Part shown: positions 1 to 64,000 of the stretch, piece by piece
How positions within the stretch are numbered: the first letter of the stretch is position 1
How the letters are laid out: each line of letters starts with the position of its first letter
From: an uncultured SAR86 cluster bacterium
Lineage (GTDB): Bacteria > Pseudomonadota > Gammaproteobacteria > Magnimaribacterales > Magnimaribacteraceae
DNA length: 64,000 nt
Assembly: GCA_902606175.1 (NCBI GenBank)
Contig: CACLEZ010000001.1
Coordinates: forward strand, 62,001-126,000
Direction of reading: 5' to 3'
Program-made: the position numbers and the translations under genes
Notes under the pieces: generated by a model
Seen by the model: only the letters and a program-made list of their open reading frames with translations
The model's database searches: none
Told to the model about the DNA's origin: nothing

Positions 1-977
1 GCCTTAAAAGCTTACCTTTAATTTTGGGCGTATTAGTCCTGTTATGGGTAGGAGCTGGAATATATCAGGTTGAGCAGGCAGAAAGGTCAGTAGTACTTAG
101 GCTAGGTAAATTTGAAGAAATCAAAGGCCCCGGCTTAAGATGGAATCCTCCCATCATTGACGCTTGGGAGATTGTTGATGTAGTTAGAGTTAGACCACAT
201 AGACACGATGCTTTGATGCTTACTAAAGATGAAAATATTGTTGATGTGACAGTCTCTATTCAGTATCAAATTGCAGATCCACAAAAATATGTTCTAGACA
301 TTAGAGACGCCGATGCTAGTTTAGTTCAGGCTACTGAAAGTGCGTTAAGGCATGTTGTAGGCGGTTCAATTATGGATGATGCTCTTACAACCGGTCGTGA
401 GGTTATCGCCCAAGACGTTAAAGCCAGGTTACAGCGTTACTTGAATAAATATAACACTGGTTTGGAAGTTGTAATTGTAAACATCGAAGACTCTTCACCT
501 CCAAATCAAGTACAAGAAGCCTTTGATGATGTCATTAAGGCAAGAGAAGACGAAGTAAGAGCTAGAAATGAAGCCGAAACTTACGCTAATGGCTTGGTAC
601 CAGAAGCCAGAGGGCAAGCTCAGAGGATGTTACAAGATGCTGAGGCTTATAAAGAGCAAGTTATATCCGAAGCTGAAGGTGATGCAACTCGTTTTAATCT
701 TCTTTTATCTGAATATCAAAAGGCTCCAGATGTTACTCGTAACCGTTTATATTTGGATTCTATTCAAGGAGTAATGTCCAACAGCACAAAGGTTATGATA
801 GATGTGGAAGGTGGAAATAATATACTTTATTTACCATTAGATAAGATTGCAGAATCAGCTCGAGGAGTTCAGGAACTGAATATGCCAAACACTGCTGGTA
901 ATTCATCCATAAGTGATTTAACAAATCAGGTTATCGAAGAAATAAGACGAAGAAATAGACAAGAGGAACGAAGATAA
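1..977 (+). CDS. hflK: HflK, FtsH protease modulator (5' end outside window)
   Basis: Membrane-anchored prohibitin/stomatin (SPFH) protein that with HflC forms the complex controlling the FtsH protease on the periplasmic side of the inner membrane. The visible protein begins inside the transmembrane helix (hydrophobic run LPLILGVLVLLWVGAGIY), followed by the family motif ERSVVLRLGKFEEIKGPGL and a long charged coiled-coil stretch rich in E/A/R. The frame is open to the first bases with no stop. A TTG at 24 could initiate but would cut the helix, so I treat the gene as truncated by the window edge. Its stop overlaps the hflC start as TAATG, implying translational coupling. Confidence 0.93.
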   Translation, partial: LKSLPLILGVLVLLWVGAGIYQVEQAERSVVLRLGKFEEIKGPGLRWNPPIIDAWEIVDVVRVRPHRHDALMLTKDENIVDVTVSIQYQIADPQKYVLDIRDADASLVQATESALRHVVGGSIMDDALTTGREVIAQDVKARLQRYLNKYNTGLEVVIVNIEDSSPPNQVQEAFDDVIKAREDEVRARNEAETYANGLVPEARGQAQRMLQDAEAYKEQVISEAEGDATRFNLLLSEYQKAPDVTRNRLYLDSIQGVMSNSTKVMIDVEGGNNILYLPLDKIAESARGVQELNMPNTAGNSSISDLTNQVIEEIRRRNRQEERR

Positions 978-1852
978 TGAAAACATTAAGACTTTTATTG
1001 ATACCTATATTAATAGCTTTTATAGCATTAATTTCTGCTTCAATTTTTGTTGTAAAAGAGACAGAAAGAGCCGTTAAACTAAGATTTGGAGAAGTGGTCG
1101 AAGCCGATGTATCACCGGGGTTACATTTCAAACTTCCAATTATAAATACAGTCAGAAAATTTGATGCGAGAATACTTACTTTAGATGCGGCACCGCAAAG
1201 CTATTTGACATCCGAAAAGAAAGCTTTAACCGTCGATTCATTTGTTAAATGGAGAGTAAGTGACGTCGAAAAGTATTTCACTACAACAGGTGGTGATGAA
1301 GAAAGACTGAGAAGACTTTTGATTCAAAGGGTCGATGCTGGTTTAAGAAATGAATTTGGTGTAAGAACAGTAAATGAAGTTGTTTCTGGAGAAAGAGATG
1401 AACTCATGGATAAACTTACACTTCAACTAGATAATATCGCTGTTGAAGAGTTGGGTGTAGAGGTAATAGATTTGAGAGTCAAAAAGATAGATCTACCTCC
1501 AGAAGTAAGTGAGTCAGTGTACAACCGAATGAGAACAGAGAGAGAAAGGCTAGCAAAAGAGCTTAGAGCTCAAGGCAATGAGGTTGCTGAAAAGATTAGA
1601 GCAACAGCTGATAAAGAAAAAACTATCATTCTTGCTGATGCCTACAGACAAGCAGAAGAAACGAAAGGAAACGGAGATGCAACAGCAGCAGCAACCTATG
1701 CTAATGCTTATTCTAAAGATCCTGAATTCTATGATTTCACTAGGAGTTTAAAGGCTTATCAATCAACTTTCGGAAGCAAGTCAGATATCCTTTTAATAAA
1801 TCCTGATAGTGATTTCTTTAAATATCTAGATAATTCTAAAGCTACAAATTAG
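977..1852 (+). CDS. hflC: HflC, FtsH protease modulator
   Basis: Partner of HflK in the HflKC complex regulating FtsH. Residues about 5-25 form the N-terminal membrane anchor. The SPFH/Band 7 core follows, with KETERAVKLRFGEVVEADV near residues 27-45 and the HflC-typical ERERLAKELRAQGNEVAEKI stretch near 190 that forms the coiled coil. At 291 residues it matches the usual length. The start overlaps the hflK stop and hisZ begins four bases after its stop, so these genes form one transcription unit. Identity is secure. Confidence 0.95.
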   Translation: MKTLRLLLIPILIAFIALISASIFVVKETERAVKLRFGEVVEADVSPGLHFKLPIINTVRKFDARILTLDAAPQSYLTSEKKALTVDSFVKWRVSDVEKYFTTTGGDEERLRRLLIQRVDAGLRNEFGVRTVNEVVSGERDELMDKLTLQLDNIAVEELGVEVIDLRVKKIDLPPEVSESVYNRMRTERERLAKELRAQGNEVAEKIRATADKEKTIILADAYRQAEETKGNGDATAAATYANAYSKDPEFYDFTRSLKAYQSTFGSKSDILLINPDSDFFKYLDNSKATN

Positions 1853-1855
1853 TAG

Positions 1856-2824
1856 ATGAGTTCAAAAATACGCTGGAGCTTACCCGATGGCGTAGATGAA
1901 CTTCTCCCCCCTAAAGCAATCGAGGTGGAGATGTTGAGAAGGAAATTAATTGATGAATATATTTCTTCTGGTTTTGAGTTTATTACGCCACCTTTATTAG
2001 AACTATCTGAATCAATAGGCGGTGAAGCTCATGATGAGATTAAGTCACATGCATTTAGTTTCAAAGACAACTTAACCGGCAAAGACTTATCCATAAGACC
2101 TGATATTTCAGAACAAGCCTCTAGGATAGATGCTTATCGAATTCAATCTAATGAAGTTGTAAAACTCTGTTATGCAGGAGAGGTGGTCAAGAGTAAGGTA
2201 TCGAAGTCTTTAAGATCTAGAACCACAATACAGGTAGGCGCTGAAATATTTGGAGATTCTTCCAAAGATGCTGAATTAGAAAGTATAAATTTAATGTTAA
2301 AGAGCCTCGAGATTGCAGGTATAAAAAATATAACTCTTAGTCTTGGTCATGCTGCATTTACTTCTTCAGTCCTCGAACCTTTCAAAAAGTTAGGGAGAGA
2401 ACTTTTTGCAGACCTAGAAATAGCACTTTCTAAAAAATCTAAATCTGACCTTGATAAAATAATTCCAGATTCTTATGAAAATAAACAATCTTTAATGTCA
2501 CTATGTGACATGTATGGTGAGATTGACATAATTCAGTCTGCAAAAGAAAGTTTTTCTTATCTTGAGGCAACTCAAAATTTTATGGAAGATCTTGAAGGCT
2601 TGGCTGAAAAGCTAATATATAAATCAGGATTAATTTTACATGTTGATTTAGGTGAGGTTCAAGGATTCAAATATCATAATGGAGTTGTTTTTTCGGCGTA
2701 CGCCGATTCAGTAGGTTATGTGCTTGCAAAAGGTGGAAGATACGATGGTCTCAGAAAACAATCAGATCGCGACAGACCGGCTGTAGGATTTGATCTAGAT
2801 TTAGTATCAGTTTCTAATTTATAG
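1856..2824 (+). CDS. hisZ: HisZ, ATP phosphoribosyltransferase regulatory subunit
   Basis: Histidyl-tRNA-synthetase-like paralogue that pairs with a short-form HisG to make the active, feedback-regulated first enzyme of histidine synthesis. The class II synthetase fold is visible: an N-terminal LPDGVDELLPPKA segment, an RTTIQVGAEIFG motif in the middle, and GGRYDGL near residue 292 before the C-terminal AVGFDLDL. At 322 residues it is shorter than the roughly 390-residue Pseudomonas-type proteins; the missing part lies in the C-terminal region. Position between hflC and purA is conserved in gammaproteobacteria. No hisG is in the window. Confidence 0.9.
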   Translation: MSSKIRWSLPDGVDELLPPKAIEVEMLRRKLIDEYISSGFEFITPPLLELSESIGGEAHDEIKSHAFSFKDNLTGKDLSIRPDISEQASRIDAYRIQSNEVVKLCYAGEVVKSKVSKSLRSRTTIQVGAEIFGDSSKDAELESINLMLKSLEIAGIKNITLSLGHAAFTSSVLEPFKKLGRELFADLEIALSKKSKSDLDKIIPDSYENKQSLMSLCDMYGEIDIIQSAKESFSYLEATQNFMEDLEGLAEKLIYKSGLILHVDLGEVQGFKYHNGVVFSAYADSVGYVLAKGGRYDGLRKQSDRDRPAVGFDLDLVSVSNL

Positions 2825-2834
2825 GAATGTAACT

Positions 2835-4112
2835 ATGAATCTAAATATTTCTTTACTTGGTCTTCAGTGGGGTGATGAAGGAAAAGGCAAGGTAGTGGAT
2901 AACCTGGCAAATGATCTAGATGCCGCTGTAAGGTATCAAGGCGGTCACAACGCCGGTCATACGTTAATAGTGAATGGAAAAAAAATAGTTTTTCATTTAT
3001 TACCTTCAGCAATATGTCATGAAAATATAAAATGTTTTATAGCCAGAGGAGTTGTTGTAAGCCTAGATGCTTTATTCTCAGAGCTAGCTGAAGCTAACGA
3101 AGTCCTTGGAGGTATTGAAGACAGACTCATAATAAGTTCAGCTTGCAGCCTTATTCAACCTTATCACATAAAGTTAGATCAACTTAGAGAGCAGTCTAGT
3201 AATCTAACAAAAATTGGAACCACAGGAAGAGGAATAGGAACATCTTATGAAGATAAAGTCGGAAGAAGATCAGTACGAATTTCAGACCTATATAACGAAA
3301 AAAAATTAAACGATAAGTTGATGCAAGCTTTAGATTTTTATAATTCAGTTTTTGAACATTCATTTGGTGCCTCTAAAATCGATCTAAATGAATTGGTAGA
3401 TTTAAATTTAAAACAAGCTGAACAACTAAAACCTTATGTTGGAAATGTAATAGAAGAAATTAGAGGATTACAAAAGTCTAAAAAGAAAATTCTCTATGAA
3501 GGTGCTCAAGGTGCTTTATTAGATGTAAGCCTAGGAACTTATCCGTATGTAACATCAAGTAACTTAATTGGGGGTGTTCCAGCTGGTGCAGGAATAAGTC
3601 CATCTGATATTGATTACACGATAGGAATTACTAAAGCCTATACTACAAGAGTTGGTGAAGGGCCGTTTCCTACTGAGTTATTTGATGAGATGGGAACTTA
3701 CTTAGCTGAAACGGGTGGTGAGGTTGGAGCTACTACTGGAAGACCGAGGAGATGTGGATGGTTAGATGGTTTCCTTCTAAAAAATATGGTTAAAGTCAGT
3801 GGTGTAGACGGACTCTGCTTAACTAAGATAGATGTTTTGGACGGTTTAGAAAAAATAAAAATATGTACTGAGTATTCTAGTGAACTTACCGAAGCTGAAA
3901 TGATAGAAACTATGGATCTAGAGCTTGCAAAGCCAGAATATCTCGAGATGCCAGGCTGGTCTAAACCTACAGCAGGACAAACCTCATATAAAGAGCTCGA
4001 TCATAATGCTAAATCTTTTGTTGAGAAAATAGAAGAAATTTCAGGGGTTCCTGTTATTATGATTTCAACTGGCCCGAAGCGAGAAGACACGATCATTAGA
4101 AAAGATATATAA
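2835..4112 (+). CDS. purA: PurA, adenylosuccinate synthetase
   Basis: Catalyses GTP-dependent joining of IMP and aspartate, the first committed step to AMP. The GDEGKGK loop is at residues 13-19 with catalytic Asp14, and GGHNAGHT at 36-43 carries catalytic His42, matching Asp13/His41 of the E. coli enzyme. The IMP-binding segment TTGRGIGTSYEDKVGRR lies near residues 131-147, and the GTP base-recognition region is in the C-terminal third. The length of 425 residues is normal. It follows hisZ by ten bases in the hflK-hflC-hisZ-purA unit. Confidence 0.97.
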   Translation: MNLNISLLGLQWGDEGKGKVVDNLANDLDAAVRYQGGHNAGHTLIVNGKKIVFHLLPSAICHENIKCFIARGVVVSLDALFSELAEANEVLGGIEDRLIISSACSLIQPYHIKLDQLREQSSNLTKIGTTGRGIGTSYEDKVGRRSVRISDLYNEKKLNDKLMQALDFYNSVFEHSFGASKIDLNELVDLNLKQAEQLKPYVGNVIEEIRGLQKSKKKILYEGAQGALLDVSLGTYPYVTSSNLIGGVPAGAGISPSDIDYTIGITKAYTTRVGEGPFPTELFDEMGTYLAETGGEVGATTGRPRRCGWLDGFLLKNMVKVSGVDGLCLTKIDVLDGLEKIKICTEYSSELTEAEMIETMDLELAKPEYLEMPGWSKPTAGQTSYKELDHNAKSFVEKIEEISGVPVIMISTGPKREDTIIRKDI

Positions 4113-4115
4113 GAA

Positions 4116-4496
4116 ATGCGATACCTCTTTTTACTTATTTTAACCTTTCCTCTATTAATCCAATCCGCTGATCTGGAGTTCAAAGAAGGCGATGAATTTA
4201 TCGCAAATAAATTCGAAACCATTGCCTTATTTTTCTATAAGTCAGATGCTACTAGAGTAGACATCGCAAGAGATTTATCCTTCTCTATTCACGACTTTAT
4301 GACTTATGGCGCAGTAGATCAGAGGGATATTTATAAAATCAAACGAGGCGAAACTTTCATACTAAAAGATAGTTATAGAGATGGGGAAATCTTTGAGGTT
4401 AATCTAAAAAGTTCGCGTACTTCCAGAGAAAAATATTTCATTCTTTCTGAAGATTTAAAGAATTCATCCATCACTCTGGTTACAGAAGAGTCTTAA
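4116..4496 (+). CDS. Small exported protein of unknown function
   Basis: I do not recognise a family. The first 17 residues are a clear signal peptide (MRYLFLLILTFPLLIQS followed by A-D). The mature part is about 108 residues, acidic and basic mixed, with no cysteine, so it is probably a soluble periplasmic protein. It starts three bases after purA and ends five bases before the DUF3604 gene, so it is likely co-transcribed with both. The neighbour is also directed to the envelope, which suggests but does not show a shared role. Confidence 0.7.
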   Translation: MRYLFLLILTFPLLIQSADLEFKEGDEFIANKFETIALFFYKSDATRVDIARDLSFSIHDFMTYGAVDQRDIYKIKRGETFILKDSYRDGEIFEVNLKSSRTSREKYFILSEDLKNSSITLVTEES

Positions 4497-4501
4497 TTTC
4501 C

Positions 4502-6700
4502 ATGAAAAGCTATTTCAAAATAGCCGCTATGGGTATTTTGCTGATAGTCTCACTTATCTTTGCTCTATATCTTGCTGTCTTCTTTGATTTTTTTGGTAAG
4601 CCCCAAGATAAGGGCAAAATTGAAGAATTTAATGCCCCCTTCTTGAGCCCAATCAACAAAGAATTGAGCGAAAAAACAATCCTATTTGGTGATTTACATG
4701 TACATACGACGTATTCCCTCGATGCTTTTATAGGGAATTTGCCTATTCTAGAAGGAGAGGGAACTCATCCAGCTGCAGATGCATGTAACTATGCAAGATT
4801 TTGTGCAAATTTAGATTTCTTTTCTATAAATGACCATGCTGAATTTTTAACAAGAAGGGAGTGGACAGACACAATAAAGTCTTTAAGAGACTGTTCAAGA
4901 ATATCTAATGAGTCAGATGAAACTTCTATCATACCCTTTCTTGGCTGGGAGTGGACTCAGACAAGCTTAGATATAGAGAAACATTATGGACATAAGAACG
5001 TAATACTAAAATCTCTTCATGATAATATCCCTGAAAGACCTATTGGAGCACCCGATCATAAGTTTTTTAGGAGCATAGTAGAAGCCCCAGCTTACACATT
5101 ATTTGGAGCCATGCTTTATGACTATAAAAATACTTCTTATTATTTGAACTATAGGCAAAGACAGTTGCTTATCAAGAACCTTGAATATTGTGACAATTCG
5201 ACTCATGTAAAAGACCTCCCGCTTGACTGTTTGGAGAGAGCAGAGAGACCTTCTGATTTATATAGAAAATTAGACGAGTGGGGGGTAGATTCTTTAGTTA
5301 TTCCTCATGGATCTGCTTGGGGAAATACTTCTCCGCCCATGGCAACATGGAAAAATCAATTAAATATCGCAGACCATAGTCCTAGATATCAAAAATTAAT
5401 AGAAGTTTTTTCAGGTCATGGAAATACAGAAGAATATCGATCCTGGGAAGCTTTCAAGATATTAGATGGAGAATATGTTTGTCCAGCCCCTACAGACAAT
5501 TATATTCCTGATTGTTTTCAGGCCGGTGAAATAATCAAAGAAAGATGTAGGATTTCAGCAGGAAGTGAAGAACTATGTAATCAAAGGGCGAAAGAGGCTA
5601 GAGATAACTTCACTAAAGCTAATCCTTATGGGCTATTGACCATACCTAATCCAAAGCCAGAAGAATGGTTAGACAGTGGTCAATGCAAAGATTGTTACTT
5701 ACCTGCTTTTGACTATAGACCAAAATCTTCAGTGCAATATGCTTTAGCTTTAAGAGATTTCTCCATAGGAAAAACTGAACCTTATAGATTTGGTTTTATT
5801 GGGTCTAGTGATAATCACTCTTCGAGGCCTGGAACAGGTTATAAGGAAATTGATAGGATAAGAAATACTGATTCTAAATATAAGTCATCAAATCAAGTCA
5901 TGAATTTGAGTCAACTTTCGAAAGACTATGCTATTCCAAGATCTCAAGAAATTAACTTGGAGCAAATGATTGATAGGATGAAACCAAGTCAGGGAGAAAG
6001 AATAGCCTCATTTCTTTACACAGGCGGTTTGATAGCAAGTCATGTATTAGAAAGAAATAGAAACTCTATATGGAATTCTTTAAATAATAGAGAAGTATAT
6101 GCAACGAGCGGAGAGAGAATTTTATTATGGTTTGATGTGACTAACCACCCATCTGGAGAGTTAATGCCTATGGGCAGTGAATTCTCTATGCAAGAAAATC
6201 CAAAGTTCAAAGTAAGAGTATTAGGTTCTCAAAAACAGGCCCCTGGGTGTAGTTCGGAGAATGAGATAACTAAAAAATACCTAGACAAGCTATGTAATGG
6301 AGAATGTTTCAATCCTACTGACGAGAGGAATAATATCTCTAGAATAGAAATTATAAGAATAAGACCCCAAACCTATTCTGACGAACCTATAGAAACTTTA
6401 ATTGAAGATACTTGGAAGATTTTTGAATGCGAACCTTCGCAAGAAGGTTGCATAGTAGAGTTTGAAGATCCTAATTTTATTGATGCTAATAGAGAAGTTA
6501 TCTACTATGTCAGAGCTATTCAAGAACCCTCGCTAGCAATTGGAGCGGCAAATTTAGCTTGTGAATTTGATGATGATGGTAAGTGTAAGAAAGTAAAACT
6601 TTGTGGAGATGCAAAAGGGCAGGGAGAGGGCGATTGTTTATCCGAAAACGAAGAGAGAGCTTGGTCATCTCCTATATTTATTAAATATTCTCAGAGTTAG
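4502..6700 (+). CDS. DUF3604 protein with N-terminal membrane anchor
   Basis: A 732-residue member of the DUF3604 family, proteins with PHP-phosphoesterase-like metal motifs and no settled biochemical role. Residues 8-28 form a membrane anchor. Putative metal ligands include D64, H66 and H68 in FGDLHVHTTYSLDAF, the NDHAEF segment near residue 117, the SLVIPHGSAWG stretch near 266 and SSDNHSSRPGTG near 440. Many cysteines in the second half would fit disulfides in a periplasmic domain. The family assignment is confident; substrate is unknown. Its last 20 bases overlap the end of nusB on the other strand. Confidence 0.82.
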   Translation: MKSYFKIAAMGILLIVSLIFALYLAVFFDFFGKPQDKGKIEEFNAPFLSPINKELSEKTILFGDLHVHTTYSLDAFIGNLPILEGEGTHPAADACNYARFCANLDFFSINDHAEFLTRREWTDTIKSLRDCSRISNESDETSIIPFLGWEWTQTSLDIEKHYGHKNVILKSLHDNIPERPIGAPDHKFFRSIVEAPAYTLFGAMLYDYKNTSYYLNYRQRQLLIKNLEYCDNSTHVKDLPLDCLERAERPSDLYRKLDEWGVDSLVIPHGSAWGNTSPPMATWKNQLNIADHSPRYQKLIEVFSGHGNTEEYRSWEAFKILDGEYVCPAPTDNYIPDCFQAGEIIKERCRISAGSEELCNQRAKEARDNFTKANPYGLLTIPNPKPEEWLDSGQCKDCYLPAFDYRPKSSVQYALALRDFSIGKTEPYRFGFIGSSDNHSSRPGTGYKEIDRIRNTDSKYKSSNQVMNLSQLSKDYAIPRSQEINLEQMIDRMKPSQGERIASFLYTGGLIASHVLERNRNSIWNSLNNREVYATSGERILLWFDVTNHPSGELMPMGSEFSMQENPKFKVRVLGSQKQAPGCSSENEITKKYLDKLCNGECFNPTDERNNISRIEIIRIRPQTYSDEPIETLIEDTWKIFECEPSQEGCIVEFEDPNFIDANREVIYYVRAIQEPSLAIGAANLACEFDDDGKCKKVKLCGDAKGQGEGDCLSENEERAWSSPIFIKYSQS

Positions 6701-7088
6701 ATTTATACATCTTATCTAAGATTGCATTTACATACTTATATCCATCAGCAGCGCCATACTTTTTGGTTAATCTTATGCTTTCTTTAATAATGATCGGGGC
6801 ATCTGTTTTTGTGTATAACATCTCATAGGCAGCCAATCTCAAAGTATTCCGCTCTATCGGATCAAGGGAAGAAAGTTTTCTCTCCATAAAGCTTGATAGA
6901 GAGATATCTATCTTCTCTTTAAATTTCATAACACCTTCAAGAAGGTCCTTATAATGTGGATATCTACTTTGAAGAGATAAATCTTTTAAGAGTTCTTTAA
7001 TGTCTGAGCCGGAGAGTTCTATCTCATAGAGACTTTGTATTACTTTATCTCTCGATCTTACGGGCGAAGTGTCTTTTTTGGATTTCAT
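6681..7088 (-). CDS. nusB: NusB, transcription antitermination factor
   Basis: RNA-binding helical protein that with NusE (S10) binds boxA and supports rRNA antitermination. At 135 residues it has the family length, beginning with the RSRDKVIQSLYEIELSG helix and ending with the conserved KYGAADGYKYVNAILDKM segment. It is the last gene of the reverse glyA-nrdR-ribD-ribBA-ribH-nusB string and starts three bases after ribH. In Pseudomonas relatives thiL-pgpA follows directly; here thiL is about 19 kb away on the other strand. Its 3' end overlaps the DUF3604 gene. Confidence 0.95.
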   Translation of the reverse strand: MKSKKDTSPVRSRDKVIQSLYEIELSGSDIKELLKDLSLQSRYPHYKDLLEGVMKFKEKIDISLSSFMERKLSSLDPIERNTLRLAAYEMLYTKTDAPIIIKESIRLTKKYGAADGYKYVNAILDKMYKSNSENI

Positions 7089-7091
7089 GGA

Positions 7092-7556
7092 TCAAGAGAG
7101 GGAATCCACCATATTTAATGCTGTTAGTGCAAATTCTTTTCCCTTATTCATTTTGTTTGGGTCAGACCTTTCTTCAGCCTGCTCAATTGTATTAGTAGTT
7201 AGGACTCCACATATCACAGGAGTGCGGGTCTTAAGCGCAACATCCTGAAGACCTTCAAGACATGAACTGGATATAAAATCAAAATGAGGAGTATCACCTC
7301 TTATAATCGCTCCTAGCGCAATAACTGACAATATGCCTTCTTTTTCTGCCATGAATTGAGTCGCCAGTGGCAACTCAAATGCTCCTGGTACTTCTTTAAG
7401 ATATATATTTGCCTCATCTACACCTTGGCTTATAAGCTCTTTTTTAGCTTCTTTTAATAAATCTTGAACTATAGAGGGATTCCATGAGGTGAAGACAATT
7501 CCGTATTGTCCTTGTTGAGCTTTCATTGACGTATCTTTAATTTTAAGACCTTTCAT
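7092..7556 (-). CDS. ribH: RibH, 6,7-dimethyl-8-ribityllumazine synthase
   Basis: Condenses the pyrimidinedione product of the RibD branch with the butanone phosphate made by RibB, giving lumazine, the penultimate riboflavin intermediate. Family landmarks are visible: FTSWNPSIV near the N terminus, VPGAFELPLATQ near residue 58, ALGAIIRGDTPHFDFI near 81 with the catalytic His of the DTPHFD motif, and PVICGVLTTNTIEQAEERS near 114. The 154-residue length is typical. It sits four bases after ribBA and three before nusB. Confidence 0.96.
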   Translation of the reverse strand: MKGLKIKDTSMKAQQGQYGIVFTSWNPSIVQDLLKEAKKELISQGVDEANIYLKEVPGAFELPLATQFMAEKEGILSVIALGAIIRGDTPHFDFISSSCLEGLQDVALKTRTPVICGVLTTNTIEQAEERSDPNKMNKGKEFALTALNMVDSLS

Positions 7557-7560
7557 TATG

Positions 7561-8652
7561 TTAATTTATAAATTCAGTTATCTCTAAATCAAAGCCTGTG
7601 AGAGGGTATTTTAAGGAGGCCCCCAGTAGTCTAATCTTAGTTACACCTAGATCTTTTAATATCTGAGCTCCAACACCAACAATTCTAGTATCTGGACCTT
7701 CATTCTTTGTTTTGGGTTTTCTGCCTTTTAGAAATGAAATGTTAGAGAGAAGTTCTTCAGAGCTCTCTGTGTGAGATAAAAGAAGTATTACGCCTTTTCC
7801 TTCTTCATCAATTTTTTTCATTGCTTGAGAAAAAGATAATCTACTGCCAAATTTATTAATACCCATAATGTCCTGAAGAGTATTATTCTGTTGAACTCTG
7901 ACTAACACTTCGTCAGTGCTTTTAATTTTATTCTTTACCAAGGCAATGTGCATATCTCCATTGATGGTATCTTCGTAAGCATGTAAAGAAAATTTACCAT
8001 ACTCAGACTCAATATCCGTTTTATCAACTAGCTTGATGCTCTTTTCGCTGATATTCCTATAATGAATGAGATCGGCAATTGTTCCAATTTTCAGGTTATG
8101 TTTTTTTGCAAACACCTCTAAGTCAGCTCTCCTTGCCATAGTCCCATCATCATTCATAATCTCTACAATTACAGCAGATGGATCTAACCCAGCTAATTTA
8201 GCAAGATCTGTACCAGCTTCTGTGTGACCTGCTCTTGTCAAAACACCACCTTCCTGAGCTTTAATTGGAAAAACATGTCCAGGCTGTACTATATCATCGG
8301 CTTTGGCTTTTTTATTTACAGCAGCTTTTATTGTTGTTGCTCTATCTGCAGCTGATATACCAGTTGTTACACCTTCTGCAGCTTCAATAGAAGTAGTAAA
8401 GGCAGTCCCTAATTCTGTACCATTATTTTTTACCATTTGTTGAAGACCTAGTCTTTTACATCTGTCCTCATTGATTGCTAAACAAATTAAACCTCTCGCA
8501 TGGATTGCCATGAAGTTGATTGCATCTGCATCAACCTTTTCTGCAGCAAGTACCAGATCGCCTTCATTCTCCCTATCTTCGTCATCCATAAGAATAACCA
8601 TCTTTCCCAAAGAGATGTCTTCAATAATTTCTTGTATGCTATTTAGCTTCAT
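7561..8652 (-). CDS. ribB: RibBA-type protein: DHBP synthase with degenerate RibA-like domain
   Basis: Residues 1 to about 200 are 3,4-dihydroxy-2-butanone-4-phosphate synthase: [10 protein letters not shown] at 23-32 holds acidic metal-site residues, and the [15 protein letters not shown] stretch near 142 is conserved. The remaining 160 residues resemble GTP cyclohydrolase II but lack the C-x10-C-x-C zinc cluster and the GRGIGL active-site segment. It is therefore probably monofunctional RibB, like the RibBX-type hybrids known in proteobacteria. A complete RibA at 27790-28380 fits this reading. It lies between ribD and ribH. Confidence 0.92.
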
Positions 8653-8657
8653 TATTC

Positions 8658-9746
8658 TTATTTTGGGGTAAGCGTAATCTTCAAATCTTCGCCTAAATTT
8701 TCCATATCCCCAATTGTGAAACCTATTGTACTCAGTTTTTGATTGTTCTGACCGAATTTAGAAAAGGTATTTCTATCCTTCCCCAGCAGTTTTGGTGCAT
8801 GATAAAGGATTAATTCATCAATCAATTCTTGGGCCAGAAGCGCGTCTAGAAGTATTGATCCCGACTCAACCATAAGAGTATTGATAGATTTTTCTTCCGC
8901 CAAGTAACTCATTATGTTATTCAAATCCGCCAAATCATTTTTTGACATAATACAAATTTCACTACTTTTGGATTTAATCTTTGAATGTTTAGTTGTGAAC
9001 ACTAGTGTCTCTGCTTTCGAGGAAAAAATATTCTCCTCCCCATTTAGGTAATTATTTCTATCAATCACTACCCTAAGTGGTTGTTTTACATCGTTGATGT
9101 CATATCCCGAGTCTCTGGAAGTAAGAGAAGGATTATCTTTCAAAATAGTTCCTGTTCCTGTCAAGATAGCTTCATTAGAAGCTCTAAGTTTATGGACATC
9201 TTTCCGGGATATCTCAGAAGTAATCCATTTACTCTTACCAGAATTTAAAGCTATCCCTCCGTCAAGACCAACTGCCATTTTAGCTGTTATAAATGGTCTA
9301 TTTTTTTCTAACCTAGAAAAGAATCCTCTGTTGAGTGCACGTGCTTCATCTCTTAGAAGACCTTCAATAATTTCTATATCTTTTTCTTTTTTTGCAAACC
9401 CATCCTGTGAAATATCTTCAGAGGCAATATAAACTTTCTTAATTCCATATCGTTTTATAGATTCAGAACAGGGCGGAGTTCTTCCTGTAGTAGAGCAAGG
9501 CTCTAATGTTACAAACATTTCAGAATTCTCTAGAGCTGATTCTGCACTTGAGCCTAGATTTTCAAAAACATTCTGAATAGCATTGACTTCTGCATGTCCT
9601 TCTCCAGCTTTTTGATGCCATCCTCTGCCGATGACTTTGTTATCCAGAGTAATAACACAACCCACCATCGGATTAGGTCTCGTAGTTAAAAGACCTTTTT
9701 TAGCGAGAGATAGAGCTTCGCGCATGTGCTCTGATGGGGACGTCAT
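8658..9746 (-). CDS. ribD: RibD, bifunctional riboflavin deaminase/reductase
   Basis: Two-domain enzyme of riboflavin synthesis. Residues 1-145 are the zinc deaminase, with the HAEVNAI motif near 51 and the LEPCSTTGRTPPC motif near 82 supplying the zinc ligands. Residues from about 150 form the NADPH-dependent reductase, starting RPFITAKMAVGLDGGIA and including SGSILLDALL near 292. The 362-residue length is normal. It overlaps nothing, starts two bases after nrdR, and is followed directly by ribBA; the riboflavin synthase gene (ribE) often found here is absent. Confidence 0.95.
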   Translation of the reverse strand: MTSPSEHMREALSLAKKGLLTTRPNPMVGCVITLDNKVIGRGWHQKAGEGHAEVNAIQNVFENLGSSAESALENSEMFVTLEPCSTTGRTPPCSESIKRYGIKKVYIASEDISQDGFAKKEKDIEIIEGLLRDEARALNRGFFSRLEKNRPFITAKMAVGLDGGIALNSGKSKWITSEISRKDVHKLRASNEAILTGTGTILKDNPSLTSRDSGYDINDVKQPLRVVIDRNNYLNGEENIFSSKAETLVFTTKHSKIKSKSSEICIMSKNDLADLNNIMSYLAEEKSINTLMVESGSILLDALLAQELIDELILYHAPKLLGKDRNTFSKFGQNNQKLSTIGFTIGDMENLGEDLKITLTPK

Positions 9747-9748
9747 AA

Positions 9749-10204
9749 TTAATCGCTAGTTAATTTCTCAACCTCTTCTGAAAATTCATTGATGTCTTCA
9801 AATCTTCTGTATACAGAAGCAAACCTTATGAAGGCAACTTCATCTATTTTTCTAAGGTTTTGCATTACAACTTCTCCGATTAGTCTCGAGGGTATTTCTC
9901 TTTCCCCGGAAGATCGAATATCTTTCTTTATATCTTCGATAAGAGTTTCTATCTCTTCTTCTCCAACAGGTCTTTTCTCTAAAGATCTATAAAGACCTTC
10001 CCTCAATTTGTGCTCATCAAAGGGTTCTCTGGAATTGTTTTTTTGTTTAATCACTCGTGGCATTAAAAGCTCTGCAGTTTCAAATGTTGTAAATCTCTCA
10101 TTACATGAAGGACATTCTCGTCTTCTTCTGATTTGCTGACCTTCAGCTATCAGTCTGGAGTCGATTACTTTTGTATCAGAGAAGCCACAGTAGGGGCAGT
10201 GCAT
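9749..10204 (-). CDS. nrdR: NrdR, ATP-cone transcriptional repressor of ribonucleotide reductase genes
   Basis: Global regulator that senses ATP/dATP and represses nrd genes. Zinc-ribbon ligands are Cys3, Cys6, Cys31 and Cys34 (CPYC and CPSC), followed by the basic RRRRE stretch. The ATP-cone runs from about residue 49 ([19 protein letters not shown]) to 139 ([17 protein letters not shown]). The 151-residue length is standard. Its ATG lies inside the 3' end of glyA, overlapping by 40 bases, so translation is probably coupled to glyA. Confidence 0.97.
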
Positions 10205-11463
10205 AATTCAGCGGAGTAAACTGGATAACTAGAACAAAGCTCGATAACCTTGCTCTTAACGTCGTTAATTAAAATTTGGTTATTAATATCTTCCAAGATA
10301 TCACAAATCCAGTTTGCAACTAATGTTACCTCTGGCTCCTTGAAGCCTCTTGTTGTTGCAGCTGGTGTTCCTATTCTTAGACCACTCGTTACAAATGGTG
10401 ATTGTGGATCATTAGGAACAGCATTTTTGTTAACTGTAATATTGGCTGTTCCAAGGGCTGCATCAGCATCTTTTCCGGTCAAACCCTTTTCAACTAGATC
10501 AACAAGGAACATATGATTTTCTGTCCCGTTAGAGACAATATTTATGCCTCTTTCCATGAACGTAGCGGCCATTTGTTTTGCATTTTCCTTCACTTGCTTC
10601 TGATAATCTTTAAAAGCCGGATCTAGCGCTTCTTTGAAGCATAATGCTTTAGCAGCAATTACGTGCATCAAAGGTCCACCTTGTGTACCAGGGAAGATGG
10701 CTGAGTTAAGTTTTTTATGTATTTCTTCATTATCTTTAGCAAGAATTAATCCGCCTCTCGGACCTCTTAATGTTTTATGTGTTGTAGTTGTTACAACATC
10801 TGCATGGGGTATGGGAGAGGGATATTCCTTGGCAGCCACTAAACCAGAGACATGTGCCATATCAACCAAAAGGTAAGCATCGACGGAATCAGCAATCTCT
10901 CTAAATTTTGCCCAATCAACAATTCCAGAATAGGCTGAGAAGCCAGCTATAATTAGCTTCGGATTATGCTCTCTAGCAAGATCTTCCACTTCTTGGTAAT
11001 TAAGTTCACCAGTTTTTGGATCCAGTCCATATTGAAATGAATTATATGTCTTCCCAGAAAAATTTACTTTTGCGCCGTGAGTAAGGTGTCCACCATGATC
11101 TAAGCTCATTCCAAGGATAGTGTCTCCAGCATCACATAGAGCTAGAAAGACAGCGGAGTTAGCACTCGCACCGGAATGAGGTTGAACATTTGCATAAGCA
11201 GCTCCATAAAGTTCCTTGGCTCTTTCTATTGCGAGGGATTCTGCAACATCAACATTTTCGCAGCCACCGTAATATCTTTTTCCAGGATACCCTTCTGCAT
11301 ATTTGTTTGTCAGCACAGACCCTTGGATTTCTAGAATTCCTTTTGAAGTGTAGTTTTCTGATGCAATTAATTCTATGTGCTCTTCTTGACGAACGGACTC
11401 TTTAGATATGGATTGCCATAACTCGGGATCAAATTCTTCTAAACCTTTATCTGTAATAAACAT
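10165..11463 (-). CDS. glyA: GlyA, serine hydroxymethyltransferase
   Basis: PLP enzyme interconverting serine and glycine and loading tetrahydrofolate with one-carbon units. Landmarks are [10 protein letters not shown] near residue 33, [15 protein letters not shown] near 92, and the PLP-lysine segment [14 protein letters not shown] near 227. The homologous C terminus is [10 protein letters not shown], but the frame continues about 14 residues and overlaps nrdR by 40 bases. This makes it 432 residues against about 417 in E. coli. A perfect TATAAT -10 lies 31 bases upstream of the ATG. Confidence 0.97.
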
Positions 11464-11493
11464 ATGTTGTTAAATAGTTAAGGGCGCTATTTG

Positions 11494-11499
11494 ATTATA
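11494..11499 (-). promoter_or_regulatory. Candidate -10 of the glyA promoter
   Basis: On the reverse strand a perfect TATAAT, preceded directly by CTG, lies 31 bases upstream of the glyA ATG in the 67-base gap after nth. No good -35 sits at the expected distance. It is a plausible sigma-70 start for the glyA-to-nusB unit, judged only from consensus and position. Confidence 0.45.
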
Positions 11500-11530
11500 C
11501 AGAATATCACTTAACATCTCTTAATTAAGT

Positions 11531-12184
11531 TCATGCTTTATTGGTCTTGACGGGTGATTTTCTTCCTTTATTAACTTCAGAGCAAATTTTGCAAACTCTT
11601 CCATCACAACCTCTGGCGGTACAATACTCTCGTCCATAAAATATAATTTGTAAATGAAGTTTATTCCAATCCTCAACAGGGAATCCTTTCTTAAGATCTC
11701 TTTCAGTTTGCTTCACATTTTTGCCTCTCGAAAGTCTCCATCTTTGAGCTAATCTGTGGATATGTGTATCTACGGGAAATGCTGGGTGATTAAATCCCTG
11801 ACTCATAACAACAGAAGCAGTTTTATGACCTACGCCAGGTAAAGTCTCCAAAGCTTCAAAGCTCTCAGGGACTTGCCCCTCATACTTTTCGCACAAAATT
11901 TTACTCAATTCTGCTATTGCTTTTGATTTTTTAGGAGATAAACCGCAAGGTCTGATTATTTTTCTTATTTCATCTGGATCAACCAAGGCCATATCAAATG
12001 GGTTATTGGCTAATGAGAAGAGTTCAGGCGTCACTTGGTTAACTCTTATATCAGTACATTGTGCCGATAATAAAACGGCAATTAAGAGTGTATAAATAGA
12101 ATCATGATCAAGGGGAATAGGAGTTTCCGGATAGAGCCTCTGAAGCTCCTTACTAATATAAATAAATCTTTGTTCTTTCTTCAA
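11531..12184 (-). CDS. nth: Nth, endonuclease III (base excision repair)
   Basis: DNA glycosylase/AP lyase removing oxidised pyrimidines. The helix-hairpin-helix LPGVGHKTASVV carries catalytic Lys121, and FPVDTHIHRL carries Asp139, matching Lys120/Asp138 of E. coli Nth. The C-terminal iron-sulfur region has cysteines at 188, 193, 198 and 201, a C-x4-C-x4-C-x2-C spacing rather than the classical C-x6-C-x2-C-x5-C, so cluster geometry is altered or belongs to a variant subfamily. At 217 residues length is normal. It precedes glyA on the same strand and diverges from the small gene at 12224. Confidence 0.94.
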   Translation of the reverse strand: MKKEQRFIYISKELQRLYPETPIPLDHDSIYTLLIAVLLSAQCTDIRVNQVTPELFSLANNPFDMALVDPDEIRKIIRPCGLSPKKSKAIAELSKILCEKYEGQVPESFEALETLPGVGHKTASVVMSQGFNHPAFPVDTHIHRLAQRWRLSRGKNVKQTERDLKKGFPVEDWNKLHLQIIFYGREYCTARGCDGRVCKICSEVNKGRKSPVKTNKA

Positions 12185-12209
12185 AACTTATTTCTTCTTT
12201 AATTTACTT

Positions 12210-12217
12210 AGTATACT
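12210..12217. promoter_or_regulatory. Candidate shared palindromic -10 between nth and the small gene at 12224
   Basis: The 39-base gap between the divergent starts contains the palindrome AGTATACT, which supplies TATACT on both strands. For the forward gene it would leave only a few bases of leader, and for nth about 25 bases. No convincing -35 is seen on either side, so this rests on one hexamer and its position. Confidence 0.25.
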
Positions 12218-12223
12218 TGTTTA

Positions 12224-12517
12224 ATGTTTGATGGAAGAGTCAAAAAGATTATAGATTTTTTAAAAGAAAAGTTCACAGAGGAAACTGAATCTACTAGAAC
12301 CATGCTCAAAATTTACTCTGATTATGTTAAGGGTGAAGCTAACGATGAAGACATAGAAAAAGCTAATAAACAACTAAATGAAATACTTAAAGATTTAAGT
12401 TTTGGTCTAATGGCAGTCATTCCTTTTGCACCTATAACAATTCCTATGATTGCTAAATTTGCGAAGAAGCATAATATTGACCTTCTTCCTGAATGGTTCA
12501 AGGATTCTCTAAAGTAG
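12224..12517 (+). CDS. Small uncharacterised protein
   Basis: I do not recognise a family with confidence. The 97-residue protein has a charged helical first half (FLKEKFTEETESTRTMLKIY) and a hydrophobic segment, LSFGLMAVIPFAPITIPMI, near residues 64-82. It ends in KKHNIDLLPEWFKDSL. The proline-rich hydrophobic stretch followed by a LLPEWF tail faintly recalls LETM1-like domains, but it is far too short to assign. It stands alone on the forward strand, divergent from nth and convergent with the PepSY gene. Confidence 0.6.
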   Translation: MFDGRVKKIIDFLKEKFTEETESTRTMLKIYSDYVKGEANDEDIEKANKQLNEILKDLSFGLMAVIPFAPITIPMIAKFAKKHNIDLLPEWFKDSLK

Positions 12518-12525
12518 AATCAAAT

Positions 12526-13062
12526 TTATTTTTTGTTTGTGACAAAGAAGAGATAAACACCAGATAAAGCACTTATTAAGGCCAGAATTGAAAATATTTT
12601 TAAGAAAATATTTCCTATATCATCTCTCTCATTCCAGTCCATGATATGGACACCCCACATAAAGTCCCAAATTCTCCATTGATTAGACCTGATTGCGACA
12701 ATTTCTTCTGTGTATGGATCCACATATACATTTATTTCTTCTTTTGCATCGTTAAGTGCTTCAATTTTATATAGAGGCAATGATCTGCCTCTATATTCTG
12801 AACCAGGTTTATTTTCGGTTATTTCTGTAACTAAACTTGGCTTTAAAAAGGTTTTGTTTTCGACCAAAGATAAAGCTTGTTGTGGTTCAATCTTTTGGGT
12901 CTTTGGCACCTCCTTTACAGCTACAGTTTTTAAGTATTGACTCCCTCTTACTTCTTCGATTTTGTTAAAAGAAAAATAAATACCTGATATGGTCCATAAG
13001 AGAAGTTGAACCGAAATAGCCAAGCTCAGATATTTATGTATCTTTCTGGGGGAACCTTTCAA
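12526..13062 (-). CDS. PepSY-domain membrane protein
   Basis: A 178-residue protein with two membrane helices (LSLAISVQLLLWTISGIYF near residues 12-30 and IFSILALISALSGVYLFF near 157-174) bracketing a periplasmic PepSY-like region. In that region YKIEALNDAKEEINVYVDPYTEEIVAI is the usual signature of the domain. PepSY-associated TM proteins are often linked to iron reductases or protease inhibition; no such partner is adjacent, so function is open. Eight bases separate its ATG from the stop of the upstream flavoprotein gene, suggesting co-transcription. Confidence 0.75.
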   Translation of the reverse strand: MKGSPRKIHKYLSLAISVQLLLWTISGIYFSFNKIEEVRGSQYLKTVAVKEVPKTQKIEPQQALSLVENKTFLKPSLVTEITENKPGSEYRGRSLPLYKIEALNDAKEEINVYVDPYTEEIVAIRSNQWRIWDFMWGVHIMDWNERDDIGNIFLKIFSILALISALSGVYLFFVTNKK

Positions 13063-13070
13063 ACTAACTT

Positions 13071-14042
13071 TTATATAGCCTTTTGTAGTTTGGAGGCGAC
13101 AATTTCTTCAGCCTCAGCCATTATTCTATCTATCAATTCTTTTACTGTTGGGATATCAGACACCAATCCAGCTACCATGCCACAAGACCAAGCCCCTGCT
13201 TCTGGCTCTCCATCCATCATAACTTTTGGGTAAACTCCAGCTACTTCATCGATAATATCTTCAAATTTAAGTTCATCTCCATAAGCCTTTTCTTTAGCCA
13301 TCAGGCTTTCTACAGCTGGATTATTTAACACTCTTTCTGTGTTTGTGAGAGATCTCATGATTAGTCTTGTATCTAACTCACTGGCATTAACAATAGCTTC
13401 TTTAACATTCTGATGAACAGGAGCATCTTGAGTAGCAATGAAACGCGTCCCCATATTCATGCCTTCAGCACCCAAGGCCATTGCAGCTATAAGACTTCTA
13501 GCATCAGCCATTCCTCCAGAGGCAACAAAGGGTATATCGAGTTCGTCAGCTGCCCTTGGCAGTAGTATAAAATTCGGAATATCATCTTCACCAGGATGAC
13601 CTCCACATTCAAAGCCGTCGACTGATACAGCATCACAGCCTATGTCTTGAGCTTTAATAGAATGTCTTACTGATGTGCACTTGTGAATAACCTTGATACC
13701 TGCGTCTTTCATAGCTGGCATATATACGGCAGGATTCCTACCGGCTGTTTCAACAACCTTCACACCATTATTAATGATAACTTCAATTAGTCCTGGGTAA
13801 TCTGGAGGCGTCAATGAAGGTAAGAAAGTTAAGTTCACTCCAAAAGGTTTATCTGTGAGTTCTTGGCATTTTTTTATTTCTGCATCAAGTTTTTCAGGTG
13901 TACCTTGGGTAAGGCCTGTAATTATTCCAAGGCCACCTGCATTTGATACTGCTGCAGCAAGTTCTGCAAATCCTACATAGTGCATTCCACCTTGGATGAT
14001 GGGATGTTCTATCCCAAATAGTTCAGTTATTTGTGTTTTCAT
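13071..14042 (-). CDS. Nitronate monooxygenase-like flavoprotein (His-containing)
   Basis: FMN-dependent TIM-barrel protein of the NMO/2-nitropropane dioxygenase family, which includes nitronate oxidases and FabK-like enoyl reductases. The N-terminal IEHPIIQGGM and the segment SNAGGLGIITG form the flavin site. Residues 147-149 are GGH, so the active-site His149 is present. VASGGMADARSLIAAMALGAEGMNMGTRF binds phosphate near residue 195. Actual substrate is not readable from sequence. The ATG has a strong GGAGGAG site and a candidate promoter just upstream. A paralogue at 16666 lacks the His. Confidence 0.85.
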   Translation of the reverse strand: MKTQITELFGIEHPIIQGGMHYVGFAELAAAVSNAGGLGIITGLTQGTPEKLDAEIKKCQELTDKPFGVNLTFLPSLTPPDYPGLIEVIINNGVKVVETAGRNPAVYMPAMKDAGIKVIHKCTSVRHSIKAQDIGCDAVSVDGFECGGHPGEDDIPNFILLPRAADELDIPFVASGGMADARSLIAAMALGAEGMNMGTRFIATQDAPVHQNVKEAIVNASELDTRLIMRSLTNTERVLNNPAVESLMAKEKAYGDELKFEDIIDEVAGVYPKVMMDGEPEAGAWSCGMVAGLVSDIPTVKELIDRIMAEAEEIVASKLQKAI

Positions 14043-14070
14043 TTCTCCTCCATAAATTTAGGAAACTTAG

Positions 14071-14099
14071 TATATAGATTGATTCATTTAATGTGTCAT
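14071..14099 (-). promoter_or_regulatory. Candidate promoter of the flavoprotein gene ending at 13071
   Basis: On the reverse strand ATGACA (14094-14099) is followed after 17 bases by TATATA (14071-14076), with TATACT overlapping two bases further. The -35 half falls in the last codons of the upstream membrane-protein gene. Spacing is ideal and hexamers are 5/6 and 4/6 matches. The GGAGGAG ribosome site follows at 14043-14052. Confidence 0.4.
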
Positions 14100-14486
14100 T
14101 TGTTTCCAGAGATATCGCAAGGCAATTAATGCTGGGATGTAATAGCCACAAAGAAAAATAATGATGAATGCAACATCACTCACCGGATCTCTAAAAAACC
14201 AAAAAGCCGGTCCGTCAATTAAGTCGGTAAAAAACCTAATAAAAATTAGTATGAATAGCATAGGAGCACTTTTTAGAAAGTAAGCAATAATAAATGCAAA
14301 GCCCACGGCAAGATTTCTGGCGGTATAAATCCAATCTCCCAGAATAGTTGATGATGCATTAATGTCTCCTAAAAATGATGGATCAGTTAATGCCCAATAT
14401 GGCCCCAAAAACATGGGCCATACTTCCATGAAAAGAATTATAGTTAACCACCAAGGTATAGGAGTTTTTTTGGATAGTTGATTCAT
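14088..14486 (-). CDS. Four-helix membrane protein of unknown function
   Basis: No family recognised. The 132-residue protein has about four hydrophobic segments: WWLTIILFMEVWPMFLGPYW near residues 12-31, NLAVGFAFIIAYFL near 58-71, APMLFILIFIRFFTDLI near 74-90 and DVAFIIIFLCGYYIPALIAL near 104-123. It is aromatic-rich with short loops. It lies between a sulfatase and a flavoprotein on the same strand and shares its general build with the membrane protein at 16190, on the other side of the sulfatase. Confidence 0.65.
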   Translation of the reverse strand: MNQLSKKTPIPWWLTIILFMEVWPMFLGPYWALTDPSFLGDINASSTILGDWIYTARNLAVGFAFIIAYFLKSAPMLFILIFIRFFTDLIDGPAFWFFRDPVSDVAFIIIFLCGYYIPALIALRYLWKQMTH

Positions 14487-14530
14487 TCGTATAAAAAATT
14501 ATCACAAATATAATTTAAGTTATTTTTTGA

Positions 14531-16180
14531 TCAATTAGACCAATAAATATATTCATCACCTTGTTCATAAATTTGACCATCATACTTGTCGATCAAAATA
14601 GGTGCCTCATAAGCTGAAGGGAAAAGAGGGTCTTTTTGTTCAGAGTTGAATTCACTTAAAAGCTCTTCAATTATACGAGCCTCTTCAGTATGTTGTTCAA
14701 TAAGATTTGTCTGCTCTAAAGGATCTATAGAAGTATCAAACAACCATCGAAAATTTTCTTTTTTACTAATTATATATTTCCATTTGCCATGTAAGACAGA
14801 TTGATGATTTCCTGACCGCCAGAAAAGCGTTTCGTGAGGCTCATTAGAATTTTCATTTTTTATAAATGGCATTAAGTTCACACCATCTATCTTACTTTCC
14901 TTTGATATTTCGGCTTTTGCTGCCGCAGCAATTGTAGGAAAGATATCAAAGTGATGAATTGCACTATCCGATATTTGATTGGGATTTATCTCATCAGGCC
15001 AACTAGCAATAAAAGGCACTCTTATGCCGCCTTCAAAAAAGCTAATCTTCCAACCTCTGTAAGGTTTATTAACATCTTCTAGCTCAATGTAGTTAGCTCC
15101 TCCATTATCACTGGTAAATATGATTAACGTTTTTCCATAAATATCTAGTTCTTTTAATTTTTTGACAATCAATCCAACACTTCTATCTAGGGCAGCTATC
15201 ATTCCTGAGTAAACTTGCAGATTATGCCCTGTCATATGGATCATCTCCTCGACATCACTTCTTAAGGCCTGGAGAGGATTGTGGATCGCCCAATGACTTA
15301 GATATAGGAAAAAAGGTCTATTTTTGTTTTTATCAATGACTTTTAGAGCCTCTTGTGTGTAATAGTCTGTTACATATCCTTCTGGTTTAAAAAGATCTCC
15401 CCCATTGAATTTTGCTGCATACTGGCCTGAGCTCCAAACCATTTTATCTATAGAAGTATCGAATTTCGCATTTACGACATCAGGATGATCTTGTGGTAAA
15501 TAATAGCCACCCTGTAATGCCAACGAATCATGAAATCCCTGGCTTTGAGGATCCATGCCGTACGCATGACCTAGATGCCATTTTCCAATATGGGCTGTGT
15601 AATATCCTGAATCTTGCAAGATCTCGGCAATTGTTGTCTGCTCACTTGGCATACCCTGCTCTAAAAAAGGTGGCAGGTTTGATGCTATCTCTCTATCAAT
15701 TCTTCCTCGTAAAGCCGAATCATCTTCTTGTACAAGCCAATTTAGTACTGTTCTTCCAGCATCAGGAACAGGTGTAAATTCAAAGCCAAATCTTGTTGGA
15801 TATTTTCCAGTCATGATGGAAGCTCTTGATGGAGCACATGTTGCATTAGCGGCATAGCCTCTGGAAAACCATATTCCACTTTCGGCTAGTGAATCTATAT
15901 GCGGAGTTTGAAGAGTTCCATCAGCTGCCCCACCATTATGAAGCGAAATATCGTTGTATCCCATATCATCAGCCAAAATTAAAATAATGTTTGGCCTTGT
16001 GTCATCGATATTAAGATTTTGGGAGGGACCTTCTGCCCAACTAGTAGGTATATTTTCTTGCACTGGATTAATCAAGTTCATTACTTTTGGCATCATCCAA
16101 ACTATTACGTTTACCTTATATTCCCAAAGGAGAAGTCCTGAAACTAATATTATCAACAATGAATAGAAAAGCTTTCTCAT
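14531..16180 (-). CDS. Type I (formylglycine) sulfatase, membrane-anchored
   Basis: Hydrolyses a sulfate ester of unknown substrate outside the cytoplasm. Residues 4-19 form an N-terminal signal anchor. Asp71-Asp72 in LILADDMGYND are metal ligands, and Cys115 in CAPSRASIMTGKYPTRFG is the C-x-P-S-R cysteine that must be converted to formylglycine. HIGKWHLGH near residue 197 and FTSDNGGANY near 360 complete the site. The 549-residue length fits arylsulfatase-like enzymes. No formylglycine-generating enzyme is in the window. It is flanked on both sides by small polytopic proteins on the same strand. Confidence 0.9.
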   Translation of the reverse strand: MRKLFYSLLIILVSGLLLWEYKVNVIVWMMPKVMNLINPVQENIPTSWAEGPSQNLNIDDTRPNIILILADDMGYNDISLHNGGAADGTLQTPHIDSLAESGIWFSRGYAANATCAPSRASIMTGKYPTRFGFEFTPVPDAGRTVLNWLVQEDDSALRGRIDREIASNLPPFLEQGMPSEQTTIAEILQDSGYYTAHIGKWHLGHAYGMDPQSQGFHDSLALQGGYYLPQDHPDVVNAKFDTSIDKMVWSSGQYAAKFNGGDLFKPEGYVTDYYTQEALKVIDKNKNRPFFLYLSHWAIHNPLQALRSDVEEMIHMTGHNLQVYSGMIAALDRSVGLIVKKLKELDIYGKTLIIFTSDNGGANYIELEDVNKPYRGWKISFFEGGIRVPFIASWPDEINPNQISDSAIHHFDIFPTIAAAAKAEISKESKIDGVNLMPFIKNENSNEPHETLFWRSGNHQSVLHGKWKYIISKKENFRWLFDTSIDPLEQTNLIEQHTEEARIIEELLSEFNSEQKDPLFPSAYEAPILIDKYDGQIYEQGDEYIYWSN

Positions 16181-16189
16181 GATTTGGTT

Positions 16190-16663
16190 CTACTTGGCCT
16201 TTTCTCTAGTTGATAGTATTAAAAATATTATTAAGAGAAAAACTACATAAGGAGCCCCTGTAGCTCCGGGTGTCATGCCAGATGTATAGATACCACCATC
16301 TACAACAGATTTCTCCATAAAAGGATATACAAAAAGTCTAACTGACCATTCAGTTAACCAAAATATAAACATCAAAGGAATTAATGATTTATATCTTAAA
16401 ATTACTACCCAAGATATCCCGCAGAAAATTAATTGAGCCAAGCCCCATAAAGAGAAAAACATGTAAATTAGTGGCATTGGATCCGGATTACCTGATAAAA
16501 CGATAAAGTTTGCAATATCGTGCATTCCATATTGCTCAAAAAACATATGAATGACTGATCTCCAAGTCATGAGACACACAAATGCAACAAAGAACCACAG
16601 AGCAAGTCTACTTCCTCGATATGTATTGTCTGCAGTAGAAGGCAGCAGATTTAGGTTGAACAT
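16190..16663 (-). CDS. Four-helix membrane protein of unknown function
   Basis: No family recognised. I choose the ATG at 16663, two bases after the stop of the upstream flavoprotein gene, giving 157 residues. A TTG at 16696 would add 11 residues and overlap that gene. Hydrophobic segments are LALWFFVAFVCLMTW, LIYMFFSLWGLAQLIFCGISWVVIL, LIPLMFIFWLTEWSVRLFVY and APYVVFLLIIFLIL. It sits ten bases upstream of the sulfatase gene and may work with it, but nothing in the sequence shows how. Confidence 0.65.
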   Translation of the reverse strand: MFNLNLLPSTADNTYRGSRLALWFFVAFVCLMTWRSVIHMFFEQYGMHDIANFIVLSGNPDPMPLIYMFFSLWGLAQLIFCGISWVVILRYKSLIPLMFIFWLTEWSVRLFVYPFMEKSVVDGGIYTSGMTPGATGAPYVVFLLIIFLILSTREKAK

Positions 16664-16665
16664 AT

Positions 16666-17589
16666 TTAGAGTTTCAGTGCCCCTAGTTCTGAGCAAGTTT
16701 GATTAAATTCTTTAATCGTATCTTGGATAATTTCTTCAGCTGACTTTATCCCGTCTATTAATCCTACCGATTGTCCTGAAAGTGCTGGTGCCGCGTTCAT
16801 ATCACCACCAAAATATAGATCTTGTATTTTACCCATTGCTGACATATCCATTTCTCCAGCTTCCAAAATCTCTTTCGTGAACTCCGTTCTTAGTGCTCTA
16901 ATTACGGGTTTGGAAGTTTTATTTAATATCCAAGTTCCATTGAGGGAAGAGTCAAAGATATAATTTTTAAAATTCTCATGCACTGGACTTTCTTTACTGG
17001 AAACAAATCTTGTTCCCATTTGAATTCCTTCAGCTCCTACAGCAAAAGCTGCTGCCATACCAGCACCATCTGCAATTCCGCCTGCTGCTATTATTGGCAA
17101 ATCTATTTTTTTTCTTATGGCTTGTATTAAAACGAAAAGACCAACTTCCTCTGGACTCTTAAATCCTCCTCCTTCAGTTCCTTCCACCACAAGTCCATCA
17201 ACACCACAATCTGCTGCTTTTATTGCGCCTTCAACACTTGGCACTGCATGATAGACAGTAATGCCTGCATACTTGAGTATGTCTATATACTTAGAGGGAT
17301 CACCAGCAGAAGTTGTTACAAACTTCACTCCATGTTGAACACAAAACTCTACCATGCTCTCATCTCTTAAAAAGAGGAGTGGTAGATTGACTCCAAAAGG
17401 TTTATCGGTAAGTTCTGACATTTTTTCTATTTCTGCTTTGCAGTTATCAACTTCACCAGAAGAAGTTTCAATTACACCGAAGCCTCCCGCATTGCAAACC
17501 GCAGAAGCTAATTGACTTCTTGCAATCCAGCCCATTGGCGCTTGAATTATTGGATATTTTGACCCTGTATGTTCCGTTACTCTGTTCAT
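16666..17589 (-). CDS. NMO-like flavoprotein with Phe replacing the active-site His
   Basis: Second member of the nitronate monooxygenase/FabK-like TIM-barrel family (307 residues). It shares KYPIIQAPMGW, CNAGGFGVIET and the phosphate-binding stretch AAGGIADGAGMAAAFAVGAEG with the protein at 13071. At the position of His149 of that paralogue it reads GGF, with Phe143 in EGGGFKSPEE. A class I NMO mechanism using this His is therefore unlikely, and another flavin reaction should be considered. It starts one base into the stop of the upstream hydrolase gene, so the two are translationally coupled. Confidence 0.82.
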   Translation of the reverse strand: MNRVTEHTGSKYPIIQAPMGWIARSQLASAVCNAGGFGVIETSSGEVDNCKAEIEKMSELTDKPFGVNLPLLFLRDESMVEFCVQHGVKFVTTSAGDPSKYIDILKYAGITVYHAVPSVEGAIKAADCGVDGLVVEGTEGGGFKSPEEVGLFVLIQAIRKKIDLPIIAAGGIADGAGMAAAFAVGAEGIQMGTRFVSSKESPVHENFKNYIFDSSLNGTWILNKTSKPVIRALRTEFTKEILEAGEMDMSAMGKIQDLYFGGDMNAAPALSGQSVGLIDGIKSAEEIIQDTIKEFNQTCSELGALKL

Positions 17590-18653
17590 TAGTTTTCCTT
17601 AATAAAGTTGATTAATAATTCTGAAAGCTCTTTTGGCTTTGTCCATTGATAAAAATGACCACCTCCAATTTGAGGAGCACTTTTTGCATTTGGGCACATT
17701 TCTAATACATCCTTTTCAATTCCATTAGTAACAGGATCATCTCCTGCGAAGACACTAAGAAAAGGTTTATCCCAGGAAGAGAAAAACTCTCTCGCTTTTC
17801 TTTGCTCCTCTAAGGATTCATCAGGAATTGTCGGTACATGACTTGGCATAGCTCTTGGTCCCATTTTATAACTTGGGTCTGGAAAAGGGGCTTCGTAGGC
17901 CTTGGCTATGTAAGACTTGAAAGGTGATGCACTATATTTTCCTAATAAGATAAAAATATAATTTAATGCCAGAGAAACTAAAGATCTTTTATCCATTTGC
18001 ATCGATTGTATAAATCCTATTGGTAAATCCTCTGTATCCCAACAAAATTTTTGCCAGTACATAAATTTGAGTCCTGGATGAGTTTTGCCACTATCCATTT
18101 GGCGTATTTGTTTTGACATAGAAAGGGGGTGGAGTTTTATATTACTTTCTCTAAATGCTTTTATTTTCTCAATAACTTCCTTTGATACTTCTGGATTATA
18201 AGGAAGGCCAGTATTACCCATTGAGACTTTCAAGAATCTATCAGGTTCACGAGCAACTATTCTTAATCCAATCAAACCTCCCCAGTCCTGACCAAAAAAA
18301 GTTAGGTTTTGAAAATTATTCGCATTCAACCAATCCACCATCCAATCAACTTGATTTTGGTAGCTGTAGTCTTCTCTAGCAGCAGGTTTATCAGATTTTC
18401 CATAACCTGGTAAGTCAGGTGCGATAACTCTTATTCCTGCTTCCGTTAAGAAAGGTATCATCTTTGAGTAAAGGTAGCACCAAACTGGCTGACCATGCAT
18501 CGCCAATAAAATAGGTCCTTCTTTTGGTCCTTCATCTATATGATGTATTCGCAAATCTGAACCATCATTAGTTTTTATATTTGTGTAATGCGGTTTGTAT
18601 GGAAAATCAGTTATCTTTTCAAATCTCTCATCAGGAGTTCTTAATATTTTCAT
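17589..18653 (-). CDS. Alpha/beta hydrolase, haloalkane dehalogenase-like
   Basis: Alpha/beta-hydrolase-fold enzyme. The oxyanion segment MHGQPVWCYLYSKM (residues 52-65) resembles the HGEPTWSYL of haloalkane dehalogenases. The nucleophile elbow GQDWGG places an Asp, not Ser, at residue 123, followed by the halide-binding Trp124 seen in dehalogenases. The C-terminal AGDDPVT and GGGHFYQW supply the acid and His. Gln55 replaces the usual Glu/Asn. At 354 residues it is longer than typical dehalogenases (about 300). Dehalogenation is plausible, epoxide hydrolysis possible. Neighbours are a GST-like gene and a flavoprotein gene. Confidence 0.82.
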   Translation of the reverse strand: MKILRTPDERFEKITDFPYKPHYTNIKTNDGSDLRIHHIDEGPKEGPILLAMHGQPVWCYLYSKMIPFLTEAGIRVIAPDLPGYGKSDKPAAREDYSYQNQVDWMVDWLNANNFQNLTFFGQDWGGLIGLRIVAREPDRFLKVSMGNTGLPYNPEVSKEVIEKIKAFRESNIKLHPLSMSKQIRQMDSGKTHPGLKFMYWQKFCWDTEDLPIGFIQSMQMDKRSLVSLALNYIFILLGKYSASPFKSYIAKAYEAPFPDPSYKMGPRAMPSHVPTIPDESLEEQRKAREFFSSWDKPFLSVFAGDDPVTNGIEKDVLEMCPNAKSAPQIGGGHFYQWTKPKELSELLINFIKEN

Positions 18654-18655
18654 AT

Positions 18656-19720
18656 TTATTTTTCTTTCAATAATAAATTTTCACAGCCTGTTCCCTCAAA
18701 TAGATCTAGTAATCTTTTTTGATCAATCTCAGTTAAAGAATAAAATTCTTGGTTTATCCATTGGAGACACTTGCCTTGATAATTAAAAGTTTTTTGACTC
18801 CAGACAGACCCGTCTATTTCTGTTTCCCAAGTCTCATTACCATCTTTTAAAGCCTCATTATTTGCTAAAAGTGCAGGCACATATACATGTCCTATTTCTT
18901 TTAATAAAGACAACATACTTTCTGGAAGTGAGTCAAAAGTCTCCCATGCATTTTTTTCTAGATTGATACCTGATAGATCTTCCATACTATTTATCCACGC
19001 TACAGTTCGTAGAGATTCTTCGTGTGCAATTTTTCTAGAAGTTGGATCTAAACCTATTAACTGAGTAAGTTGACCATATATTGCAAAGTCTGCTGAGCTT
19101 GGCCTTTGTCCAAATAGAAAAGGTAAACTACTCAAATGATTCTCCATGATACCTAGAAACCGTTTATAACTGCTCTCTATGATTGGGGCAGTTATTTCAT
19201 TTGAACCTACTACCCAAAGCCTTTCTATTTGTCTTGAACCAATTCCTTCCTTAAAGATTTTCCAAAGATCTTCTTTGAGATCTACTTTATGATTCAATGG
19301 CAGGATAGAAGAAGCATTATCGGCATCCTCATCGAAGTGCCAACGGTAATGAAACATGTATTTGGTCACCCACTCATCTCCAAAATCCTCTAGTAGATAA
19401 TTTAGGAAACAAAGGGCTGGATCTTCCGGTATAACACTCCTTCCTTCAAATTCTTTTTCAAGTCTTCTGATAATAGGAGTTGAGTCAGTCACAGTCTGAA
19501 GATGACCCTTTTCATCTCTCATTAGAAATGTAGGAAGAAGAACAGGCTTGGGAGGATCTATACCAAGTTCCTCGAATGCACCCCCACTTTCTAAAAGTTC
19601 TCCAGGATTACCCCAGATCATTTCATAAGGTATATGTCTATATCTTAATAGTGCAAGCATCTTTCTTGTATAAGGAGATGGTGGAGCACCAATAAGGATA
19701 ACTTTTTCTTTAGATAACAC
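18656..19720 (-). CDS. Glutathione S-transferase-like protein
   Basis: The N-terminal 80 residues have the GST/thioredoxin pattern: GAPPSPYTRKMLALLRYRHI near residues 11-30, then a cis-proline region LLPTFLMRDE and the TDSTPIIRRLE glutathione-contact segment. The helical C-terminal domain includes LPFLFGQRPSSADFAIYGQL near 200, a classic GST motif. A further 120 residues beyond it are unrecognised, so at 354 residues it is longer than standard GSTs (about 220). Two bases separate it from the hydrolase gene downstream. A role in conjugation or isomerisation of the cluster substrate is inference. Confidence 0.78.
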   Translation of the reverse strand: MLSKEKVILIGAPPSPYTRKMLALLRYRHIPYEMIWGNPGELLESGGAFEELGIDPPKPVLLPTFLMRDEKGHLQTVTDSTPIIRRLEKEFEGRSVIPEDPALCFLNYLLEDFGDEWVTKYMFHYRWHFDEDADNASSILPLNHKVDLKEDLWKIFKEGIGSRQIERLWVVGSNEITAPIIESSYKRFLGIMENHLSSLPFLFGQRPSSADFAIYGQLTQLIGLDPTSRKIAHEESLRTVAWINSMEDLSGINLEKNAWETFDSLPESMLSLLKEIGHVYVPALLANNEALKDGNETWETEIDGSVWSQKTFNYQGKCLQWINQEFYSLTEIDQKRLLDLFEGTGCENLLLKEK

Positions 19721-19731
19721 CTTAAAATTCC

Positions 19732-20145
19732 TTATATATTCTCTACAGAAGTTTCGATATTTAACTGTCCTTCTAGGCCTGCAACTCTGTGCTGTGCACT
19801 TTGTATGTAATCAGGATCTGAAATCATTTCCAACATAGCCTTTCTGGACGGGTACATAGCTATGGCTACTTTGTCCCATAAATCTTCAACTTCGCCCAGC
19901 ATTAGCCTATCAACATTACCTCCAAAAATTGGTTTCCCGCCAACTTTAGCTAAGTGCCCAACAACTTCCTCGCCATAAATAGCATATGCCTCTTCACCTG
20001 AAAGGTCTGTTTCTCTTTTATCTGGATATTGCGCCTTTTCTTTAAATTTAAGCAGATTCACCATAAAAATTGGTTTATCTTCTTCTTGATCATTGAACCC
20101 TTTAAGTTGTTCTTCATTGGGCATAACTGCATTTTTAACTTCCAT
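19732..20145 (-). CDS. DUF1330-like protein
   Basis: Small ferredoxin-like alpha+beta barrel protein resembling DUF1330, with the segments KPIFMVNLLKFKEKA, YAIYGEEVVGHLAKVGGKPIFGG, WDKVAIAMYPSRKAMLEMISDPDY and AGLEG. I place the start at the ATG 20145 because GGAGAGG lies just before it; the TTG at 20157 is inside that ribosome site. DUF1330 proteins often sit in catabolic clusters but have no clear enzymatic role. It is the first gene of the reverse arm of the accessory cluster. Confidence 0.75.
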   Translation of the reverse strand: MEVKNAVMPNEEQLKGFNDQEEDKPIFMVNLLKFKEKAQYPDKRETDLSGEEAYAIYGEEVVGHLAKVGGKPIFGGNVDRLMLGEVEDLWDKVAIAMYPSRKAMLEMISDPDYIQSAQHRVAGLEGQLNIETSVENI

Positions 20146-20169
20146 AAACCTCTCCAAGTTTTACAACAT

Positions 20170-20202
20170 ATTTTATGTCATTAGTAAGGTTTTAAATATA
20201 AA
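20170..20202. promoter_or_regulatory. Candidate overlapping divergent promoters of the catabolic cluster
   Basis: The 79-base gap between divergent starts can be read as two back-to-back promoters. Forward: ATGTCA (20175-20180), 16 bases, TATAAA (20197-20202). Reverse: TATTTA (20193-20198), 17 bases, TAAAAT (20170-20175). The forward -10 and reverse -35 share bases, so the two would compete or be co-regulated. The forward gene has AAGG about 11 bases before its ATG. Hexamer matches are moderate; evidence is consensus fit only. Confidence 0.33.
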
Positions 20203-20224
20203 CAAAATAAGGTAACTTGAACAT

Positions 20225-21220
20225 ATGAAAAATAAACAAGTAATTATCAATAGTCTTCCTGAAGGTAAATTAACTGAGAGTAATTACAGGCTAGTTGAGT
20301 CTGAAATACCCGAAATTTCTTCTGATCAGGTTTTAGTTAAAACAATATCTTTTGCGATAACTGCTGGCACTCGTGCAGGTCTCCAAGGTAGCGCTAGTTA
20401 CGCAGGAGCCCCGACTACAGGAATTGTTATGAACTGCACAGGCATTGGAGAAATTGTAAAGAGTAATTCAGAAGAATATCCAATCGGTAAAAATGTACTT
20501 ACTCAAACAGGTTGGCAAGAGTATTCGGCCCAAAATATTCAGTCTTTGACTCTTCTTAGAGATACTGTCGCACCTTCTTTATATTTGGGCCCTTTAGGTA
20601 TCAATGGATTGACAGCGTACTTCGGTCTTCTTGAAATCGGACAGCCACAAGAAGGGGAGACTGTTATGATCTCGGCAGCCGCAGGATCGGTTGGACATAT
20701 GGTGGGACAAATTGCCAAGATCAAAGGCTGCAGTGTCATTGGAGTTTGTGGGAGTGACGATAAATGTGAAAAACTTATTAATGATTTAGGTTTTGATGCT
20801 GCTGTAAATTATAAAGACGCTAATTTCAGACAAAATTTAAAGGAAGCAACTCCTAATGGAGTAGATGTTTATTTTGATAATACTGGTGGCATGATTTTAG
20901 GTTCGGCATTATTTAGATTAAATTCGGGTGGCAGAATAGCTTGCTGTGGAGTTGTTTCGCAATATGACACTAGTACACCAGAACCGGGACCAAGAGGGAT
21001 ACCGGGGCTACTGGTAAATAAAAGTATCAGAATGCAAGGATTTCTCGTATTCGATTTTGCAGATAAATACGAAAAAGCCACGAATGATTTGATTGGATGG
21101 ATTGATTCGGGTCAACTCAAAGTACTTACTGATGAGCTTGAAGGCTTGGAAAAGGCCCCGCAAGGTTTCGTAGATTTATTAGCTGGTGGGAATATCGGCA
21201 CGAGGATAGTTAATATTTAA
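20225..21220 (+). CDS. CurA-like NAD(P)H-dependent MDR reductase
   Basis: Medium-chain dehydrogenase/reductase of the zinc-free CurA/leukotriene-B4 dehydrogenase group, which reduces activated C=C bonds. The Rossmann domain shows NGLTAYFGLLEIGQPQEGE followed by SAAAGSVGHMVGQIAKIKG near residues 155-173, and VDVYFDNTGG near 215. There are no zinc-binding Cys clusters. The 331-residue length is typical. It is the first forward gene after the divergent promoter region, and five bases separate it from the ThDP enzyme gene. The physiological alkenal or enone substrate is unknown. Confidence 0.88.
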   Translation: MKNKQVIINSLPEGKLTESNYRLVESEIPEISSDQVLVKTISFAITAGTRAGLQGSASYAGAPTTGIVMNCTGIGEIVKSNSEEYPIGKNVLTQTGWQEYSAQNIQSLTLLRDTVAPSLYLGPLGINGLTAYFGLLEIGQPQEGETVMISAAAGSVGHMVGQIAKIKGCSVIGVCGSDDKCEKLINDLGFDAAVNYKDANFRQNLKEATPNGVDVYFDNTGGMILGSALFRLNSGGRIACCGVVSQYDTSTPEPGPRGIPGLLVNKSIRMQGFLVFDFADKYEKATNDLIGWIDSGQLKVLTDELEGLEKAPQGFVDLLAGGNIGTRIVNI

Positions 21221-21225
21221 AGATT

Positions 21226-22773
21226 ATGAATTCAGCAGATGCTTTATTAAAGACTTTAATTGCTAATGGGCTCGAGGTTGTCTTTGCTAATCCAGGCACT
21301 TCAGAGATGCACTTAGTTGCTGCGATAGATCATCATCCAGAAATAAGACCAGTTTTGGGTCTTTTTGAAGGTGTTGTTTCAGGTGCTGCAGATGGCTATG
21401 CAAGGATGTCGGGTAAGGCAGCTGCAAATTTACTACATTTAGGCCCCGGATTAGGAAATGCATTTGCGAATATTCACAATGCAAAAAAAGCCAGAACTCC
21501 TATGTTAAATATTGTGGGAGATCATGCTACCTATCACCTTAAATATGATGCACCTTTGACCTCTGATCTAGATGGTCTTGCTAAAGCCAGTTCAGATTGG
21601 GTAGGTAGAAGTAAGTCTCCAGATGACTTATCAGATCTCGGAGCAAAAGCCTGGCAGGCTGCTCATAAATATCCAGGTCAAATCGCAACTATGCTTGTGC
21701 CAGCAGATTCAGCTTGGGGTGAGACTGAGAAATTAGGTAAAGAACTTGTTAGCGAAGGCCCCTTAGATATAGATAATTCTCTTCTTACCGATGCATATAA
21801 TGTTTTGTCTTCAGAAAAAAACACTATGTTGTTTATAGGAGGAGATTGTCTAGATGAGGAATCTGTAACTTTAGCTGGAAAAATTGCTACAAAAACTGGA
21901 TGTCGTTTAGCTACAGATACTTTCGTTATAAGACACAGGAGAGGAACCGGATTGACTAAGGTAGAGCCAATTCCTTATTTTGCTGAAATGGCTGAGGAAC
22001 ATTTAAGGGGTGTTGAATCTATTGTTTTTATAGGAACTAAGCCACCAGTATCTTTTTTTGCTTACCCAGGAAAGAAAAGCTATCTGTCTCCAGAGAATGC
22101 TGAACTTATAGAATTAGCAACGCCTTATCAAGATGGAAAATCTGCACTTTATCAATTAAGTGAAATGTTAAAGACTGATAAGATTGATAAATCATTAATT
22201 CCTGACGGAATTATAGATGCACCATCAAATGGTGAGCTGAATGCATCAAACCTTGGCCCTTTATTTGCAAGCTTACTTCCGGAAGATGCCGTTGTTTGTG
22301 ACGAAGCAGCGACATCTGGATTTTTTGTTACTCCACATGCCTGGAATTCGAAGCCACTTGATTGGTTGGCTTTAACTGGAGGATCAATAGGGCAAGGACT
22401 TCCCTTAGCAACCGGTGCAGCAATCGCTGTTCCTGAGAGGCCTGTCATTTGTCTCCATGGCGATGGAGGAGCAATGTATACAGTTCAGTCTCTATGGACG
22501 CAAGCCAGAGAAGGACTAAATATTACAAATGTTATTTTTTCAAATAAAGCTTACGCAATTCTTCAGGTTGAGTTAGAAAGAGTAGGTGCATTGGAAACGG
22601 GCGATAGGGCAAAATCAATGTTCTCTCTTGATAATCCAGAAATTAATTGGGTTTCTTTATCCAAATCCATGGGTGTTCCTGCAAATCGTACGACCACTGT
22701 GGAACAATTTTCAAAGGCATTTTCAGACGGCTTAAATTCTGAAGGACCAAGCTTAATAGAAGTTATAATTTAA
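21226..22773 (+). CDS. ThDP-dependent acetolactate synthase/benzoylformate decarboxylase-like enzyme
   Basis: Thiamine-diphosphate enzyme with the three usual domains. Glu48 in GLFEGVVSGAADGYARM activates the cofactor. The GDG-N motif that binds ThDP and Mg is Gly412-Asp413-Gly414 with Asn440 in VIFSNKAY. The NKAY context and 515-residue length (acetolactate synthases are about 570) fit the MdlC/benzoylformate-decarboxylase-like branch more than IlvB, and no IlvN regulatory subunit is nearby. It lies between the CurA-like reductase and the acyl-CoA dehydrogenase genes; 2-oxoacid decarboxylation or carboligation is inferred, not shown. Confidence 0.83.
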   Translation: MNSADALLKTLIANGLEVVFANPGTSEMHLVAAIDHHPEIRPVLGLFEGVVSGAADGYARMSGKAAANLLHLGPGLGNAFANIHNAKKARTPMLNIVGDHATYHLKYDAPLTSDLDGLAKASSDWVGRSKSPDDLSDLGAKAWQAAHKYPGQIATMLVPADSAWGETEKLGKELVSEGPLDIDNSLLTDAYNVLSSEKNTMLFIGGDCLDEESVTLAGKIATKTGCRLATDTFVIRHRRGTGLTKVEPIPYFAEMAEEHLRGVESIVFIGTKPPVSFFAYPGKKSYLSPENAELIELATPYQDGKSALYQLSEMLKTDKIDKSLIPDGIIDAPSNGELNASNLGPLFASLLPEDAVVCDEAATSGFFVTPHAWNSKPLDWLALTGGSIGQGLPLATGAAIAVPERPVICLHGDGGAMYTVQSLWTQAREGLNITNVIFSNKAYAILQVELERVGALETGDRAKSMFSLDNPEINWVSLSKSMGVPANRTTTVEQFSKAFSDGLNSEGPSLIEVII

Positions 22774-22787
22774 AAATAAGGTAAGGG

Positions 22788-23984
22788 ATGAATCTCAATT
22801 TTTCAGAAGAAGAACTATCATTTCAAGAGGAAGTTAAAGATTTCCTCCGTAAAGAGCTTAAGCCTGAATTAGTTACTACGTCCAGAAAGACATCCGCAGT
22901 TTTTACTGAAAAGGAAGTTGCTATGGAATGGCAAGCCATACTCGCTAAAAAAGGATGGCTTGTTCCATCTTGGCCGGAAGAATATGGAGGCACCAATTGG
23001 ACTCAAGCTCAAAAATATATTTTTTCTTCGGAATGTGCAAAAGCTGGGGCTCCCAATTTGATACCAATGGGCTTAGCAATGATTGGACCACTGCTATTAG
23101 GTCGAGGAAATAAAGAGCAAAAAGACTACTATATACCCAGAATTATTAATGGAGATGATTACTGGTGTCAGGGTTATAGCGAGCCAGGTGCAGGTTCAGA
23201 TCTCGCTAGCTTGCAATGCAAAGCAGACAGACAAGGCGATAAGTACATCATTAATGGAACAAAAATATGGACTACTCATGCTCACCTTGCAAACAAGATA
23301 TTTTGTCTGGTTAGGACTGATAATTCAGGTAAAAATCAAGAAGGAATTACATTTTTGATGATGGATATGCATCAGCCGGGAGTCAAAGTTGAACCTCTTT
23401 TAACTATGGCCAAGGATCATGATTTTAATCAGGTCGTTTTTACAGACGCTGTAGCTCATGTCAAAGACAGGATAGGAGAAGAAAACGAAGGTTGGGCAGT
23501 TGCAAAATACTTATTAGAGTTTGAAAGAAGTGGTGGGGTAGGTGGCTCGAAAAGCTTATCTGACATAGAATTTATCAAAAAGTTAGTCCAAAAAATATCT
23601 TCACAACATCTAGACGAAAGTTTTTTGGAAATTTACTTAACTAAAATTACTGAGTTAGAAATAAAAGCTAAAGCTATCCAATGCACTTCTTTAAGAATAT
23701 TAAGTTCTTTAGGGAAGGGAGATAGTCCTGGGCCGGAGTCTTCTATGATGAAGACATTAGTAACAGACCTTGAGCAAGAAATTTCTGAGCTTACTTTAGA
23801 GGTTATAGGTTATTACGGAATTCCTTTTCAAGATACAACTTATGGCAGCAATGAACCACCAATTGGCGATGAGGATTACAGACCTATAGCTGGCAAATAT
23901 CAGAATCTTAGAGCGACTACTATTTACGGAGGGAGCAATGAGATACAGAGAAATATAATGGCCAAGGCTGTTTTAGGCTTATAG
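22788..23984 (+). CDS. Acyl-CoA dehydrogenase family protein
   Basis: FAD enzyme of acyl-CoA oxidation, 398 residues. Landmarks: WPEEYGGTNWTQAQ near residue 64, GYSEPGAGSDLASLQ near 124 and a IYGGSNEIQRNIMAKAVLGL end near 379. At the position of the medium-chain catalytic Glu376 (IYEG) it has Gly381, as in many bacterial FadE paralogues acting on steroid or branched acyl-CoAs, so the base must come from elsewhere. Spacing of 14 bases from the ThDP gene and two to the metallo-hydrolase gene indicates an operon. Confidence 0.88.
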   Translation: MNLNFSEEELSFQEEVKDFLRKELKPELVTTSRKTSAVFTEKEVAMEWQAILAKKGWLVPSWPEEYGGTNWTQAQKYIFSSECAKAGAPNLIPMGLAMIGPLLLGRGNKEQKDYYIPRIINGDDYWCQGYSEPGAGSDLASLQCKADRQGDKYIINGTKIWTTHAHLANKIFCLVRTDNSGKNQEGITFLMMDMHQPGVKVEPLLTMAKDHDFNQVVFTDAVAHVKDRIGEENEGWAVAKYLLEFERSGGVGGSKSLSDIEFIKKLVQKISSQHLDESFLEIYLTKITELEIKAKAIQCTSLRILSSLGKGDSPGPESSMMKTLVTDLEQEISELTLEVIGYYGIPFQDTTYGSNEPPIGDEDYRPIAGKYQNLRATTIYGGSNEIQRNIMAKAVLGL

Positions 23985-23986
23985 TT

Positions 23987-25045
23987 ATGAAGTTATTAAT
24001 AAGAGTTATTATCGCGTCATTAATTCTTGGAATTACTTCTTGGGTAATCATCCAATTACCTTCAGTTCAAGATAGAATATTGGTAGCGGCTTTCTCAGCT
24101 CTTGGCTCAGGATCGAATAATTTACCCAAAGAGGACGCCTTAAGTGCAGCTGTTTGTGGTTCAAGATCACCATTACCAAGTCCAGGAAGAGCAGAGACAT
24201 GTATTCTGATTTCTGCTGGAGAAGATCTATTTGTAGTAGATCTAGGTGATGGTAGTAACGATAACCTTAGAAGTTGGAATATTAATTTTAGAAATATCGA
24301 GGCAGTTTTAATAACGCATTTACATTCAGATCACATTGCTGATTTGCCTGGCCTCCATCAGAATGCGTGGGTTGTAGGTGAGCGTAGCTCAAAGTTAAAA
24401 GTTTTTGGTCCTGAAGGCGTTGATCAATTCACCCAAGGAATAGAAATGGCTTATGCGCATGATTATGTATTTCGTAATGAGCATCACGGTGACGCAATAG
24501 CGTCTTTGGAATTCGCAGGTTTTGACACCAGTGTAATAGATCTTAATAACCCAGTAATATTTGATAATGGTGAATTGAAAATAACAGCATTTAGGGTTGT
24601 TCATGAACCAATAGAGCCTGCTCTAGGATTTAAATTTGAATACAAAGGAAGATCTATAGTAATCACGGGAGACACCTCTTACACTCAAAGTGTCATTGAT
24701 AATTCAATGAATGCTGATGTCTTGTTTCATGAAGCCCAAGCTAATCATATGCTAGCGGTTATGGAAAAGTCATTGAGGAGCAGCGGCGCGGAGTTATTAG
24801 CAACCGTATTGGATGACATAACTACTTATCACACTACTTTAGTAGAAGCAGCGGAGATAGCTAATGAGGCTAATGTTAAAAAATTATTTTTTTACCATCT
24901 AACACCAGCACCTAGAAATTATATTCAAGAAATTATGTTTGTGAGGGGTGTGGATCAGGTTCGCAAAGAGTGGACTCTTGTAGAAGATGGAACCCTAGTA
25001 ATATTGCCTGTCGGCTCTGAAGAGATAATCGTCACAAATATGTAA
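23987..25045 (+). CDS. Metallo-beta-lactamase-fold hydrolase with membrane anchor
   Basis: Residues 4-24 form a signal anchor, so the enzyme probably faces the periplasm. The zinc motif HLHSDH is at residues 111-116, with ITGDTSYT near 225 giving the bridging Asp and YHLTPAP near 303 the last His. Additional FHEAQANH is a candidate ligand segment. The architecture resembles the RNase Z/arylsulfatase-like MBL branch; the CGSRSPLPSPGRAETC stretch near 57-72 carries two cysteines. Ester or sulfate-ester hydrolysis is possible. It closes the tight MDR-ThDP-ACAD-MBL unit. Confidence 0.85.
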   Translation: MKLLIRVIIASLILGITSWVIIQLPSVQDRILVAAFSALGSGSNNLPKEDALSAAVCGSRSPLPSPGRAETCILISAGEDLFVVDLGDGSNDNLRSWNINFRNIEAVLITHLHSDHIADLPGLHQNAWVVGERSSKLKVFGPEGVDQFTQGIEMAYAHDYVFRNEHHGDAIASLEFAGFDTSVIDLNNPVIFDNGELKITAFRVVHEPIEPALGFKFEYKGRSIVITGDTSYTQSVIDNSMNADVLFHEAQANHMLAVMEKSLRSSGAELLATVLDDITTYHTTLVEAAEIANEANVKKLFFYHLTPAPRNYIQEIMFVRGVDQVRKEWTLVEDGTLVILPVGSEEIIVTNM

Positions 25046-25065
25046 GTTGGTGCTTTTAATATAAC

Positions 25066-25094
25066 TTGATTATTGAGTTTCAGTAACCTAACAT
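25066..25094 (+). promoter_or_regulatory. Candidate promoter of the thiolase gene
   Basis: TTGATT (25066-25071), a 17-base spacer, then TAACAT (25089-25094), both 4/6 matches to sigma-70 consensus. This lies in the 83-base gap before the thiolase. It is followed by an AAAGGAG ribosome site eight bases before the ATG. The thiolase is thus likely expressed on its own promoter. Confidence 0.4.
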
Positions 25095-25128
25095 CACGTT
25101 CCCGGTTTTTATAAAAAAAGGAGAATAT

Positions 25129-26322
25129 ATGCGTAATGCAGTAATTGTTGATAGTGTTAGAACAGGACTTGCGAAGTCATTTCGTGGTGGTTTTAATAAC
25201 ACTCGTGCAGATAATATGACAGCTCATGTTGTGAATGCACTTTTAGAAAGGAATCCTAAAGTCGATGCCTCTATGGTTGAAGATATTATTTTAGGTTGTG
25301 GTAATCCAGAAGGAGCTCAAGGGCATAACATCGCAAGAAATGTTGCGGTATTATCTGATCTACCTATTCAAACAGGTGGAGTAACGATTAATCGTTATTG
25401 TTCTTCAGGCTTAAACTCGATTGCAATGGCAGCAACACAAATCCAAAGTGGATTTTATGACTGCATTATTGCAGGTGGAGTAGAGTCTATAAGCACTTCT
25501 CAGGGACATACAAACATGCATATGTACGTAAATGATAAATTAGCTGAGGAAGTTCCAGGAATATATCACGCTATGGGGACTACAGCTGAAGCTGTTGCCG
25601 ATAGATACAATGTTTCAAGGGAAGCTCAAGATGAATATGCTTTATCAAGCCAGCAAAGATGTGCTGCTGCACAAGATGCTGGACTCTATGATGATGAGAT
25701 TATTCCTATGGATACAAAAATGATCTTAAAGAATAAAGAAACAGGTGCTGAGAAAGAAGTTGATGTAACTGTTGATAAGGATGATTGCAACAGACCGGAA
25801 ACAACTTTAGATGGTCTTTCTAGTCTTAATCCGGTTTTTAATCCTGAAGGAGGATCAGTAACCGCAGGTAATTCTTCACAACTATCTGATGGTGCTTCAG
25901 TAACTCTTATAATGAGCGAAGAAAAAGCTAATGAATTAGGACTTAAGCCTCTCGCCTACTTTAGGGGTTTCACAACCGTAGGATGCCAGCCTGATGAAAT
26001 GGGAATAGGTCCTGTATTTTCTATACCTAAACTTTTAGAATCTGCAGGTCTTACAGTTGAAGATATCGATCTGTGGGAACTTAACGAGGCATTTGCTTCT
26101 CAAGTTGTCTACATTAGAGATCAACTTAATCTACCGACTGAAAAACTTAATGTAAATGGAGGTTCAATAGCTATCGGCCATCCTTTCGGCATGACTGGGT
26201 CAAGACAAGTTGGTCATTTAACTAGAGAATTAAGAAGAACTGGTGGCAAGTATGGAATCGTAACCATGTGCGTTGGTGGCGGAATGGGAGCTACAGGTTT
26301 ATTCGAATCTATTCCTGAGTAA
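25129..26322 (+). CDS. Acetyl-CoA acetyltransferase / thiolase
   Basis: Thiolase catalysing condensation or CoA-dependent cleavage of 3-ketoacyl-CoA. The nucleophilic Cys91 is in NRYCSSGLNSIA, His351 in IAIGHPFGMTGSRQVGH and Cys381 in MCVGGGMGA, the complete catalytic triad. The 397-residue length is normal. No fadB-like partner is adjacent. It follows the MBL gene after 83 bases holding a candidate promoter and strong ribosome site. As neighbour of an acyl-CoA dehydrogenase it could end the pathway encoded upstream; this is inference. FadA and AtoB types cannot be separated by eye. Confidence 0.9.
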   Translation: MRNAVIVDSVRTGLAKSFRGGFNNTRADNMTAHVVNALLERNPKVDASMVEDIILGCGNPEGAQGHNIARNVAVLSDLPIQTGGVTINRYCSSGLNSIAMAATQIQSGFYDCIIAGGVESISTSQGHTNMHMYVNDKLAEEVPGIYHAMGTTAEAVADRYNVSREAQDEYALSSQQRCAAAQDAGLYDDEIIPMDTKMILKNKETGAEKEVDVTVDKDDCNRPETTLDGLSSLNPVFNPEGGSVTAGNSSQLSDGASVTLIMSEEKANELGLKPLAYFRGFTTVGCQPDEMGIGPVFSIPKLLESAGLTVEDIDLWELNEAFASQVVYIRDQLNLPTEKLNVNGGSIAIGHPFGMTGSRQVGHLTRELRRTGGKYGIVTMCVGGGMGATGLFESIPE

Positions 26323-26345
26323 TAATATTGTCTAAGGATATAGCC

Positions 26346-27272
26346 TTGGACGAACATTTATTAATTCAAAAATATTTTTCTAACATTGGCTCGGCCTTTC
26401 TGGCCGAGCACAATGTAGAAATTTCAGTAGGAGATGATGCTTCTGTTATTTCCTCAAAGCAAAATATCCAACAAATTAATTCTTTAGATACCTCAATAGA
26501 AGGTGTTCATTTTTTAAGCTCTATGTCTTCAACAGACATAGCATATAGATCATGCGTTATTGCTTTAAGTGACCTTGCTGCTTGTGGGGCTCGACCAAAA
26601 TGGTACTCAATAGCTATCACTTTGCCTCAAGTAGAGGATAGCTGGCTAAATAGTTTTTCAATAGGATTACAAAAATTTTCTGATGAATATAGGATTCCTC
26701 TTATTGGAGGAGATACAACAAAAGGAAAACTTTCAATCACCGTTCAAGTGATGGGCGAAGTTGATACTAATAAAGCCATTCTTCGCTCTACTGCCAAAGA
26801 AGATCAATTGATATTCGTAAGTGGTGTTATCGGAAATGCTTATTTGGGTTTAAAAGAACTAAGTGACAATTTTGGTACTGATTCTTACTCCAAAGCTTAT
26901 CTCGAACCAAAGGCACATATAGATCTTGGCTTAAAACTATCTGATATTGCTAGTGCATGTATAGATATCTCTGATGGTTTATTGCAAGATTTAAATCTTA
27001 TTTGCCAATCGAGTAATATAGGCGCTGAGATTTATCTAGAGAAGATACCAACATCAATTTCAGAGAAATCTCTAGAACTTATCAATTCAGGTGATGACTA
27101 TGAATTATGTTTCACTGTGGATGAAGATAAGTACGACGAATTAATGAATATCTCCAAGACTTTAAATATCCCTATTACATTGATTGGAAAAACAAGCTTT
27201 TCAAAAGATCTCATTCTTTATGATGCTGATAACCAAAGAGTTGAATTGAATTCTGGTTATAGTCATTTTTAG
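26346..27272 (+). CDS. thiL: ThiL, thiamine-monophosphate kinase
   Basis: Phosphorylates thiamine monophosphate to the active diphosphate. Motifs: VGDDASVI near residue 31, SLDTSIEGVHF near 47, LSDLAACGARPKW near 76, GGDTTKG near 117 and DISDGLLQDL near 208. Two TTG starts exist. I prefer 26346 (308 residues) because AAGGA lies seven bases before it; the TTG at 26328 has no ribosome site. No ATG fits. pgpA follows immediately. In related bacteria thiL follows nusB, which here is 19 kb away in the other orientation. Confidence 0.93.
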   Translation: MDEHLLIQKYFSNIGSAFLAEHNVEISVGDDASVISSKQNIQQINSLDTSIEGVHFLSSMSSTDIAYRSCVIALSDLAACGARPKWYSIAITLPQVEDSWLNSFSIGLQKFSDEYRIPLIGGDTTKGKLSITVQVMGEVDTNKAILRSTAKEDQLIFVSGVIGNAYLGLKELSDNFGTDSYSKAYLEPKAHIDLGLKLSDIASACIDISDGLLQDLNLICQSSNIGAEIYLEKIPTSISEKSLELINSGDDYELCFTVDEDKYDELMNISKTLNIPITLIGKTSFSKDLILYDADNQRVELNSGYSHF

Positions 27273-27273
27273 C

Positions 27274-27756
27274 ATGAATCTAAGAAACCCTCTTTCATGG
27301 CTATCATTAGGATTTGGTTCAGGATTATCACCAATTGCACCAGGGACTATGGGAAGCATTGTCGCAATGATAATTTACTATTTTTTCTTCGATAGCTTGA
27401 CTACTTCCTTAACAAATAATTTCTTCTTTCTTATATTCATAATGATAAGTTTTTTAATAGGTATTTACATATATCCGAAAACTGTTGAAAAAGATGATGA
27501 CCCCGGTAGTTTCGTTTGGGATGAATTTGTAGGTATGTGGGTAGCTTGCTTGCCGCTTTCATATATTGAAACTTCTTTTCTGTGGTTACTGGTTTCGCTC
27601 TTTCTGTTTCGTATATATGATATTTGGAAACCCTTAGGCATTAGGACCTTCGATAAAGGACACGGAGCTTTTAATGTAATGATTGATGACGTGATAGCAG
27701 GTGTTTATTCGGCAGTTTCAATCATTTTTATATTTATTTTTTTTAATTACATTTAG
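27274..27756 (+). CDS. pgpA: PgpA, phosphatidylglycerophosphatase A
   Basis: Inner-membrane phosphatase making phosphatidylglycerol from its phosphate. The family motifs are present: GFGSGLSPIAPGTMGS near residues 13-28, WDEFVGMW near 83 and the HGAFNVMIDDVIAGV stretch near 130. Several membrane helices occupy the rest, as expected. The 160-residue length is typical. It starts one base after thiL, the usual thiL-pgpA coupling. Confidence 0.95.
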   Translation: MNLRNPLSWLSLGFGSGLSPIAPGTMGSIVAMIIYYFFFDSLTTSLTNNFFFLIFIMISFLIGIYIYPKTVEKDDDPGSFVWDEFVGMWVACLPLSYIETSFLWLLVSLFLFRIYDIWKPLGIRTFDKGHGAFNVMIDDVIAGVYSAVSIIFIFIFFNYI

Positions 27757-27789
27757 GAATTCTCAAGTAAAATACCCATTCCAAAAATT

Positions 27790-28380
27790 ATGTCCATTGA
27801 AAAAAAAGCTGAAGCCAAACTACCAACTCACTGGGGTGATTTTTCTGTTATTGCTTACGAAGATCCTAAATTAGGAGAGGAGCACTTACTTCTCTATTTA
27901 GGAGAACTTGTAAATGATTCTCTGCTGAGAATTCATTCTCAATGTTTGACTGGAGATGCTTTATATAGCTTAAAGTGTGATTGTGGCTCTCAACTTGCGC
28001 AAGCTATGCAGTCAATTGCAAAAGAAGGTCATGGAATGATAATTTATATGGCACAAGAGGGTAGAGGTATTGGCCTTGTGAATAAAATTAGAGCTTATGA
28101 ACTTCAAGATAAAGGTTTAAATACAATTGAAGCAAATGAAGCCCTAGGATTTGCTGCTGATGAGAGAGATTATTCATATTGCAAAGAGATACTTGCGTCT
28201 GTTGGAATTTCTTCTGTAAAACTAATGACTAATAATCCTGCAAAAATAAAGGGATTAGAGGATGTTGGCATTGATGTATCAGAAAGAATATCTATTGAAA
28301 TTGAACCTAATGAACACAATCAAGATTACCTAAAGATTAAAGCAAAATATATGGGCCATATGCTAACTGATTCAGATTAG
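27790..28380 (+). CDS. ribA: RibA, GTP cyclohydrolase II (complete, stand-alone)
   Basis: Opens the imidazole ring of GTP, the first step to riboflavin. The zinc cysteines are visible in RIHSQCLTGDALYSLKCDCG (C-x10-C-x-C), followed by YMAQEGRGIGLVNKIRAY, which holds the catalytic Arg and substrate site. Later ERDY and LMTNNPAKIKGLE are also conserved. At 196 residues it is full length for a monofunctional enzyme. It supplies what the degenerate half of RibBA at 7561 lacks. It follows pgpA by 33 bases, and its 3' end overlaps dxs by nine bases convergently. Confidence 0.95.
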   Translation: MSIEKKAEAKLPTHWGDFSVIAYEDPKLGEEHLLLYLGELVNDSLLRIHSQCLTGDALYSLKCDCGSQLAQAMQSIAKEGHGMIIYMAQEGRGIGLVNKIRAYELQDKGLNTIEANEALGFAADERDYSYCKEILASVGISSVKLMTNNPAKIKGLEDVGIDVSERISIEIEPNEHNQDYLKIKAKYMGHMLTDSD

Positions 28381-30267
28381 TCCTAATTTTTCTTTAACAG
28401 ACTTTTCTATCCCATTTGCATCTAATCCATTAAGAATCTTTTGTTGTTCTTGATCTCCATGCTCTATAAATTCATCTGGAAGGCCTAAATTGAGTATCTT
28501 TGCACTGGAATTTAATTTTATGAGATGCTCGTTAACTGCTGAACCAGCTCCGCCAGCCATTACATTGTCTTCGATGGTAACTATGAGTTTATAATTATTA
28601 CTTATTTCTTCTAATAGACTTTCATCTAAAGGTTTTATAAATCGCATATCCACTACTCTTGCGTTAATCTTTTTGCCAGCCTCCATAGCAGACTCAAGCA
28701 GACTGCCAAAAGAAAGAATAATAACTTCCTTCTCCTCAGAATTTATTACTGTAAAACTTTTTCCTATTTCTATAGTTTCTTGGCTCTTAGAATAATCTAT
28801 TCCTCTACCAGTTCCTCTCGGATATCTAATTGCGACAGGTCCTGGATGGTCATAGCCGGTGTTAAACATTTTCCATGCTAATGACTCATCGGAAGGAGCC
28901 ATTATTATCATATTTGGAATACATCTCATATAAGACAAATCAAAAGCGCCATGGTGAGTGGCTCCGTCCAATCCAACTAATCCTGCTCTATCTATAGCAA
29001 ATAGAACATCTAAATTTTGTAACGCTACATCATGTATGAGTTGATCATAAGCTCTTTGTAAAAAGGTGCTATATATAGCAACAACAGGTTTCATTCCTTC
29101 GCAAGCTAGCCCTGCAGCAAAACTGACACTATGTTGCTCAGCTATGGCAACATCATAATATCTATCGGGAAACTCTTTAGAGAATTCAATCATTCCTGAT
29201 CCTTCGCCCATAGCGGGAGTGATTGCAACAAGTCTCTCATCTTTGTTAGCTTTAAAAGATAACCATTCTCCAAATATCTTTGAGTAGGAGGGCTTTTTTG
29301 GTTGTGCACTTTTATCATTTACGAGGTCTTCCTGCTTTATTTTATTAATTGCATGAAATCCTATGGGATCATCTTCAGCAGGAGCAAAACCTTTACCTTT
29401 AGTTGTAATGACATGAAGGAATTTTGGTCCATTTATATGTTTCAAATCATCTAATATATTAATTAATCCATTGGTATCATGTCCGTCTACTGGTCCAAAG
29501 TATTCGAAACCTAATTCTTCAAATAATGAACCAGGAGCGACCATTCCTTTCGCATGTATTTCTGCCTTCCTGGCAAATTCTTTTGCACGAGGCACATAAG
29601 TTAAAACATTTTTCCCACCTTCTCTGATTCTATTGTAAGTTTTACTTGCCCATATACGAGCGAGGTAATTTCTTAATCCACCTATGTTTTCTGAAATAGA
29701 CATTTGATTATCATTTAGAATAACTAGAAGATTTTTATCTATAGAGCCAGCATGAGCTAAGGCTTCATAAGCCATGCCGGCAGTCATTGCTCCATCTCCA
29801 ATCACCGCCGTGACATGCCTTTTTTCATTTTTCTTTTCCGCTCCTGTGATCATTCCAAGCGCTGCGCTAATTGAAGTACTAGAGTGGCCAACCCCAAAAG
29901 TGTCATATTCACTTTCGGATCTTACAGGGAAGGGTGCCAGTCCATTATTTTGACGCATGCTTTCCATCGCATCTTTTCTTCCGGTCAATATTTTATGAGG
30001 ATATGTTTGATGTCCAACGTCCCAGACAATCCTATCATCAGGCGTTTCAAATTTGTAATGTAGGGCTAATGTTAGTTCAATAACTCCAAGTCCTGCGCCA
30101 AAATGCCCGCCTGTCTTACCTACTGTGTAAAGGAGGAATTCCCTTAATTCATCTGCTATTTGAGGTATCTGAGATTGATTAAGCTCTCTAAGATCCTTAG
30201 GCGAATTAATATTTTTTAGCAGCTCTGTAACAGGCTCATCAGTTGGTATGGAATCGAAAATTTTCAC
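28372..30267 (-). CDS. dxs: Dxs, 1-deoxy-D-xylulose-5-phosphate synthase
   Basis: ThDP enzyme condensing pyruvate with glyceraldehyde 3-phosphate, entry to the MEP isoprenoid pathway. Landmarks: WDVGHQTYPHKILTGRK near residue 80, the VIGDGAMTAGMAYEALAHAG ThDP site near 155, PVDGHDTNGLI near 260, AIAEQHSVSFAAGLA near 375 and DRAGLVGLDGATHHGAFDL near 428. The 631-residue length is standard. ispA ends its coding three bases upstream, so ispA-dxs are co-transcribed. Confidence 0.97.
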   Translation of the reverse strand: MKIFDSIPTDEPVTELLKNINSPKDLRELNQSQIPQIADELREFLLYTVGKTGGHFGAGLGVIELTLALHYKFETPDDRIVWDVGHQTYPHKILTGRKDAMESMRQNNGLAPFPVRSESEYDTFGVGHSSTSISAALGMITGAEKKNEKRHVTAVIGDGAMTAGMAYEALAHAGSIDKNLLVILNDNQMSISENIGGLRNYLARIWASKTYNRIREGGKNVLTYVPRAKEFARKAEIHAKGMVAPGSLFEELGFEYFGPVDGHDTNGLINILDDLKHINGPKFLHVITTKGKGFAPAEDDPIGFHAINKIKQEDLVNDKSAQPKKPSYSKIFGEWLSFKANKDERLVAITPAMGEGSGMIEFSKEFPDRYYDVAIAEQHSVSFAAGLACEGMKPVVAIYSTFLQRAYDQLIHDVALQNLDVLFAIDRAGLVGLDGATHHGAFDLSYMRCIPNMIIMAPSDESLAWKMFNTGYDHPGPVAIRYPRGTGRGIDYSKSQETIEIGKSFTVINSEEKEVIILSFGSLLESAMEAGKKINARVVDMRFIKPLDESLLEEISNNYKLIVTIEDNVMAGGAGSAVNEHLIKLNSSAKILNLGLPDEFIEHGDQEQQKILNGLDANGIEKSVKEKLGLI

Positions 30268-30270
30268 AGT

Positions 30271-31140
30271 TTAAGTTTTTCTTGAAACAATATAGTCAGC
30301 TAATTTGCACAGATTATCAGTATTTCTTTCTAATAGTTTAAGTTTTTCTTTTGCTTCTTTAGCCAAGTCAAAAGCTCTGGCCTTCGAGTTTTCAATACCG
30401 ACAATAGATGGATAAGTTAGTTTATCTTTTTCAACATCAGAGCCTTGGTCTTTTCCACTTACAGTAGAAGGAGATTCAATATCGATGATGTCATCTTGAA
30501 TCTGAAATGCTAGACCAATTTTATCTCCATACTCAATGAGAGACTCTATATCTTGCTTGCCCAAGTCAGATAATATTCCAGCGGTCTCAATTGAGCATTG
30601 AATTAAACGTCCTGTCTTTTGCGAATGCATCATGTCTAAGGATTTAATATCTTTTATATCACGTGAATGAATATCTTTTATCTGACCACCTACCATGCCT
30701 TGATAGCCACAAGCCTGTGCCAAGCTTTTAATTATGCTTAATTTATTTTTATCCGAAATATTTATTGTTGTCACTAATTCGAAAGCGAAAGGCTGTAAAG
30801 CATCTCCTGCAAGTATTGCAGTAGCATCGTCATATTTTTTGTGGGTAGTTGGCTTTCCTCTTCTCAAATCATCATCATCCATAGATGGCAAATCATCATG
30901 AATTAGAGAGTAACAATGAATTATTTCAACCGATCCAGCTAATATATCTAGTGAATCATTTTCAGCATTTCCCAACTCACCGATCAAGTATACTAATATG
31001 GGTCTAAGTCTTTTTCCACCACCTAAAACAGAATAGCGTATTGCTTCTGATAGCAGTGAATCATCAAAAGGCAATAGACTTTCTAACTTGGAATTGATTC
31101 TATCTTGATAAGAAGTTAGGAGCTTCTCAAATTCAGACAT
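30271..31140 (-). CDS. ispA: IspA, polyprenyl (farnesyl) diphosphate synthase
   Basis: Trans-prenyltransferase joining isopentenyl units to make geranyl/farnesyl diphosphate. The first Asp-rich motif reads DDLPSMDDDDLRRGKPTTHK near residues 79-98, and the second is FQIQDDIIDIES near 216. GGGKRLRPIL near 36 binds IPP. The 289-residue length is typical. It overlaps the end of xseB by eight bases and precedes dxs by three, the conserved xseB-ispA-dxs order. FPP versus GPP specificity cannot be read by eye. Confidence 0.95.
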   Translation of the reverse strand: MSEFEKLLTSYQDRINSKLESLLPFDDSLLSEAIRYSVLGGGKRLRPILVYLIGELGNAENDSLDILAGSVEIIHCYSLIHDDLPSMDDDDLRRGKPTTHKKYDDATAILAGDALQPFAFELVTTINISDKNKLSIIKSLAQACGYQGMVGGQIKDIHSRDIKDIKSLDMMHSQKTGRLIQCSIETAGILSDLGKQDIESLIEYGDKIGLAFQIQDDIIDIESPSTVSGKDQGSDVEKDKLTYPSIVGIENSKARAFDLAKEAKEKLKLLERNTDNLCKLADYIVSRKT

Positions 31141-31363
31141 CTTTTAATGGAGTAGTTTTCAGTTCTCCATCTTCTTCAATCAACTTTTGCACTTGTAACT
31201 CAGCTTGCGATAGTTTCTCCTGACATTGTCTAGCCAGTTTTATTCCTTTCTCAAATGACTTGAGAGAATTCTCTAAACTTAAGTCTCCAGATTCTAAATC
31301 TTCGACTATAGATTCAAGCTCTTCGAGAGCTTTTTCAAAATTTATATCTACTTTCTTATTCAT
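31133..31363 (-). CDS. xseB: XseB, exodeoxyribonuclease VII small subunit
   Basis: Small helical subunit of ExoVII, the single-strand DNA exonuclease. The 76 residues match the family: FEKALEELESIVEDLESGDL near 9-28 and LEKSL-like ENSLKSFEKGIKLARQCQEKL near 30-51. It overlaps ispA by eight bases in the conserved xseB-ispA-dxs unit. The large subunit xseA is not in this window. Confidence 0.94.
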   Translation of the reverse strand: MNKKVDINFEKALEELESIVEDLESGDLSLENSLKSFEKGIKLARQCQEKLSQAELQVQKLIEEDGELKTTPLKDV

Positions 31364-31372
31364 TGCGGCTCT

Positions 31373-33424
31373 TTAAAATGTATATTCTAAACCAATATAG
31401 AATTCTCTTGGTAAACCTGGAAAGTATCTATCTCCTCCAAAAGCATTAAAGTCAGCTCTCTCAGCATAAGCTTTATCAAATATGTTATCTACTCTAATGT
31501 AAGTTTTGAAAGTATCACTCATTTTTCTTGTAAATCTAGCATGGTACAAGGTGTGCCCCTCATATTCGTGAAGATTTGCTGCATCAGTATAGTAAGAACT
31601 CATATGCTCAATTTCAAAAGCAAGCGAAGTATCTTCGTTTAAAGTTGAATTTAAGATTAAGTTAGCCATCATTTTAGGAGCTGTATCAATCTCATTACCG
31701 ACTCTTATTTTCTCTCTCATTGAAGTATCGGTTTCAAAGTCATACTTATGATCTCCATAGGTAATATTTGTACTGATAATATTATTTAAACTGATAAGCC
31801 AATCTAGACTTAATTCGATACCTTTATGATCAGTCTTTCCATTATCTACGATAAAATTCTCTGAATCTCTGAAGATAGAGTTTTTCTTTTTACTTTGATA
31901 GAGACTTAGAGATCCACTAAATGATTGCCGATCATATTTACTTCCTATTTCCAACATAGTTAATGTTTCCGAGTCGAGATCAGTAACATTCTGCTTTTTT
32001 TGTAATCTGTATGCTTCATTAATTTGTGGAGGTCTAAACCCAAGGCTAATTTGGGCAAAATAATTAACCGATTCGTAGCTTGTTATGATGCCAATCCTAG
32101 CACTTATCTCATTGAAGTCGTCTGTTCTATCTGAAGGTCTATTATAGTAACAACCTCCAAATCCACATTTACTGCCATCTTCTCTGGTATTGCCGCTGAT
32201 CATATTATTTGAGTAGTCATACTTAATAAATTCAGCTCTAGTATCAGCAAATAGATTAAGATTTTTATTTAGAATGAAGTCTTCTATTCCAGCAAATAGT
32301 GCTATAACTGTTGAATCCACTTCGTAGTCATAATGTTTGCCTTGTGGTCTTGTGGCGTTGTTAAAAGCAGAGCTGGTAGTTAAAGCACCTTTTTGTGTTT
32401 CTGTCAGTTCGACCTTAGCAAAATCTAGCTGTAAGCCTTGTACAAAAGTAAAAGAGTTGTACTCTGAAATTCTTTGTAGATTTATCCCGAGACTTTTATG
32501 GTTATTCTCCTCAAGAGGAGTTCCAGGAAGGAAGTGTTGAAAAAACTTCATATCATTACTTCGTATATATGAGGTAATTGAATTAACAGTATTTTTATCT
32601 TCTTTTGTTAATCTTAAAGATACTCTTTGTGAATTGGCATCTCGATATGCATCAGGATTAAAATTTCTCTTGCTAAACTCTTCATTTTTATAAGAATCCA
32701 GACCATTTACATATCCAGCAGTTTCTTGATTTAGATTGGTGAGTGTTGCTTTTAAAGCTGCATCCCATGAGGAGACTGAAAAAATAGATTGGATTTTAAT
32801 TTTTTGTTGATCGTATCCTGACTCATTCCTAAACCCATCATTATTGGCAAAGTGTCCGTCAAAGCTCCAATCTTCTTGATTACTTGTTCTGATCTGAAAG
32901 TTTTTGTAATTGTTAGGCCCTATGTTTGTATAGAATTTATTTTCTGAAGTTACAGGTTTTGAGAGTATATTTATTACTCCATGCATTGCATTAGCACCAT
33001 ATCTTGCACTTGCTGGTCCAGTTATAGTCTCTACACCTGAAGCCATTTCAAAAAATGTTTCAAATAATCCATTAACATTACAAAATCCAGTTGGCCTTAC
33101 TGGAAGACCATCTTCTAGTACAAGAAAAGAGCCACAAGCTCCCGGTCCTGATAACACAGGAGATCGTATAGCAGTTAAATGCTCTTGACCTGAACCTCTA
33201 CTAATCCAAAGTCCGGGAGATCGTCTAAAAATCTGTTTAGGATGCTGCGCGCCAAGTTCATTTAATTCTTGTTCATCAATTGAAGAAATGGATTGGTTAT
33301 TCGACCATCCGTTTAAGCTAGATAATTTTTTTTCTATAACAATGATTTCTTCCAGCTCTTTAGAAAAAAGTACATTTACGATAAACAATAAAATTATTGT
33401 TAAATTTTTAAATTTAAATTTCAT
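31373..33424 (-). CDS. TonB-dependent outer-membrane receptor
   Basis: Outer-membrane active transporter, 683 residues. A signal peptide (residues 1-21, ending LFSKE) leads to a plug domain with QIFRRSPGLWISRGSGQEHL near 64-83 and SGVETITGPASARYGANAMHG near 133-153. A 22-strand barrel ends in GLEYTF with the C-terminal Phe required for insertion. Cys97 and Cys115 in the plug and another cysteine pair near residue 440 could form disulfides. The substrate is unknown. It lies 92 bases downstream of the RND permease gene, with inverted repeats in the gap. Confidence 0.92.
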   Translation of the reverse strand: MKFKFKNLTIILLFIVNVLFSKELEEIIVIEKKLSSLNGWSNNQSISSIDEQELNELGAQHPKQIFRRSPGLWISRGSGQEHLTAIRSPVLSGPGACGSFLVLEDGLPVRPTGFCNVNGLFETFFEMASGVETITGPASARYGANAMHGVINILSKPVTSENKFYTNIGPNNYKNFQIRTSNQEDWSFDGHFANNDGFRNESGYDQQKIKIQSIFSVSSWDAALKATLTNLNQETAGYVNGLDSYKNEEFSKRNFNPDAYRDANSQRVSLRLTKEDKNTVNSITSYIRSNDMKFFQHFLPGTPLEENNHKSLGINLQRISEYNSFTFVQGLQLDFAKVELTETQKGALTTSSAFNNATRPQGKHYDYEVDSTVIALFAGIEDFILNKNLNLFADTRAEFIKYDYSNNMISGNTREDGSKCGFGGCYYNRPSDRTDDFNEISARIGIITSYESVNYFAQISLGFRPPQINEAYRLQKKQNVTDLDSETLTMLEIGSKYDRQSFSGSLSLYQSKKKNSIFRDSENFIVDNGKTDHKGIELSLDWLISLNNIISTNITYGDHKYDFETDTSMREKIRVGNEIDTAPKMMANLILNSTLNEDTSLAFEIEHMSSYYTDAANLHEYEGHTLYHARFTRKMSDTFKTYIRVDNIFDKAYAERADFNAFGGDRYFPGLPREFYIGLEYTF

Positions 33425-33453
33425 CTAGGATCCTTGTTAGATAGAGGTTTTAT

Positions 33454-33507
33454 GCAAGTCCATTTTGCTTGCGTATCATAACTTATTTTACTTGAAGTAA
33501 AAAAGTT
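33454..33507. promoter_or_regulatory. Inverted repeats before the TonB receptor gene
   Basis: The 92-base gap between the RND gene and the receptor gene holds two inverted repeats. TTTTACTT-G-AAGTAAAA (33486-33502) is extended by AACTT/AAGTT to about 13 pairs with one bulge. GCAAG-9-CTTGC lies at 33454-33472. The first has no T-run in the transcribed direction, so it is not a clear terminator. Either may be an operator for the receptor gene. Function is inference. Confidence 0.35.
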
Positions 33508-33516
33508 AAAAAATGA

Positions 33517-36500
33517 TTAACCCTTTGAAACAAATCGACCAGTGAAAGATCTTTTGAAGAAATTAGTAATTCTAATAGGGAAGAATCTCACGGTATCAGA
33601 GAAAGCCAGAGCACAAGGTGTGACTACTAAAGTTAGGACAGTCGCGACTGTTAATCCAACAACAAGTGAGCCGGCCATTTGTTCCCAAAAACTCGTTATG
33701 TAAGAACCAGTTTTTATAGTCCTATCTATTAAATCAATGCTATAACCTAAAGCAATTGGCAACAGCCCGGCGATAGTTGTAAATGAGGTCAAGAATACTG
33801 GTCTCAATCTTAAGATCGCACTTCTTAGTGCTAAAGATTTAGTCGAGGAACCTGGATTATTTCTTTTTAAAAGATTGAAGGTGTCAATTAAAACAATATT
33901 GTTGTTGACCACAATTCCAGCCAACGCAACACAACTTATTCCTGTTTGAAGTGTGCTGAATGATCTATCAAGCACTAAAAGGGATATGAAGACACCACCA
34001 AATGATAATAGGATTGCTGATAAAACAATGTTTGCTTGATAAAAGCTATTAAATTGAGCGACTAAAACTATTAGCATTACGAAGAGCATAGCTATAAATC
34101 CTAAAACAAGGAAATCGGCAGCTTCTTGGTTATATTTATCAAAACCATCATCTGAAACAGTTACTCCTCTTCCTAAGTCGGCAGTCTCTAGCCAATCTTT
34201 GACCTTTTTTATCTGCACTGAAGGTATTGCTCCTTCAACTGTTCTAGCTGAGAGGCCATGAACTCTTTTCCCATCTTTTCTGCTGATACTTTTTGTTGCA
34301 GGCTTGATAGTTGTATCAACAAAACTGCTTACAGGTACTAAGCCTTTAGCAGTTTGTACATTCAAATTACCAAGTTGGTCTATATTTCTTTCCGACTTGG
34401 GAAATCTAATTCTAATATCAACTTCTCTATCCAGATTTAAAGGACGATATTCTCCTACCTTAATACCATTTGTAACCATTTGAACCGAGGCACCTACATC
34501 ACTAAGACCGGCTCCATATTGAGCTGCTTTTGTCCTATTTATTTCTAGCTCCCACTCTATACCTCTGTTTACTGTCGTGTCTTCAATATCTATAAAACTG
34601 CCGAGTCCTTCTACAAATGTCCTTATTTTTTTTACCGCCAAGACTAGGGCTTGTTCGTTATCACCGCTTACATTTAGCTGGAGTGGTTTACCTATCGGCG
34701 GCCCACCTTCTTCAGCTTCTACTTGAACTATATATCCTGAAGTATCATCGAATTTTGATCTCAGAAGATCCATAATTTCAAATCCATCTAAATCAGATAC
34801 AGCATCATCCTCTGCCCAAAAATCTACAAACATACCTCCAACCCTGTCTGATGAACCAGAACGTCTCCCCAATCCTCGACTACCACCTGAATTCGACCAG
34901 ACTGAAAGCATCTCTATTTCTTCCACATCAAGGATTTTTTGTTCTGCATCTATTGCAATATCTCTTATTTCATCAACAGCTAAATTTCCACGAGCCAGAA
35001 TATCCACCTCTGCAAATTGAGGAGCGACTGTTGGAAAGTAAACTATGCCTTTACCGTGATGTGACCATAGGCCTATGCATAAGACTATCGCCGCAAGTAT
35101 GATGGTTATTGTTTGCCCTGGTGTATCTAGATATTGATTAATTTTTCTTGCGTACACCCCTGAGGCACCAGTCAAACTTAATGGATCCGAAGACTCTAAT
35201 TGTCTTGTATTATTTACCTCTTGTTCTGTCTGCTTAGCTAAACCACCAAACATCGCACCCAATATCGGTGCAAAAATAAGTGAGTAGAGTAATGATCCAA
35301 CTAAAACACAGAATACTGTTATGGGCATATCTCTAATGAAAGCACCAAATCCAGGCATGAACATTAAGGGTGTGAAAGCTATCAATGTGGTAGTTGTTGA
35401 CGACAATACTGGCCAGAACATTCTGGTTGCGGCTGCTGTGTAAGCCTCAACTCTATTCATACCTTCTGCTAGTTTTCTATCAGCATATTCTGTAACAACT
35501 ATAGAGCCATCTATTGTCATACCCATCGATATGAGCATCCCAAACATAACCATAAAATTGAATTCTTTATCTAAAATAAATAAAACTAGTAAGGCAAATA
35601 GATATGAAAAAGGAATTGCCATTCCTACCAACATTGACGTCCTAAAACCCAAAGCGGCTAGTACAACTATCATAACAAGTGCTATTGATGTTAGAACATT
35701 TCCTTGCAATTCTGAGATCATTTGAAGGGCGAACTGAGAATCATCACGAACAAAGTTAACACTGACTCCCTCTGGAAAGTTTTCAACTTCCTCTTCAACC
35801 ATATTTCGAATATCAGTAACAGTATCAATAATATTTGTACCGAGACGTTTTTGAACATCAATTGAAAGTGATTGTTGACCATTAATTCTGGAGTAGCCGC
35901 CTCTATCTTTAAAAGTTAAGCTCACGTCCGCAACATCTTTTAAAGTTACAACTGAGTTACCTGAAACCTTTATAGGTAATGTTTCAATATCTTCTAAGGT
36001 AGAAAAAACACTTGGGACATTAACTGCAAATCTTCCGCTTCCAGTGTCTTGAAATCCTGCAGGTATGACTCGGTTATTATTTGATACTGCTTGATAAAGT
36101 TGATTCATCGAAATGCCATAAGACTCAAGCTTACTTTTATCAACTATTGCTTCTATAAGGTCTTCAGGTACACCGTTTAGTTCCGCCTGAAGTACATTTG
36201 GGTGAGTCTCAATCAGGTCTTGAAGATCTTGCGTCAGATTTACCAGAACTCTCTGAGGAAGAATATCGCTCGCTACGCTAATTGTGAGTATGGGATTATC
36301 AGATGTAGTAAATTCCCTTATGGTTGGTTCTCTAGCATCCAAAGGTAATTCGGCTCTAGCTTCATCTACCTTAACTCTTACATCATAGAGCGCTTCATCT
36401 ATATCTACGTCTTGGTCAAATTCTACGACAACAGCTGAATAACCTGTTTGGGAAATAGACCTTATATCAGTGACTCCCGAAATAGTTCTTAAGGCATTTT

Positions 36501-36705
36501 CAAGTGGCTTAGCTAATAATCTTTCTGAATCTTCAGGAGAAACTCCCTCATAGCCAACCCCTACATATGCGCCAGGAAAATTTATATCTGGCTCTGTAGC
36601 CTTAGGTAAATAATTGAGTGCAAAAACTCCTGAAAATAATATCAGTAGCAGAATACTTAATGAAGTTCTGCTTTTATATATAGCCCCTCTAATAAAGCTT
36701 CTCAT
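33517..36705 (-). CDS. RND-family efflux permease
   Basis: Inner-membrane proton-driven transporter (1062 residues) of the AcrB/HAE-1-like superfamily. TM1 spans residues 15-32, followed by the PEDSERLLAKPLENALR porter-domain signature and a mirror-image second half from about residue 530. TM4 reads MGMTIDGSIVVTEYADRK, so only Asp399 of the Asp-Asp relay pair of AcrB is present (Gly400 follows), and TM10 has GIVVNNNIVLID in place of the Lys. These features mark a known RND subgroup rather than a broken protein. It overlaps the membrane-fusion gene by four bases. No TolC-like gene is in the window. Confidence 0.92.
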   Translation of the reverse strand: MRSFIRGAIYKSRTSLSILLLILFSGVFALNYLPKATEPDINFPGAYVGVGYEGVSPEDSERLLAKPLENALRTISGVTDIRSISQTGYSAVVVEFDQDVDIDEALYDVRVKVDEARAELPLDAREPTIREFTTSDNPILTISVASDILPQRVLVNLTQDLQDLIETHPNVLQAELNGVPEDLIEAIVDKSKLESYGISMNQLYQAVSNNNRVIPAGFQDTGSGRFAVNVPSVFSTLEDIETLPIKVSGNSVVTLKDVADVSLTFKDRGGYSRINGQQSLSIDVQKRLGTNIIDTVTDIRNMVEEEVENFPEGVSVNFVRDDSQFALQMISELQGNVLTSIALVMIVVLAALGFRTSMLVGMAIPFSYLFALLVLFILDKEFNFMVMFGMLISMGMTIDGSIVVTEYADRKLAEGMNRVEAYTAAATRMFWPVLSSTTTTLIAFTPLMFMPGFGAFIRDMPITVFCVLVGSLLYSLIFAPILGAMFGGLAKQTEQEVNNTRQLESSDPLSLTGASGVYARKINQYLDTPGQTITIILAAIVLCIGLWSHHGKGIVYFPTVAPQFAEVDILARGNLAVDEIRDIAIDAEQKILDVEEIEMLSVWSNSGGSRGLGRRSGSSDRVGGMFVDFWAEDDAVSDLDGFEIMDLLRSKFDDTSGYIVQVEAEEGGPPIGKPLQLNVSGDNEQALVLAVKKIRTFVEGLGSFIDIEDTTVNRGIEWELEINRTKAAQYGAGLSDVGASVQMVTNGIKVGEYRPLNLDREVDIRIRFPKSERNIDQLGNLNVQTAKGLVPVSSFVDTTIKPATKSISRKDGKRVHGLSARTVEGAIPSVQIKKVKDWLETADLGRGVTVSDDGFDKYNQEAADFLVLGFIAMLFVMLIVLVAQFNSFYQANIVLSAILLSFGGVFISLLVLDRSFSTLQTGISCVALAGIVVNNNIVLIDTFNLLKRNNPGSSTKSLALRSAILRLRPVFLTSFTTIAGLLPIALGYSIDLIDRTIKTGSYITSFWEQMAGSLVVGLTVATVLTLVVTPCALAFSDTVRFFPIRITNFFKRSFTGRFVSKG

Positions 36706-37607
36706 GCTTCAGGGGCAGGGGACTCCTTAACGTTTACGGTCTGCCCTTGAAAAACATATTCTTGGCCGAGAGTTATTATCCGTGCTTCTTCACCTAAACC
36801 TGAGACCCACATACCATTACTTGTGTCTTCTAATATTTTGATTTCTTTAAACTGCACTTTGTTATCTGAAGTTACTGTTCTGATACCTAATTTTCCTTGG
36901 TCATTTAAGGAAAGTATTGCTGGTGAAATTTTATGAGCAGGTTCTTCTTTACCTCTTATATAAATTTCAGCTGAAACTCCATCTCGAATTGTTCTATCGG
37001 CATTATTAACACTTATCTCAACCCTGAATGTTCTAGTATTTTTGTCAGCTGAGGAAGCTATGAAAGTGACTTCACCTGAAATAAATCTACCAGAAATTAA
37101 CTTTGCTGAAGCTTCAGATCCTAATTGTATTTGAGCGATATCCTTTTCTGCAATATCTGCAACTAGCAACATTGGATCAGGATCGATTAACGATGCACAA
37201 ACAGCTCCTGTATTAAGGAAATCTCCTTCATCCACTCTTAAACTCTCTAAATAACCTGAAAAAGGGGCAACTATCTTTGGATAAGCTTCTCTTCCAGCTA
37301 TGTATAATTGGCAAATTAAGTCTCCTTCTTCGACGAAATCTCCTTGCTTAACCGGACTGGATATAACTCTTCCGCTGATTTCAGCTCTGACTTGAACAAA
37401 TTTGTCAGCTTCAGTAAATCCGCTTGATTTAAGAATTTGGGATTGGTCTGTTGCTTTACTATTGATTATAGTTACAGAGGACAGAGTGTCTAAAGATGAA
37501 GAGTTCTTTTTAAAATTTTCCTCTTCAACAAGACTTCCAGAGATCATCCATATAACTATGAAGGAGCCGCATATTGCAGCTGTTTTGTATGTTTGTTTAA
37601 TTTTCAT
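36702..37607 (-). CDS. RND efflux periplasmic adaptor (membrane fusion protein)
   Basis: Links the inner-membrane permease to an outer-membrane channel. An N-terminal membrane segment (AAICGSFIVIWMISGS, residues 10-25) is followed by a barrel-sandwich (lipoyl) domain, VRAEISGRVISSPVKQGDFVEEGD near 82-105 and IVAPFSGYLESLRVDEGD near 118-135. A beta-barrel domain comes next. The long coiled-coil hairpin of AcrA-type adaptors is nearly absent, giving only 301 residues. It overlaps the permease gene by four bases and is preceded by a strong promoter-operator. Confidence 0.9.
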   Translation of the reverse strand: MKIKQTYKTAAICGSFIVIWMISGSLVEEENFKKNSSSLDTLSSVTIINSKATDQSQILKSSGFTEADKFVQVRAEISGRVISSPVKQGDFVEEGDLICQLYIAGREAYPKIVAPFSGYLESLRVDEGDFLNTGAVCASLIDPDPMLLVADIAEKDIAQIQLGSEASAKLISGRFISGEVTFIASSADKNTRTFRVEISVNNADRTIRDGVSAEIYIRGKEEPAHKISPAILSLNDQGKLGIRTVTSDNKVQFKEIKILEDTSNGMWVSGLGEEARIITLGQEYVFQGQTVNVKESPAPEA

Positions 37608-37618
37608 ATCAATTTTAG

Positions 37619-37658
37619 GTGTTATACATGACTATAACACTAAAATACCTTATGTAAA
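37619..37658 (-). promoter_or_regulatory. RND operon promoter with palindromic operator over the -10
   Basis: On the reverse strand TTTACA (37653-37658), 16 bases, TATAGT (37631-37636) make a good sigma-70 promoter just after the stop of the upstream gene. A perfect inverted repeat, GTGTTATA-6-TATAACAC (37619-37640), covers the -10 and likely start site, ending 12 bases before the adaptor ATG. Such placement is typical of TetR- or MarR-family repressor sites. No regulator gene is adjacent, so the binding protein is unknown. Confidence 0.6.
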
Positions 37659-37659
37659 A

Positions 37660-38706
37660 CTAGATTTGGTGCTTTTCTTTGAGTTTTTTAAAATTTTCCT
37701 GAAGTGTTTCAGCATCCAACTTTTTTGAAGGTTCTGTAGAGCTTCTATCCTGTATTTCCCAACTAGATTCGATTCTCTTATCGATTTGTTTGGATAATTG
37801 AGGTGTTTGACCTTTATTTGTCCTTTCCCACTGATATTTAACATGCTGAAGAAATTTACTATTCCAAGAGTTTAGAGATTGTCCTGATTCCTTCCAGTAC
37901 ATTACGAACTCAAGCTTTGCATTTTCTGCAAATTCTTTAGGTATATCTGTCATTTCAAGAATATCAAAGAAATCTGAATTAGGGTTCCAATCTGAACTCA
38001 TGACTGATGGTGAATTATCATTTTCTTTAATATCTTTAAATCTTCCCCATTGCCTTCTTATATGTGCAATAAATTTGCTATTCCAAATGTCAGATTCTTC
38101 CTTACGTTCTGTCCAATACAATACAAATTCAGGAACTTCCTTATCAATGAAATCTTCATTTATCCCTGAATTTATTAGTATTTCCTTAGCATCCATATCC
38201 GGAACCCAATTTTTATCAATGGGCTTAGTTTTCATCTTTTTGTTATCTTCGACTTCCTTATGACGCCACTTTTTGATAACAAATCTCAGAAATTTGACTC
38301 CCCAGTTTATATCCTTCTCATTACGCTCCTGATTAAGTTTCTTGAAATCATCAATCTGGAGATTTGCAAAATCTTCTGGAATGCCATACTCGTTAATTTG
38401 ATCTATGACATCTTTATCTGGCACCCATTTATCTCTATTGCTAGTAGAAGTTTTTTTATCATGTTTTTTTGATGAAAAATGAGGTATTCCATCAACGACT
38501 GTCTCGTTGATAAGACCTGTTTTAATGAGTTGAGTAAGGACTTCCAGGATTCTTTCATTTGACCAAAATGAAATATCTGAACAAATTTGTTTCATCGAAA
38601 CTCGATCATGAAGGCGCTCTTCCTGTCTTAAATGCTCGAGTAAAACTGCTTCATCCAAGCCTATTGTGTTGGCAATTTCTTTAGAGAAAGTTATCTTTGA
38701 AGTCAT
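37660..38706 (-). CDS. Protein with winged-helix-like N terminus and three DnaT-like repeats
   Basis: A 348-residue cytoplasmic protein. Residues 1-78 look like a helical winged-helix region. Three copies of a DnaT-like module follow, each starting W-x-P and ending in a conserved Trp: 94-147, 167-220 and 240-293. Start-to-start spacing is exactly 73 residues and each copy spans 54. Copies 2 and 3 share EFV-x-YW and WNSKF; copy 1 is more diverged (NWGVKFLRFVIKKW). DnaT, the primosome protein that helps reload DnaB, carries one such domain. A DnaT-like or single-strand-DNA role is inference. It is followed by the RND operon promoter. Confidence 0.8.
   Translation of the reverse strand: MTSKITFSKEIANTIGLDEAVLLEHLRQEERLHDRVSMKQICSDISFWSNERILEVLTQLIKTGLINETVVDGIPHFSSKKHDKKTSTSNRDKWVPDKDVIDQINEYGIPEDFANLQIDDFKKLNQERNEKDINWGVKFLRFVIKKWRHKEVEDNKKMKTKPIDKNWVPDMDAKEILINSGINEDFIDKEVPEFVLYWTERKEESDIWNSKFIAHIRRQWGRFKDIKENDNSPSVMSSDWNPNSDFFDILEMTDIPKEFAENAKLEFVMYWKESGQSLNSWNSKFLQHVKYQWERTNKGQTPQLSKQIDKRIESSWEIQDRSSTEPSKKLDAETLQENFKKLKEKHQI
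37828..38427 (-). repeat. Three in-frame 73-codon repeats within the DnaT-like gene
   Basis: Coding repeats at 38266-38427, 38047-38208 and 37828-37989 specify the three DnaT-like modules, each offset by exactly 219 bases. The protein pattern W-x-P ... F/W ... W-x-x-K-F ... W recurs at fixed distance, while the DNA has diverged. This fits old duplication with conserved length rather than recent tandem copying. Confidence 0.75.
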
Positions 38707-38719
38707 GAATTACTAATCA

Positions 38720-38740
38720 CTAGATTAATTTATCATCTAG
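38720..38740. promoter_or_regulatory. Inverted repeat before the DnaT-like gene
   Basis: CTAGAT-9-ATCTAG lies 13 to 34 bases upstream of the DnaT-like gene start, in the 54-base gap after the DAHP synthase gene. On the reverse strand TTGTCC, 18 bases, TAAATT overlaps it as a weak promoter candidate. It could be an operator; the support is symmetry and position only. Confidence 0.3.
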
Positions 38741-38760
38741 ATCTTAACAAGGACAATAGG

Positions 38761-39810
38761 TTAGTTATTTCTAATTCTTACAGAATCAGCTAATTTGTGA
38801 AGACAATCTTTAGTATCTTGCCAGTCGATACAAGCATCAGTAATACTTTTCCCATATGTGAGGTTATCTAGATCATCGGCCTTTTGATTGCCTTCCTCAA
38901 TATTACTTTCTATCATGACTCCAGTAATTCTCGTCTCACCTGACTTAATCTGAGAGGCAATGTTATCGCATACTTCAATCTGTTTTTTGTGCTGTTTACT
39001 ACTATTTCCATGACTCATATCGACCATGATTGAATCTTCAAGAGAATTTGATTTTAGAATCTCAGAAGTTTGATCTATAAACTCTTTTTCATAATTAGGG
39101 TCTTTTCCGCCCCGCAGAATAACGTGACAGTCTTTGTTACCAGAAGAAGAAAATATTGCAGCTTTACCTTCTTTTGTGACGGACAGAAATTTGTGAGGAT
39201 GGAGGGCAGACCCTATTGCATCAGCAGCTACTTGAATGCCTCCGTTCGTTGCGTTTTTAAAGCCAATAGGACAGGAAGAACCGGATGCAAGTTCCCTATG
39301 GATTTGACTTTCTGTAGTTCTAGCTCCAATTGCTCCCCAGGATATTAAATCAGCTATGTATTGGGGTGTTATAACATCTAAAAATTCTGTTCCAGCAGGC
39401 ATACCCAGATCATTTATATCTCTTAAGAGTTGTCTTGATACTGATAAACCTTTATCAATATCAAAAGAATTATTCAAATCTGGATCATTGATAAGGCCTT
39501 TCCAGCCAACTGTTGTTCTTGGTTTTTCAAAATAAACTCTCATGACAATCAGAAGTTCTTTTTCTAGAGCTTTCTTTTGCTCGAGCAAAAGGTTTGCATA
39601 TTCTAAAGCCGACTCAGTATCATGGATAGAACAAGGTCCAACAACGACTGCTAATCTTTGATCCTTTTTGCTAAGTATTTCAGAAAACTCTTTTCTTGAA
39701 TTAAAAACTGTTTGGGAGGAGATATCTGATATCGGTTGTTTGTCCAATAAAGAGCTTGCAGAAATTACTTCCTGCCTTCCTGAGATTCTTAAATCACTTG
39801 TCTTATGCAT
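38761..39810 (-). CDS. 3-deoxy-7-phosphoheptulonate (DAHP) synthase, type I
   Basis: First enzyme of the shikimate pathway, condensing PEP with erythrose 4-phosphate. I start at the ATG 39810 (349 residues), where MHKTSDLRISGRQEVI aligns with the N terminus of AroG/AroF/AroH. The open frame extends 26 residues further upstream with a hydrophobic, non-homologous sequence. VVGPCSIHD, MRVYFEKPRTTVGWKG and SDLISWGAIGARTTESQ-like segments confirm the family. The feedback specificity (Phe, Tyr or Trp type) is not assignable by eye. It diverges from nadE; downstream aromatic genes are at 51-57 kb. Confidence 0.93.
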   Translation of the reverse strand: MHKTSDLRISGRQEVISASSLLDKQPISDISSQTVFNSRKEFSEILSKKDQRLAVVVGPCSIHDTESALEYANLLLEQKKALEKELLIVMRVYFEKPRTTVGWKGLINDPDLNNSFDIDKGLSVSRQLLRDINDLGMPAGTEFLDVITPQYIADLISWGAIGARTTESQIHRELASGSSCPIGFKNATNGGIQVAADAIGSALHPHKFLSVTKEGKAAIFSSSGNKDCHVILRGGKDPNYEKEFIDQTSEILKSNSLEDSIMVDMSHGNSSKQHKKQIEVCDNIASQIKSGETRITGVMIESNIEEGNQKADDLDNLTYGKSITDACIDWQDTKDCLHKLADSVRIRNN

Positions 39811-39905
39811 GTTTAAAATTTTACCGGAGGTGCATTCTACATATATTGTCGTCAGAATAAAGCACGAAAGTGTTAAGATATAGATCAATTAAGTACTTTA
39901 TCTTC

Positions 39906-39940
39906 TTTAAATTAATTTAAAATTTATCTAAAAATTTAGA
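39906..39940. promoter_or_regulatory. AT palindromes between DAHP synthase and nadE
   Basis: The gap between the divergent starts (39811-39944) contains a perfect 16-base palindrome TTTAAATTAATTTAAA (39906-39921). Directly before the nadE ATG is TCTAAA-AA-TTTAGA (39927-39940). Both are pure A/T-type symmetries that can arise by chance in such DNA, but their tandem placement in a divergent control region makes operator use possible. Confidence 0.28.
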
Positions 39941-39944
39941 AAAA

Positions 39945-41576
39945 ATGGCATCCAAGAAAATTTGCGTAGGCATTATCCAAGAAAATCCCATAGTCGGGGA
40001 TATAGCAGGAAATTTGGAACTAGCAAAAAATGCCATTTCTAAGCTTTCTAAAGAATCCTCGCCAGATATATTCTTGCTAACGGAGATGTTTATAACCGGT
40101 TATCCCCCTGAAGATCTTATTCTAAGAGAGGATTTACTAGATCAAGCTTATGAAGCAGTTCATGAACTTAGCAAATTTAGACCTGAAAATTTCGTTGTAA
40201 TTGGTTATCCAAAGAAAGAGGAAGATTCAATTTTTAATTGTGCGGGAGTACTCAGAAACAACTCAATAATCACTGAATATAAAAAACAAGAATTACCGAA
40301 TTACGAGGTTTTTGATGAAAAAAGATATTTTCAACCAGGTAATAGTCCAGGAATCTTTGAGGTAAATGGTTTCAGAGTGGGCCTTTCTGTTTGTGAAGAT
40401 ATATGGCATCAAAAGGTAATAAGGCAATTGCATGATAAAGGGGCTGATTTAGTCTTAAATATCAATGCTTCTCCATTTCACCTAAATAAAATACAAGAAA
40501 GAAAGAATTTAATTTCAGGGCATGCATCCAAATTCTCAATGCCTATTGTTTATGCAAATCAAGTAGGAGGACAGGACGAATTGGTTTTCGATGGTACTTC
40601 GATGGTTATGGATAGTGAAGGCAAGCAAGTATTGCAACTTGCTAAATTTGAAGAAGATCAAGCAGTAGTAAGTTTTTTATCCCATCATGATGGGAATATA
40701 TTGAGTGATAAAAACGAAGTTATACCTGAGGATTCAGAGCTTGAAGAAGTTTATAGAGCTTTGGTTTTAGGGGCTAAGGATTATATAAATAAAAATAAAT
40801 TTCCCGGAGTATTGATAGGCTCTTCTGGAGGCATAGATTCAGCTTTAACTGCCGTCATAGCAGCAGATGCAATTGGATCTGAAAATGTAAGAAGCTTTAT
40901 GATGCCCTTCAAGTTTACTTCGGACATGAGTGTTGAAGATGCTGACAAGCTAGCAGAAAACTTAGGTATAAAACATTCTATTATTCCTATAGGTGAAATA
41001 TATGATTCTTTTCAAAATAGCCTTGAATGCGAATTCAAAGGACTTGAACCCGACATTACTGAAGAGAATCTTCAATCAAGGTGTAGGGGAGTCATCTTGA
41101 TGGCCTTATCAAATAAATCCGGCGAAATAGTTCTTACTACAGGCAACAAAAGCGAAACAGCTGTTGGATATTCTACTCTCTATGGTGACACTGCTGGAGG
41201 TTTTGGGGTCTTGAAAGATGTACCTAAAACTTTAGTTTATGAGCTTGCGAGATATAGAAATACAATTTCTAAGGTTATACCTGAAAGAATTATTGACAGA
41301 CCCCCGAGTGCCGAACTTGCACCGGATCAACAAGATAGTGATAGTCTTCCAGATTATGACACTTTGGATAAAATAATAGAGCTTTACGTTGAACAAGATA
41401 AAAGTAAAAAAGAAATCGAAGAGTCAGGAATTGAAAGTAGTATTTTAAATAGAGTAATAAGATTAATTGATTTTAGTGAATACAAAAGACGACAGGCTCC
41501 ACTAGGAGTAAAGATAACTTCAAGAGGTTTTGGAAAGGATAGAAGATATCCCATTACTAATAAGTTTCTTAAATAG
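39945..41576 (+). CDS. nadE: NadE, glutamine-dependent NAD+ synthetase
   Basis: Amidates nicotinic acid adenine dinucleotide to NAD. The N-terminal nitrilase-fold glutaminase (residues 1 to about 260) carries Glu47 in LLTEMFITGYPPED, a Lys near 113 and Cys150 in LSVCEDIWH. The C-terminal synthetase has the P-loop GSSGGIDSAL near residue 293 and TTGNKSETAVGYSTLYGD near 397. The 543-residue length is usual for this two-domain form. It stands alone, divergent from the DAHP synthase gene. Confidence 0.97.
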   Translation: MASKKICVGIIQENPIVGDIAGNLELAKNAISKLSKESSPDIFLLTEMFITGYPPEDLILREDLLDQAYEAVHELSKFRPENFVVIGYPKKEEDSIFNCAGVLRNNSIITEYKKQELPNYEVFDEKRYFQPGNSPGIFEVNGFRVGLSVCEDIWHQKVIRQLHDKGADLVLNINASPFHLNKIQERKNLISGHASKFSMPIVYANQVGGQDELVFDGTSMVMDSEGKQVLQLAKFEEDQAVVSFLSHHDGNILSDKNEVIPEDSELEEVYRALVLGAKDYINKNKFPGVLIGSSGGIDSALTAVIAADAIGSENVRSFMMPFKFTSDMSVEDADKLAENLGIKHSIIPIGEIYDSFQNSLECEFKGLEPDITEENLQSRCRGVILMALSNKSGEIVLTTGNKSETAVGYSTLYGDTAGGFGVLKDVPKTLVYELARYRNTISKVIPERIIDRPPSAELAPDQQDSDSLPDYDTLDKIIELYVEQDKSKKEIEESGIESSILNRVIRLIDFSEYKRRQAPLGVKITSRGFGKDRRYPITNKFLK

Positions 41577-41606
41577 AGCTCATTTCCTCAAATGCAGATA
41601 AGTGGC

Positions 41607-41636
41607 TATAATATAGAACCAATACACAAGTATTGG
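41607..41636 (+). promoter_or_regulatory. scpA promoter -10 and leader hairpin
   Basis: A perfect TATAAT (41607-41612) lies 30 bases before the scpA ATG. It is followed by CCAATAC-ACAA-GTATTGG (41619-41636), a perfect 7-base stem with 4-base loop that would begin at about the transcript 5' end and finish five bases before the ATG at 41642. No purine-rich ribosome site is seen, so the hairpin could mask or shape initiation, or be an operator at DNA level. Confidence 0.5.
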
Positions 41637-41641
41637 TAAAA

Positions 41642-42481
41642 ATGGTTGATACAAAGACCTTAAATCCTCAAAAAAAAGAGGAAATACGAGCGCTTCCTCG
41701 TCAAGAGGAGCTCTTCTTAGCGACTGTAAAAGGCAAAGAGACTAGCCTTCCTGAAGATTTATACGTCCCCCCCAATGCACTAGAGATTCTATTAGACAGT
41801 TTTGCCGGCCCTCTAGATTTTCTTTTATACCTCATAAAGAAACAGAACTTGGATATTTTAGATATAAACGTAGCTAAGATAACTGAGCAATATACATCTT
41901 ACATAGAATTAATGGATGCGATGCAGGTTGAATTGGCAGGAGATTACTTAGTAATGGCTGCTTATTTAGCCGAATTAAAATCTAGAATGTTACTGCCAAG
42001 GCCTATAGAGCATACCGAAGAAGAGGATCCAAGAGCTGAATTAATTAAACGACTTCAAGAGTACCAAAGGTATAAAGAAGCCGCAGAACGAATAGATAAA
42101 ATTCCTAGAATAGACAGAGAAATTTTTGCTGCTAATGCAAAACTTCCAGAATTTGCCACCAAAGCTCCTCTCATAGATGTACCTCTCGAAGATTTAACGA
42201 TTGCACTTGCTGAAGTTCTAAGAAGAGCTGAACAATCTCAAGCTCATTTAATAAATTTGGAAGAACTCTCAACTAGAGAGAGAATGTCTCAAATATTAGA
42301 AAGAATGAGAACTGAATCTTTCATAGAATTCACTTCTTTGTTCAATCCTAAAGAGGGCAAGATAGGCGTTGTGGTAACATTCTTAGCAATTTTAGAACTT
42401 CTGAAAGACTCATTAATTGAGATTGTGCAATCAGAGGAGTTTGGTCCTATACACATTAAAGGAATTGAAGAGGTACATTAA
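41642..42481 (+). CDS. scpA: ScpA, segregation and condensation protein A (kleisin)
   Basis: Kleisin bridging SMC heads, with ScpB, in chromosome condensation. Typical segments: DSFAGPLDFLLYLIKKQNLDILDINVAKI near residues 50-78 (the SMC-contact helices) and DYLVMAAYLAELKSRMLLP near 103-121. A C-terminal winged helix ends the protein. I use the ATG at 41642; a TTG nine bases earlier lies inside the leader hairpin. The stop overlaps the scpB start as TAATG. The presence of ScpAB instead of MukBEF fits Pseudomonas-like gammaproteobacteria. Confidence 0.95.
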   Translation: MVDTKTLNPQKKEEIRALPRQEELFLATVKGKETSLPEDLYVPPNALEILLDSFAGPLDFLLYLIKKQNLDILDINVAKITEQYTSYIELMDAMQVELAGDYLVMAAYLAELKSRMLLPRPIEHTEEEDPRAELIKRLQEYQRYKEAAERIDKIPRIDREIFAANAKLPEFATKAPLIDVPLEDLTIALAEVLRRAEQSQAHLINLEELSTRERMSQILERMRTESFIEFTSLFNPKEGKIGVVVTFLAILELLKDSLIEIVQSEEFGPIHIKGIEEVH

Positions 42482-43071
42482 TGGAGAGGAATCTAAGTGA
42501 AATTCTTGAAGCATTGCTTTTATCAGCATCAAGACCAATAAGCATTGACGATATCGTTAAAGTTTTTGAGGACCCTAAGCCTTCTAAAGATGAGATTAGA
42601 AATGCCCTGAATCAAATAGACCAGGACTGCCTAACTCGAGGGATTGAATTGAAGAAGATAGCTAGTGGATATCGTTTGCAGGTAAAACAGTCTTTATCTC
42701 AATACATTGCAAAACTTTGGGAAGAAAAACCACAAAAATTTTCTAAGGCAACTTTGGAGACTCTATCCCTTATTGCATATAAGCAACCTATAACTAGAGG
42801 AGAGATAGAGGAAATAAGAGGAGTAGCTGTTGGAACTCAATTAATTAGAGGTCTGATGGAAAGAGGCTGGGTAAAGATTGTTGGCCAAAGAGATGTGCCT
42901 GGCAGACCTTCTCTATATTCTACTACCAAAGAATTTCTAGATTATTTTGGATTACAACATCTTAGAGAGCTTCCAGAACTCCCTTCTTTGCCTGACCTAA
43001 CATCAATCGAACACGAACTGCCAATAGATGACCCTGATGAGTCTATTGATAGCCCTCAATCTTTAAATTAA
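42481..43071 (+). CDS. scpB: ScpB, segregation and condensation protein B
   Basis: Tandem winged-helix partner of ScpA in the SMC-ScpAB condensin. The first domain begins LSEILEALLLSASRPISIDDI, and the second contains KATLETLSLIAYKQPITRGEIEEIRGVAVG near residues 89-118, with DVPGRPSLYSTTKEFLDYFGL near 139. At 196 residues it is normal length. It overlaps scpA and is followed by rluB after three bases, the common scpA-scpB-rluB unit. Confidence 0.96.
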   Translation: MERNLSEILEALLLSASRPISIDDIVKVFEDPKPSKDEIRNALNQIDQDCLTRGIELKKIASGYRLQVKQSLSQYIAKLWEEKPQKFSKATLETLSLIAYKQPITRGEIEEIRGVAVGTQLIRGLMERGWVKIVGQRDVPGRPSLYSTTKEFLDYFGLQHLRELPELPSLPDLTSIEHELPIDDPDESIDSPQSLN

Positions 43072-43074
43072 ACA

Positions 43075-43812
43075 TTGAAGACCAGGATCCATAAGATCCT
43101 CGCAGATCATGGTATTGGATCTAGGAGAGGGATAGAATCACTAATAAGGCAAAAAAAGGTTTCGGTTAATGGTCAGTTGGCCACCATTGGTCAGCTAGTA
43201 TCCGAAAAAGATACATTTGAGATTGAAGGAAGATCGATAAAGCTTTTAAAGAAAGATCCTACTAAGAGAAGGGTTCTAATGTATAACAAGAAGGTAGGAG
43301 AAATATCCTCTCGTAATGATCCTGACCACAAGAAAACCATTTTCGATTCTCTTCCTAAATTGAAATCAGGCAGATGGGTTTCTGTTGGTAGGTTGGATAT
43401 TAATACTTCTGGATTAATTTTATTCAGTAATGATGGGTCTTTTGCAAATAATTTGATGCATCCTTCCTCTAATATCGAGAGAGAATATGTTGCTAGAGTA
43501 CATGGCCATGTGAGTGAAAAAATATTGAATAATCTTATTAAAGGAGTCAAATTAGAAGATGGTTTCGCAAAATTTTCAGATGTTCAGAGAGGAAGGAAAG
43601 GAAATACGAATCAGTGGTTTGCAATGGTTATCATGGAGGGTCGTTCTAGAGAGGTAAGAAGGCTATGGGAGAGTCAAGGTTTAGAAATTTCGCGCCTCAA
43701 AAGAGTTCGCTATGGCAACCTATTTTTACCTGCGACTCTAAAACAAGGCGCTTTTAAGGAACTTACAAAAAGTGAGATTAGTGCTCTTGAGCGTCAATCG
43801 ATTGACCATTAA
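43075..43812 (+). CDS. rluB: RluB-type 23S rRNA pseudouridine synthase
   Basis: Pseudouridine synthase of the RsuA/RluB/E/F group; by position next to scpB it is RluB (E. coli U2605 enzyme). An N-terminal S4 RNA-binding domain (RIHKILADHGIGSRRGIESL) precedes the catalytic segment VGRLDINTSGLILFSNDG near residue 102 with the catalytic Asp, and the GRSREVRRLWESQGL motif near 190. The start is TTG at 43075; no ATG fits. Its last 35 bases overlap the end of the SDR gene on the other strand, through a 14-base palindrome. Confidence 0.92.
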   Translation: MKTRIHKILADHGIGSRRGIESLIRQKKVSVNGQLATIGQLVSEKDTFEIEGRSIKLLKKDPTKRRVLMYNKKVGEISSRNDPDHKKTIFDSLPKLKSGRWVSVGRLDINTSGLILFSNDGSFANNLMHPSSNIEREYVARVHGHVSEKILNNLIKGVKLEDGFAKFSDVQRGRKGNTNQWFAMVIMEGRSREVRRLWESQGLEISRLKRVRYGNLFLPATLKQGAFKELTKSEISALERQSIDH

Positions 43813-44536
43813 TATCTTTACTCAAATCACTCATCAAATATAAATAAGGATTCATAATCTCAAAAGCCGATGGATTAGAATCCGGATTCTCTGCTGGGTA
43901 TGCCGACTCTCTCATTTTAGTTTTGACTGCTCCAGGATTTATACAGTTAACTCTGATTGATGAGGTATTCTGGAGCTCATCAAATAAGATTTGCATCATT
44001 GCCTCAGTTGCAAATTTACTTATCGAGTAAGCTCCCCAGTAAGCTCTTCCTATTCTTCCAACTCCAGATGACGTGAAAATTATCGAGCTACTTACAGACT
44101 CTTTCAAAAGAGGAATCAAATTTTTTGTTAACAAAAAACTTGCATCGAGGTTGACTTTCAATACATCTTTCCAAACCGAGTAACTATATTGCTCAAGAGG
44201 TTTTTTTTCACCGAGTATCCCTGCATTATTCACCAGTCCATCGATTTGAGAATATTCCTCTTTTATTGCCGCAACAATTTCATGATAGTTTTTTTCATCA
44301 GCAGTTTTAAAATCAATAGGCTGGATGATCACACTACTAGAAGTTATTTGATTTATTTCTTCATAAATGGATTCTAGCTTTTCAATACTTTTACTTAGAA
44401 GAACTAAATCTGCACCAAACTCTGCATAACTCTTAGCTATTTGTCTGCCTATACCTGAACCTGCCCCAGAGATAACGATTGTCTTGTCCTTTAAAAGATT
44501 TGAAGGATAGTTAATTTTTTCGAATTCCATTTTCAT
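43778..44536 (-). CDS. YciK-like short-chain dehydrogenase
   Basis: SDR oxidoreductase of the YciK group, whose substrate is unknown. The cofactor motif is VISGAGSGIGRQIAKSYAE near residues 22-40. NNAGI near 98, the catalytic Ser in FTSSGVGR near 155 and the YSISK Tyr-Lys pair near 170 complete the site. At 252 residues it is typical. The arrangement ubiG-phosphatase-yciK is conserved in Pseudomonas. It starts at the last base of the phosphatase stop. Its 3' end overlaps rluB convergently. Confidence 0.88.
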   Translation of the reverse strand: MKMEFEKINYPSNLLKDKTIVISGAGSGIGRQIAKSYAEFGADLVLLSKSIEKLESIYEEINQITSSSVIIQPIDFKTADEKNYHEIVAAIKEEYSQIDGLVNNAGILGEKKPLEQYSYSVWKDVLKVNLDASFLLTKNLIPLLKESVSSSIIFTSSGVGRIGRAYWGAYSISKFATEAMMQILFDELQNTSSIRVNCINPGAVKTKMRESAYPAENPDSNPSAFEIMNPYLYLMSDLSKDINGQSIDAQEH

Positions 44537-45192
44537 TATTCGACTAATGCAATTATTTCATTCGCTTCATCAAATACATAATCTGCTTTCCATTTATTGA
44601 CAGTATCATTGAGAGGAATATATCCATAAGCTGCTGCACCGGTAAGCATATTAGCTCTTTCACCTGCTTTTATGTCTATTTGATGGTCACCAATGTAAAT
44701 ACTATTTTCTGGTTTTGAGCTTGATATTGTCAAAGCATGAAGAAGTCCATCTGGTTCAGGTTTTCGGGTACCTACGTCATCTGGACATATCAAAAAAGGA
44801 GGTTTTAACTTACCTAATTTATTTTGCACAATACCTTCTGCAAATCTTCTAGGTTTATTAGTAATAATTCCCCACTTAATTTTTTTTTCATTTAGTTCAT
44901 TTAGCACTTCTTCCACTCCATCAAACATTTTGGTATATGTAAGGCAGCATTCTTCGTATATATCTAGTAACTCTTGCCTATGGGATTCAATTATTTGATT
45001 CGGCTCGCCTTCTAGGTTGAGTGCATATGCAGCAAGACTTGCCGCTCCTTGTGAAACCCTTGATCGCACTTGCTCATAATCTGCTTCACCAAATTTATAC
45101 TTTTTTCTGAGTAAATTTACTGCATAAAGAAAATCGGGTGCGGTATCAAGAAGAGTGCCATCTAAGTCAAATGCGAAGAGTTCAATTTTCAA
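44536..45192 (-). CDS. HAD-family phosphatase (MupP/Gph type)
   Basis: Haloacid-dehalogenase-fold phosphatase, 218 residues. Nucleophile motif FDLDGTLLDT near residues 8-17, WGIITNKPRRFAEGI near 106-120 and GTRKPEPDGLLHAL near 141 are present, with YIGDHQIDIKAGERANM giving motif III/IV. General sequence features suit phosphoglycolate phosphatase (Gph). But the ubiG-X-yciK position is that of Pseudomonas MupP, a MurNAc-6-phosphate phosphatase of wall recycling. Sequence alone does not decide, so no symbol is given. It overlaps ubiG by four bases. Confidence 0.88.
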   Translation of the reverse strand: MKIELFAFDLDGTLLDTAPDFLYAVNLLRKKYKFGEADYEQVRSRVSQGAASLAAYALNLEGEPNQIIESHRQELLDIYEECCLTYTKMFDGVEEVLNELNEKKIKWGIITNKPRRFAEGIVQNKLGKLKPPFLICPDDVGTRKPEPDGLLHALTISSSKPENSIYIGDHQIDIKAGERANMLTGAAAYGYIPLNDTVNKWKADYVFDEANEIIALVE

Positions 45193-45899
45193 ATGTTTTC
45201 CTTTTTTGCATGGACCATATAATTGACTTGGATATCTTTACCGAGCCAATAGTTACCAGTTATGGGGTTATAACTTAATCCTATTGTTTCTTTGGAATTT
45301 AAGCCTGCTTCTCTAATCCATTTTGCCAACTCGGAGGGTTTTATAAATTTTTCGTAATCATGTGTGCCTTTTGGAAGAAGGTTTAATATATATTCCGCTC
45401 CTATAACAGCAAAAAGGTAGGATCTAGGGTTTCTATTTATTGTAGAAAAAAATATGTTTCCATCATCTTTCAAGAGATTAGAGCAGCTCTTTATAATTTC
45501 ATTAGGTGAAGGGACATGTTCAAGCATCTCTAAACAAGTAATTACATCAAATTTTTCGTTTGGATGAGAGGATATAAACTCCTCAATTGTATTTTGTATA
45601 TAAATAACATCACTTCCTATAGATCTTGAGTGAGATTTTGCAACACCAATAGTATTTTCTGAAGCGTCTATACCAGTAACGTTAGCGCCCAATTTACTGA
45701 GAGCTTCAGCAAGAATTCCACCACCACAACCTACGTCTAGAACCTTCTTATCTTTCATAGAAGATCTTTCTTCAATAAAATCAACCCTTAAAGGATTAAT
45801 TTGATGAAGTGGCCTAAATTCACCATCCTTGTCCCACCATTTTGCAGCAAGTTCATCAAATTTATTTACTTCATCATGATCTAAATTTTTTATGTTCAT
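45189..45899 (-). CDS. ubiG: UbiG, ubiquinone O-methyltransferase
   Basis: SAM-dependent enzyme carrying out both O-methylations in ubiquinone synthesis. Typical N terminus DEVNKFDELAAKWWDKDGEF, the WDKDGEFRPLHQINPLR segment, the SAM-binding VLDVGCGGGILAEALSKLGA near residues 54-73 and VTGIDASENTIGVA are all UbiG signatures. The 236-residue length is normal. It heads the reverse ubiG-phosphatase-yciK unit, divergent from pntA. Confidence 0.96.
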   Translation of the reverse strand: MNIKNLDHDEVNKFDELAAKWWDKDGEFRPLHQINPLRVDFIEERSSMKDKKVLDVGCGGGILAEALSKLGANVTGIDASENTIGVAKSHSRSIGSDVIYIQNTIEEFISSHPNEKFDVITCLEMLEHVPSPNEIIKSCSNLLKDDGNIFFSTINRNPRSYLFAVIGAEYILNLLPKGTHDYEKFIKPSELAKWIREAGLNSKETIGLSYNPITGNYWLGKDIQVNYMVHAKKENI

Positions 45900-45952
45900 A
45901 GCTAACTTTTTTCATTAAACTGTTCTCCGAAAATTCCAATTCAAAAATAATT

Positions 45953-47071
45953 ATGCAAATATTTTTTCCTAAAGAAGAGGATCACGAGATACGTGCCACT
46001 ATTTTACCTGAAGTGGCCAAGAAGTTTACTGATTTGGGCATTGAGGTTTTGATTGAATCTGGGCTAGGAGAAAAAGTATTTGTTTCCGATGAACTTTATG
46101 TTGATGCAGGTGCAATTATTTGTAATGAAAAAACAGAAGGTTTTGGATCAGCCGATGTGGTTTGTAAAATAAATAAACCTAATCATGACGAGATAAAATC
46201 TCTAAAAAAAGATTCCATATATATTAGCTTTTTGGATCCATTTAATGAAAGACAAGTTGTATCTGATTTGGCTTCAGCTAATGTCAGCTCCATAAGCATG
46301 GAACTTGTGCCAAGAATAACAAGAGCACAAAAGATGGATGCACTGAGTTCCCAAGCAAATTTGGCAGGATATGCAGCTGTAATAGAAGCGTCAAGAACAC
46401 TTTCTAAGTCTTTTCCAATGATGATGACGGCAGCGGGAACAATCTCTCCTGCTAGAGTATTTGTAGTCGGTGTGGGAGTTGCTGGATTACAAGCTATAGC
46501 TACAGCTAAGAGGCTTGGGGCGAGAGTAGAGGCATTTGATACTAGGCCTGTTGTGGAAGAGCAGGTTAAATCTTTGGGAGGAAAATTTGTAAAAATTGAT
46601 ATTGGTGATACAGAGGAAACAGATCAAGGCTATGCTAAAGAATTAACTCCTGAACAAATTAAGATGCAGCAAGATGGTATGAAAAAAATCTGTGCCCAAT
46701 CCGATGTAATCATAACTACAGCGCAAGTATTCGGTCGACAAGCTCCTATGATAATAACTCAAGATATGGTTGAAGCAATGCAGCCTGGCAGTGTAATTGT
46801 GGATATGGCCGTATCTACAGGTGGAAATGTTGAAGGGTCTAAGAATGATGAATACGTTTTCCATAATGGAGTGACAATTATTGGAATGTCCAACTTACCA
46901 GGAGAAGTTGCGAGGGATGCCTCTCAAGTGTTTGGTTCTAATTTATTCAATATGATTGATGAATTTTGGGATAAAGAAAATAAAAATATAAATTTTGATT
47001 TAGAAGATGAAATACTCAAAGGATGTGTAATTACTCATCAAGGCAGTATTGTTAACGAATCAGTAAAATAA
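45953..47071 (+). CDS. pntA: PntA1, transhydrogenase NAD(H)-binding subunit
   Basis: Domain I (soluble, NAD(H)-binding) of proton-translocating nicotinamide nucleotide transhydrogenase. It resembles alanine dehydrogenase: PKEEDHEIRATILPEVAKKF at the start, RITRAQKMDALSSQANLAGY near 117-136 and the Rossmann motif VFVVGVGVAGLQAIATAKRLGA near 169-190. The 372 residues correspond only to the soluble part; the membrane part is a separate gene 9 bases downstream. This is the three-subunit arrangement common in alphaproteobacteria and Pseudomonas, unlike the fused E. coli PntA. Confidence 0.94.
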   Translation: MQIFFPKEEDHEIRATILPEVAKKFTDLGIEVLIESGLGEKVFVSDELYVDAGAIICNEKTEGFGSADVVCKINKPNHDEIKSLKKDSIYISFLDPFNERQVVSDLASANVSSISMELVPRITRAQKMDALSSQANLAGYAAVIEASRTLSKSFPMMMTAAGTISPARVFVVGVGVAGLQAIATAKRLGARVEAFDTRPVVEEQVKSLGGKFVKIDIGDTEETDQGYAKELTPEQIKMQQDGMKKICAQSDVIITTAQVFGRQAPMIITQDMVEAMQPGSVIVDMAVSTGGNVEGSKNDEYVFHNGVTIIGMSNLPGEVARDASQVFGSNLFNMIDEFWDKENKNINFDLEDEILKGCVITHQGSIVNESVK

Positions 47072-47080
47072 TAGTTAAAT

Positions 47081-47359
47081 ATGGAAACACAAATCATACT
47101 TTTGATATTTGTATTAGTTCTATCAATCTTTTTAGGTGTTGAACTGATTACAAAAGTGCCCTCTACTTTGCACACACCTTTGATGTCAGGTGCTAATGCT
47201 ATTTCTGGGATAACTTTAGTGGGCGCAATCTTGTCTTCAGGATCTTCGGAGATTGTTACTATTATCCTTGGAACTGCAGCAGTTTTTTTTGCATCAATCA
47301 ATGTTGTTGGTGGATATCTTGTAACAAACAGAATGCTTGGAATGTTTAAAAAGAAATAA
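47081..47359 (+). CDS. pntAB: PntA2, transhydrogenase membrane subunit
   Basis: Small membrane part of domain II that is fused to PntA in E. coli. The 92 residues hold three to four helices, with the conserved KVPSTLHTPLMSGANAISGI near residues 23-42 and VGGYLVTNRMLGMFKKK at the end. Located between pntA1 and pntB. It completes the proton channel with PntB. Confidence 0.95.
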   Translation: METQIILLIFVLVLSIFLGVELITKVPSTLHTPLMSGANAISGITLVGAILSSGSSEIVTIILGTAAVFFASINVVGGYLVTNRMLGMFKKK

Positions 47360-47360
47360 A

Positions 47361-48746
47361 ATGGATACTGCAATACTAGTTAATTTATTTTACATAGCTT
47401 CTTCAATTTTGTTCATTGTTGGACTAAAGATGTTGGGATCTCCCGATACTGCAAGAAGAGGAAATTTACTATCTTCTTCAGGTATGCTTTTGGCAGTACT
47501 TATAACCTTACTCGATCAGAATATAATTGATTATAGATACATAGCTGGAGCACTAATTGCTGGAAGCATAGTTGGGTATTTCGCAGCTACCAAGGTAAAA
47601 ATGACCTCAATGCCCGAAATGGTTGCAATTTTTAATGGATTTGGTGGCATTGCTAGTCTTCTAGTTGGTTCTGCTGAATATGTTTCTGGGACTTTCGATA
47701 ATCCTGCCTTTTTAGGAGCTATATTTTTAACAGTTTTAATAGGCGGTCTAACTTTTAGTGGCAGCATCATTGCCTATGGAAAATTATCTGAAGTAATTTC
47801 CGGGAAGCCATATCTTTATAAAGGACAACAATTTGTAAATGGAATTTTATTGCTAGCTATTTTGCTTGTTGGAATAAATATGCTTTTCATTCAAGGTTTC
47901 ATTTCGTCCGAAGAAACACTTATCTTACTAATAGTTCTCGCTTTCATACTTGGTATATTGTTCGTAATACCAATTGGCGGGGCTGATATGCCGGTTGTAA
48001 TTGCCTTGCTCAATAGCTTTTCAGGTTTAGCAGCTTGTGCTGCAGGTTTTGTCATTCTTAATAATGTACTGATTGTGGCAGGTGCTCTGGTTGGAGCAAG
48101 CGGACTGATACTTACAAATATAATGTGTAAGGCAATGAATAGATCATTAGCAAATGTCCTATTTAGCGGTTTTGGAGCTGCCCCCGACGCTGCTGCTGAG
48201 TCAACTCAAGAACAAGGTGAAGTCAAACCTATTTCTGCTGAGGATGCTTATCTAATACTAGAAGCTGCCTCATCTGTTTTAATAGTACCTGGTTACGGAA
48301 TGGCAGTTGCTCAAGCACAACATGCCGTGAGGGAATTGGGAGAGTTGTTAGAGGATAATGGGGCAGAAGTTAAGTATGCAATTCATCCAGTAGCGGGAAG
48401 AATGCCTGGACACATGAATGTATTGCTTGCTGAGGCAAATGTTTCTTATGATGTTCTTGTTGAACCTGATGATGTTAATCCTGTAATGGAAACTGTTGAT
48501 GTTTGTATTGTAATTGGGGCGAATGACGTAGTTAATCCTGATGCCAAAGATAATGAGGGCAGCCCTATCTATGGCATGCCTATTATTGAAGTGGATAATG
48601 CTAAAACAGTCTTTGTTTCTAAAAGATCAATGGCATCAGGATTTGCAGGTATTCAAAACCCTTTATTCTTTAAATCTAATACAAGAATGTTGTTTGGAGA
48701 TGCTAAGGAAACTGTATCCACTTTAGTCTCTGAATTTAAGGGCTAA
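47361..48746 (+). CDS. pntB: PntB, transhydrogenase beta subunit
   Basis: Membrane plus NADP(H)-binding subunit. The N-terminal two thirds are membrane helices, and the C-terminal domain III begins near residue 290 with YGMAVAQAQHAVRELGELLE and includes HPVAGRMPGHMNVLLAEA and VVNPDAKDNEGSPIYGMPI. I start at ATG 47361, one base after the pntA2 stop, giving 461 residues. An in-frame start eight codons earlier would overlap pntA2. A weak hairpin with T-run lies over the stop. Confidence 0.95.
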   Translation: MDTAILVNLFYIASSILFIVGLKMLGSPDTARRGNLLSSSGMLLAVLITLLDQNIIDYRYIAGALIAGSIVGYFAATKVKMTSMPEMVAIFNGFGGIASLLVGSAEYVSGTFDNPAFLGAIFLTVLIGGLTFSGSIIAYGKLSEVISGKPYLYKGQQFVNGILLLAILLVGINMLFIQGFISSEETLILLIVLAFILGILFVIPIGGADMPVVIALLNSFSGLAACAAGFVILNNVLIVAGALVGASGLILTNIMCKAMNRSLANVLFSGFGAAPDAAAESTQEQGEVKPISAEDAYLILEAASSVLIVPGYGMAVAQAQHAVRELGELLEDNGAEVKYAIHPVAGRMPGHMNVLLAEANVSYDVLVEPDDVNPVMETVDVCIVIGANDVVNPDAKDNEGSPIYGMPIIEVDNAKTVFVSKRSMASGFAGIQNPLFFKSNTRMLFGDAKETVSTLVSEFKG

Positions 48747-48759
48747 TCACCCTGTTTTT
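48739..48759 (+). terminator. Weak candidate terminator after pntB
   Basis: AGGG-7-CCCT followed by GTTTTT overlaps the pntB stop codon. The stem is only four base pairs, so efficiency as an intrinsic terminator would be low. It is the only hairpin/T-run combination I found in the window that fits the expected layout. Confidence 0.3.
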
Positions 48760-48792
48760 GGCTTATTTTTAAGCGATTTTTGCGGTCAATTA

Positions 48793-48801
48793 TGCTAAAA
48801 T
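48793..48801 (+). promoter_or_regulatory. Candidate extended -10 promoter of gyrA
   Basis: TGCTAAAAT is an extended -10 (TG-n-TAAAAT, 5/6 to TATAAT) about 100 bases before the gyrA ATG, in the 157-base gap that is the longest in the window. A 9-base inverted repeat, TTTTGGCTT (48756-48764) and AAGCCAAAA (48828-48836), brackets it. No good -35 is present, as expected for extended -10 sites. This would drive the long gyrA-to-uvrC gene string. Confidence 0.42.
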
Positions 48802-48903
48802 TAGCTTAAGTTGATACTGCGAAAACCAAGCCAAAATATTTCTCTTTCTTTTGAAGGATTTTCCTATTATTTCAACAAATTATTAAATTTTTGGATCTAA
48901 ATT

Positions 48904-51447
48904 ATGGGTGAAATTGCTGCTAAGGAAATTGTTCCTGTAGACATAGGACAAGAGCTCAAACAATCTTATCTTGATTATGCCATGAGCGTAATTGTTGGAA
49001 GGGCCTTGCCTGACGCAAGAGATGGATTAAAACCTGTCCATCGCAGAGTCCTCTATGCAATGCACGTCTTGAATAATGATTTTGGTCGACCGCACAAGAA
49101 GTCAGCCAGAATAGTTGGCGATGTAATTGGTAAATATCATCCTCATGGAGACAGTGCCGCTTACGAAACTATTGTAAGAATGGCTCAGTGGTGGTCTCTT
49201 CGATATCCTTTAGTAGATGGACAAGGAAATTTTGGATCTATGGATGGAGATGGACCGGCTGCACAAAGATACACAGAAGTTAGAATGGCCCGAATATCTC
49301 AGGAGTTATTAGCAGATCTTGAAAAGGAAACAGTTAATTATGTAGAGAATTATGATGGCACTGAAATGATGCCAGAAGTTTTACCCACTAAGATTCCAAA
49401 TATGCTCGTGAATGGTTCTGCAGGAATAGCTGTAGGGATGGCTACAAATATGGCTCCTCATAATCTGAATGAGGCCCTGTCTGCGTGTTTAGCCTATATA
49501 GACAATCCAGAAATTTCAGTTCAAGAGCTAATGGAGTTAATACCTGGACCAGATTTTCCTACAGGAGCAATCATTAATGGTAAGGCAGGAATCGTAAGCG
49601 CTTATGAAACAGGTAGAGGGCGAGTAAAAATAAGAGCTAAAACTGAATTTGAAGATGAAGAAAAAGATAAAGCAAAAATTATTATTACGGAGATGCCTTA
49701 CCAAGTAGTAAAAGCTAGACTGATTGAAAAAATAGCTGAACTTTCTAGGGATAAAAAGTTGGAAGGCATAAGAGATATAAGAGATGAATCTGATAAGGAT
49801 GGCATTAGAGTAGTTATTGAACTGAAATCAGGTCAAATTCCAGATGTAGTTCTCAATAATCTATATTCACAAACTCAAATGCAAACTGTTTTTGGCATTA
49901 ATAATGTTGCGTTAATTGATGGAGAGCCAAAGTTACTGAATCTTAAATCAATACTTTCAGTTTTCTTCAACCATAGAAAAGAAGTTGTTTCTCGAAGAAC
50001 ATTTTTTGATTTAAGAAAAGCAAAAGAAAGAGGCCATATCTTGGAAGGTCTTACAATTGCATTGGCTAATATTGACGAGATGATAGACCTAATTAAGAAA
50101 TCAAAAGAAGGATCTGAAGCAAAGAAAAAATTACTCGCAAAAAAATGGAAGCCAGGAAAAATAATTGCAATGCTTGAGAAGGCTGGACCGGATGCTTGTA
50201 AAATTGATGTAACTGATAATTCCGTTGGACTAATCGGGAAGACTTATCAACTATCTGAACAGCAAGCTCAAGCTATATTGGACATGAGATTGCAGAGGCT
50301 TACTGGCCTTGAGCAAGATAAGCTGATTAAAGAGTACGAGGAAATAATAGATCACATAACATATTTGCTAGAGATACTTGGAGACTCCGAAAGATTGATC
50401 GAGGTAGTGAAAGAAGAACTTTTGGAAGTTCAAGAAAAATATAAAGATGATAGAAGAACCGAAATACAAGATTCAGTTGCTGACTTAACAGAAGCTGATC
50501 TGATTACTCCCGAAGACAGAGTAGTGACCATTTCTCATGAAGGTTATGCCAAGACTCAACCACTTGAAGAATATAGAGCACAGAGAAGAGGAGGAACTGG
50601 AAAGACTGCAGCATCAGTTAAAGATGAAGATTTTGTAGAACAACTATTAGTAGCAAATACCCATACAACACTTCTATGCTTTTCTAACTTAGGACAAGTT
50701 TACTGGTTGAAAGTATATGAGATTCCTTCTGCTGGACGAGCTGCGAAAGGTCGACCTCTAGTCAATCTGATACAACTTAGCGAGGGTGAGAGAATAACAA
50801 GTATGGTGCCCGTGGAGGAATACGATGACCAACATTTCATTCTTATGGCTACTCGAGCTGGGACAGTCAAAAAGACTGTCTTAACAGAATTTCAAAATCA
50901 AAGAAAAGGCGGTAAAAGAGCAATAACTTTAGAAGGTGATGATGAGCTTGTTGGAACCACTGTTACTGATGGTAGCAAATTTGTTATGTTGGTTACCAAT
51001 GCCGGAAAGGCAGCTCATTTTTCTGAAACAGAAGTAAGATCTATGGGAAGAACAGCTAAAGGAGTTAGAGGGATCAAGCTGGAGAAAGAACAGCATGTAA
51101 TTTCCTTAATAATTCCAGAGGAAGAGGCTAGCATCTTTACAGTAAGCGAAAACGGATATGGAAAACGTTCAAGATCTATAGATTTCAGAAAAACTAGACG
51201 AGGAGCAAAGGGAGTTATTGCAATGCAAATTTCTGAAAGAAATGGTCAGTTAATTGGAGCTGCTCAAGTCACAGAAGATGATGAATTAATGCTTATATCG
51301 GATAAAGGTATGCTGGTGAGAACTAGAGTTGCAGAGGTTAATATTATTGGAAGAAATACCCAAGGCGTTACTGTGATAAGGCTAAAAGATTCAGAAAAGT
51401 TAATTAGCATTGCACCTATAAGTGAAGAGTTCATAGGAGATGAATAA
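48904..51447 (+). CDS. gyrA: GyrA, DNA gyrase subunit A
   Basis: Breakage-reunion subunit of DNA gyrase. The quinolone-resistance region [17 protein letters not shown] contains Ser84 and Glu88 (E. coli Ser83, Asp87), and catalytic Tyr123 is in QRYTEVRM. The C-terminal domain has repeated beta-pinwheel blades from about residue 515, including the QRRGGTGK GyrA box near 558. At 847 residues it is usual length. The stop overlaps serC as TAATG. Confidence 0.98.
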
Positions 51448-52526
51448 TGCCAAGAAAATTTAATTTTGGTGCTGGCCCGGCAACAATGCCTGAATCTGTT
51501 TTAACAGAGGTTCAAGAGGAGCTATTAGATTGGAATGGTCTAGGATTGTCTGTAATGGAAATAAGTCACAGAAGTCCAGAGTTCATAGAAATTGCTAAAC
51601 AAGCCGAAAGTGACTTTCGAGATTTATTATCTATTTCTGAAAATTATGCTGTTCTATTTACACACGGTGGAGCAACTATGCAAAATGCAATGGTCCCCCT
51701 CAATTTAGCATCTCCGGAAGGAAATGCTGATTATGTTAATAGTGGACACTGGGCAAAACGTTCCATCAAAGAGGCCGAAAGATACACCAATGTTAATATA
51801 GCTGCTACCTCTGAAGAAGAAGATTTTAAATACTTTCCTTCTCAAGAATCTTGGAAATTTTCTAGTAATTCATCTTATGTGCATTACACCCCTAATGAGA
51901 CTATTGGTGGTTTGTGTTTAAGAACACTACACAAATGTGATGTACCTGTTGTAGCTGATTATTCTTCAGGTATTCTTTCTGAACCAATTGACATAAGTAA
52001 ATTCTCCTTAATTTATGGAGGAGCTCAAAAAAATATCGGTCCTTCAGGCCTCGGTTTTGTGATCATAAAGAAAGACTTATTAGGAAAGGCGCAACCTATA
52101 ACTCCCAATCTTTTGAATTACACCTTAATTAGTGAAGGCGAGTCTATGTCTAATACTCCTCCAACTTTTGCTTGGTATGTTGCTGGTAAGGTATTTAAAT
52201 GGCTTAAATCTATGGGAGGAGTCGAAGCTATTTCAATAATAAATAATAGAAAAGCCAAAAAATTATACGACTATATCGATTCATCAGATTTCTATTCAAA
52301 TAATATAAATGTAGAAAATAGATCGATTATGAATGTTCCCTTTTTACTAAGGAACGATGATTTAAATGATAAGTTCCTTGAGGTATCCAAAAAAGCTGGT
52401 TTGTTGGCTTTGAAGGGTCACAGATCTGTTGGAGGTATGAGAGCTAGTATATATAACGGTCTGCCTGAAGAAGCAGTAGATGCCTTAATTGAATTTATGG
52501 ATTTCTTTCAGAGAGAACATAGTTAA
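51447..52526 (+). CDS. serC: SerC, phosphoserine aminotransferase
   Basis: PLP enzyme making phosphoserine from 3-phosphohydroxypyruvate; also acts in the PLP pathway. The N terminus RKFNFGAGPATMPESVL, THGGATMQNAMVP near residue 73, and the PLP-lysine in YGGAQKNIGPSGLGFVII near 196 are diagnostic. The end GGMRASIYNGLPEEAVDAL is also typical. The 359-residue length is normal. It is coupled to gyrA and six bases before pheA, the conserved order. Confidence 0.97.
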   Translation: MPRKFNFGAGPATMPESVLTEVQEELLDWNGLGLSVMEISHRSPEFIEIAKQAESDFRDLLSISENYAVLFTHGGATMQNAMVPLNLASPEGNADYVNSGHWAKRSIKEAERYTNVNIAATSEEEDFKYFPSQESWKFSSNSSYVHYTPNETIGGLCLRTLHKCDVPVVADYSSGILSEPIDISKFSLIYGGAQKNIGPSGLGFVIIKKDLLGKAQPITPNLLNYTLISEGESMSNTPPTFAWYVAGKVFKWLKSMGGVEAISIINNRKAKKLYDYIDSSDFYSNNINVENRSIMNVPFLLRNDDLNDKFLEVSKKAGLLALKGHRSVGGMRASIYNGLPEEAVDALIEFMDFFQREHS

Positions 52527-52532
52527 TTTGAG

Positions 52533-53609
52533 ATGTCTAAAAACAGTGATCTATCTAAAATCAGAGATAAAATTGATTCTATTGATAATAAAATACTATC
52601 TCTACTAAATGATCGTGCAGAACTAGCTATTCAAGCTGGGCAGGCTAAACAAGATTCTATTAAATATAAACCCGCCAGAGAATCTTCAATACTAAGTAGG
52701 GTAATGGATTTAAATGAAGGGCCTTTAGAGGCAGAACAAGTTAAAAATGTTTTTAATGAGATAATTTCGAGTTGTAGATCAACTGAATCGACTTTCACAA
52801 TATCTTATTTAGGTCCAGAAGGGACATTTTCAGAATCAGCACTTCAAGACCAATTTGGTAAATCAGTGGATAAGATTCCTGAGGAAACTATACGCTCAAT
52901 TTTTGAATCTGTTCATCGTGGAGAATCTGATTTTGGTATTGTGCCAATAGAAAACTCTACTGAAGGGTCTGTAAATTCTACTTTGGATTGTCTAGGCGAG
53001 TTCAATCTTAAAATTTGTGGCGAGATAGAAATGGAAATCCATCATAATCTATTGGGATATAACAAACCATTGCCCAAAGATGGATTTGAGATTCACGCTC
53101 ATGAACAAACTCTCGGACAATGCAGAGCATGGTTAGAATCTTATTGTCCCGGAGTGAAATTAGTAAGTGTAAGTAGTAATGCACAAGCAGCATCAAATGT
53201 TACAGAAGACAATACAGTCATTGCTATTGCAGGAGATCTTGCCGCAAAGAAATATGGTTTAGATATACTTAGTAAGGATATTGAAGATTATTCGAGCAAT
53301 ACAACGCGTTTTTTAACAATAGGCAATATAGAATCGGGACAAACTGATTCTGATAAAACATCTATTATGGCTACAACAAAGAATGAAGAGGGTGCTCTCT
53401 ATTCTTTACTGGAGCCTTTTAATAAATTAAGTGTCAATTTGTCTCACTTGACTTATAGGCCCTCAAAAGTAAATAAGTGGCAGTATTCGTTTTTTATAGA
53501 CTTTGATGGACACAAAGATGAGAGTCTATTAAAAGAATTATTACTAAATCTAGCTAGTAAGGAGATCGAAGTTAAGATTCTCGGTTCTTACCCAAAATCA
53601 TTAGGTTAA
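52533..53609 (+). CDS. pheA: PheA, chorismate mutase/prephenate dehydratase
   Basis: Bifunctional enzyme from chorismate to phenylpyruvate. Residues 1-90 are an AroQ-type mutase (LSKIRDKIDSIDNKILSLLNDRAELA). From about 93 the dehydratase follows, with ISYLGPEGTFSESAL, FGIVPIENSTEGSVN near 135 and SSNTTRFLTIG near 260. A C-terminal ACT domain (SIMATTKNEEGALYSLLEPF near 275) binds phenylalanine for feedback, with the LTYRPSK segment near 307. The 358 residues match the Pseudomonas type. Confidence 0.96.
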   Translation: MSKNSDLSKIRDKIDSIDNKILSLLNDRAELAIQAGQAKQDSIKYKPARESSILSRVMDLNEGPLEAEQVKNVFNEIISSCRSTESTFTISYLGPEGTFSESALQDQFGKSVDKIPEETIRSIFESVHRGESDFGIVPIENSTEGSVNSTLDCLGEFNLKICGEIEMEIHHNLLGYNKPLPKDGFEIHAHEQTLGQCRAWLESYCPGVKLVSVSSNAQAASNVTEDNTVIAIAGDLAAKKYGLDILSKDIEDYSSNTTRFLTIGNIESGQTDSDKTSIMATTKNEEGALYSLLEPFNKLSVNLSHLTYRPSKVNKWQYSFFIDFDGHKDESLLKELLLNLASKEIEVKILGSYPKSLG

Positions 53610-53612
53610 TTT

Positions 53613-54701
53613 ATGGATTTAAAAAAATTAGTTAACAAAGGAGTAGATAGTCTCAGTCCTTATGAGCCTGGCAAGCCAATTGAGGATCTAGAAAGGGATC
53701 TTGGAATCAAAAATGCAATTAAATTAGCCAGTAATGAGAATCCTATAGGCCCAAGTCCAAAGGTTTTGCAGTCAATAGATGCAATATTGAAAGAAACCCA
53801 TAGATATCCAGATGGGAATGCTACTAGGTTGAAAGACAGTATTGCTAAAAAATTTAATACTTCACCAAATCAAGTGACAATCGGTAATGGATCTAATGAC
53901 ATAATCGAGTTTATCGCTCGCATTTTTTTAGGGCCTGATGATAGTGCTATTTATTCAGAACATGCATTTGCTGTTTATCCATTAGTGGTAAGAGCTGTCG
54001 GAGCAAAGGGTATAGAAGTACCAGCTAAAGACTTTTCCCATGACCTGGAAGCGATGCTTAATGCTATAGAAGAAAATACAAAATTAATCTTTATAGCTAA
54101 TCCCAATAATCCAACTGGTTCTTTTGTTGAACTTGATGAGTTGATAGATTTTTTAGAAAAGGTGCCTGAAGATATAATAATATTATTAGATCAAGCCTAT
54201 TACGACTACTCATCGTTTGAAACTAGAGATGCTGATTTTGATATCTTAAAAAAATTTCCAAATCTCGTAATGAGTAGAAGTTTTTCAAAAGCTTATGGAC
54301 TTGCTGGATTTAGAGTTGGTTACTCCGTGTCGTCAGAAGGTATGGCTAATTACCTTAATAGAGTTAGACAACCATTTAATGCTAATTCACTTGCTCTTTA
54401 TGCTGCTGAGAAAGCTTTGGAAGATGATGAATACATGATCCAATGCCTCCAACTTAACTCTGATCAAAAGAAAGTACTTTATGAGGGTTTGAATTCTCAA
54501 GGATACGAATATCTTCCCAGTAGAGGAAACTTTATATCTTTTGACTGCAAGAAAGATTCAAGCGAGGCCTATAATAAATTACTTAATGAAGGAGTAATAG
54601 TTAGATCTTTGGGTGTATATAAAATGCCCAATTTTTTAAGGGTCTCCATCGGCTTGCCAGAAGAAAACCTTCTTTTTCTAGAGAAATTAAAACTAACTTA
54701 G
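53613..54701 (+). CDS. hisC: HisC, histidinol-phosphate/aromatic aminotransferase
   Basis: PLP aminotransferase of the HisC family. SNENPIGPSPKVL near residue 39, GNGSNDIIEFIARI near 90, FIANPNNPTGSFV near 160, LDQAYYDY near 193 and the PLP-lysine SRSFSKAYGLAGFRVGY near 222 are visible. The 362-residue length is normal. Embedded between pheA and tyrA, it may serve phenylalanine/tyrosine transamination as well as histidine synthesis. No other his synthesis enzyme is in the window except HisZ. Confidence 0.94.
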   Translation: MDLKKLVNKGVDSLSPYEPGKPIEDLERDLGIKNAIKLASNENPIGPSPKVLQSIDAILKETHRYPDGNATRLKDSIAKKFNTSPNQVTIGNGSNDIIEFIARIFLGPDDSAIYSEHAFAVYPLVVRAVGAKGIEVPAKDFSHDLEAMLNAIEENTKLIFIANPNNPTGSFVELDELIDFLEKVPEDIIILLDQAYYDYSSFETRDADFDILKKFPNLVMSRSFSKAYGLAGFRVGYSVSSEGMANYLNRVRQPFNANSLALYAAEKALEDDEYMIQCLQLNSDQKKVLYEGLNSQGYEYLPSRGNFISFDCKKDSSEAYNKLLNEGVIVRSLGVYKMPNFLRVSIGLPEENLLFLEKLKLT

Positions 54702-54707
54702 AATTAG

Positions 54708-55574
54708 ATGAGCAATATAAAAGAATTTGAAAATGTCTTAATCGTTGGTTTAGGACTAATCGGCGGATCGATTGCAAAGAAAATCAAAGATATAGATTAT
54801 TCTGCAAATGTGTATGGATTTGAAAAAAATCAAGAAATACTTAAGGAAGCAAAAAAAAAAGGTCTTATAACCAATGGTAAGGTAGTTGATCTTAAAGACT
54901 CTAAAAACCTATTAGTAATATTTTGTGTCCCAGTTTTGTCCTTCAGGCCGGCTTTGAACTCTGTCAAAAAATTCTTACCTTCTCAAAATATAGTATTTAC
55001 TGACACTCTGAGTGCAAAAACTGAAATTTTTAATACCTTATCAAATGAGTTTAATGGCATTTTAGGCAATTTTGTTTTATCTCATCCAATCGCAGGTTCT
55101 GAAAAAAGCAGTTTATATAATTCCAAGAAATCTCTATTTGAAAATCAAGTGGTTGTAATTTCACCTCACGAAAAAAACAATCAGGAAGATATTGATAAAG
55201 TCATTAATTTTTGGGGATTGTTAGGATCCTCTTCAAAGATTCTTTCCTACAAAGATCATGACTTCTTGTTTTCAAAAACAAGTCATTTACCGCACGTAAT
55301 ATCTTATTCTCTTACCGAGAGCTTATTTAAAAGTTTAGGAGAAAGAACTTTTGATTTCTCAGGTGGAAGTCTTGAGGATTACACACGTATTGCATCTAGC
55401 GACCCATTAATGTGGAAAGACATCTTGATTTCTAATCATCAAAATATTTTAGATTCCATAGAAGATTTTGAAGAAAGTCTTGCAAGCTTAAAAGACCTTA
55501 TTAAAAATAAAGATGAGAAAGCTTTAGTTGATTACTTTAATAAGGTAAAGATATTGAGAGATAATTCAGTCTAA
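54708..55574 (+). CDS. tyrA: TyrA, prephenate (arogenate) dehydrogenase
   Basis: NAD(P)-dependent dehydrogenase of tyrosine synthesis. The Rossmann motif VLIVGLGLIGGSIAKKIKD is at residues 10-28, with HPIAGSEKSS near 126, KTSHLPHVISYSL near 190 and SGGSLEDYTRIASSDPLMW near 222. It is monofunctional (288 residues), with no mutase or ACT domain. In Pseudomonas tyrA and aroA are fused; here a stop and four bases separate them. Prephenate versus arogenate preference is not readable. Confidence 0.94.
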   Translation: MSNIKEFENVLIVGLGLIGGSIAKKIKDIDYSANVYGFEKNQEILKEAKKKGLITNGKVVDLKDSKNLLVIFCVPVLSFRPALNSVKKFLPSQNIVFTDTLSAKTEIFNTLSNEFNGILGNFVLSHPIAGSEKSSLYNSKKSLFENQVVVISPHEKNNQEDIDKVINFWGLLGSSSKILSYKDHDFLFSKTSHLPHVISYSLTESLFKSLGERTFDFSGGSLEDYTRIASSDPLMWKDILISNHQNILDSIEDFEESLASLKDLIKNKDEKALVDYFNKVKILRDNSV

Positions 55575-55578
55575 TCTT

Positions 55579-56913
55579 ATGAACTTTAAAATTAAGAAAG
55601 GAAAGGGTGTGAGGGGCGAAATAACAATTCCTGGAGATAAGTCTATATCCCATAGGTCGATAATGTGTGCATCCCTTGCAGAAGGCAAATCAAAAATTTA
55701 TGGATTCTTAGAAGGAGAAGATTGTTTAGCCACCAAAATTGCCTTCAAGGACATGGGTATAAATTTCGAGTCAAATAATGATGAAATAGTAGTACATGGT
55801 TCAGGTTTATACGGATTGAAGAAACCAAAACAAGAGATTAATTTGGGAAATTCTGGAACATCTATTCGATTGCTGAGTGGAATATTATCTGCCCAGAAGT
55901 TTTCTTCCACTCTTATAGGAGATGAGTCTTTATCATCTAGGCCTATGAATAGAATTATAGAACCTCTGTCTTTGATGGGTGCAAATATAAAGTCTCAAAA
56001 CTCTGGAAGACCGCCTTTAGAAATTGGTAAGTCAGATATACTTAATTCAATAAACTATGACCTTCCTATTGCAAGCGCTCAAGTGAAATCATGTATTTTA
56101 TTTGCAAGTCTTTACTCTAAAGGAAAGACTATTGTCAGAGAGAAACAAACAACTCGTAACCACACAGAAATAATGTTTAAGCAATTTGGAGTACCTTTGA
56201 GTATTCGAGATACCAACGGTGGAAGAGACATTGAAATGTATTCTCCATCATACTTAAAAAGCACAGAAATCGATATACCAGGAGACTTTTCTTCTGCAGC
56301 TTTCTTTATTTTGGCAGCATTGATAATTCCTAATTCAAATCTAATTATTAAAAACGTTGGTATGAACGAAACTCGTACAGCATTATTAAATGCCTTTCAG
56401 GAAATGGGTGCTGAGATAGATATTATTAACAAGACTGGAGAATTTGAACCTCGTGCTGATTTAAAAGTTAAATTCTCAAAACTAAAGGGTATAAATCTTG
56501 ATACCAAGTTAGTACCTAATTTGATAGATGAATTACCTGCCTTCTTTATCGCTGCAGCAATGTCATCAGGTTCAACTGCTGTGAGAAATGCAGAAGAATT
56601 ACGGCATAAAGAATCTGATAGATTAGAGGCTATGGGAGATGTTCTTGGGTCACTCGGTGTTGATTTTAATATGTATCATGATGGAATAGATATAAATGGT
56701 CTAGATGACAATAATGCTTTCAGTTCTTATACAGGAGGGATAATAGAATCTTTCAGTGATCATAGAATAGCAATGTCTTCTGCAATTGCTTGTAGTCTCT
56801 TTGATCAAGAATCAATTATTCTTAATACTGATAATGTAAATACTTCATTTCCTACATTTTTAAATATTTCAGAACAAGTAGGCTTAGATATTAGTTTGGA
56901 AGAGAGTTCATGA
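55579..56913 (+). CDS. aroA: AroA, EPSP synthase
   Basis: 3-phosphoshikimate 1-carboxyvinyltransferase of the shikimate pathway. N-terminal IPGDKSISHRSIMCASLAEG near residues 17-36, LGNSGTSIRLLSG near 89, RPMNRIIEPL near 117, IASAQVKSCILFASL near 165 and the HKESDRLEAM motif near 341 identify it. The RPM and SAQVKS forms resemble the class II group found also in Pseudomonas. At 444 residues length is typical. It overlaps cmk by four bases. Confidence 0.96.
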   Translation: MNFKIKKGKGVRGEITIPGDKSISHRSIMCASLAEGKSKIYGFLEGEDCLATKIAFKDMGINFESNNDEIVVHGSGLYGLKKPKQEINLGNSGTSIRLLSGILSAQKFSSTLIGDESLSSRPMNRIIEPLSLMGANIKSQNSGRPPLEIGKSDILNSINYDLPIASAQVKSCILFASLYSKGKTIVREKQTTRNHTEIMFKQFGVPLSIRDTNGGRDIEMYSPSYLKSTEIDIPGDFSSAAFFILAALIIPNSNLIIKNVGMNETRTALLNAFQEMGAEIDIINKTGEFEPRADLKVKFSKLKGINLDTKLVPNLIDELPAFFIAAAMSSGSTAVRNAEELRHKESDRLEAMGDVLGSLGVDFNMYHDGIDINGLDDNNAFSSYTGGIIESFSDHRIAMSSAIACSLFDQESIILNTDNVNTSFPTFLNISEQVGLDISLEESS

Positions 56914-57572
56914 TACCCGTTATAACGATTGATGGTCCAAGTGGTTCTGGAAAGGGAACAATTGCACAAATGTTGGCTCTTGAATTAGATTGGAATATTC
57001 TAGACAGTGGCGCTTTATACAGAACTTTGGCTTATTTTATGAAAGAAAATGCTATCGATATTGAAAATTTTAAAGAAAACCAAGATTTTTTGAAAAAGAG
57101 ATTTCATGTCTCCTTTGATCCTGGAATTCCCGGTGAGCCAGTAAGAGTATTATTTGAAAATAAAGATATTACTGCGATAGTTAGAACCGAAGAGATGGCT
57201 AAAATAACTTCTAATTTAGCTGCAGAACCAATAATTAGAGAGTTTATTAAGCCTTGTCAGAGAGACTTTATGACTGCCCCTGGTCTCATTGCAGATGGTA
57301 GAGATATGGGAACTGTCATTTTTTCCGATGCAAAATATAAAATCTTTCTTACAGCTTCCGCAGAAGAAAGAGCTAAAAGAAGACAAACACAGTTGAAAAG
57401 ACAGGGCTTGGAGGTTAACATGCGTTCCCTTTTACAAGAGTTAGAGGATAGGGATCGTAAAGATACGGAAAGAGAACATTCCCCGTTAATCCCCGCTGTA
57501 GACTCTGTGGTAATAGATACAAGTAATTTAAACCCTGAAGGAGTGGTAAAGGTAATAAAAACTTACCTTTAA
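56910..57572 (+). CDS. cmk: Cmk, cytidylate kinase
   Basis: Phosphorylates CMP/dCMP. The P-loop IDGPSGSGKGTIAQMLA is at residues 7-23, LDSGALYRTLA near 35 and ADGRDMGTVIFSDAKYKIFL near 128 form the nucleotide sites, and the lid has ERAKRRQTQLKRQG. The 220-residue length is standard. It lies between aroA (overlapping) and rpsA, as in most gammaproteobacteria. Confidence 0.97.
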   Translation: MIPVITIDGPSGSGKGTIAQMLALELDWNILDSGALYRTLAYFMKENAIDIENFKENQDFLKKRFHVSFDPGIPGEPVRVLFENKDITAIVRTEEMAKITSNLAAEPIIREFIKPCQRDFMTAPGLIADGRDMGTVIFSDAKYKIFLTASAEERAKRRQTQLKRQGLEVNMRSLLQELEDRDRKDTEREHSPLIPAVDSVVIDTSNLNPEGVVKVIKTYL

Positions 57573-57580
57573 ATAAGAAT

Positions 57581-59266
57581 ATGGCAGCAAGCTTTGAACA
57601 ATTATTAGATGAGAATTTAAGTACGGTAATTATGAAACAAGGCAGTCTTGTGACTGGTATTGTGATAGACATTTTAGACAATCATGTAGTGGTTCATGTG
57701 GGATTAAAATCTGAAGCAGTGGTTCAAGTATCTGAATTTTATAATGAATCAGGAGAGCTGGAACTAGAAATAGGAGACGAAGTTCAGTTAACCCTTGAGT
57801 CTATTGAAGATGGTCATGGAAATACACGAGTTTCAAGAGAAAAAGCTATCAAGCAAGAAGTATGGAAGAGAATAGAAGACAGCTTGGCTAATGAATCCAT
57901 ACTTAAGGGCCTTATCACGGGTTCTGTAAAGGGAGGTATGACTGTAGATGTTCAGGGTATTAAAGCTTTTTTACCTGGATCGTTAGCTGAAGTTATGCCC
58001 ACAAAAGATCTAGAACATTTAGTAGGAAACTACGAAGAGTTCAAAGTAATCAAATTAGATAAAGATAAAAATAATGTAGTACTTTCTAGGAAAGCAGTTC
58101 TTCAGGAAGCAAATTCTGAAGAGAGAGAAAAATTGCTCTCAACATTAGCTGAAGGTCAAGTAATCAAAGGAGTTGTTAAAAACTTAACTGATTACGGAGC
58201 GTTTGTTGATTTAGGCGGAATAGATGGACTTCTTCATATTACAGATATTTCTTGGAGTAGAATCAACCATCCATCTGAGGCGATTAATATTGGAGAAAAG
58301 CTGGATGTAAAAATTATAAAATATGATCCTGAGCAGAAGAAGGTTTCTCTCGGTATGAAACAACTGATAGATGATCCTTGGGTTGGTATAGGATCAAAGT
58401 TTCCATTAAATACCTCTGTGATGGCAACCGTAACAAACCTAACTGACTATGGATTCTTCGCAGAGATAGAACAGGGAGTTGAAGGACTAGTTCATGTTTC
58501 AGAAATAGATTGGACAAATAAGAATATTCATCCTTCTAAAGTGGTGCAATTGAAAGATCAAGTAGAGGTAATGATTCTTGAAGTCGATGAAGAAAAGAGA
58601 AGAATTTCATTAGGTCTGAAGCAACTCAAAGAAAATCCATGGCAAGTTTTCGAGCATACTCATAATGAAGGAGATAAAGTAACCGGAGCTATCAAATCTA
58701 TTACCGATTTTGGAGTCTTCATAGAGCTAGATGGAGGAATTGATGGCTTAGTTCATCTCTCTGATATTGCTTGGGATGAAAGTGAAGAATCTGCAAGGTC
58801 ACTAAACAAAGGAGAACTAGTCGAAGCAATAGTTCTTTCTATTGAGGCTGATAGAGAAAGAATATCACTTGGAATAAAACAATTACTTTCTGATAGTTTT
58901 GGAGATTACGTAGATGCTAATAAAAAAGGTTCAAGGGTAAATGCGAAGATTATAGGATCTACAGAAGACAGAGTAGATCTTGAGTTGAGTGTAGATGTCA
59001 AAGGTTACCTGCCTATGAAAGATTATACAAATTCTATGTCAGATACTCCTCTAGAAGAGGGTGCTGAAATCGAAGTTGTTATTGCCAATATCAACAGAAA
59101 AGATCGAGAAATAATTTTGTCTCTTAGGGCTTTAGAAAAACAAGAAGAAAAAAGCGCTCTCAAAGATAATGCACTTAAGAATAAAGAAATAGAAGAAGCA
59201 ACAAAGTCTAATATCGGAGATCTTATTAAAGCAGAAATGCAAGATTCCGATAAAGAAGATGAATAA
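57581..59266 (+). CDS. rpsA: RpsA, 30S ribosomal protein S1
   Basis: RNA-binding ribosomal protein needed for initiation on structured mRNAs. Six S1 (OB-fold) domains span the 561 residues; domains 3-5 show repeated signatures such as LTDYGAFVDLGGIDGLLHI, VTNLTDYGFFAEIEQGVEGL and KSITDFGVFIELDGGIDGLV. The last domains are more diverged, as usual, and the tail is acidic/lysine-rich. It overlaps ihfB by eight bases. Confidence 0.98.
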   Translation: MAASFEQLLDENLSTVIMKQGSLVTGIVIDILDNHVVVHVGLKSEAVVQVSEFYNESGELELEIGDEVQLTLESIEDGHGNTRVSREKAIKQEVWKRIEDSLANESILKGLITGSVKGGMTVDVQGIKAFLPGSLAEVMPTKDLEHLVGNYEEFKVIKLDKDKNNVVLSRKAVLQEANSEEREKLLSTLAEGQVIKGVVKNLTDYGAFVDLGGIDGLLHITDISWSRINHPSEAINIGEKLDVKIIKYDPEQKKVSLGMKQLIDDPWVGIGSKFPLNTSVMATVTNLTDYGFFAEIEQGVEGLVHVSEIDWTNKNIHPSKVVQLKDQVEVMILEVDEEKRRISLGLKQLKENPWQVFEHTHNEGDKVTGAIKSITDFGVFIELDGGIDGLVHLSDIAWDESEESARSLNKGELVEAIVLSIEADRERISLGIKQLLSDSFGDYVDANKKGSRVNAKIIGSTEDRVDLELSVDVKGYLPMKDYTNSMSDTPLEEGAEIEVVIANINRKDREIILSLRALEKQEEKSALKDNALKNKEIEEATKSNIGDLIKAEMQDSDKEDE

Positions 59267-59537
59267 ATCTGATCTAATAAAAAAAATATCAGATAGAAAA
59301 GATCATCTCAATGAAGACGACTCTGATCAAACTGTAAATTTAATACTAAATTTGATTTCTAAATCTCTTTCTAATGGTGATAGGGTGGAAATAAGAAATT
59401 TTGGTACTTTTTCTATCAGATCAAGAGAACAGAGAATATCAAGAAATCCTAAAACTGGAACTTCAGTTTTAGTTAACCCGAAACATCATCCTTACTTCAG
59501 GGCTTCTAAGCATTTAAAGGAATCTTTAAACAAATAA
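59259..59537 (+). CDS. ihfB: IhfB, integration host factor beta subunit
   Basis: DNA-bending HU/IHF-family protein. The 92 residues begin MNKSDLIKKISDRKDHL and contain NGDRVEIRNFGTFSIRSREQ and the beta-arm RNPKTGTSVLVNPKHHPYFRAS. The first and second thirds match IhfB better than HU. It directly follows rpsA with an eight-base overlap, the conserved rpsA-ihfB pair. Confidence 0.96.
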   Translation: MNKSDLIKKISDRKDHLNEDDSDQTVNLILNLISKSLSNGDRVEIRNFGTFSIRSREQRISRNPKTGTSVLVNPKHHPYFRASKHLKESLNK

Positions 59538-59579
59538 AAAAGAAGAAGCTGTATAGTATCCTTAAGTAGTGAGGGGTAT

Positions 59580-59822
59580 ATGTCAGAGGATATAAAAAAT
59601 AAATTAAAACAAACCTTTGTAGACTCGATATCTGTTATGCAAGAGGCTATTGATCACAAAGATTATTATGATCTGTTAAAAGCATCTCTCTACTGTGGGT
59701 TCTTTTTTGTTTTACCAAGAAAATTTGCTGCAAAAATACAGAACGACATCTTGCTAAATTCCCTGCCTTGCAAGACTATTTTGAAGGCCTTGTATCTGAG
59801 AGTGGTTTTTGACACAAATTAA
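59580..59822 (+). CDS. Small uncharacterised protein
   Basis: No family recognised. The 80-residue protein is helical and charged at the N terminus (EDIKNKLKQTFVDSISVMQEAIDHKDYYDLLKAS broken by few hydrophobics), with a short hydrophobic patch YCGFFFVLPRKFA near residues 38-50. It has a GAGGGG ribosome site. A possible -10, TATAGT, lies just upstream in the 42-base gap after ihfB. Two bases separate it from lapA. In relatives no gene lies between ihfB and lapA, so it may be lineage-specific. Confidence 0.6.
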   Translation: MSEDIKNKLKQTFVDSISVMQEAIDHKDYYDLLKASLYCGFFFVLPRKFAAKIQNDILLNSLPCKTILKALYLRVVFDTN

Positions 59823-59824
59823 TA

Positions 59825-60049
59825 ATGGGCTTTTCTAGTACTCTCTTATTGATATTAACCATTCTTGTAGGTATTTATTCATTCGTTCTATTATCGCTTA
59901 ATAAATCAATAGTACATTTAGATTTATTATTTCTAGAATTAGATTTACAGCTTGGGTACGTAATCTTATGGTCTGCTTTGTTTGGAATATTGACTACAGC
60001 AGTTCTAGAATTAATTTTCTTTTCCACAAAAAGTAAAAAGGATGAGTAA
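59825..60049 (+). CDS. lapA: LapA-domain inner-membrane protein
   Basis: A 74-residue protein with two membrane helices (LLLILTILVGIYSFVLLSL and LGYVILWSALFGILTTAVLEL) and a cytoplasmic charged tail, matching the LapA (DUF1049) family. In E. coli LapA works with LapB to tune LpxC and lipopolysaccharide synthesis. Position downstream of ihfB agrees. The usual lapB neighbour is missing and pgi follows instead with an eight-base overlap. Domain assignment rests on topology and order. Confidence 0.75.
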   Translation: MGFSSTLLLILTILVGIYSFVLLSLNKSIVHLDLLFLELDLQLGYVILWSALFGILTTAVLELIFFSTKSKKDE

Positions 60050-61529
60050 TATCAGGGAACAAATTCATCATAAACTTTCCTTGCTTGGAAAGGATATTAA
60101 AAATGCTCATATTTCAGAGTTAAATAACCAAAAAAATCTTGAAGGCATGGCCATTGGAAATGATCTATTACACTTTGACTATTCTAAACAAAGAATTAAT
60201 GAAAAGATTATTGATTATTTATTACAGATACCCGATTTAATAGATCTTAAAGACTCACTTCAAGCATTACTGAAAGGAAATATCTATAACCCGTCTGAAA
60301 ATAGGGGTGTGTCACACACAATCTATAGAAACAAAACTGAAAATAAAAATTTTAAGCTTATATTTTCTGAAAGAGAAAAAATTAAATCTTTTTTAAATGT
60401 GAGTCTTACAGATCGAAGTATAAAAAATCTCATTTGCTTAAGCATTGGTGGATCAAGAATAGGACCCGAATTATTGGATGAATATCAATCTTTATATGGG
60501 CCCTTGAATGTTTATTTTTGTTCTAGTTATGACCTACTAGAGCTTAGTGATGCTCTAAAAAGATGTAATCAAAGCGATACAATAATATTTGTATCTTCCA
60601 AGTCATTTCAAACTCTCGAAATTCTTAAAAATCTTGATCATGTGAAATCCTGGTATGGGAGAAATCCTGAAATTAATTTTTATGATCATCTTTATGGTAT
60701 TTCTTCTAATGCATCGGCAATGACCGCTTATGGAATTAAGAAGAAAAATCAATTTCTCATTCTAGATTCTTTAGGCGGAAGATATTCAATATGGTCCTCC
60801 ATGAGTTTGCCTGCTTTTATAAATTCAAACTATGATTCTTATCTTGATCTTCTCGAGGGAGCATATTTAGCCGATGAACACACAAGTAAAACGTCATGGG
60901 AATCTAATATTCCAGTATTAATGGCACTTTTGAGCATTTGGAATACGAGCTTTCTCGAGATAAATAATCACGGTATATTTACTTATAACTTTAGGCTACG
61001 CTCTCTTGTGAAATATATCTCTCAACTGTCGATGGAGAGTAATGGGAAATCTATAAATTTTGAATCAAAAGAATCACCTTTTTTGACTTCTCCTTTGATT
61101 TGGGGCGGTTATGGAATAGAATCTCAACACTCTACTTTTCAGTGGCTTATGCAAGGTAAAACCGAAACTTCTTGCGATTTTATTGGTTTAAATGATGGGC
61201 TCAACAAGGAGTCAGTTGAATCTTTCGAGATGCTTTTATCTCAAGTTTTAGCCATGACTTATGGAAAAAAAGATAAAGTAAGCCCCTTTAAATCTATCAA
61301 AGGTAATAATCCCTGTTCTATTTTGCAAATGAACTCTATCGACCTCAAAAGCTTAGGATTTTTATTGGCTATTTACGAATATAAAGTCTTTATTGAAGCT
61401 TCGATACTCGGCATAGATCCCTTTGACCAGTGGGGTGTACAGTTAGGAAAAGACATAGCCCTTGAAGGAAAAAGTAATAAAGAATTTTTGAAAGATAAAT
61501 TTTCTTCAAGTCTTCATCCTAAATCCTAG
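60042..61529 (+). CDS. pgi: Pgi, glucose-6-phosphate isomerase
   Basis: Interconverts glucose 6-phosphate and fructose 6-phosphate. Signature segments: LSIGGSRIGPELL near residue 127, GGRYSIWSSMSLPAF near 244 and FDQWGVQLGKDIALEG near 464, close to the canonical PGI signatures. At 495 residues it is about 50 shorter than E. coli Pgi and fairly diverged. It overlaps lapA by eight bases and precedes manC by 14, giving a pair that links glycolysis to mannose-nucleotide supply. Confidence 0.9.
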   Translation: MSNIREQIHHKLSLLGKDIKNAHISELNNQKNLEGMAIGNDLLHFDYSKQRINEKIIDYLLQIPDLIDLKDSLQALLKGNIYNPSENRGVSHTIYRNKTENKNFKLIFSEREKIKSFLNVSLTDRSIKNLICLSIGGSRIGPELLDEYQSLYGPLNVYFCSSYDLLELSDALKRCNQSDTIIFVSSKSFQTLEILKNLDHVKSWYGRNPEINFYDHLYGISSNASAMTAYGIKKKNQFLILDSLGGRYSIWSSMSLPAFINSNYDSYLDLLEGAYLADEHTSKTSWESNIPVLMALLSIWNTSFLEINNHGIFTYNFRLRSLVKYISQLSMESNGKSINFESKESPFLTSPLIWGGYGIESQHSTFQWLMQGKTETSCDFIGLNDGLNKESVESFEMLLSQVLAMTYGKKDKVSPFKSIKGNNPCSILQMNSIDLKSLGFLLAIYEYKVFIEASILGIDPFDQWGVQLGKDIALEGKSNKEFLKDKFSSSLHPKS

Positions 61530-61543
61530 TTTATAATCTGTGT

Positions 61544-62788
61544 ATGAGCTCTAAAAAATTTAGACCTATTATCTTGGCGGGAGGTTCAGGAAAGAGACTT
61601 TGGCCTCTATCAACTAAAGAAAGACCAAAACAGTTTATTTCTTTATTTGGAGATCTATCCCTTTTCGATCTTACACTTCAAAGGGTAAATAATAGGGATC
61701 TTTTTAAGAAACCAATAATCGTAACCTCTGAGGAATATTTATCCTTAATTGAAGAATCTCTATCTAAAACTGGACTAGGAGTTGAAAGGGTTTTTTTAGA
61801 GCCAGAGCCGAAGAATACTTTCTCAGCTTCGGTTTTGCCTGTACTGGATGCCTTGAAGCGCAATGAAAAAGAAAGATACATGGTAATGCCTTCTGATCAC
61901 TATATTCCTTTTAATAAATCTTTTTACGAAACATGCACAATAATTAAAAATCAATTTAGAAAAAAAGCTCTTACATTATTGGGGATTGCGCCAGATAATC
62001 CTTCTACAGAATATGGTTATATCTCTGTCTATACCTCTAACGAAGAAATTAAATGCGTCAAATCTTTTATAGAAAAACCTGATCTTGAGAAAGCTAAACT
62101 CTTAGTTAAACAGCCTGATACTTTATGGAATTCTGGAATGTTTTTCTTCGATGGCAAATGGTTAAGTGATTCTATTCAAATAAAAAATCAAGAGATGTAT
62201 TCTCTGATGCATGATCTTTTACCCACTTCAGCATTAAGTCAAATATATTTTTATCCCGATAAGAATATATTTTCAAAGCTTACAAACATCTCTTTCGATA
62301 AAGCATTTGTTGAATCTAACAAACAAAATCTTGTAGCGACTTTAGAAGCAGGTTGGACTGATCTTGGTTCATGGCATAGTTTGAGTAATCTTCAAAAGGA
62401 ACCGGAAAATGGACTTACCTTATATTCGGAGGGAGATTATTCCAGAACCGAAAAACCTTGGGGTTACTACGAAGTATTACTTGAATCAGAGTCCTCAAAA
62501 GTTAAAATCCTTTCTGTAGATCCTGGTCAGAAGCTTTCATTGCAAATGCACGAACATAGATCTGAAACTTGGTATGTAACTCAAGGCATCGCAACAGTTA
62601 CAAAAGGAAACACAACTTTTAACCTTCAGCCTGGCGAAAGTGTTGAGATTGATCAGAAAGAAAGGCATAGAGTTCAAAACTCTGGTAACGAAGTTTTAGA
62701 GATAATTGAGATTCAAACTGGAACATATTTTGGTGAAGATGACATTATTCGATTTGAGGATATTTATGGCAGAAAAGATTTTCACTGA
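61544..62788 (+). CDS. manC: ManC-type mannose-1-phosphate guanylyltransferase/mannose-6-phosphate isomerase
   Basis: Makes GDP-mannose for surface polysaccharide. The nucleotidyltransferase N-terminal motif is ILAGGSGKRLWPLSTKERPKQF near residues 9-30, with VMPSDHYI near 105 and FIEKPD near 166. The C-terminal cupin of the type II isomerase has LSLQMHEHRSETWYVTQGIA near 326, holding the metal His residues. At 414 residues it is shorter than the usual 465-480. Its end overlaps the uvrC start by 23 bases. Confidence 0.9.
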   Translation: MSSKKFRPIILAGGSGKRLWPLSTKERPKQFISLFGDLSLFDLTLQRVNNRDLFKKPIIVTSEEYLSLIEESLSKTGLGVERVFLEPEPKNTFSASVLPVLDALKRNEKERYMVMPSDHYIPFNKSFYETCTIIKNQFRKKALTLLGIAPDNPSTEYGYISVYTSNEEIKCVKSFIEKPDLEKAKLLVKQPDTLWNSGMFFFDGKWLSDSIQIKNQEMYSLMHDLLPTSALSQIYFYPDKNIFSKLTNISFDKAFVESNKQNLVATLEAGWTDLGSWHSLSNLQKEPENGLTLYSEGDYSRTEKPWGYYEVLLESESSKVKILSVDPGQKLSLQMHEHRSETWYVTQGIATVTKGNTTFNLQPGESVEIDQKERHRVQNSGNEVLEIIEIQTGTYFGEDDIIRFEDIYGRKDFH

Positions 62789-64000
62789 ATCTCCTTACTT
62801 AATTCCCGGTACGGCTAAAGAGATAAAGAATTTTATTAGGGAGATTCCTGGATCTCCAGGCGTCTATAAATTTTTAGATAAACTTAAAAGGCCTATCTAT
62901 ATAGGAAAAGCAAAATCTCTTAAAAAAAGACTTGCCTCATATTTCCGAGCTTCTTCTAGATCAGAAAAGATTAATAAATTAGTTGAATCAGCAAAGTTTA
63001 TTGAATTTTCGTTGACAAACACTGAGCTGGAATCGCTTCTTCATGAACAGTATCTGATCAAAAATTATAAACCTAAATTCAATGTTCAATTTAAAGACGA
63101 TAAAGGGTATCCGTGGATAAAAATTGAATCACACAATACTTTTCCTTCAGCTAAATCTTTTTTGGGAAAGAAACAGGATAAAGGGAAATTTTTTGGACCT
63201 TTTCCCAACTCATATGCTGTCAGAGATGCTCTGAAATTAATTCAAAAAACTTTTAAATTAAGAAATTGCTCTGACTCTTATTTCAAAAATAGAAATAGGC
63301 CTTGCTTGCAACATGAAATAGGAAGATGTTCTGCTCCATGCGTAGGTTTGATAAGCACAGAAGACTACCAAAAAGAGGTGAGGGGTGCAGACCTTTTACT
63401 TTCTGGAAAATCGGAGGTCTTAGCTCAAGAGTTTTATAATTTGATGGATGATTTTGCTTCAAAACAGCAATATGAAAAGGCAGCTGTTTATAGAGATAGA
63501 ATATCTGCTTTAAGAGATATTCAGAGGAGACAAAGCGTTGCTGGTTTTAGCAAGAATAGAGATGCCATTTATTTATCTACCTCAAAAGGAAAACGCAAAT
63601 TAGGTGTAAGCAGCGTTAAGGGAGGTTGGGTTACTGGACACAAGAATTTCATACTAGAAGAAGGAATTGAAGAGAATGAAACCTTGGAAAGTTTCATAGG
63701 TCATCATTATTTCATCACCAAGAATTGCCCTTCAACGCTGATTATAGGTCAAGAGCTAACAAACAAGAATCTCATTGAAGAGGCTCTAAGTAAATTTCAT
63801 AAAAAAAGAATATCTATTATTACTAAACCCTCTCAGAAAGACAAAGGCCTTTTGGAAATATGTAGGGCCAATACAGAGTTTATTTTTAAAAAGAATAAAA
63901 CTGATCCTGATATTGACTACAAGCTAGAGGAATTAAAGAAAGAATTACAAATTCATGAGGTCGATACAATTGAGTCTTATGACATCAGTCATCATTCTGG
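62766..64000 (+). CDS. uvrC: UvrC, excinuclease ABC subunit C (3' end outside window)
   Basis: Dual-incision nuclease of nucleotide excision repair. From ATG 62766 the frame stays open to the window end (411 codons). An N-terminal GIY-YIG nuclease domain shows IPGSPGVYKFLDKLKRPIYI and GKAKSLKKRLASYF. The Cys-containing RPCLQHEIGRCSAPCVGL segment and the UvrB-binding UVR domain (YEKAAVYRDRISALRDIQ) follow, and the RNase H-like C-terminal nuclease begins at SYDISHHSG where the window stops. It overlaps manC by 23 bases. Confidence 0.94.
   Translation, partial: MAEKIFTESPYLIPGTAKEIKNFIREIPGSPGVYKFLDKLKRPIYIGKAKSLKKRLASYFRASSRSEKINKLVESAKFIEFSLTNTELESLLHEQYLIKNYKPKFNVQFKDDKGYPWIKIESHNTFPSAKSFLGKKQDKGKFFGPFPNSYAVRDALKLIQKTFKLRNCSDSYFKNRNRPCLQHEIGRCSAPCVGLISTEDYQKEVRGADLLLSGKSEVLAQEFYNLMDDFASKQQYEKAAVYRDRISALRDIQRRQSVAGFSKNRDAIYLSTSKGKRKLGVSSVKGGWVTGHKNFILEEGIEENETLESFIGHHYFITKNCPSTLIIGQELTNKNLIEEALSKFHKKRISIITKPSQKDKGLLEICRANTEFIFKKNKTDPDIDYKLEELKKELQIHEVDTIESYDISHHS

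Follow-up and report, generated by a model that had tools for sequence, protein, structure and literature searches.

DopC and DopE, attributed to Brezellec et al. 2017, are said to form a putative third replicative helicase matchmaker. In phage lambda, the O protein binds P through its C-terminal part. E. coli DnaT has one DnaT domain and an N-terminal domain that differs from the one described below, and its gene adjoins dnaC, which follows it. DciA, another proposed helicase operator, is not known to have an ATPase domain. Excerpts of PMC5109545 (Brezellec 2016) describe Cellvibrionales without both dna[CI] and dciA and leave the substitute open, and DopE is listed as a loader family in excerpts of PMC13326638 (2026), which cites the 2017 DopC/DopE paper. 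According to PMC6391071, a cryo-EM study of DnaB with lambda P, every P subunit extends a lasso whose helix, the last one built in P, reaches the linker helix of DnaB; this lasso helix is assigned to the P C-terminus, and the direction of the chain is called tentative. DnaC docks at that DnaB site through one small helix, and DciA uses the same site, as stated in excerpts of PMC9912922.

The dopC-like gene studied here occupies 37660..38706 on the minus strand of the window, the whole 64,000-nucleotide stretch analysed, from an uncultured SAR86 cluster bacterium. The ORF, with its start at 38706 and its end at 37660, encodes 348 amino acids that comprise a predicted winged helix, three DnaT modules, and a loader-like C-terminal tail, as judged from the ORF, Pfam, and an AF2 model. 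The initial annotation had given this interval, which does hold the ORF; we add that the gene is on the minus strand, and that the plus strand read in frame contains many stops. On both sides, the neighbours are conserved by ORF and synteny, and all are on the minus strand. Upstream is what we take to be an aroG-type DAHP synthase (38761..39888), and downstream are genes that presumably encode the membrane-fusion protein (MFP) of an RND pump (36702..37607) and the RND transporter (33517..36705). The stop codon of the gene is separated from the MFP start by 52 bases. The window genome measures 1.32 Mb and is 80.7% complete, and its DnaT matches are solely the three modules of this protein. Elsewhere in the window (48904-59266) is a gyrA gene followed by a run that, judging by the protein sequences, resembles serC-pheA-hisC-tyrA-aroA-cmk-rpsA.

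Our comparisons draw on 41 relatives in four SAR86 families labelled f1 to f4, of which f1 is the family of the window (25 f1, 6 f2, 5 f3, and 5 f4 genomes). Many genomes are incomplete, and most SAR86 records are metagenome-assembled or single-cell genomes.

The DnaT family link, which had been proposed from pattern recognition, is borne out by Pfam: PF17948 (DnaT) matches the window protein in three stretches with an E value of 1.2e-54, scoring 182 bits where the cut-off is 25. Module 1 (38248..38433, minus strand) scores 43.2 bits, and modules 2 (38038..38223, minus) and 3 (37813..38001, minus) score 74.7 and 82.5 bits. Tryptophans are at residues 94/147, 167/220, and 240/293, as the initial annotation had stated. 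Self-identity at an offset of 73 is 46 residues, compared with at most 39 at any offset from 40 to 119 in 2000 shuffles, and the next best offset in the real sequence gives 27. Over 63 columns, modules 1 and 2 share 18 identities, modules 1 and 3 share 16, and modules 2 and 3 share 22. The period that had been called exact is 73 in the window protein, but relatives vary: of 53 aligned rows, window included, 40 show a spacing of 73 between modules 1 and 2 and the other 13 one of 70-86; between modules 2 and 3, 40 rows again show 73, and 13 show 71-74. The 73-residue period is thus well conserved and not strictly exact.

We judged the pocket residues against the contacts listed for E. coli DnaT in PMC4132743. 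Modules 2 and 3 of the window protein keep the base-pocket residues (F194, Y197, W198, and K211; F267, Y270, W271, and K284), and the corresponding Phe, Tyr, Trp, and Lys are kept in both modules of all 22 f1 rows, apart from a change of Lys to Arg in two module 2 rows. The tryptophan frame that the initial annotation had seen extends to all three modules, but module 1 lacks the Tyr-Trp stacking pair of the DnaT base pocket. The pocket Phe and Lys of module 1 are retained in the 22 f1 rows, and the Tyr-Trp pair is present in none of them (0/22); the window has L124 and N125 at this position, one of the f1 rows keeps the Trp, and two have Phe-Tyr. Outside SAR86, 21 of 24 rows possess the module 1 pair. 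A simple three-fold single-strand-DNA binder seems unlikely for the f1 protein because module 1 of f1 is without the base-stacking pair. The loader role, one of the options given in the initial annotation, is now the best supported.

None of the solved DnaT structures was matched at E 0.01 by a profile of 53 DopC rows, and no solved structure of any kind gave a profile match for DopC or DopE at that threshold; single-sequence matches of the window protein to three solved DnaT chains were weak (E 0.75-0.96). E. coli DnaT resembles the window protein in having the DnaT domain, the pocket residues seen in modules 2 and 3, and, when relatives are considered, a loader-adjacent gene, and scores 15 bits against the DopC profile. 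The window protein departs from E. coli DnaT in its predicted winged helix, its three modules in place of one domain, and its tail; no DnaC-type partner is seen for it, and its gene neighbours are aroG and an RND pump rather than dnaC.

The initial annotation had described the N terminus as winged-helix-like, and the predicted model agrees: AF2 secondary structure indicates a winged-helix domain at residues 9-79 (38470..38682, minus strand). Winged-helix chains are among the top Foldseek matches of the N-terminus, none significant (E at least 0.019), and residues 5-79 weakly match the phage replication initiation family phrog_11233 (E 3e-4). The AF2 model of the window protein has a pTM of 0.35. 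A fold search of the PDB with this model gave no match reaching E 0.001; eight viral models, unnamed or uncharacterised, were found at E below 0.001.

The DnaT domain is found in 38 of the 41 relatives, with three matches in 23/25 f1 genomes, two in 6/6 f2 genomes, two or three in 5/5 f3 genomes, and two in 4/5 f4 genomes. A sample of the class yielded matches in 6/184 genomes, among them two genomes outside the order, G043 and G081, with three modules each; the order of G081 is represented by one genome in the collection. When named genomes were scanned, 357 stretches were confirmed and 80 loci retained; these belong to SAR86, Gilvimarinus, Marinimicrobium, Simiduia, Porticoccaceae, Halieaceae, Thalassolituus, and others. 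Among these 80 kept loci, the closest are from uncultured SAR86 cluster bacteria, up to 92% identical. We counted loci L042-L068 as f1 by identity and gene order, which leaves L069-L121 as 53 non-f1 loci. We reject the idea of an isolated, new three-module DnaT on the basis of this homologue survey: the same architecture is conserved in distant gammaproteobacteria, usually beside a lambda-P-type loader gene. No title among the literature matches listed concerns a multi-module DnaT, or DnaT in SAR86.

The window protein is not a DnaT orthologue; it represents a conserved gammaproteobacterial protein with a predicted winged helix and two or three DnaT modules. From its position, partner, and distribution, we take it to be DopC. 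A winged helix followed by three modules is likely the old state, because three are also present in the distant genomes G043 and G081, and the two-module families f2 and f4 are then likely reductions that lost one module. PHROG replication-initiation families match DopC proteins. A tblastn search with Gilvimarinus DopC for a phage origin gave zero matches among 50,697 phage records. Separately, genome G106 carries a 285-amino-acid protein (L027, 1309-2163 of its minus strand and beyond) with one DnaT module at a borderline score; it adjoins a gene that reads as a DnaB-like helicase, the arrangement has the look of a phage-type replication module, and G106 has DciA.

A lambda-P-like gene, dopE, overlaps or directly follows dopC in 52 of the 53 non-f1 named loci. 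Three examples match Pfam PF06992 (Phage_lambda_P) with E values of 3e-6 to 2e-9, and two match phrog_109, 'P-like helicase loader', at 4e-23 and 3e-18. This dopC-dopE layout repeats the gene order of lambda O-P and of E. coli dnaT-dnaC. Carriers of DopC have no detectable DciA, the usual loader: PF05258 matches 0/65 of them (25 SAR86 genomes with DnaT matches, G043, G081, and 38 named genomes). In the class sample, DciA is present in 150/184 genomes and in 0/5 of the carriers among these, and 29 of 179 non-carriers are also without a DciA match. We attach no probability to this contrast because related genomes are not independent. DciA and the window protein are alike in a proposed helicase-operator role without an ATPase domain, and differ in that they share no domain.

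For loaders of the DnaC/DnaI type, no near-full-length PF01695 match was found in the 26 SAR86 genomes tested, which gave partial AAA+ core matches only; judging by ORF lengths, most of these probably belong to DnaA-like, Lon-like, and similar proteins. Near-full-length PF01695 proteins do occur in G081, G106, and G250, and G081 and G250 hold DopC besides. In the window genome (80.7% complete), no DciA-, DnaC/DnaI-, or lambda-P-type loader is detectable. Neither PF05258 nor PF06992 matches the window protein in the Pfam scan, and only its short tail resembles DopE/P.

The absence of dopE from f1 and f4 was examined with a profile built from 14 DopE proteins. It matched all f2 (6/6) and f3 (5/5) genomes and none of f1 (0/25) or f4 (0/5), and the f1 zero includes G005 (one contig, 95%) and G024 (96%). 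The f4 genome G033 (one contig, 93% complete) has no match to DnaT, DopE, or DciA, and in this genome 12 stretches, about a quarter of the whole, are without a match to DopC or its usual neighbours. PF06992 alone detected 4 of the 11 f2/f3 DopE genes, against 11 of 11 for the family profile. Among the synteny loci examined (5 f1, 6 f2, 6 f3, and 4 f4), the gene order aroG-dopC-[dopE]-MFP-RND holds in all four families; dopE sits between dopC and the MFP gene in the loader-bearing f2 and f3 relatives, and is exactly what is missing in f1 and f4.

The most informative part of the protein is its C-terminal tail, which the initial annotation overlooked. The DnaT modules are followed by a predicted disordered linker at residues 316-330 (37717..37761, minus strand), with pLDDT below 50 and a sequence that varies across f1, and then by the tail, residues 330-348 (37663..37719, minus strand), recognised by matrix tests and the AF2 model, in which a helix is predicted at 332-345 with a pLDDT of about 70. 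Toward the end of the f1 tail, L342 and K345 are found in 22/22 rows and I348 in 20/22. DopC proteins of f1 and f4 continue beyond the Trp motif region and end, for example, in FKKLKEKHQI; an f2 DopE ends, for example, in LEKLRKKHQI. The model of one DopE shows the same layout as that of DopC, with a poorly ordered linker followed by a C-terminal helix at 184-198. By sequence, the f1/f4 DopC tail resembles the C-terminal helix of lambda-P-like loaders.

We quantified this resemblance with two scoring matrices. With a matrix made from 17 SAR86 DopE tails only, all 32 of the scored DopC proteins without DopE reach at least 9.2 and all 64 with DopE stay at or below 3.1. Composition-preserving shuffles of nine tails, which we picked from the 32, gave p values of 5e-5 to 0.025. 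A wider matrix from all DopE tails gives 5.3-15.7 for the 32 and at most 4.9 for 62 proteins with DopE. Its background consisted of 479 C-termini, one of which proved to be a DopE (G038); once this was set aside, the maximum among the 478 others was 9.0. Two of the four f4 tails (5.3 and 7.8) lie within this background range, and shuffles gave p values of 0.09-0.11 for these two; the wider-matrix shuffles covered eight tails, chosen by us out of 32. The tail is only about 15 residues long, and charged Lys/Leu-rich helices recur. Two loci were left out before the tail counts: L058, whose gene is cut at a contig end, and L083, which has no adjacent DopE and no tail, and is contrary to the pattern as a loader-less DopC. 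L161 and L162 are among the 64 in the SAR86-matrix test and were removed from the wider-matrix DopE set, having no recognisable tail, and from its DopC counts. The genome that contains L083, Halioglobus isolate NAT121 (G234), has two DopC genes, and the other one (L109) is accompanied by DopE.

In loader-bearing relatives, DopC often carries a Trp motif such as LTDRSW close to its C-terminus. What appears to be a remnant of it in the window protein is at residues 311-316 (37759..37776, minus strand), with W316 invariant in 53 rows. Lambda O matches the Trp motif with 9.7 bits, compared with a background maximum of 6.2 among 262 C-termini, and five DopE-less proteins of f1 and f4 that were tried score below zero. 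If DopC binds DopE as O binds P, such decay of the motif fits the loss of a partner. Lambda P aligns to the DopE profile with 39 bits over residues 22-226, through its C-terminal segment. No profile similarity was detected between lambda O and DopC; the common C-terminal Trp motif and the gene order are what connect them. The window protein differs from the lambda system in that O-like and P-like parts appear merged within it.

In a PriA tree with 25 SAR86 rows and an E. coli outgroup, f2 and f4 are set apart from f1, f3, and E. coli (100/98). The tree also joins f1 with f3 on a branch (93/91) that carries no star, and the program issued a warning about long branches. In agreement with the tree, only the f1 and f3 loci have nadE between aroG and scpA, and the number of modules (three versus two) fits as well. 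PriA is 653-662 amino acids long in nine of ten f2/f4 rows (689 in the remaining one; L180-L184 and L189-L193), versus 720-761 in the 15 f1/f3 rows (L169-L179 and L185-L188). Because f1 and f4 are not sister families, the sequences suggest that the loss of dopE and gain of a tail likely happened twice. A DopE of 147 amino acids in the f2 genome G037 (L152) is without the conserved WSHP core and keeps its tail, and so possibly represents a halfway state. The DopE of G043 (L161) is also shortened, to 169 amino acids, and has no WSHP core and a different end.

We consider it probable, from sequence comparison, that the window protein is a one-protein replicative-helicase matchmaker in which DnaT modules would hold single-stranded DNA while the tail docks DnaB. 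The ancestor would have relied on two proteins, DopC and DopE, in the manner of lambda O/P, and the tail would derive from the dopE gene, on two occasions, when the body of dopE was lost. This tail may bind the linker-helix/docking-helix site of DnaB. Modules 2 and 3 may each hold about two nucleotides, the number that E. coli DnaT84-153 binds per protomer in a spiral (excerpts of PMC4132743), and module 1 would be mainly structural, spacing the winged helix from modules 2 and 3. Recruitment to the origin or to stalled forks would fall to either the winged helix or DnaA. The wider proposal is that a fourth kind of bacterial helicase matchmaker, with no ATPase or loader domain, was made at least twice in SAR86 by deletion of the loader gene and fusion of its docking helix to a DnaT-repeat protein; we offer this tentatively, rating it a little short of even.

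The tail might alternatively have converged on a common DnaB docking site rather than come from the dopE gene. Excerpts of PMC9912922 have the unrelated DnaC and DciA both using that site, and we found no intermediate sequence joining dopC and dopE, but convergence seems unlikely given that the f1 and f4 tails resemble those of SAR86 DopE, that one deletion would fuse the tail since dopE lies directly behind dopC, and that the G037 DopE has kept its tail despite being shortened. Somewhat less likely again is that f1 DopC still works with a separate loader that has relocated or diverged beyond our profile, the tail making some other contact. Such loaders do diverge fast, as the difference between PF06992 and the family profile illustrates, and the window genome is incomplete; however, the 14-row profile recognises DopE in all genomes of f2 and f3 and in no f1 genome, G005 and G024 included, no gene fills the slot flanked by the conserved neighbours in the f1 and f4 loci examined, and the tail tracks the absence of DopE in all 96 scored proteins, which do not include L058 and the contrary L083.

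Two further readings concern the role of the whole protein. A replication-restart adaptor acting downstream of PriA like E. coli DnaT, and not an origin loader, would account for the DnaT domains and would suit the presence of PriA in 38/41 relatives and the placement of E. coli dnaT beside dnaC. We regard this as improbable, for E. coli DnaT relies on DnaC (excerpts of PMC4132743), a near-full-length DnaC-type match is lacking in the 26 SAR86 genomes, and the lambda-P-type pairing together with the lack of DciA matches points to the main loading step. That the protein is a transcription regulator of the winged-helix type whose repeats are decorative is very improbable indeed: many of the top PDB matches of the N-terminus are regulators, but none of these matches is significant, and the DnaT modules, the operon partner, and the genome distribution fit replication.

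The one-protein matchmaker that we favour is close to DopC/DopE, with which it shares a lambda-P-like second gene in relatives, Cellvibrionales-type genomes without a DciA match, and orthologues of the window protein in the first position. The difference, and the new part, is that in SAR86 f1, as in f4, the loader gene appears gone from its slot and DopC bears a DopE-like tail. How bacteria without DciA, DnaC, and DnaI load the replicative helicase is a question named as open in excerpts of PMC5109545. The present data carry the DopC/DopE answer over to SAR86, reveal DopC to be built of DnaT modules, and connect lambda O/P, DopC/DopE, and DnaT/DnaC, gene pairs that share one layout. They also suggest that a very small loading device may exist in SAR86, in which a docking helix of a predicted 14 residues is carried on a predicted single-strand-DNA-binding protein.
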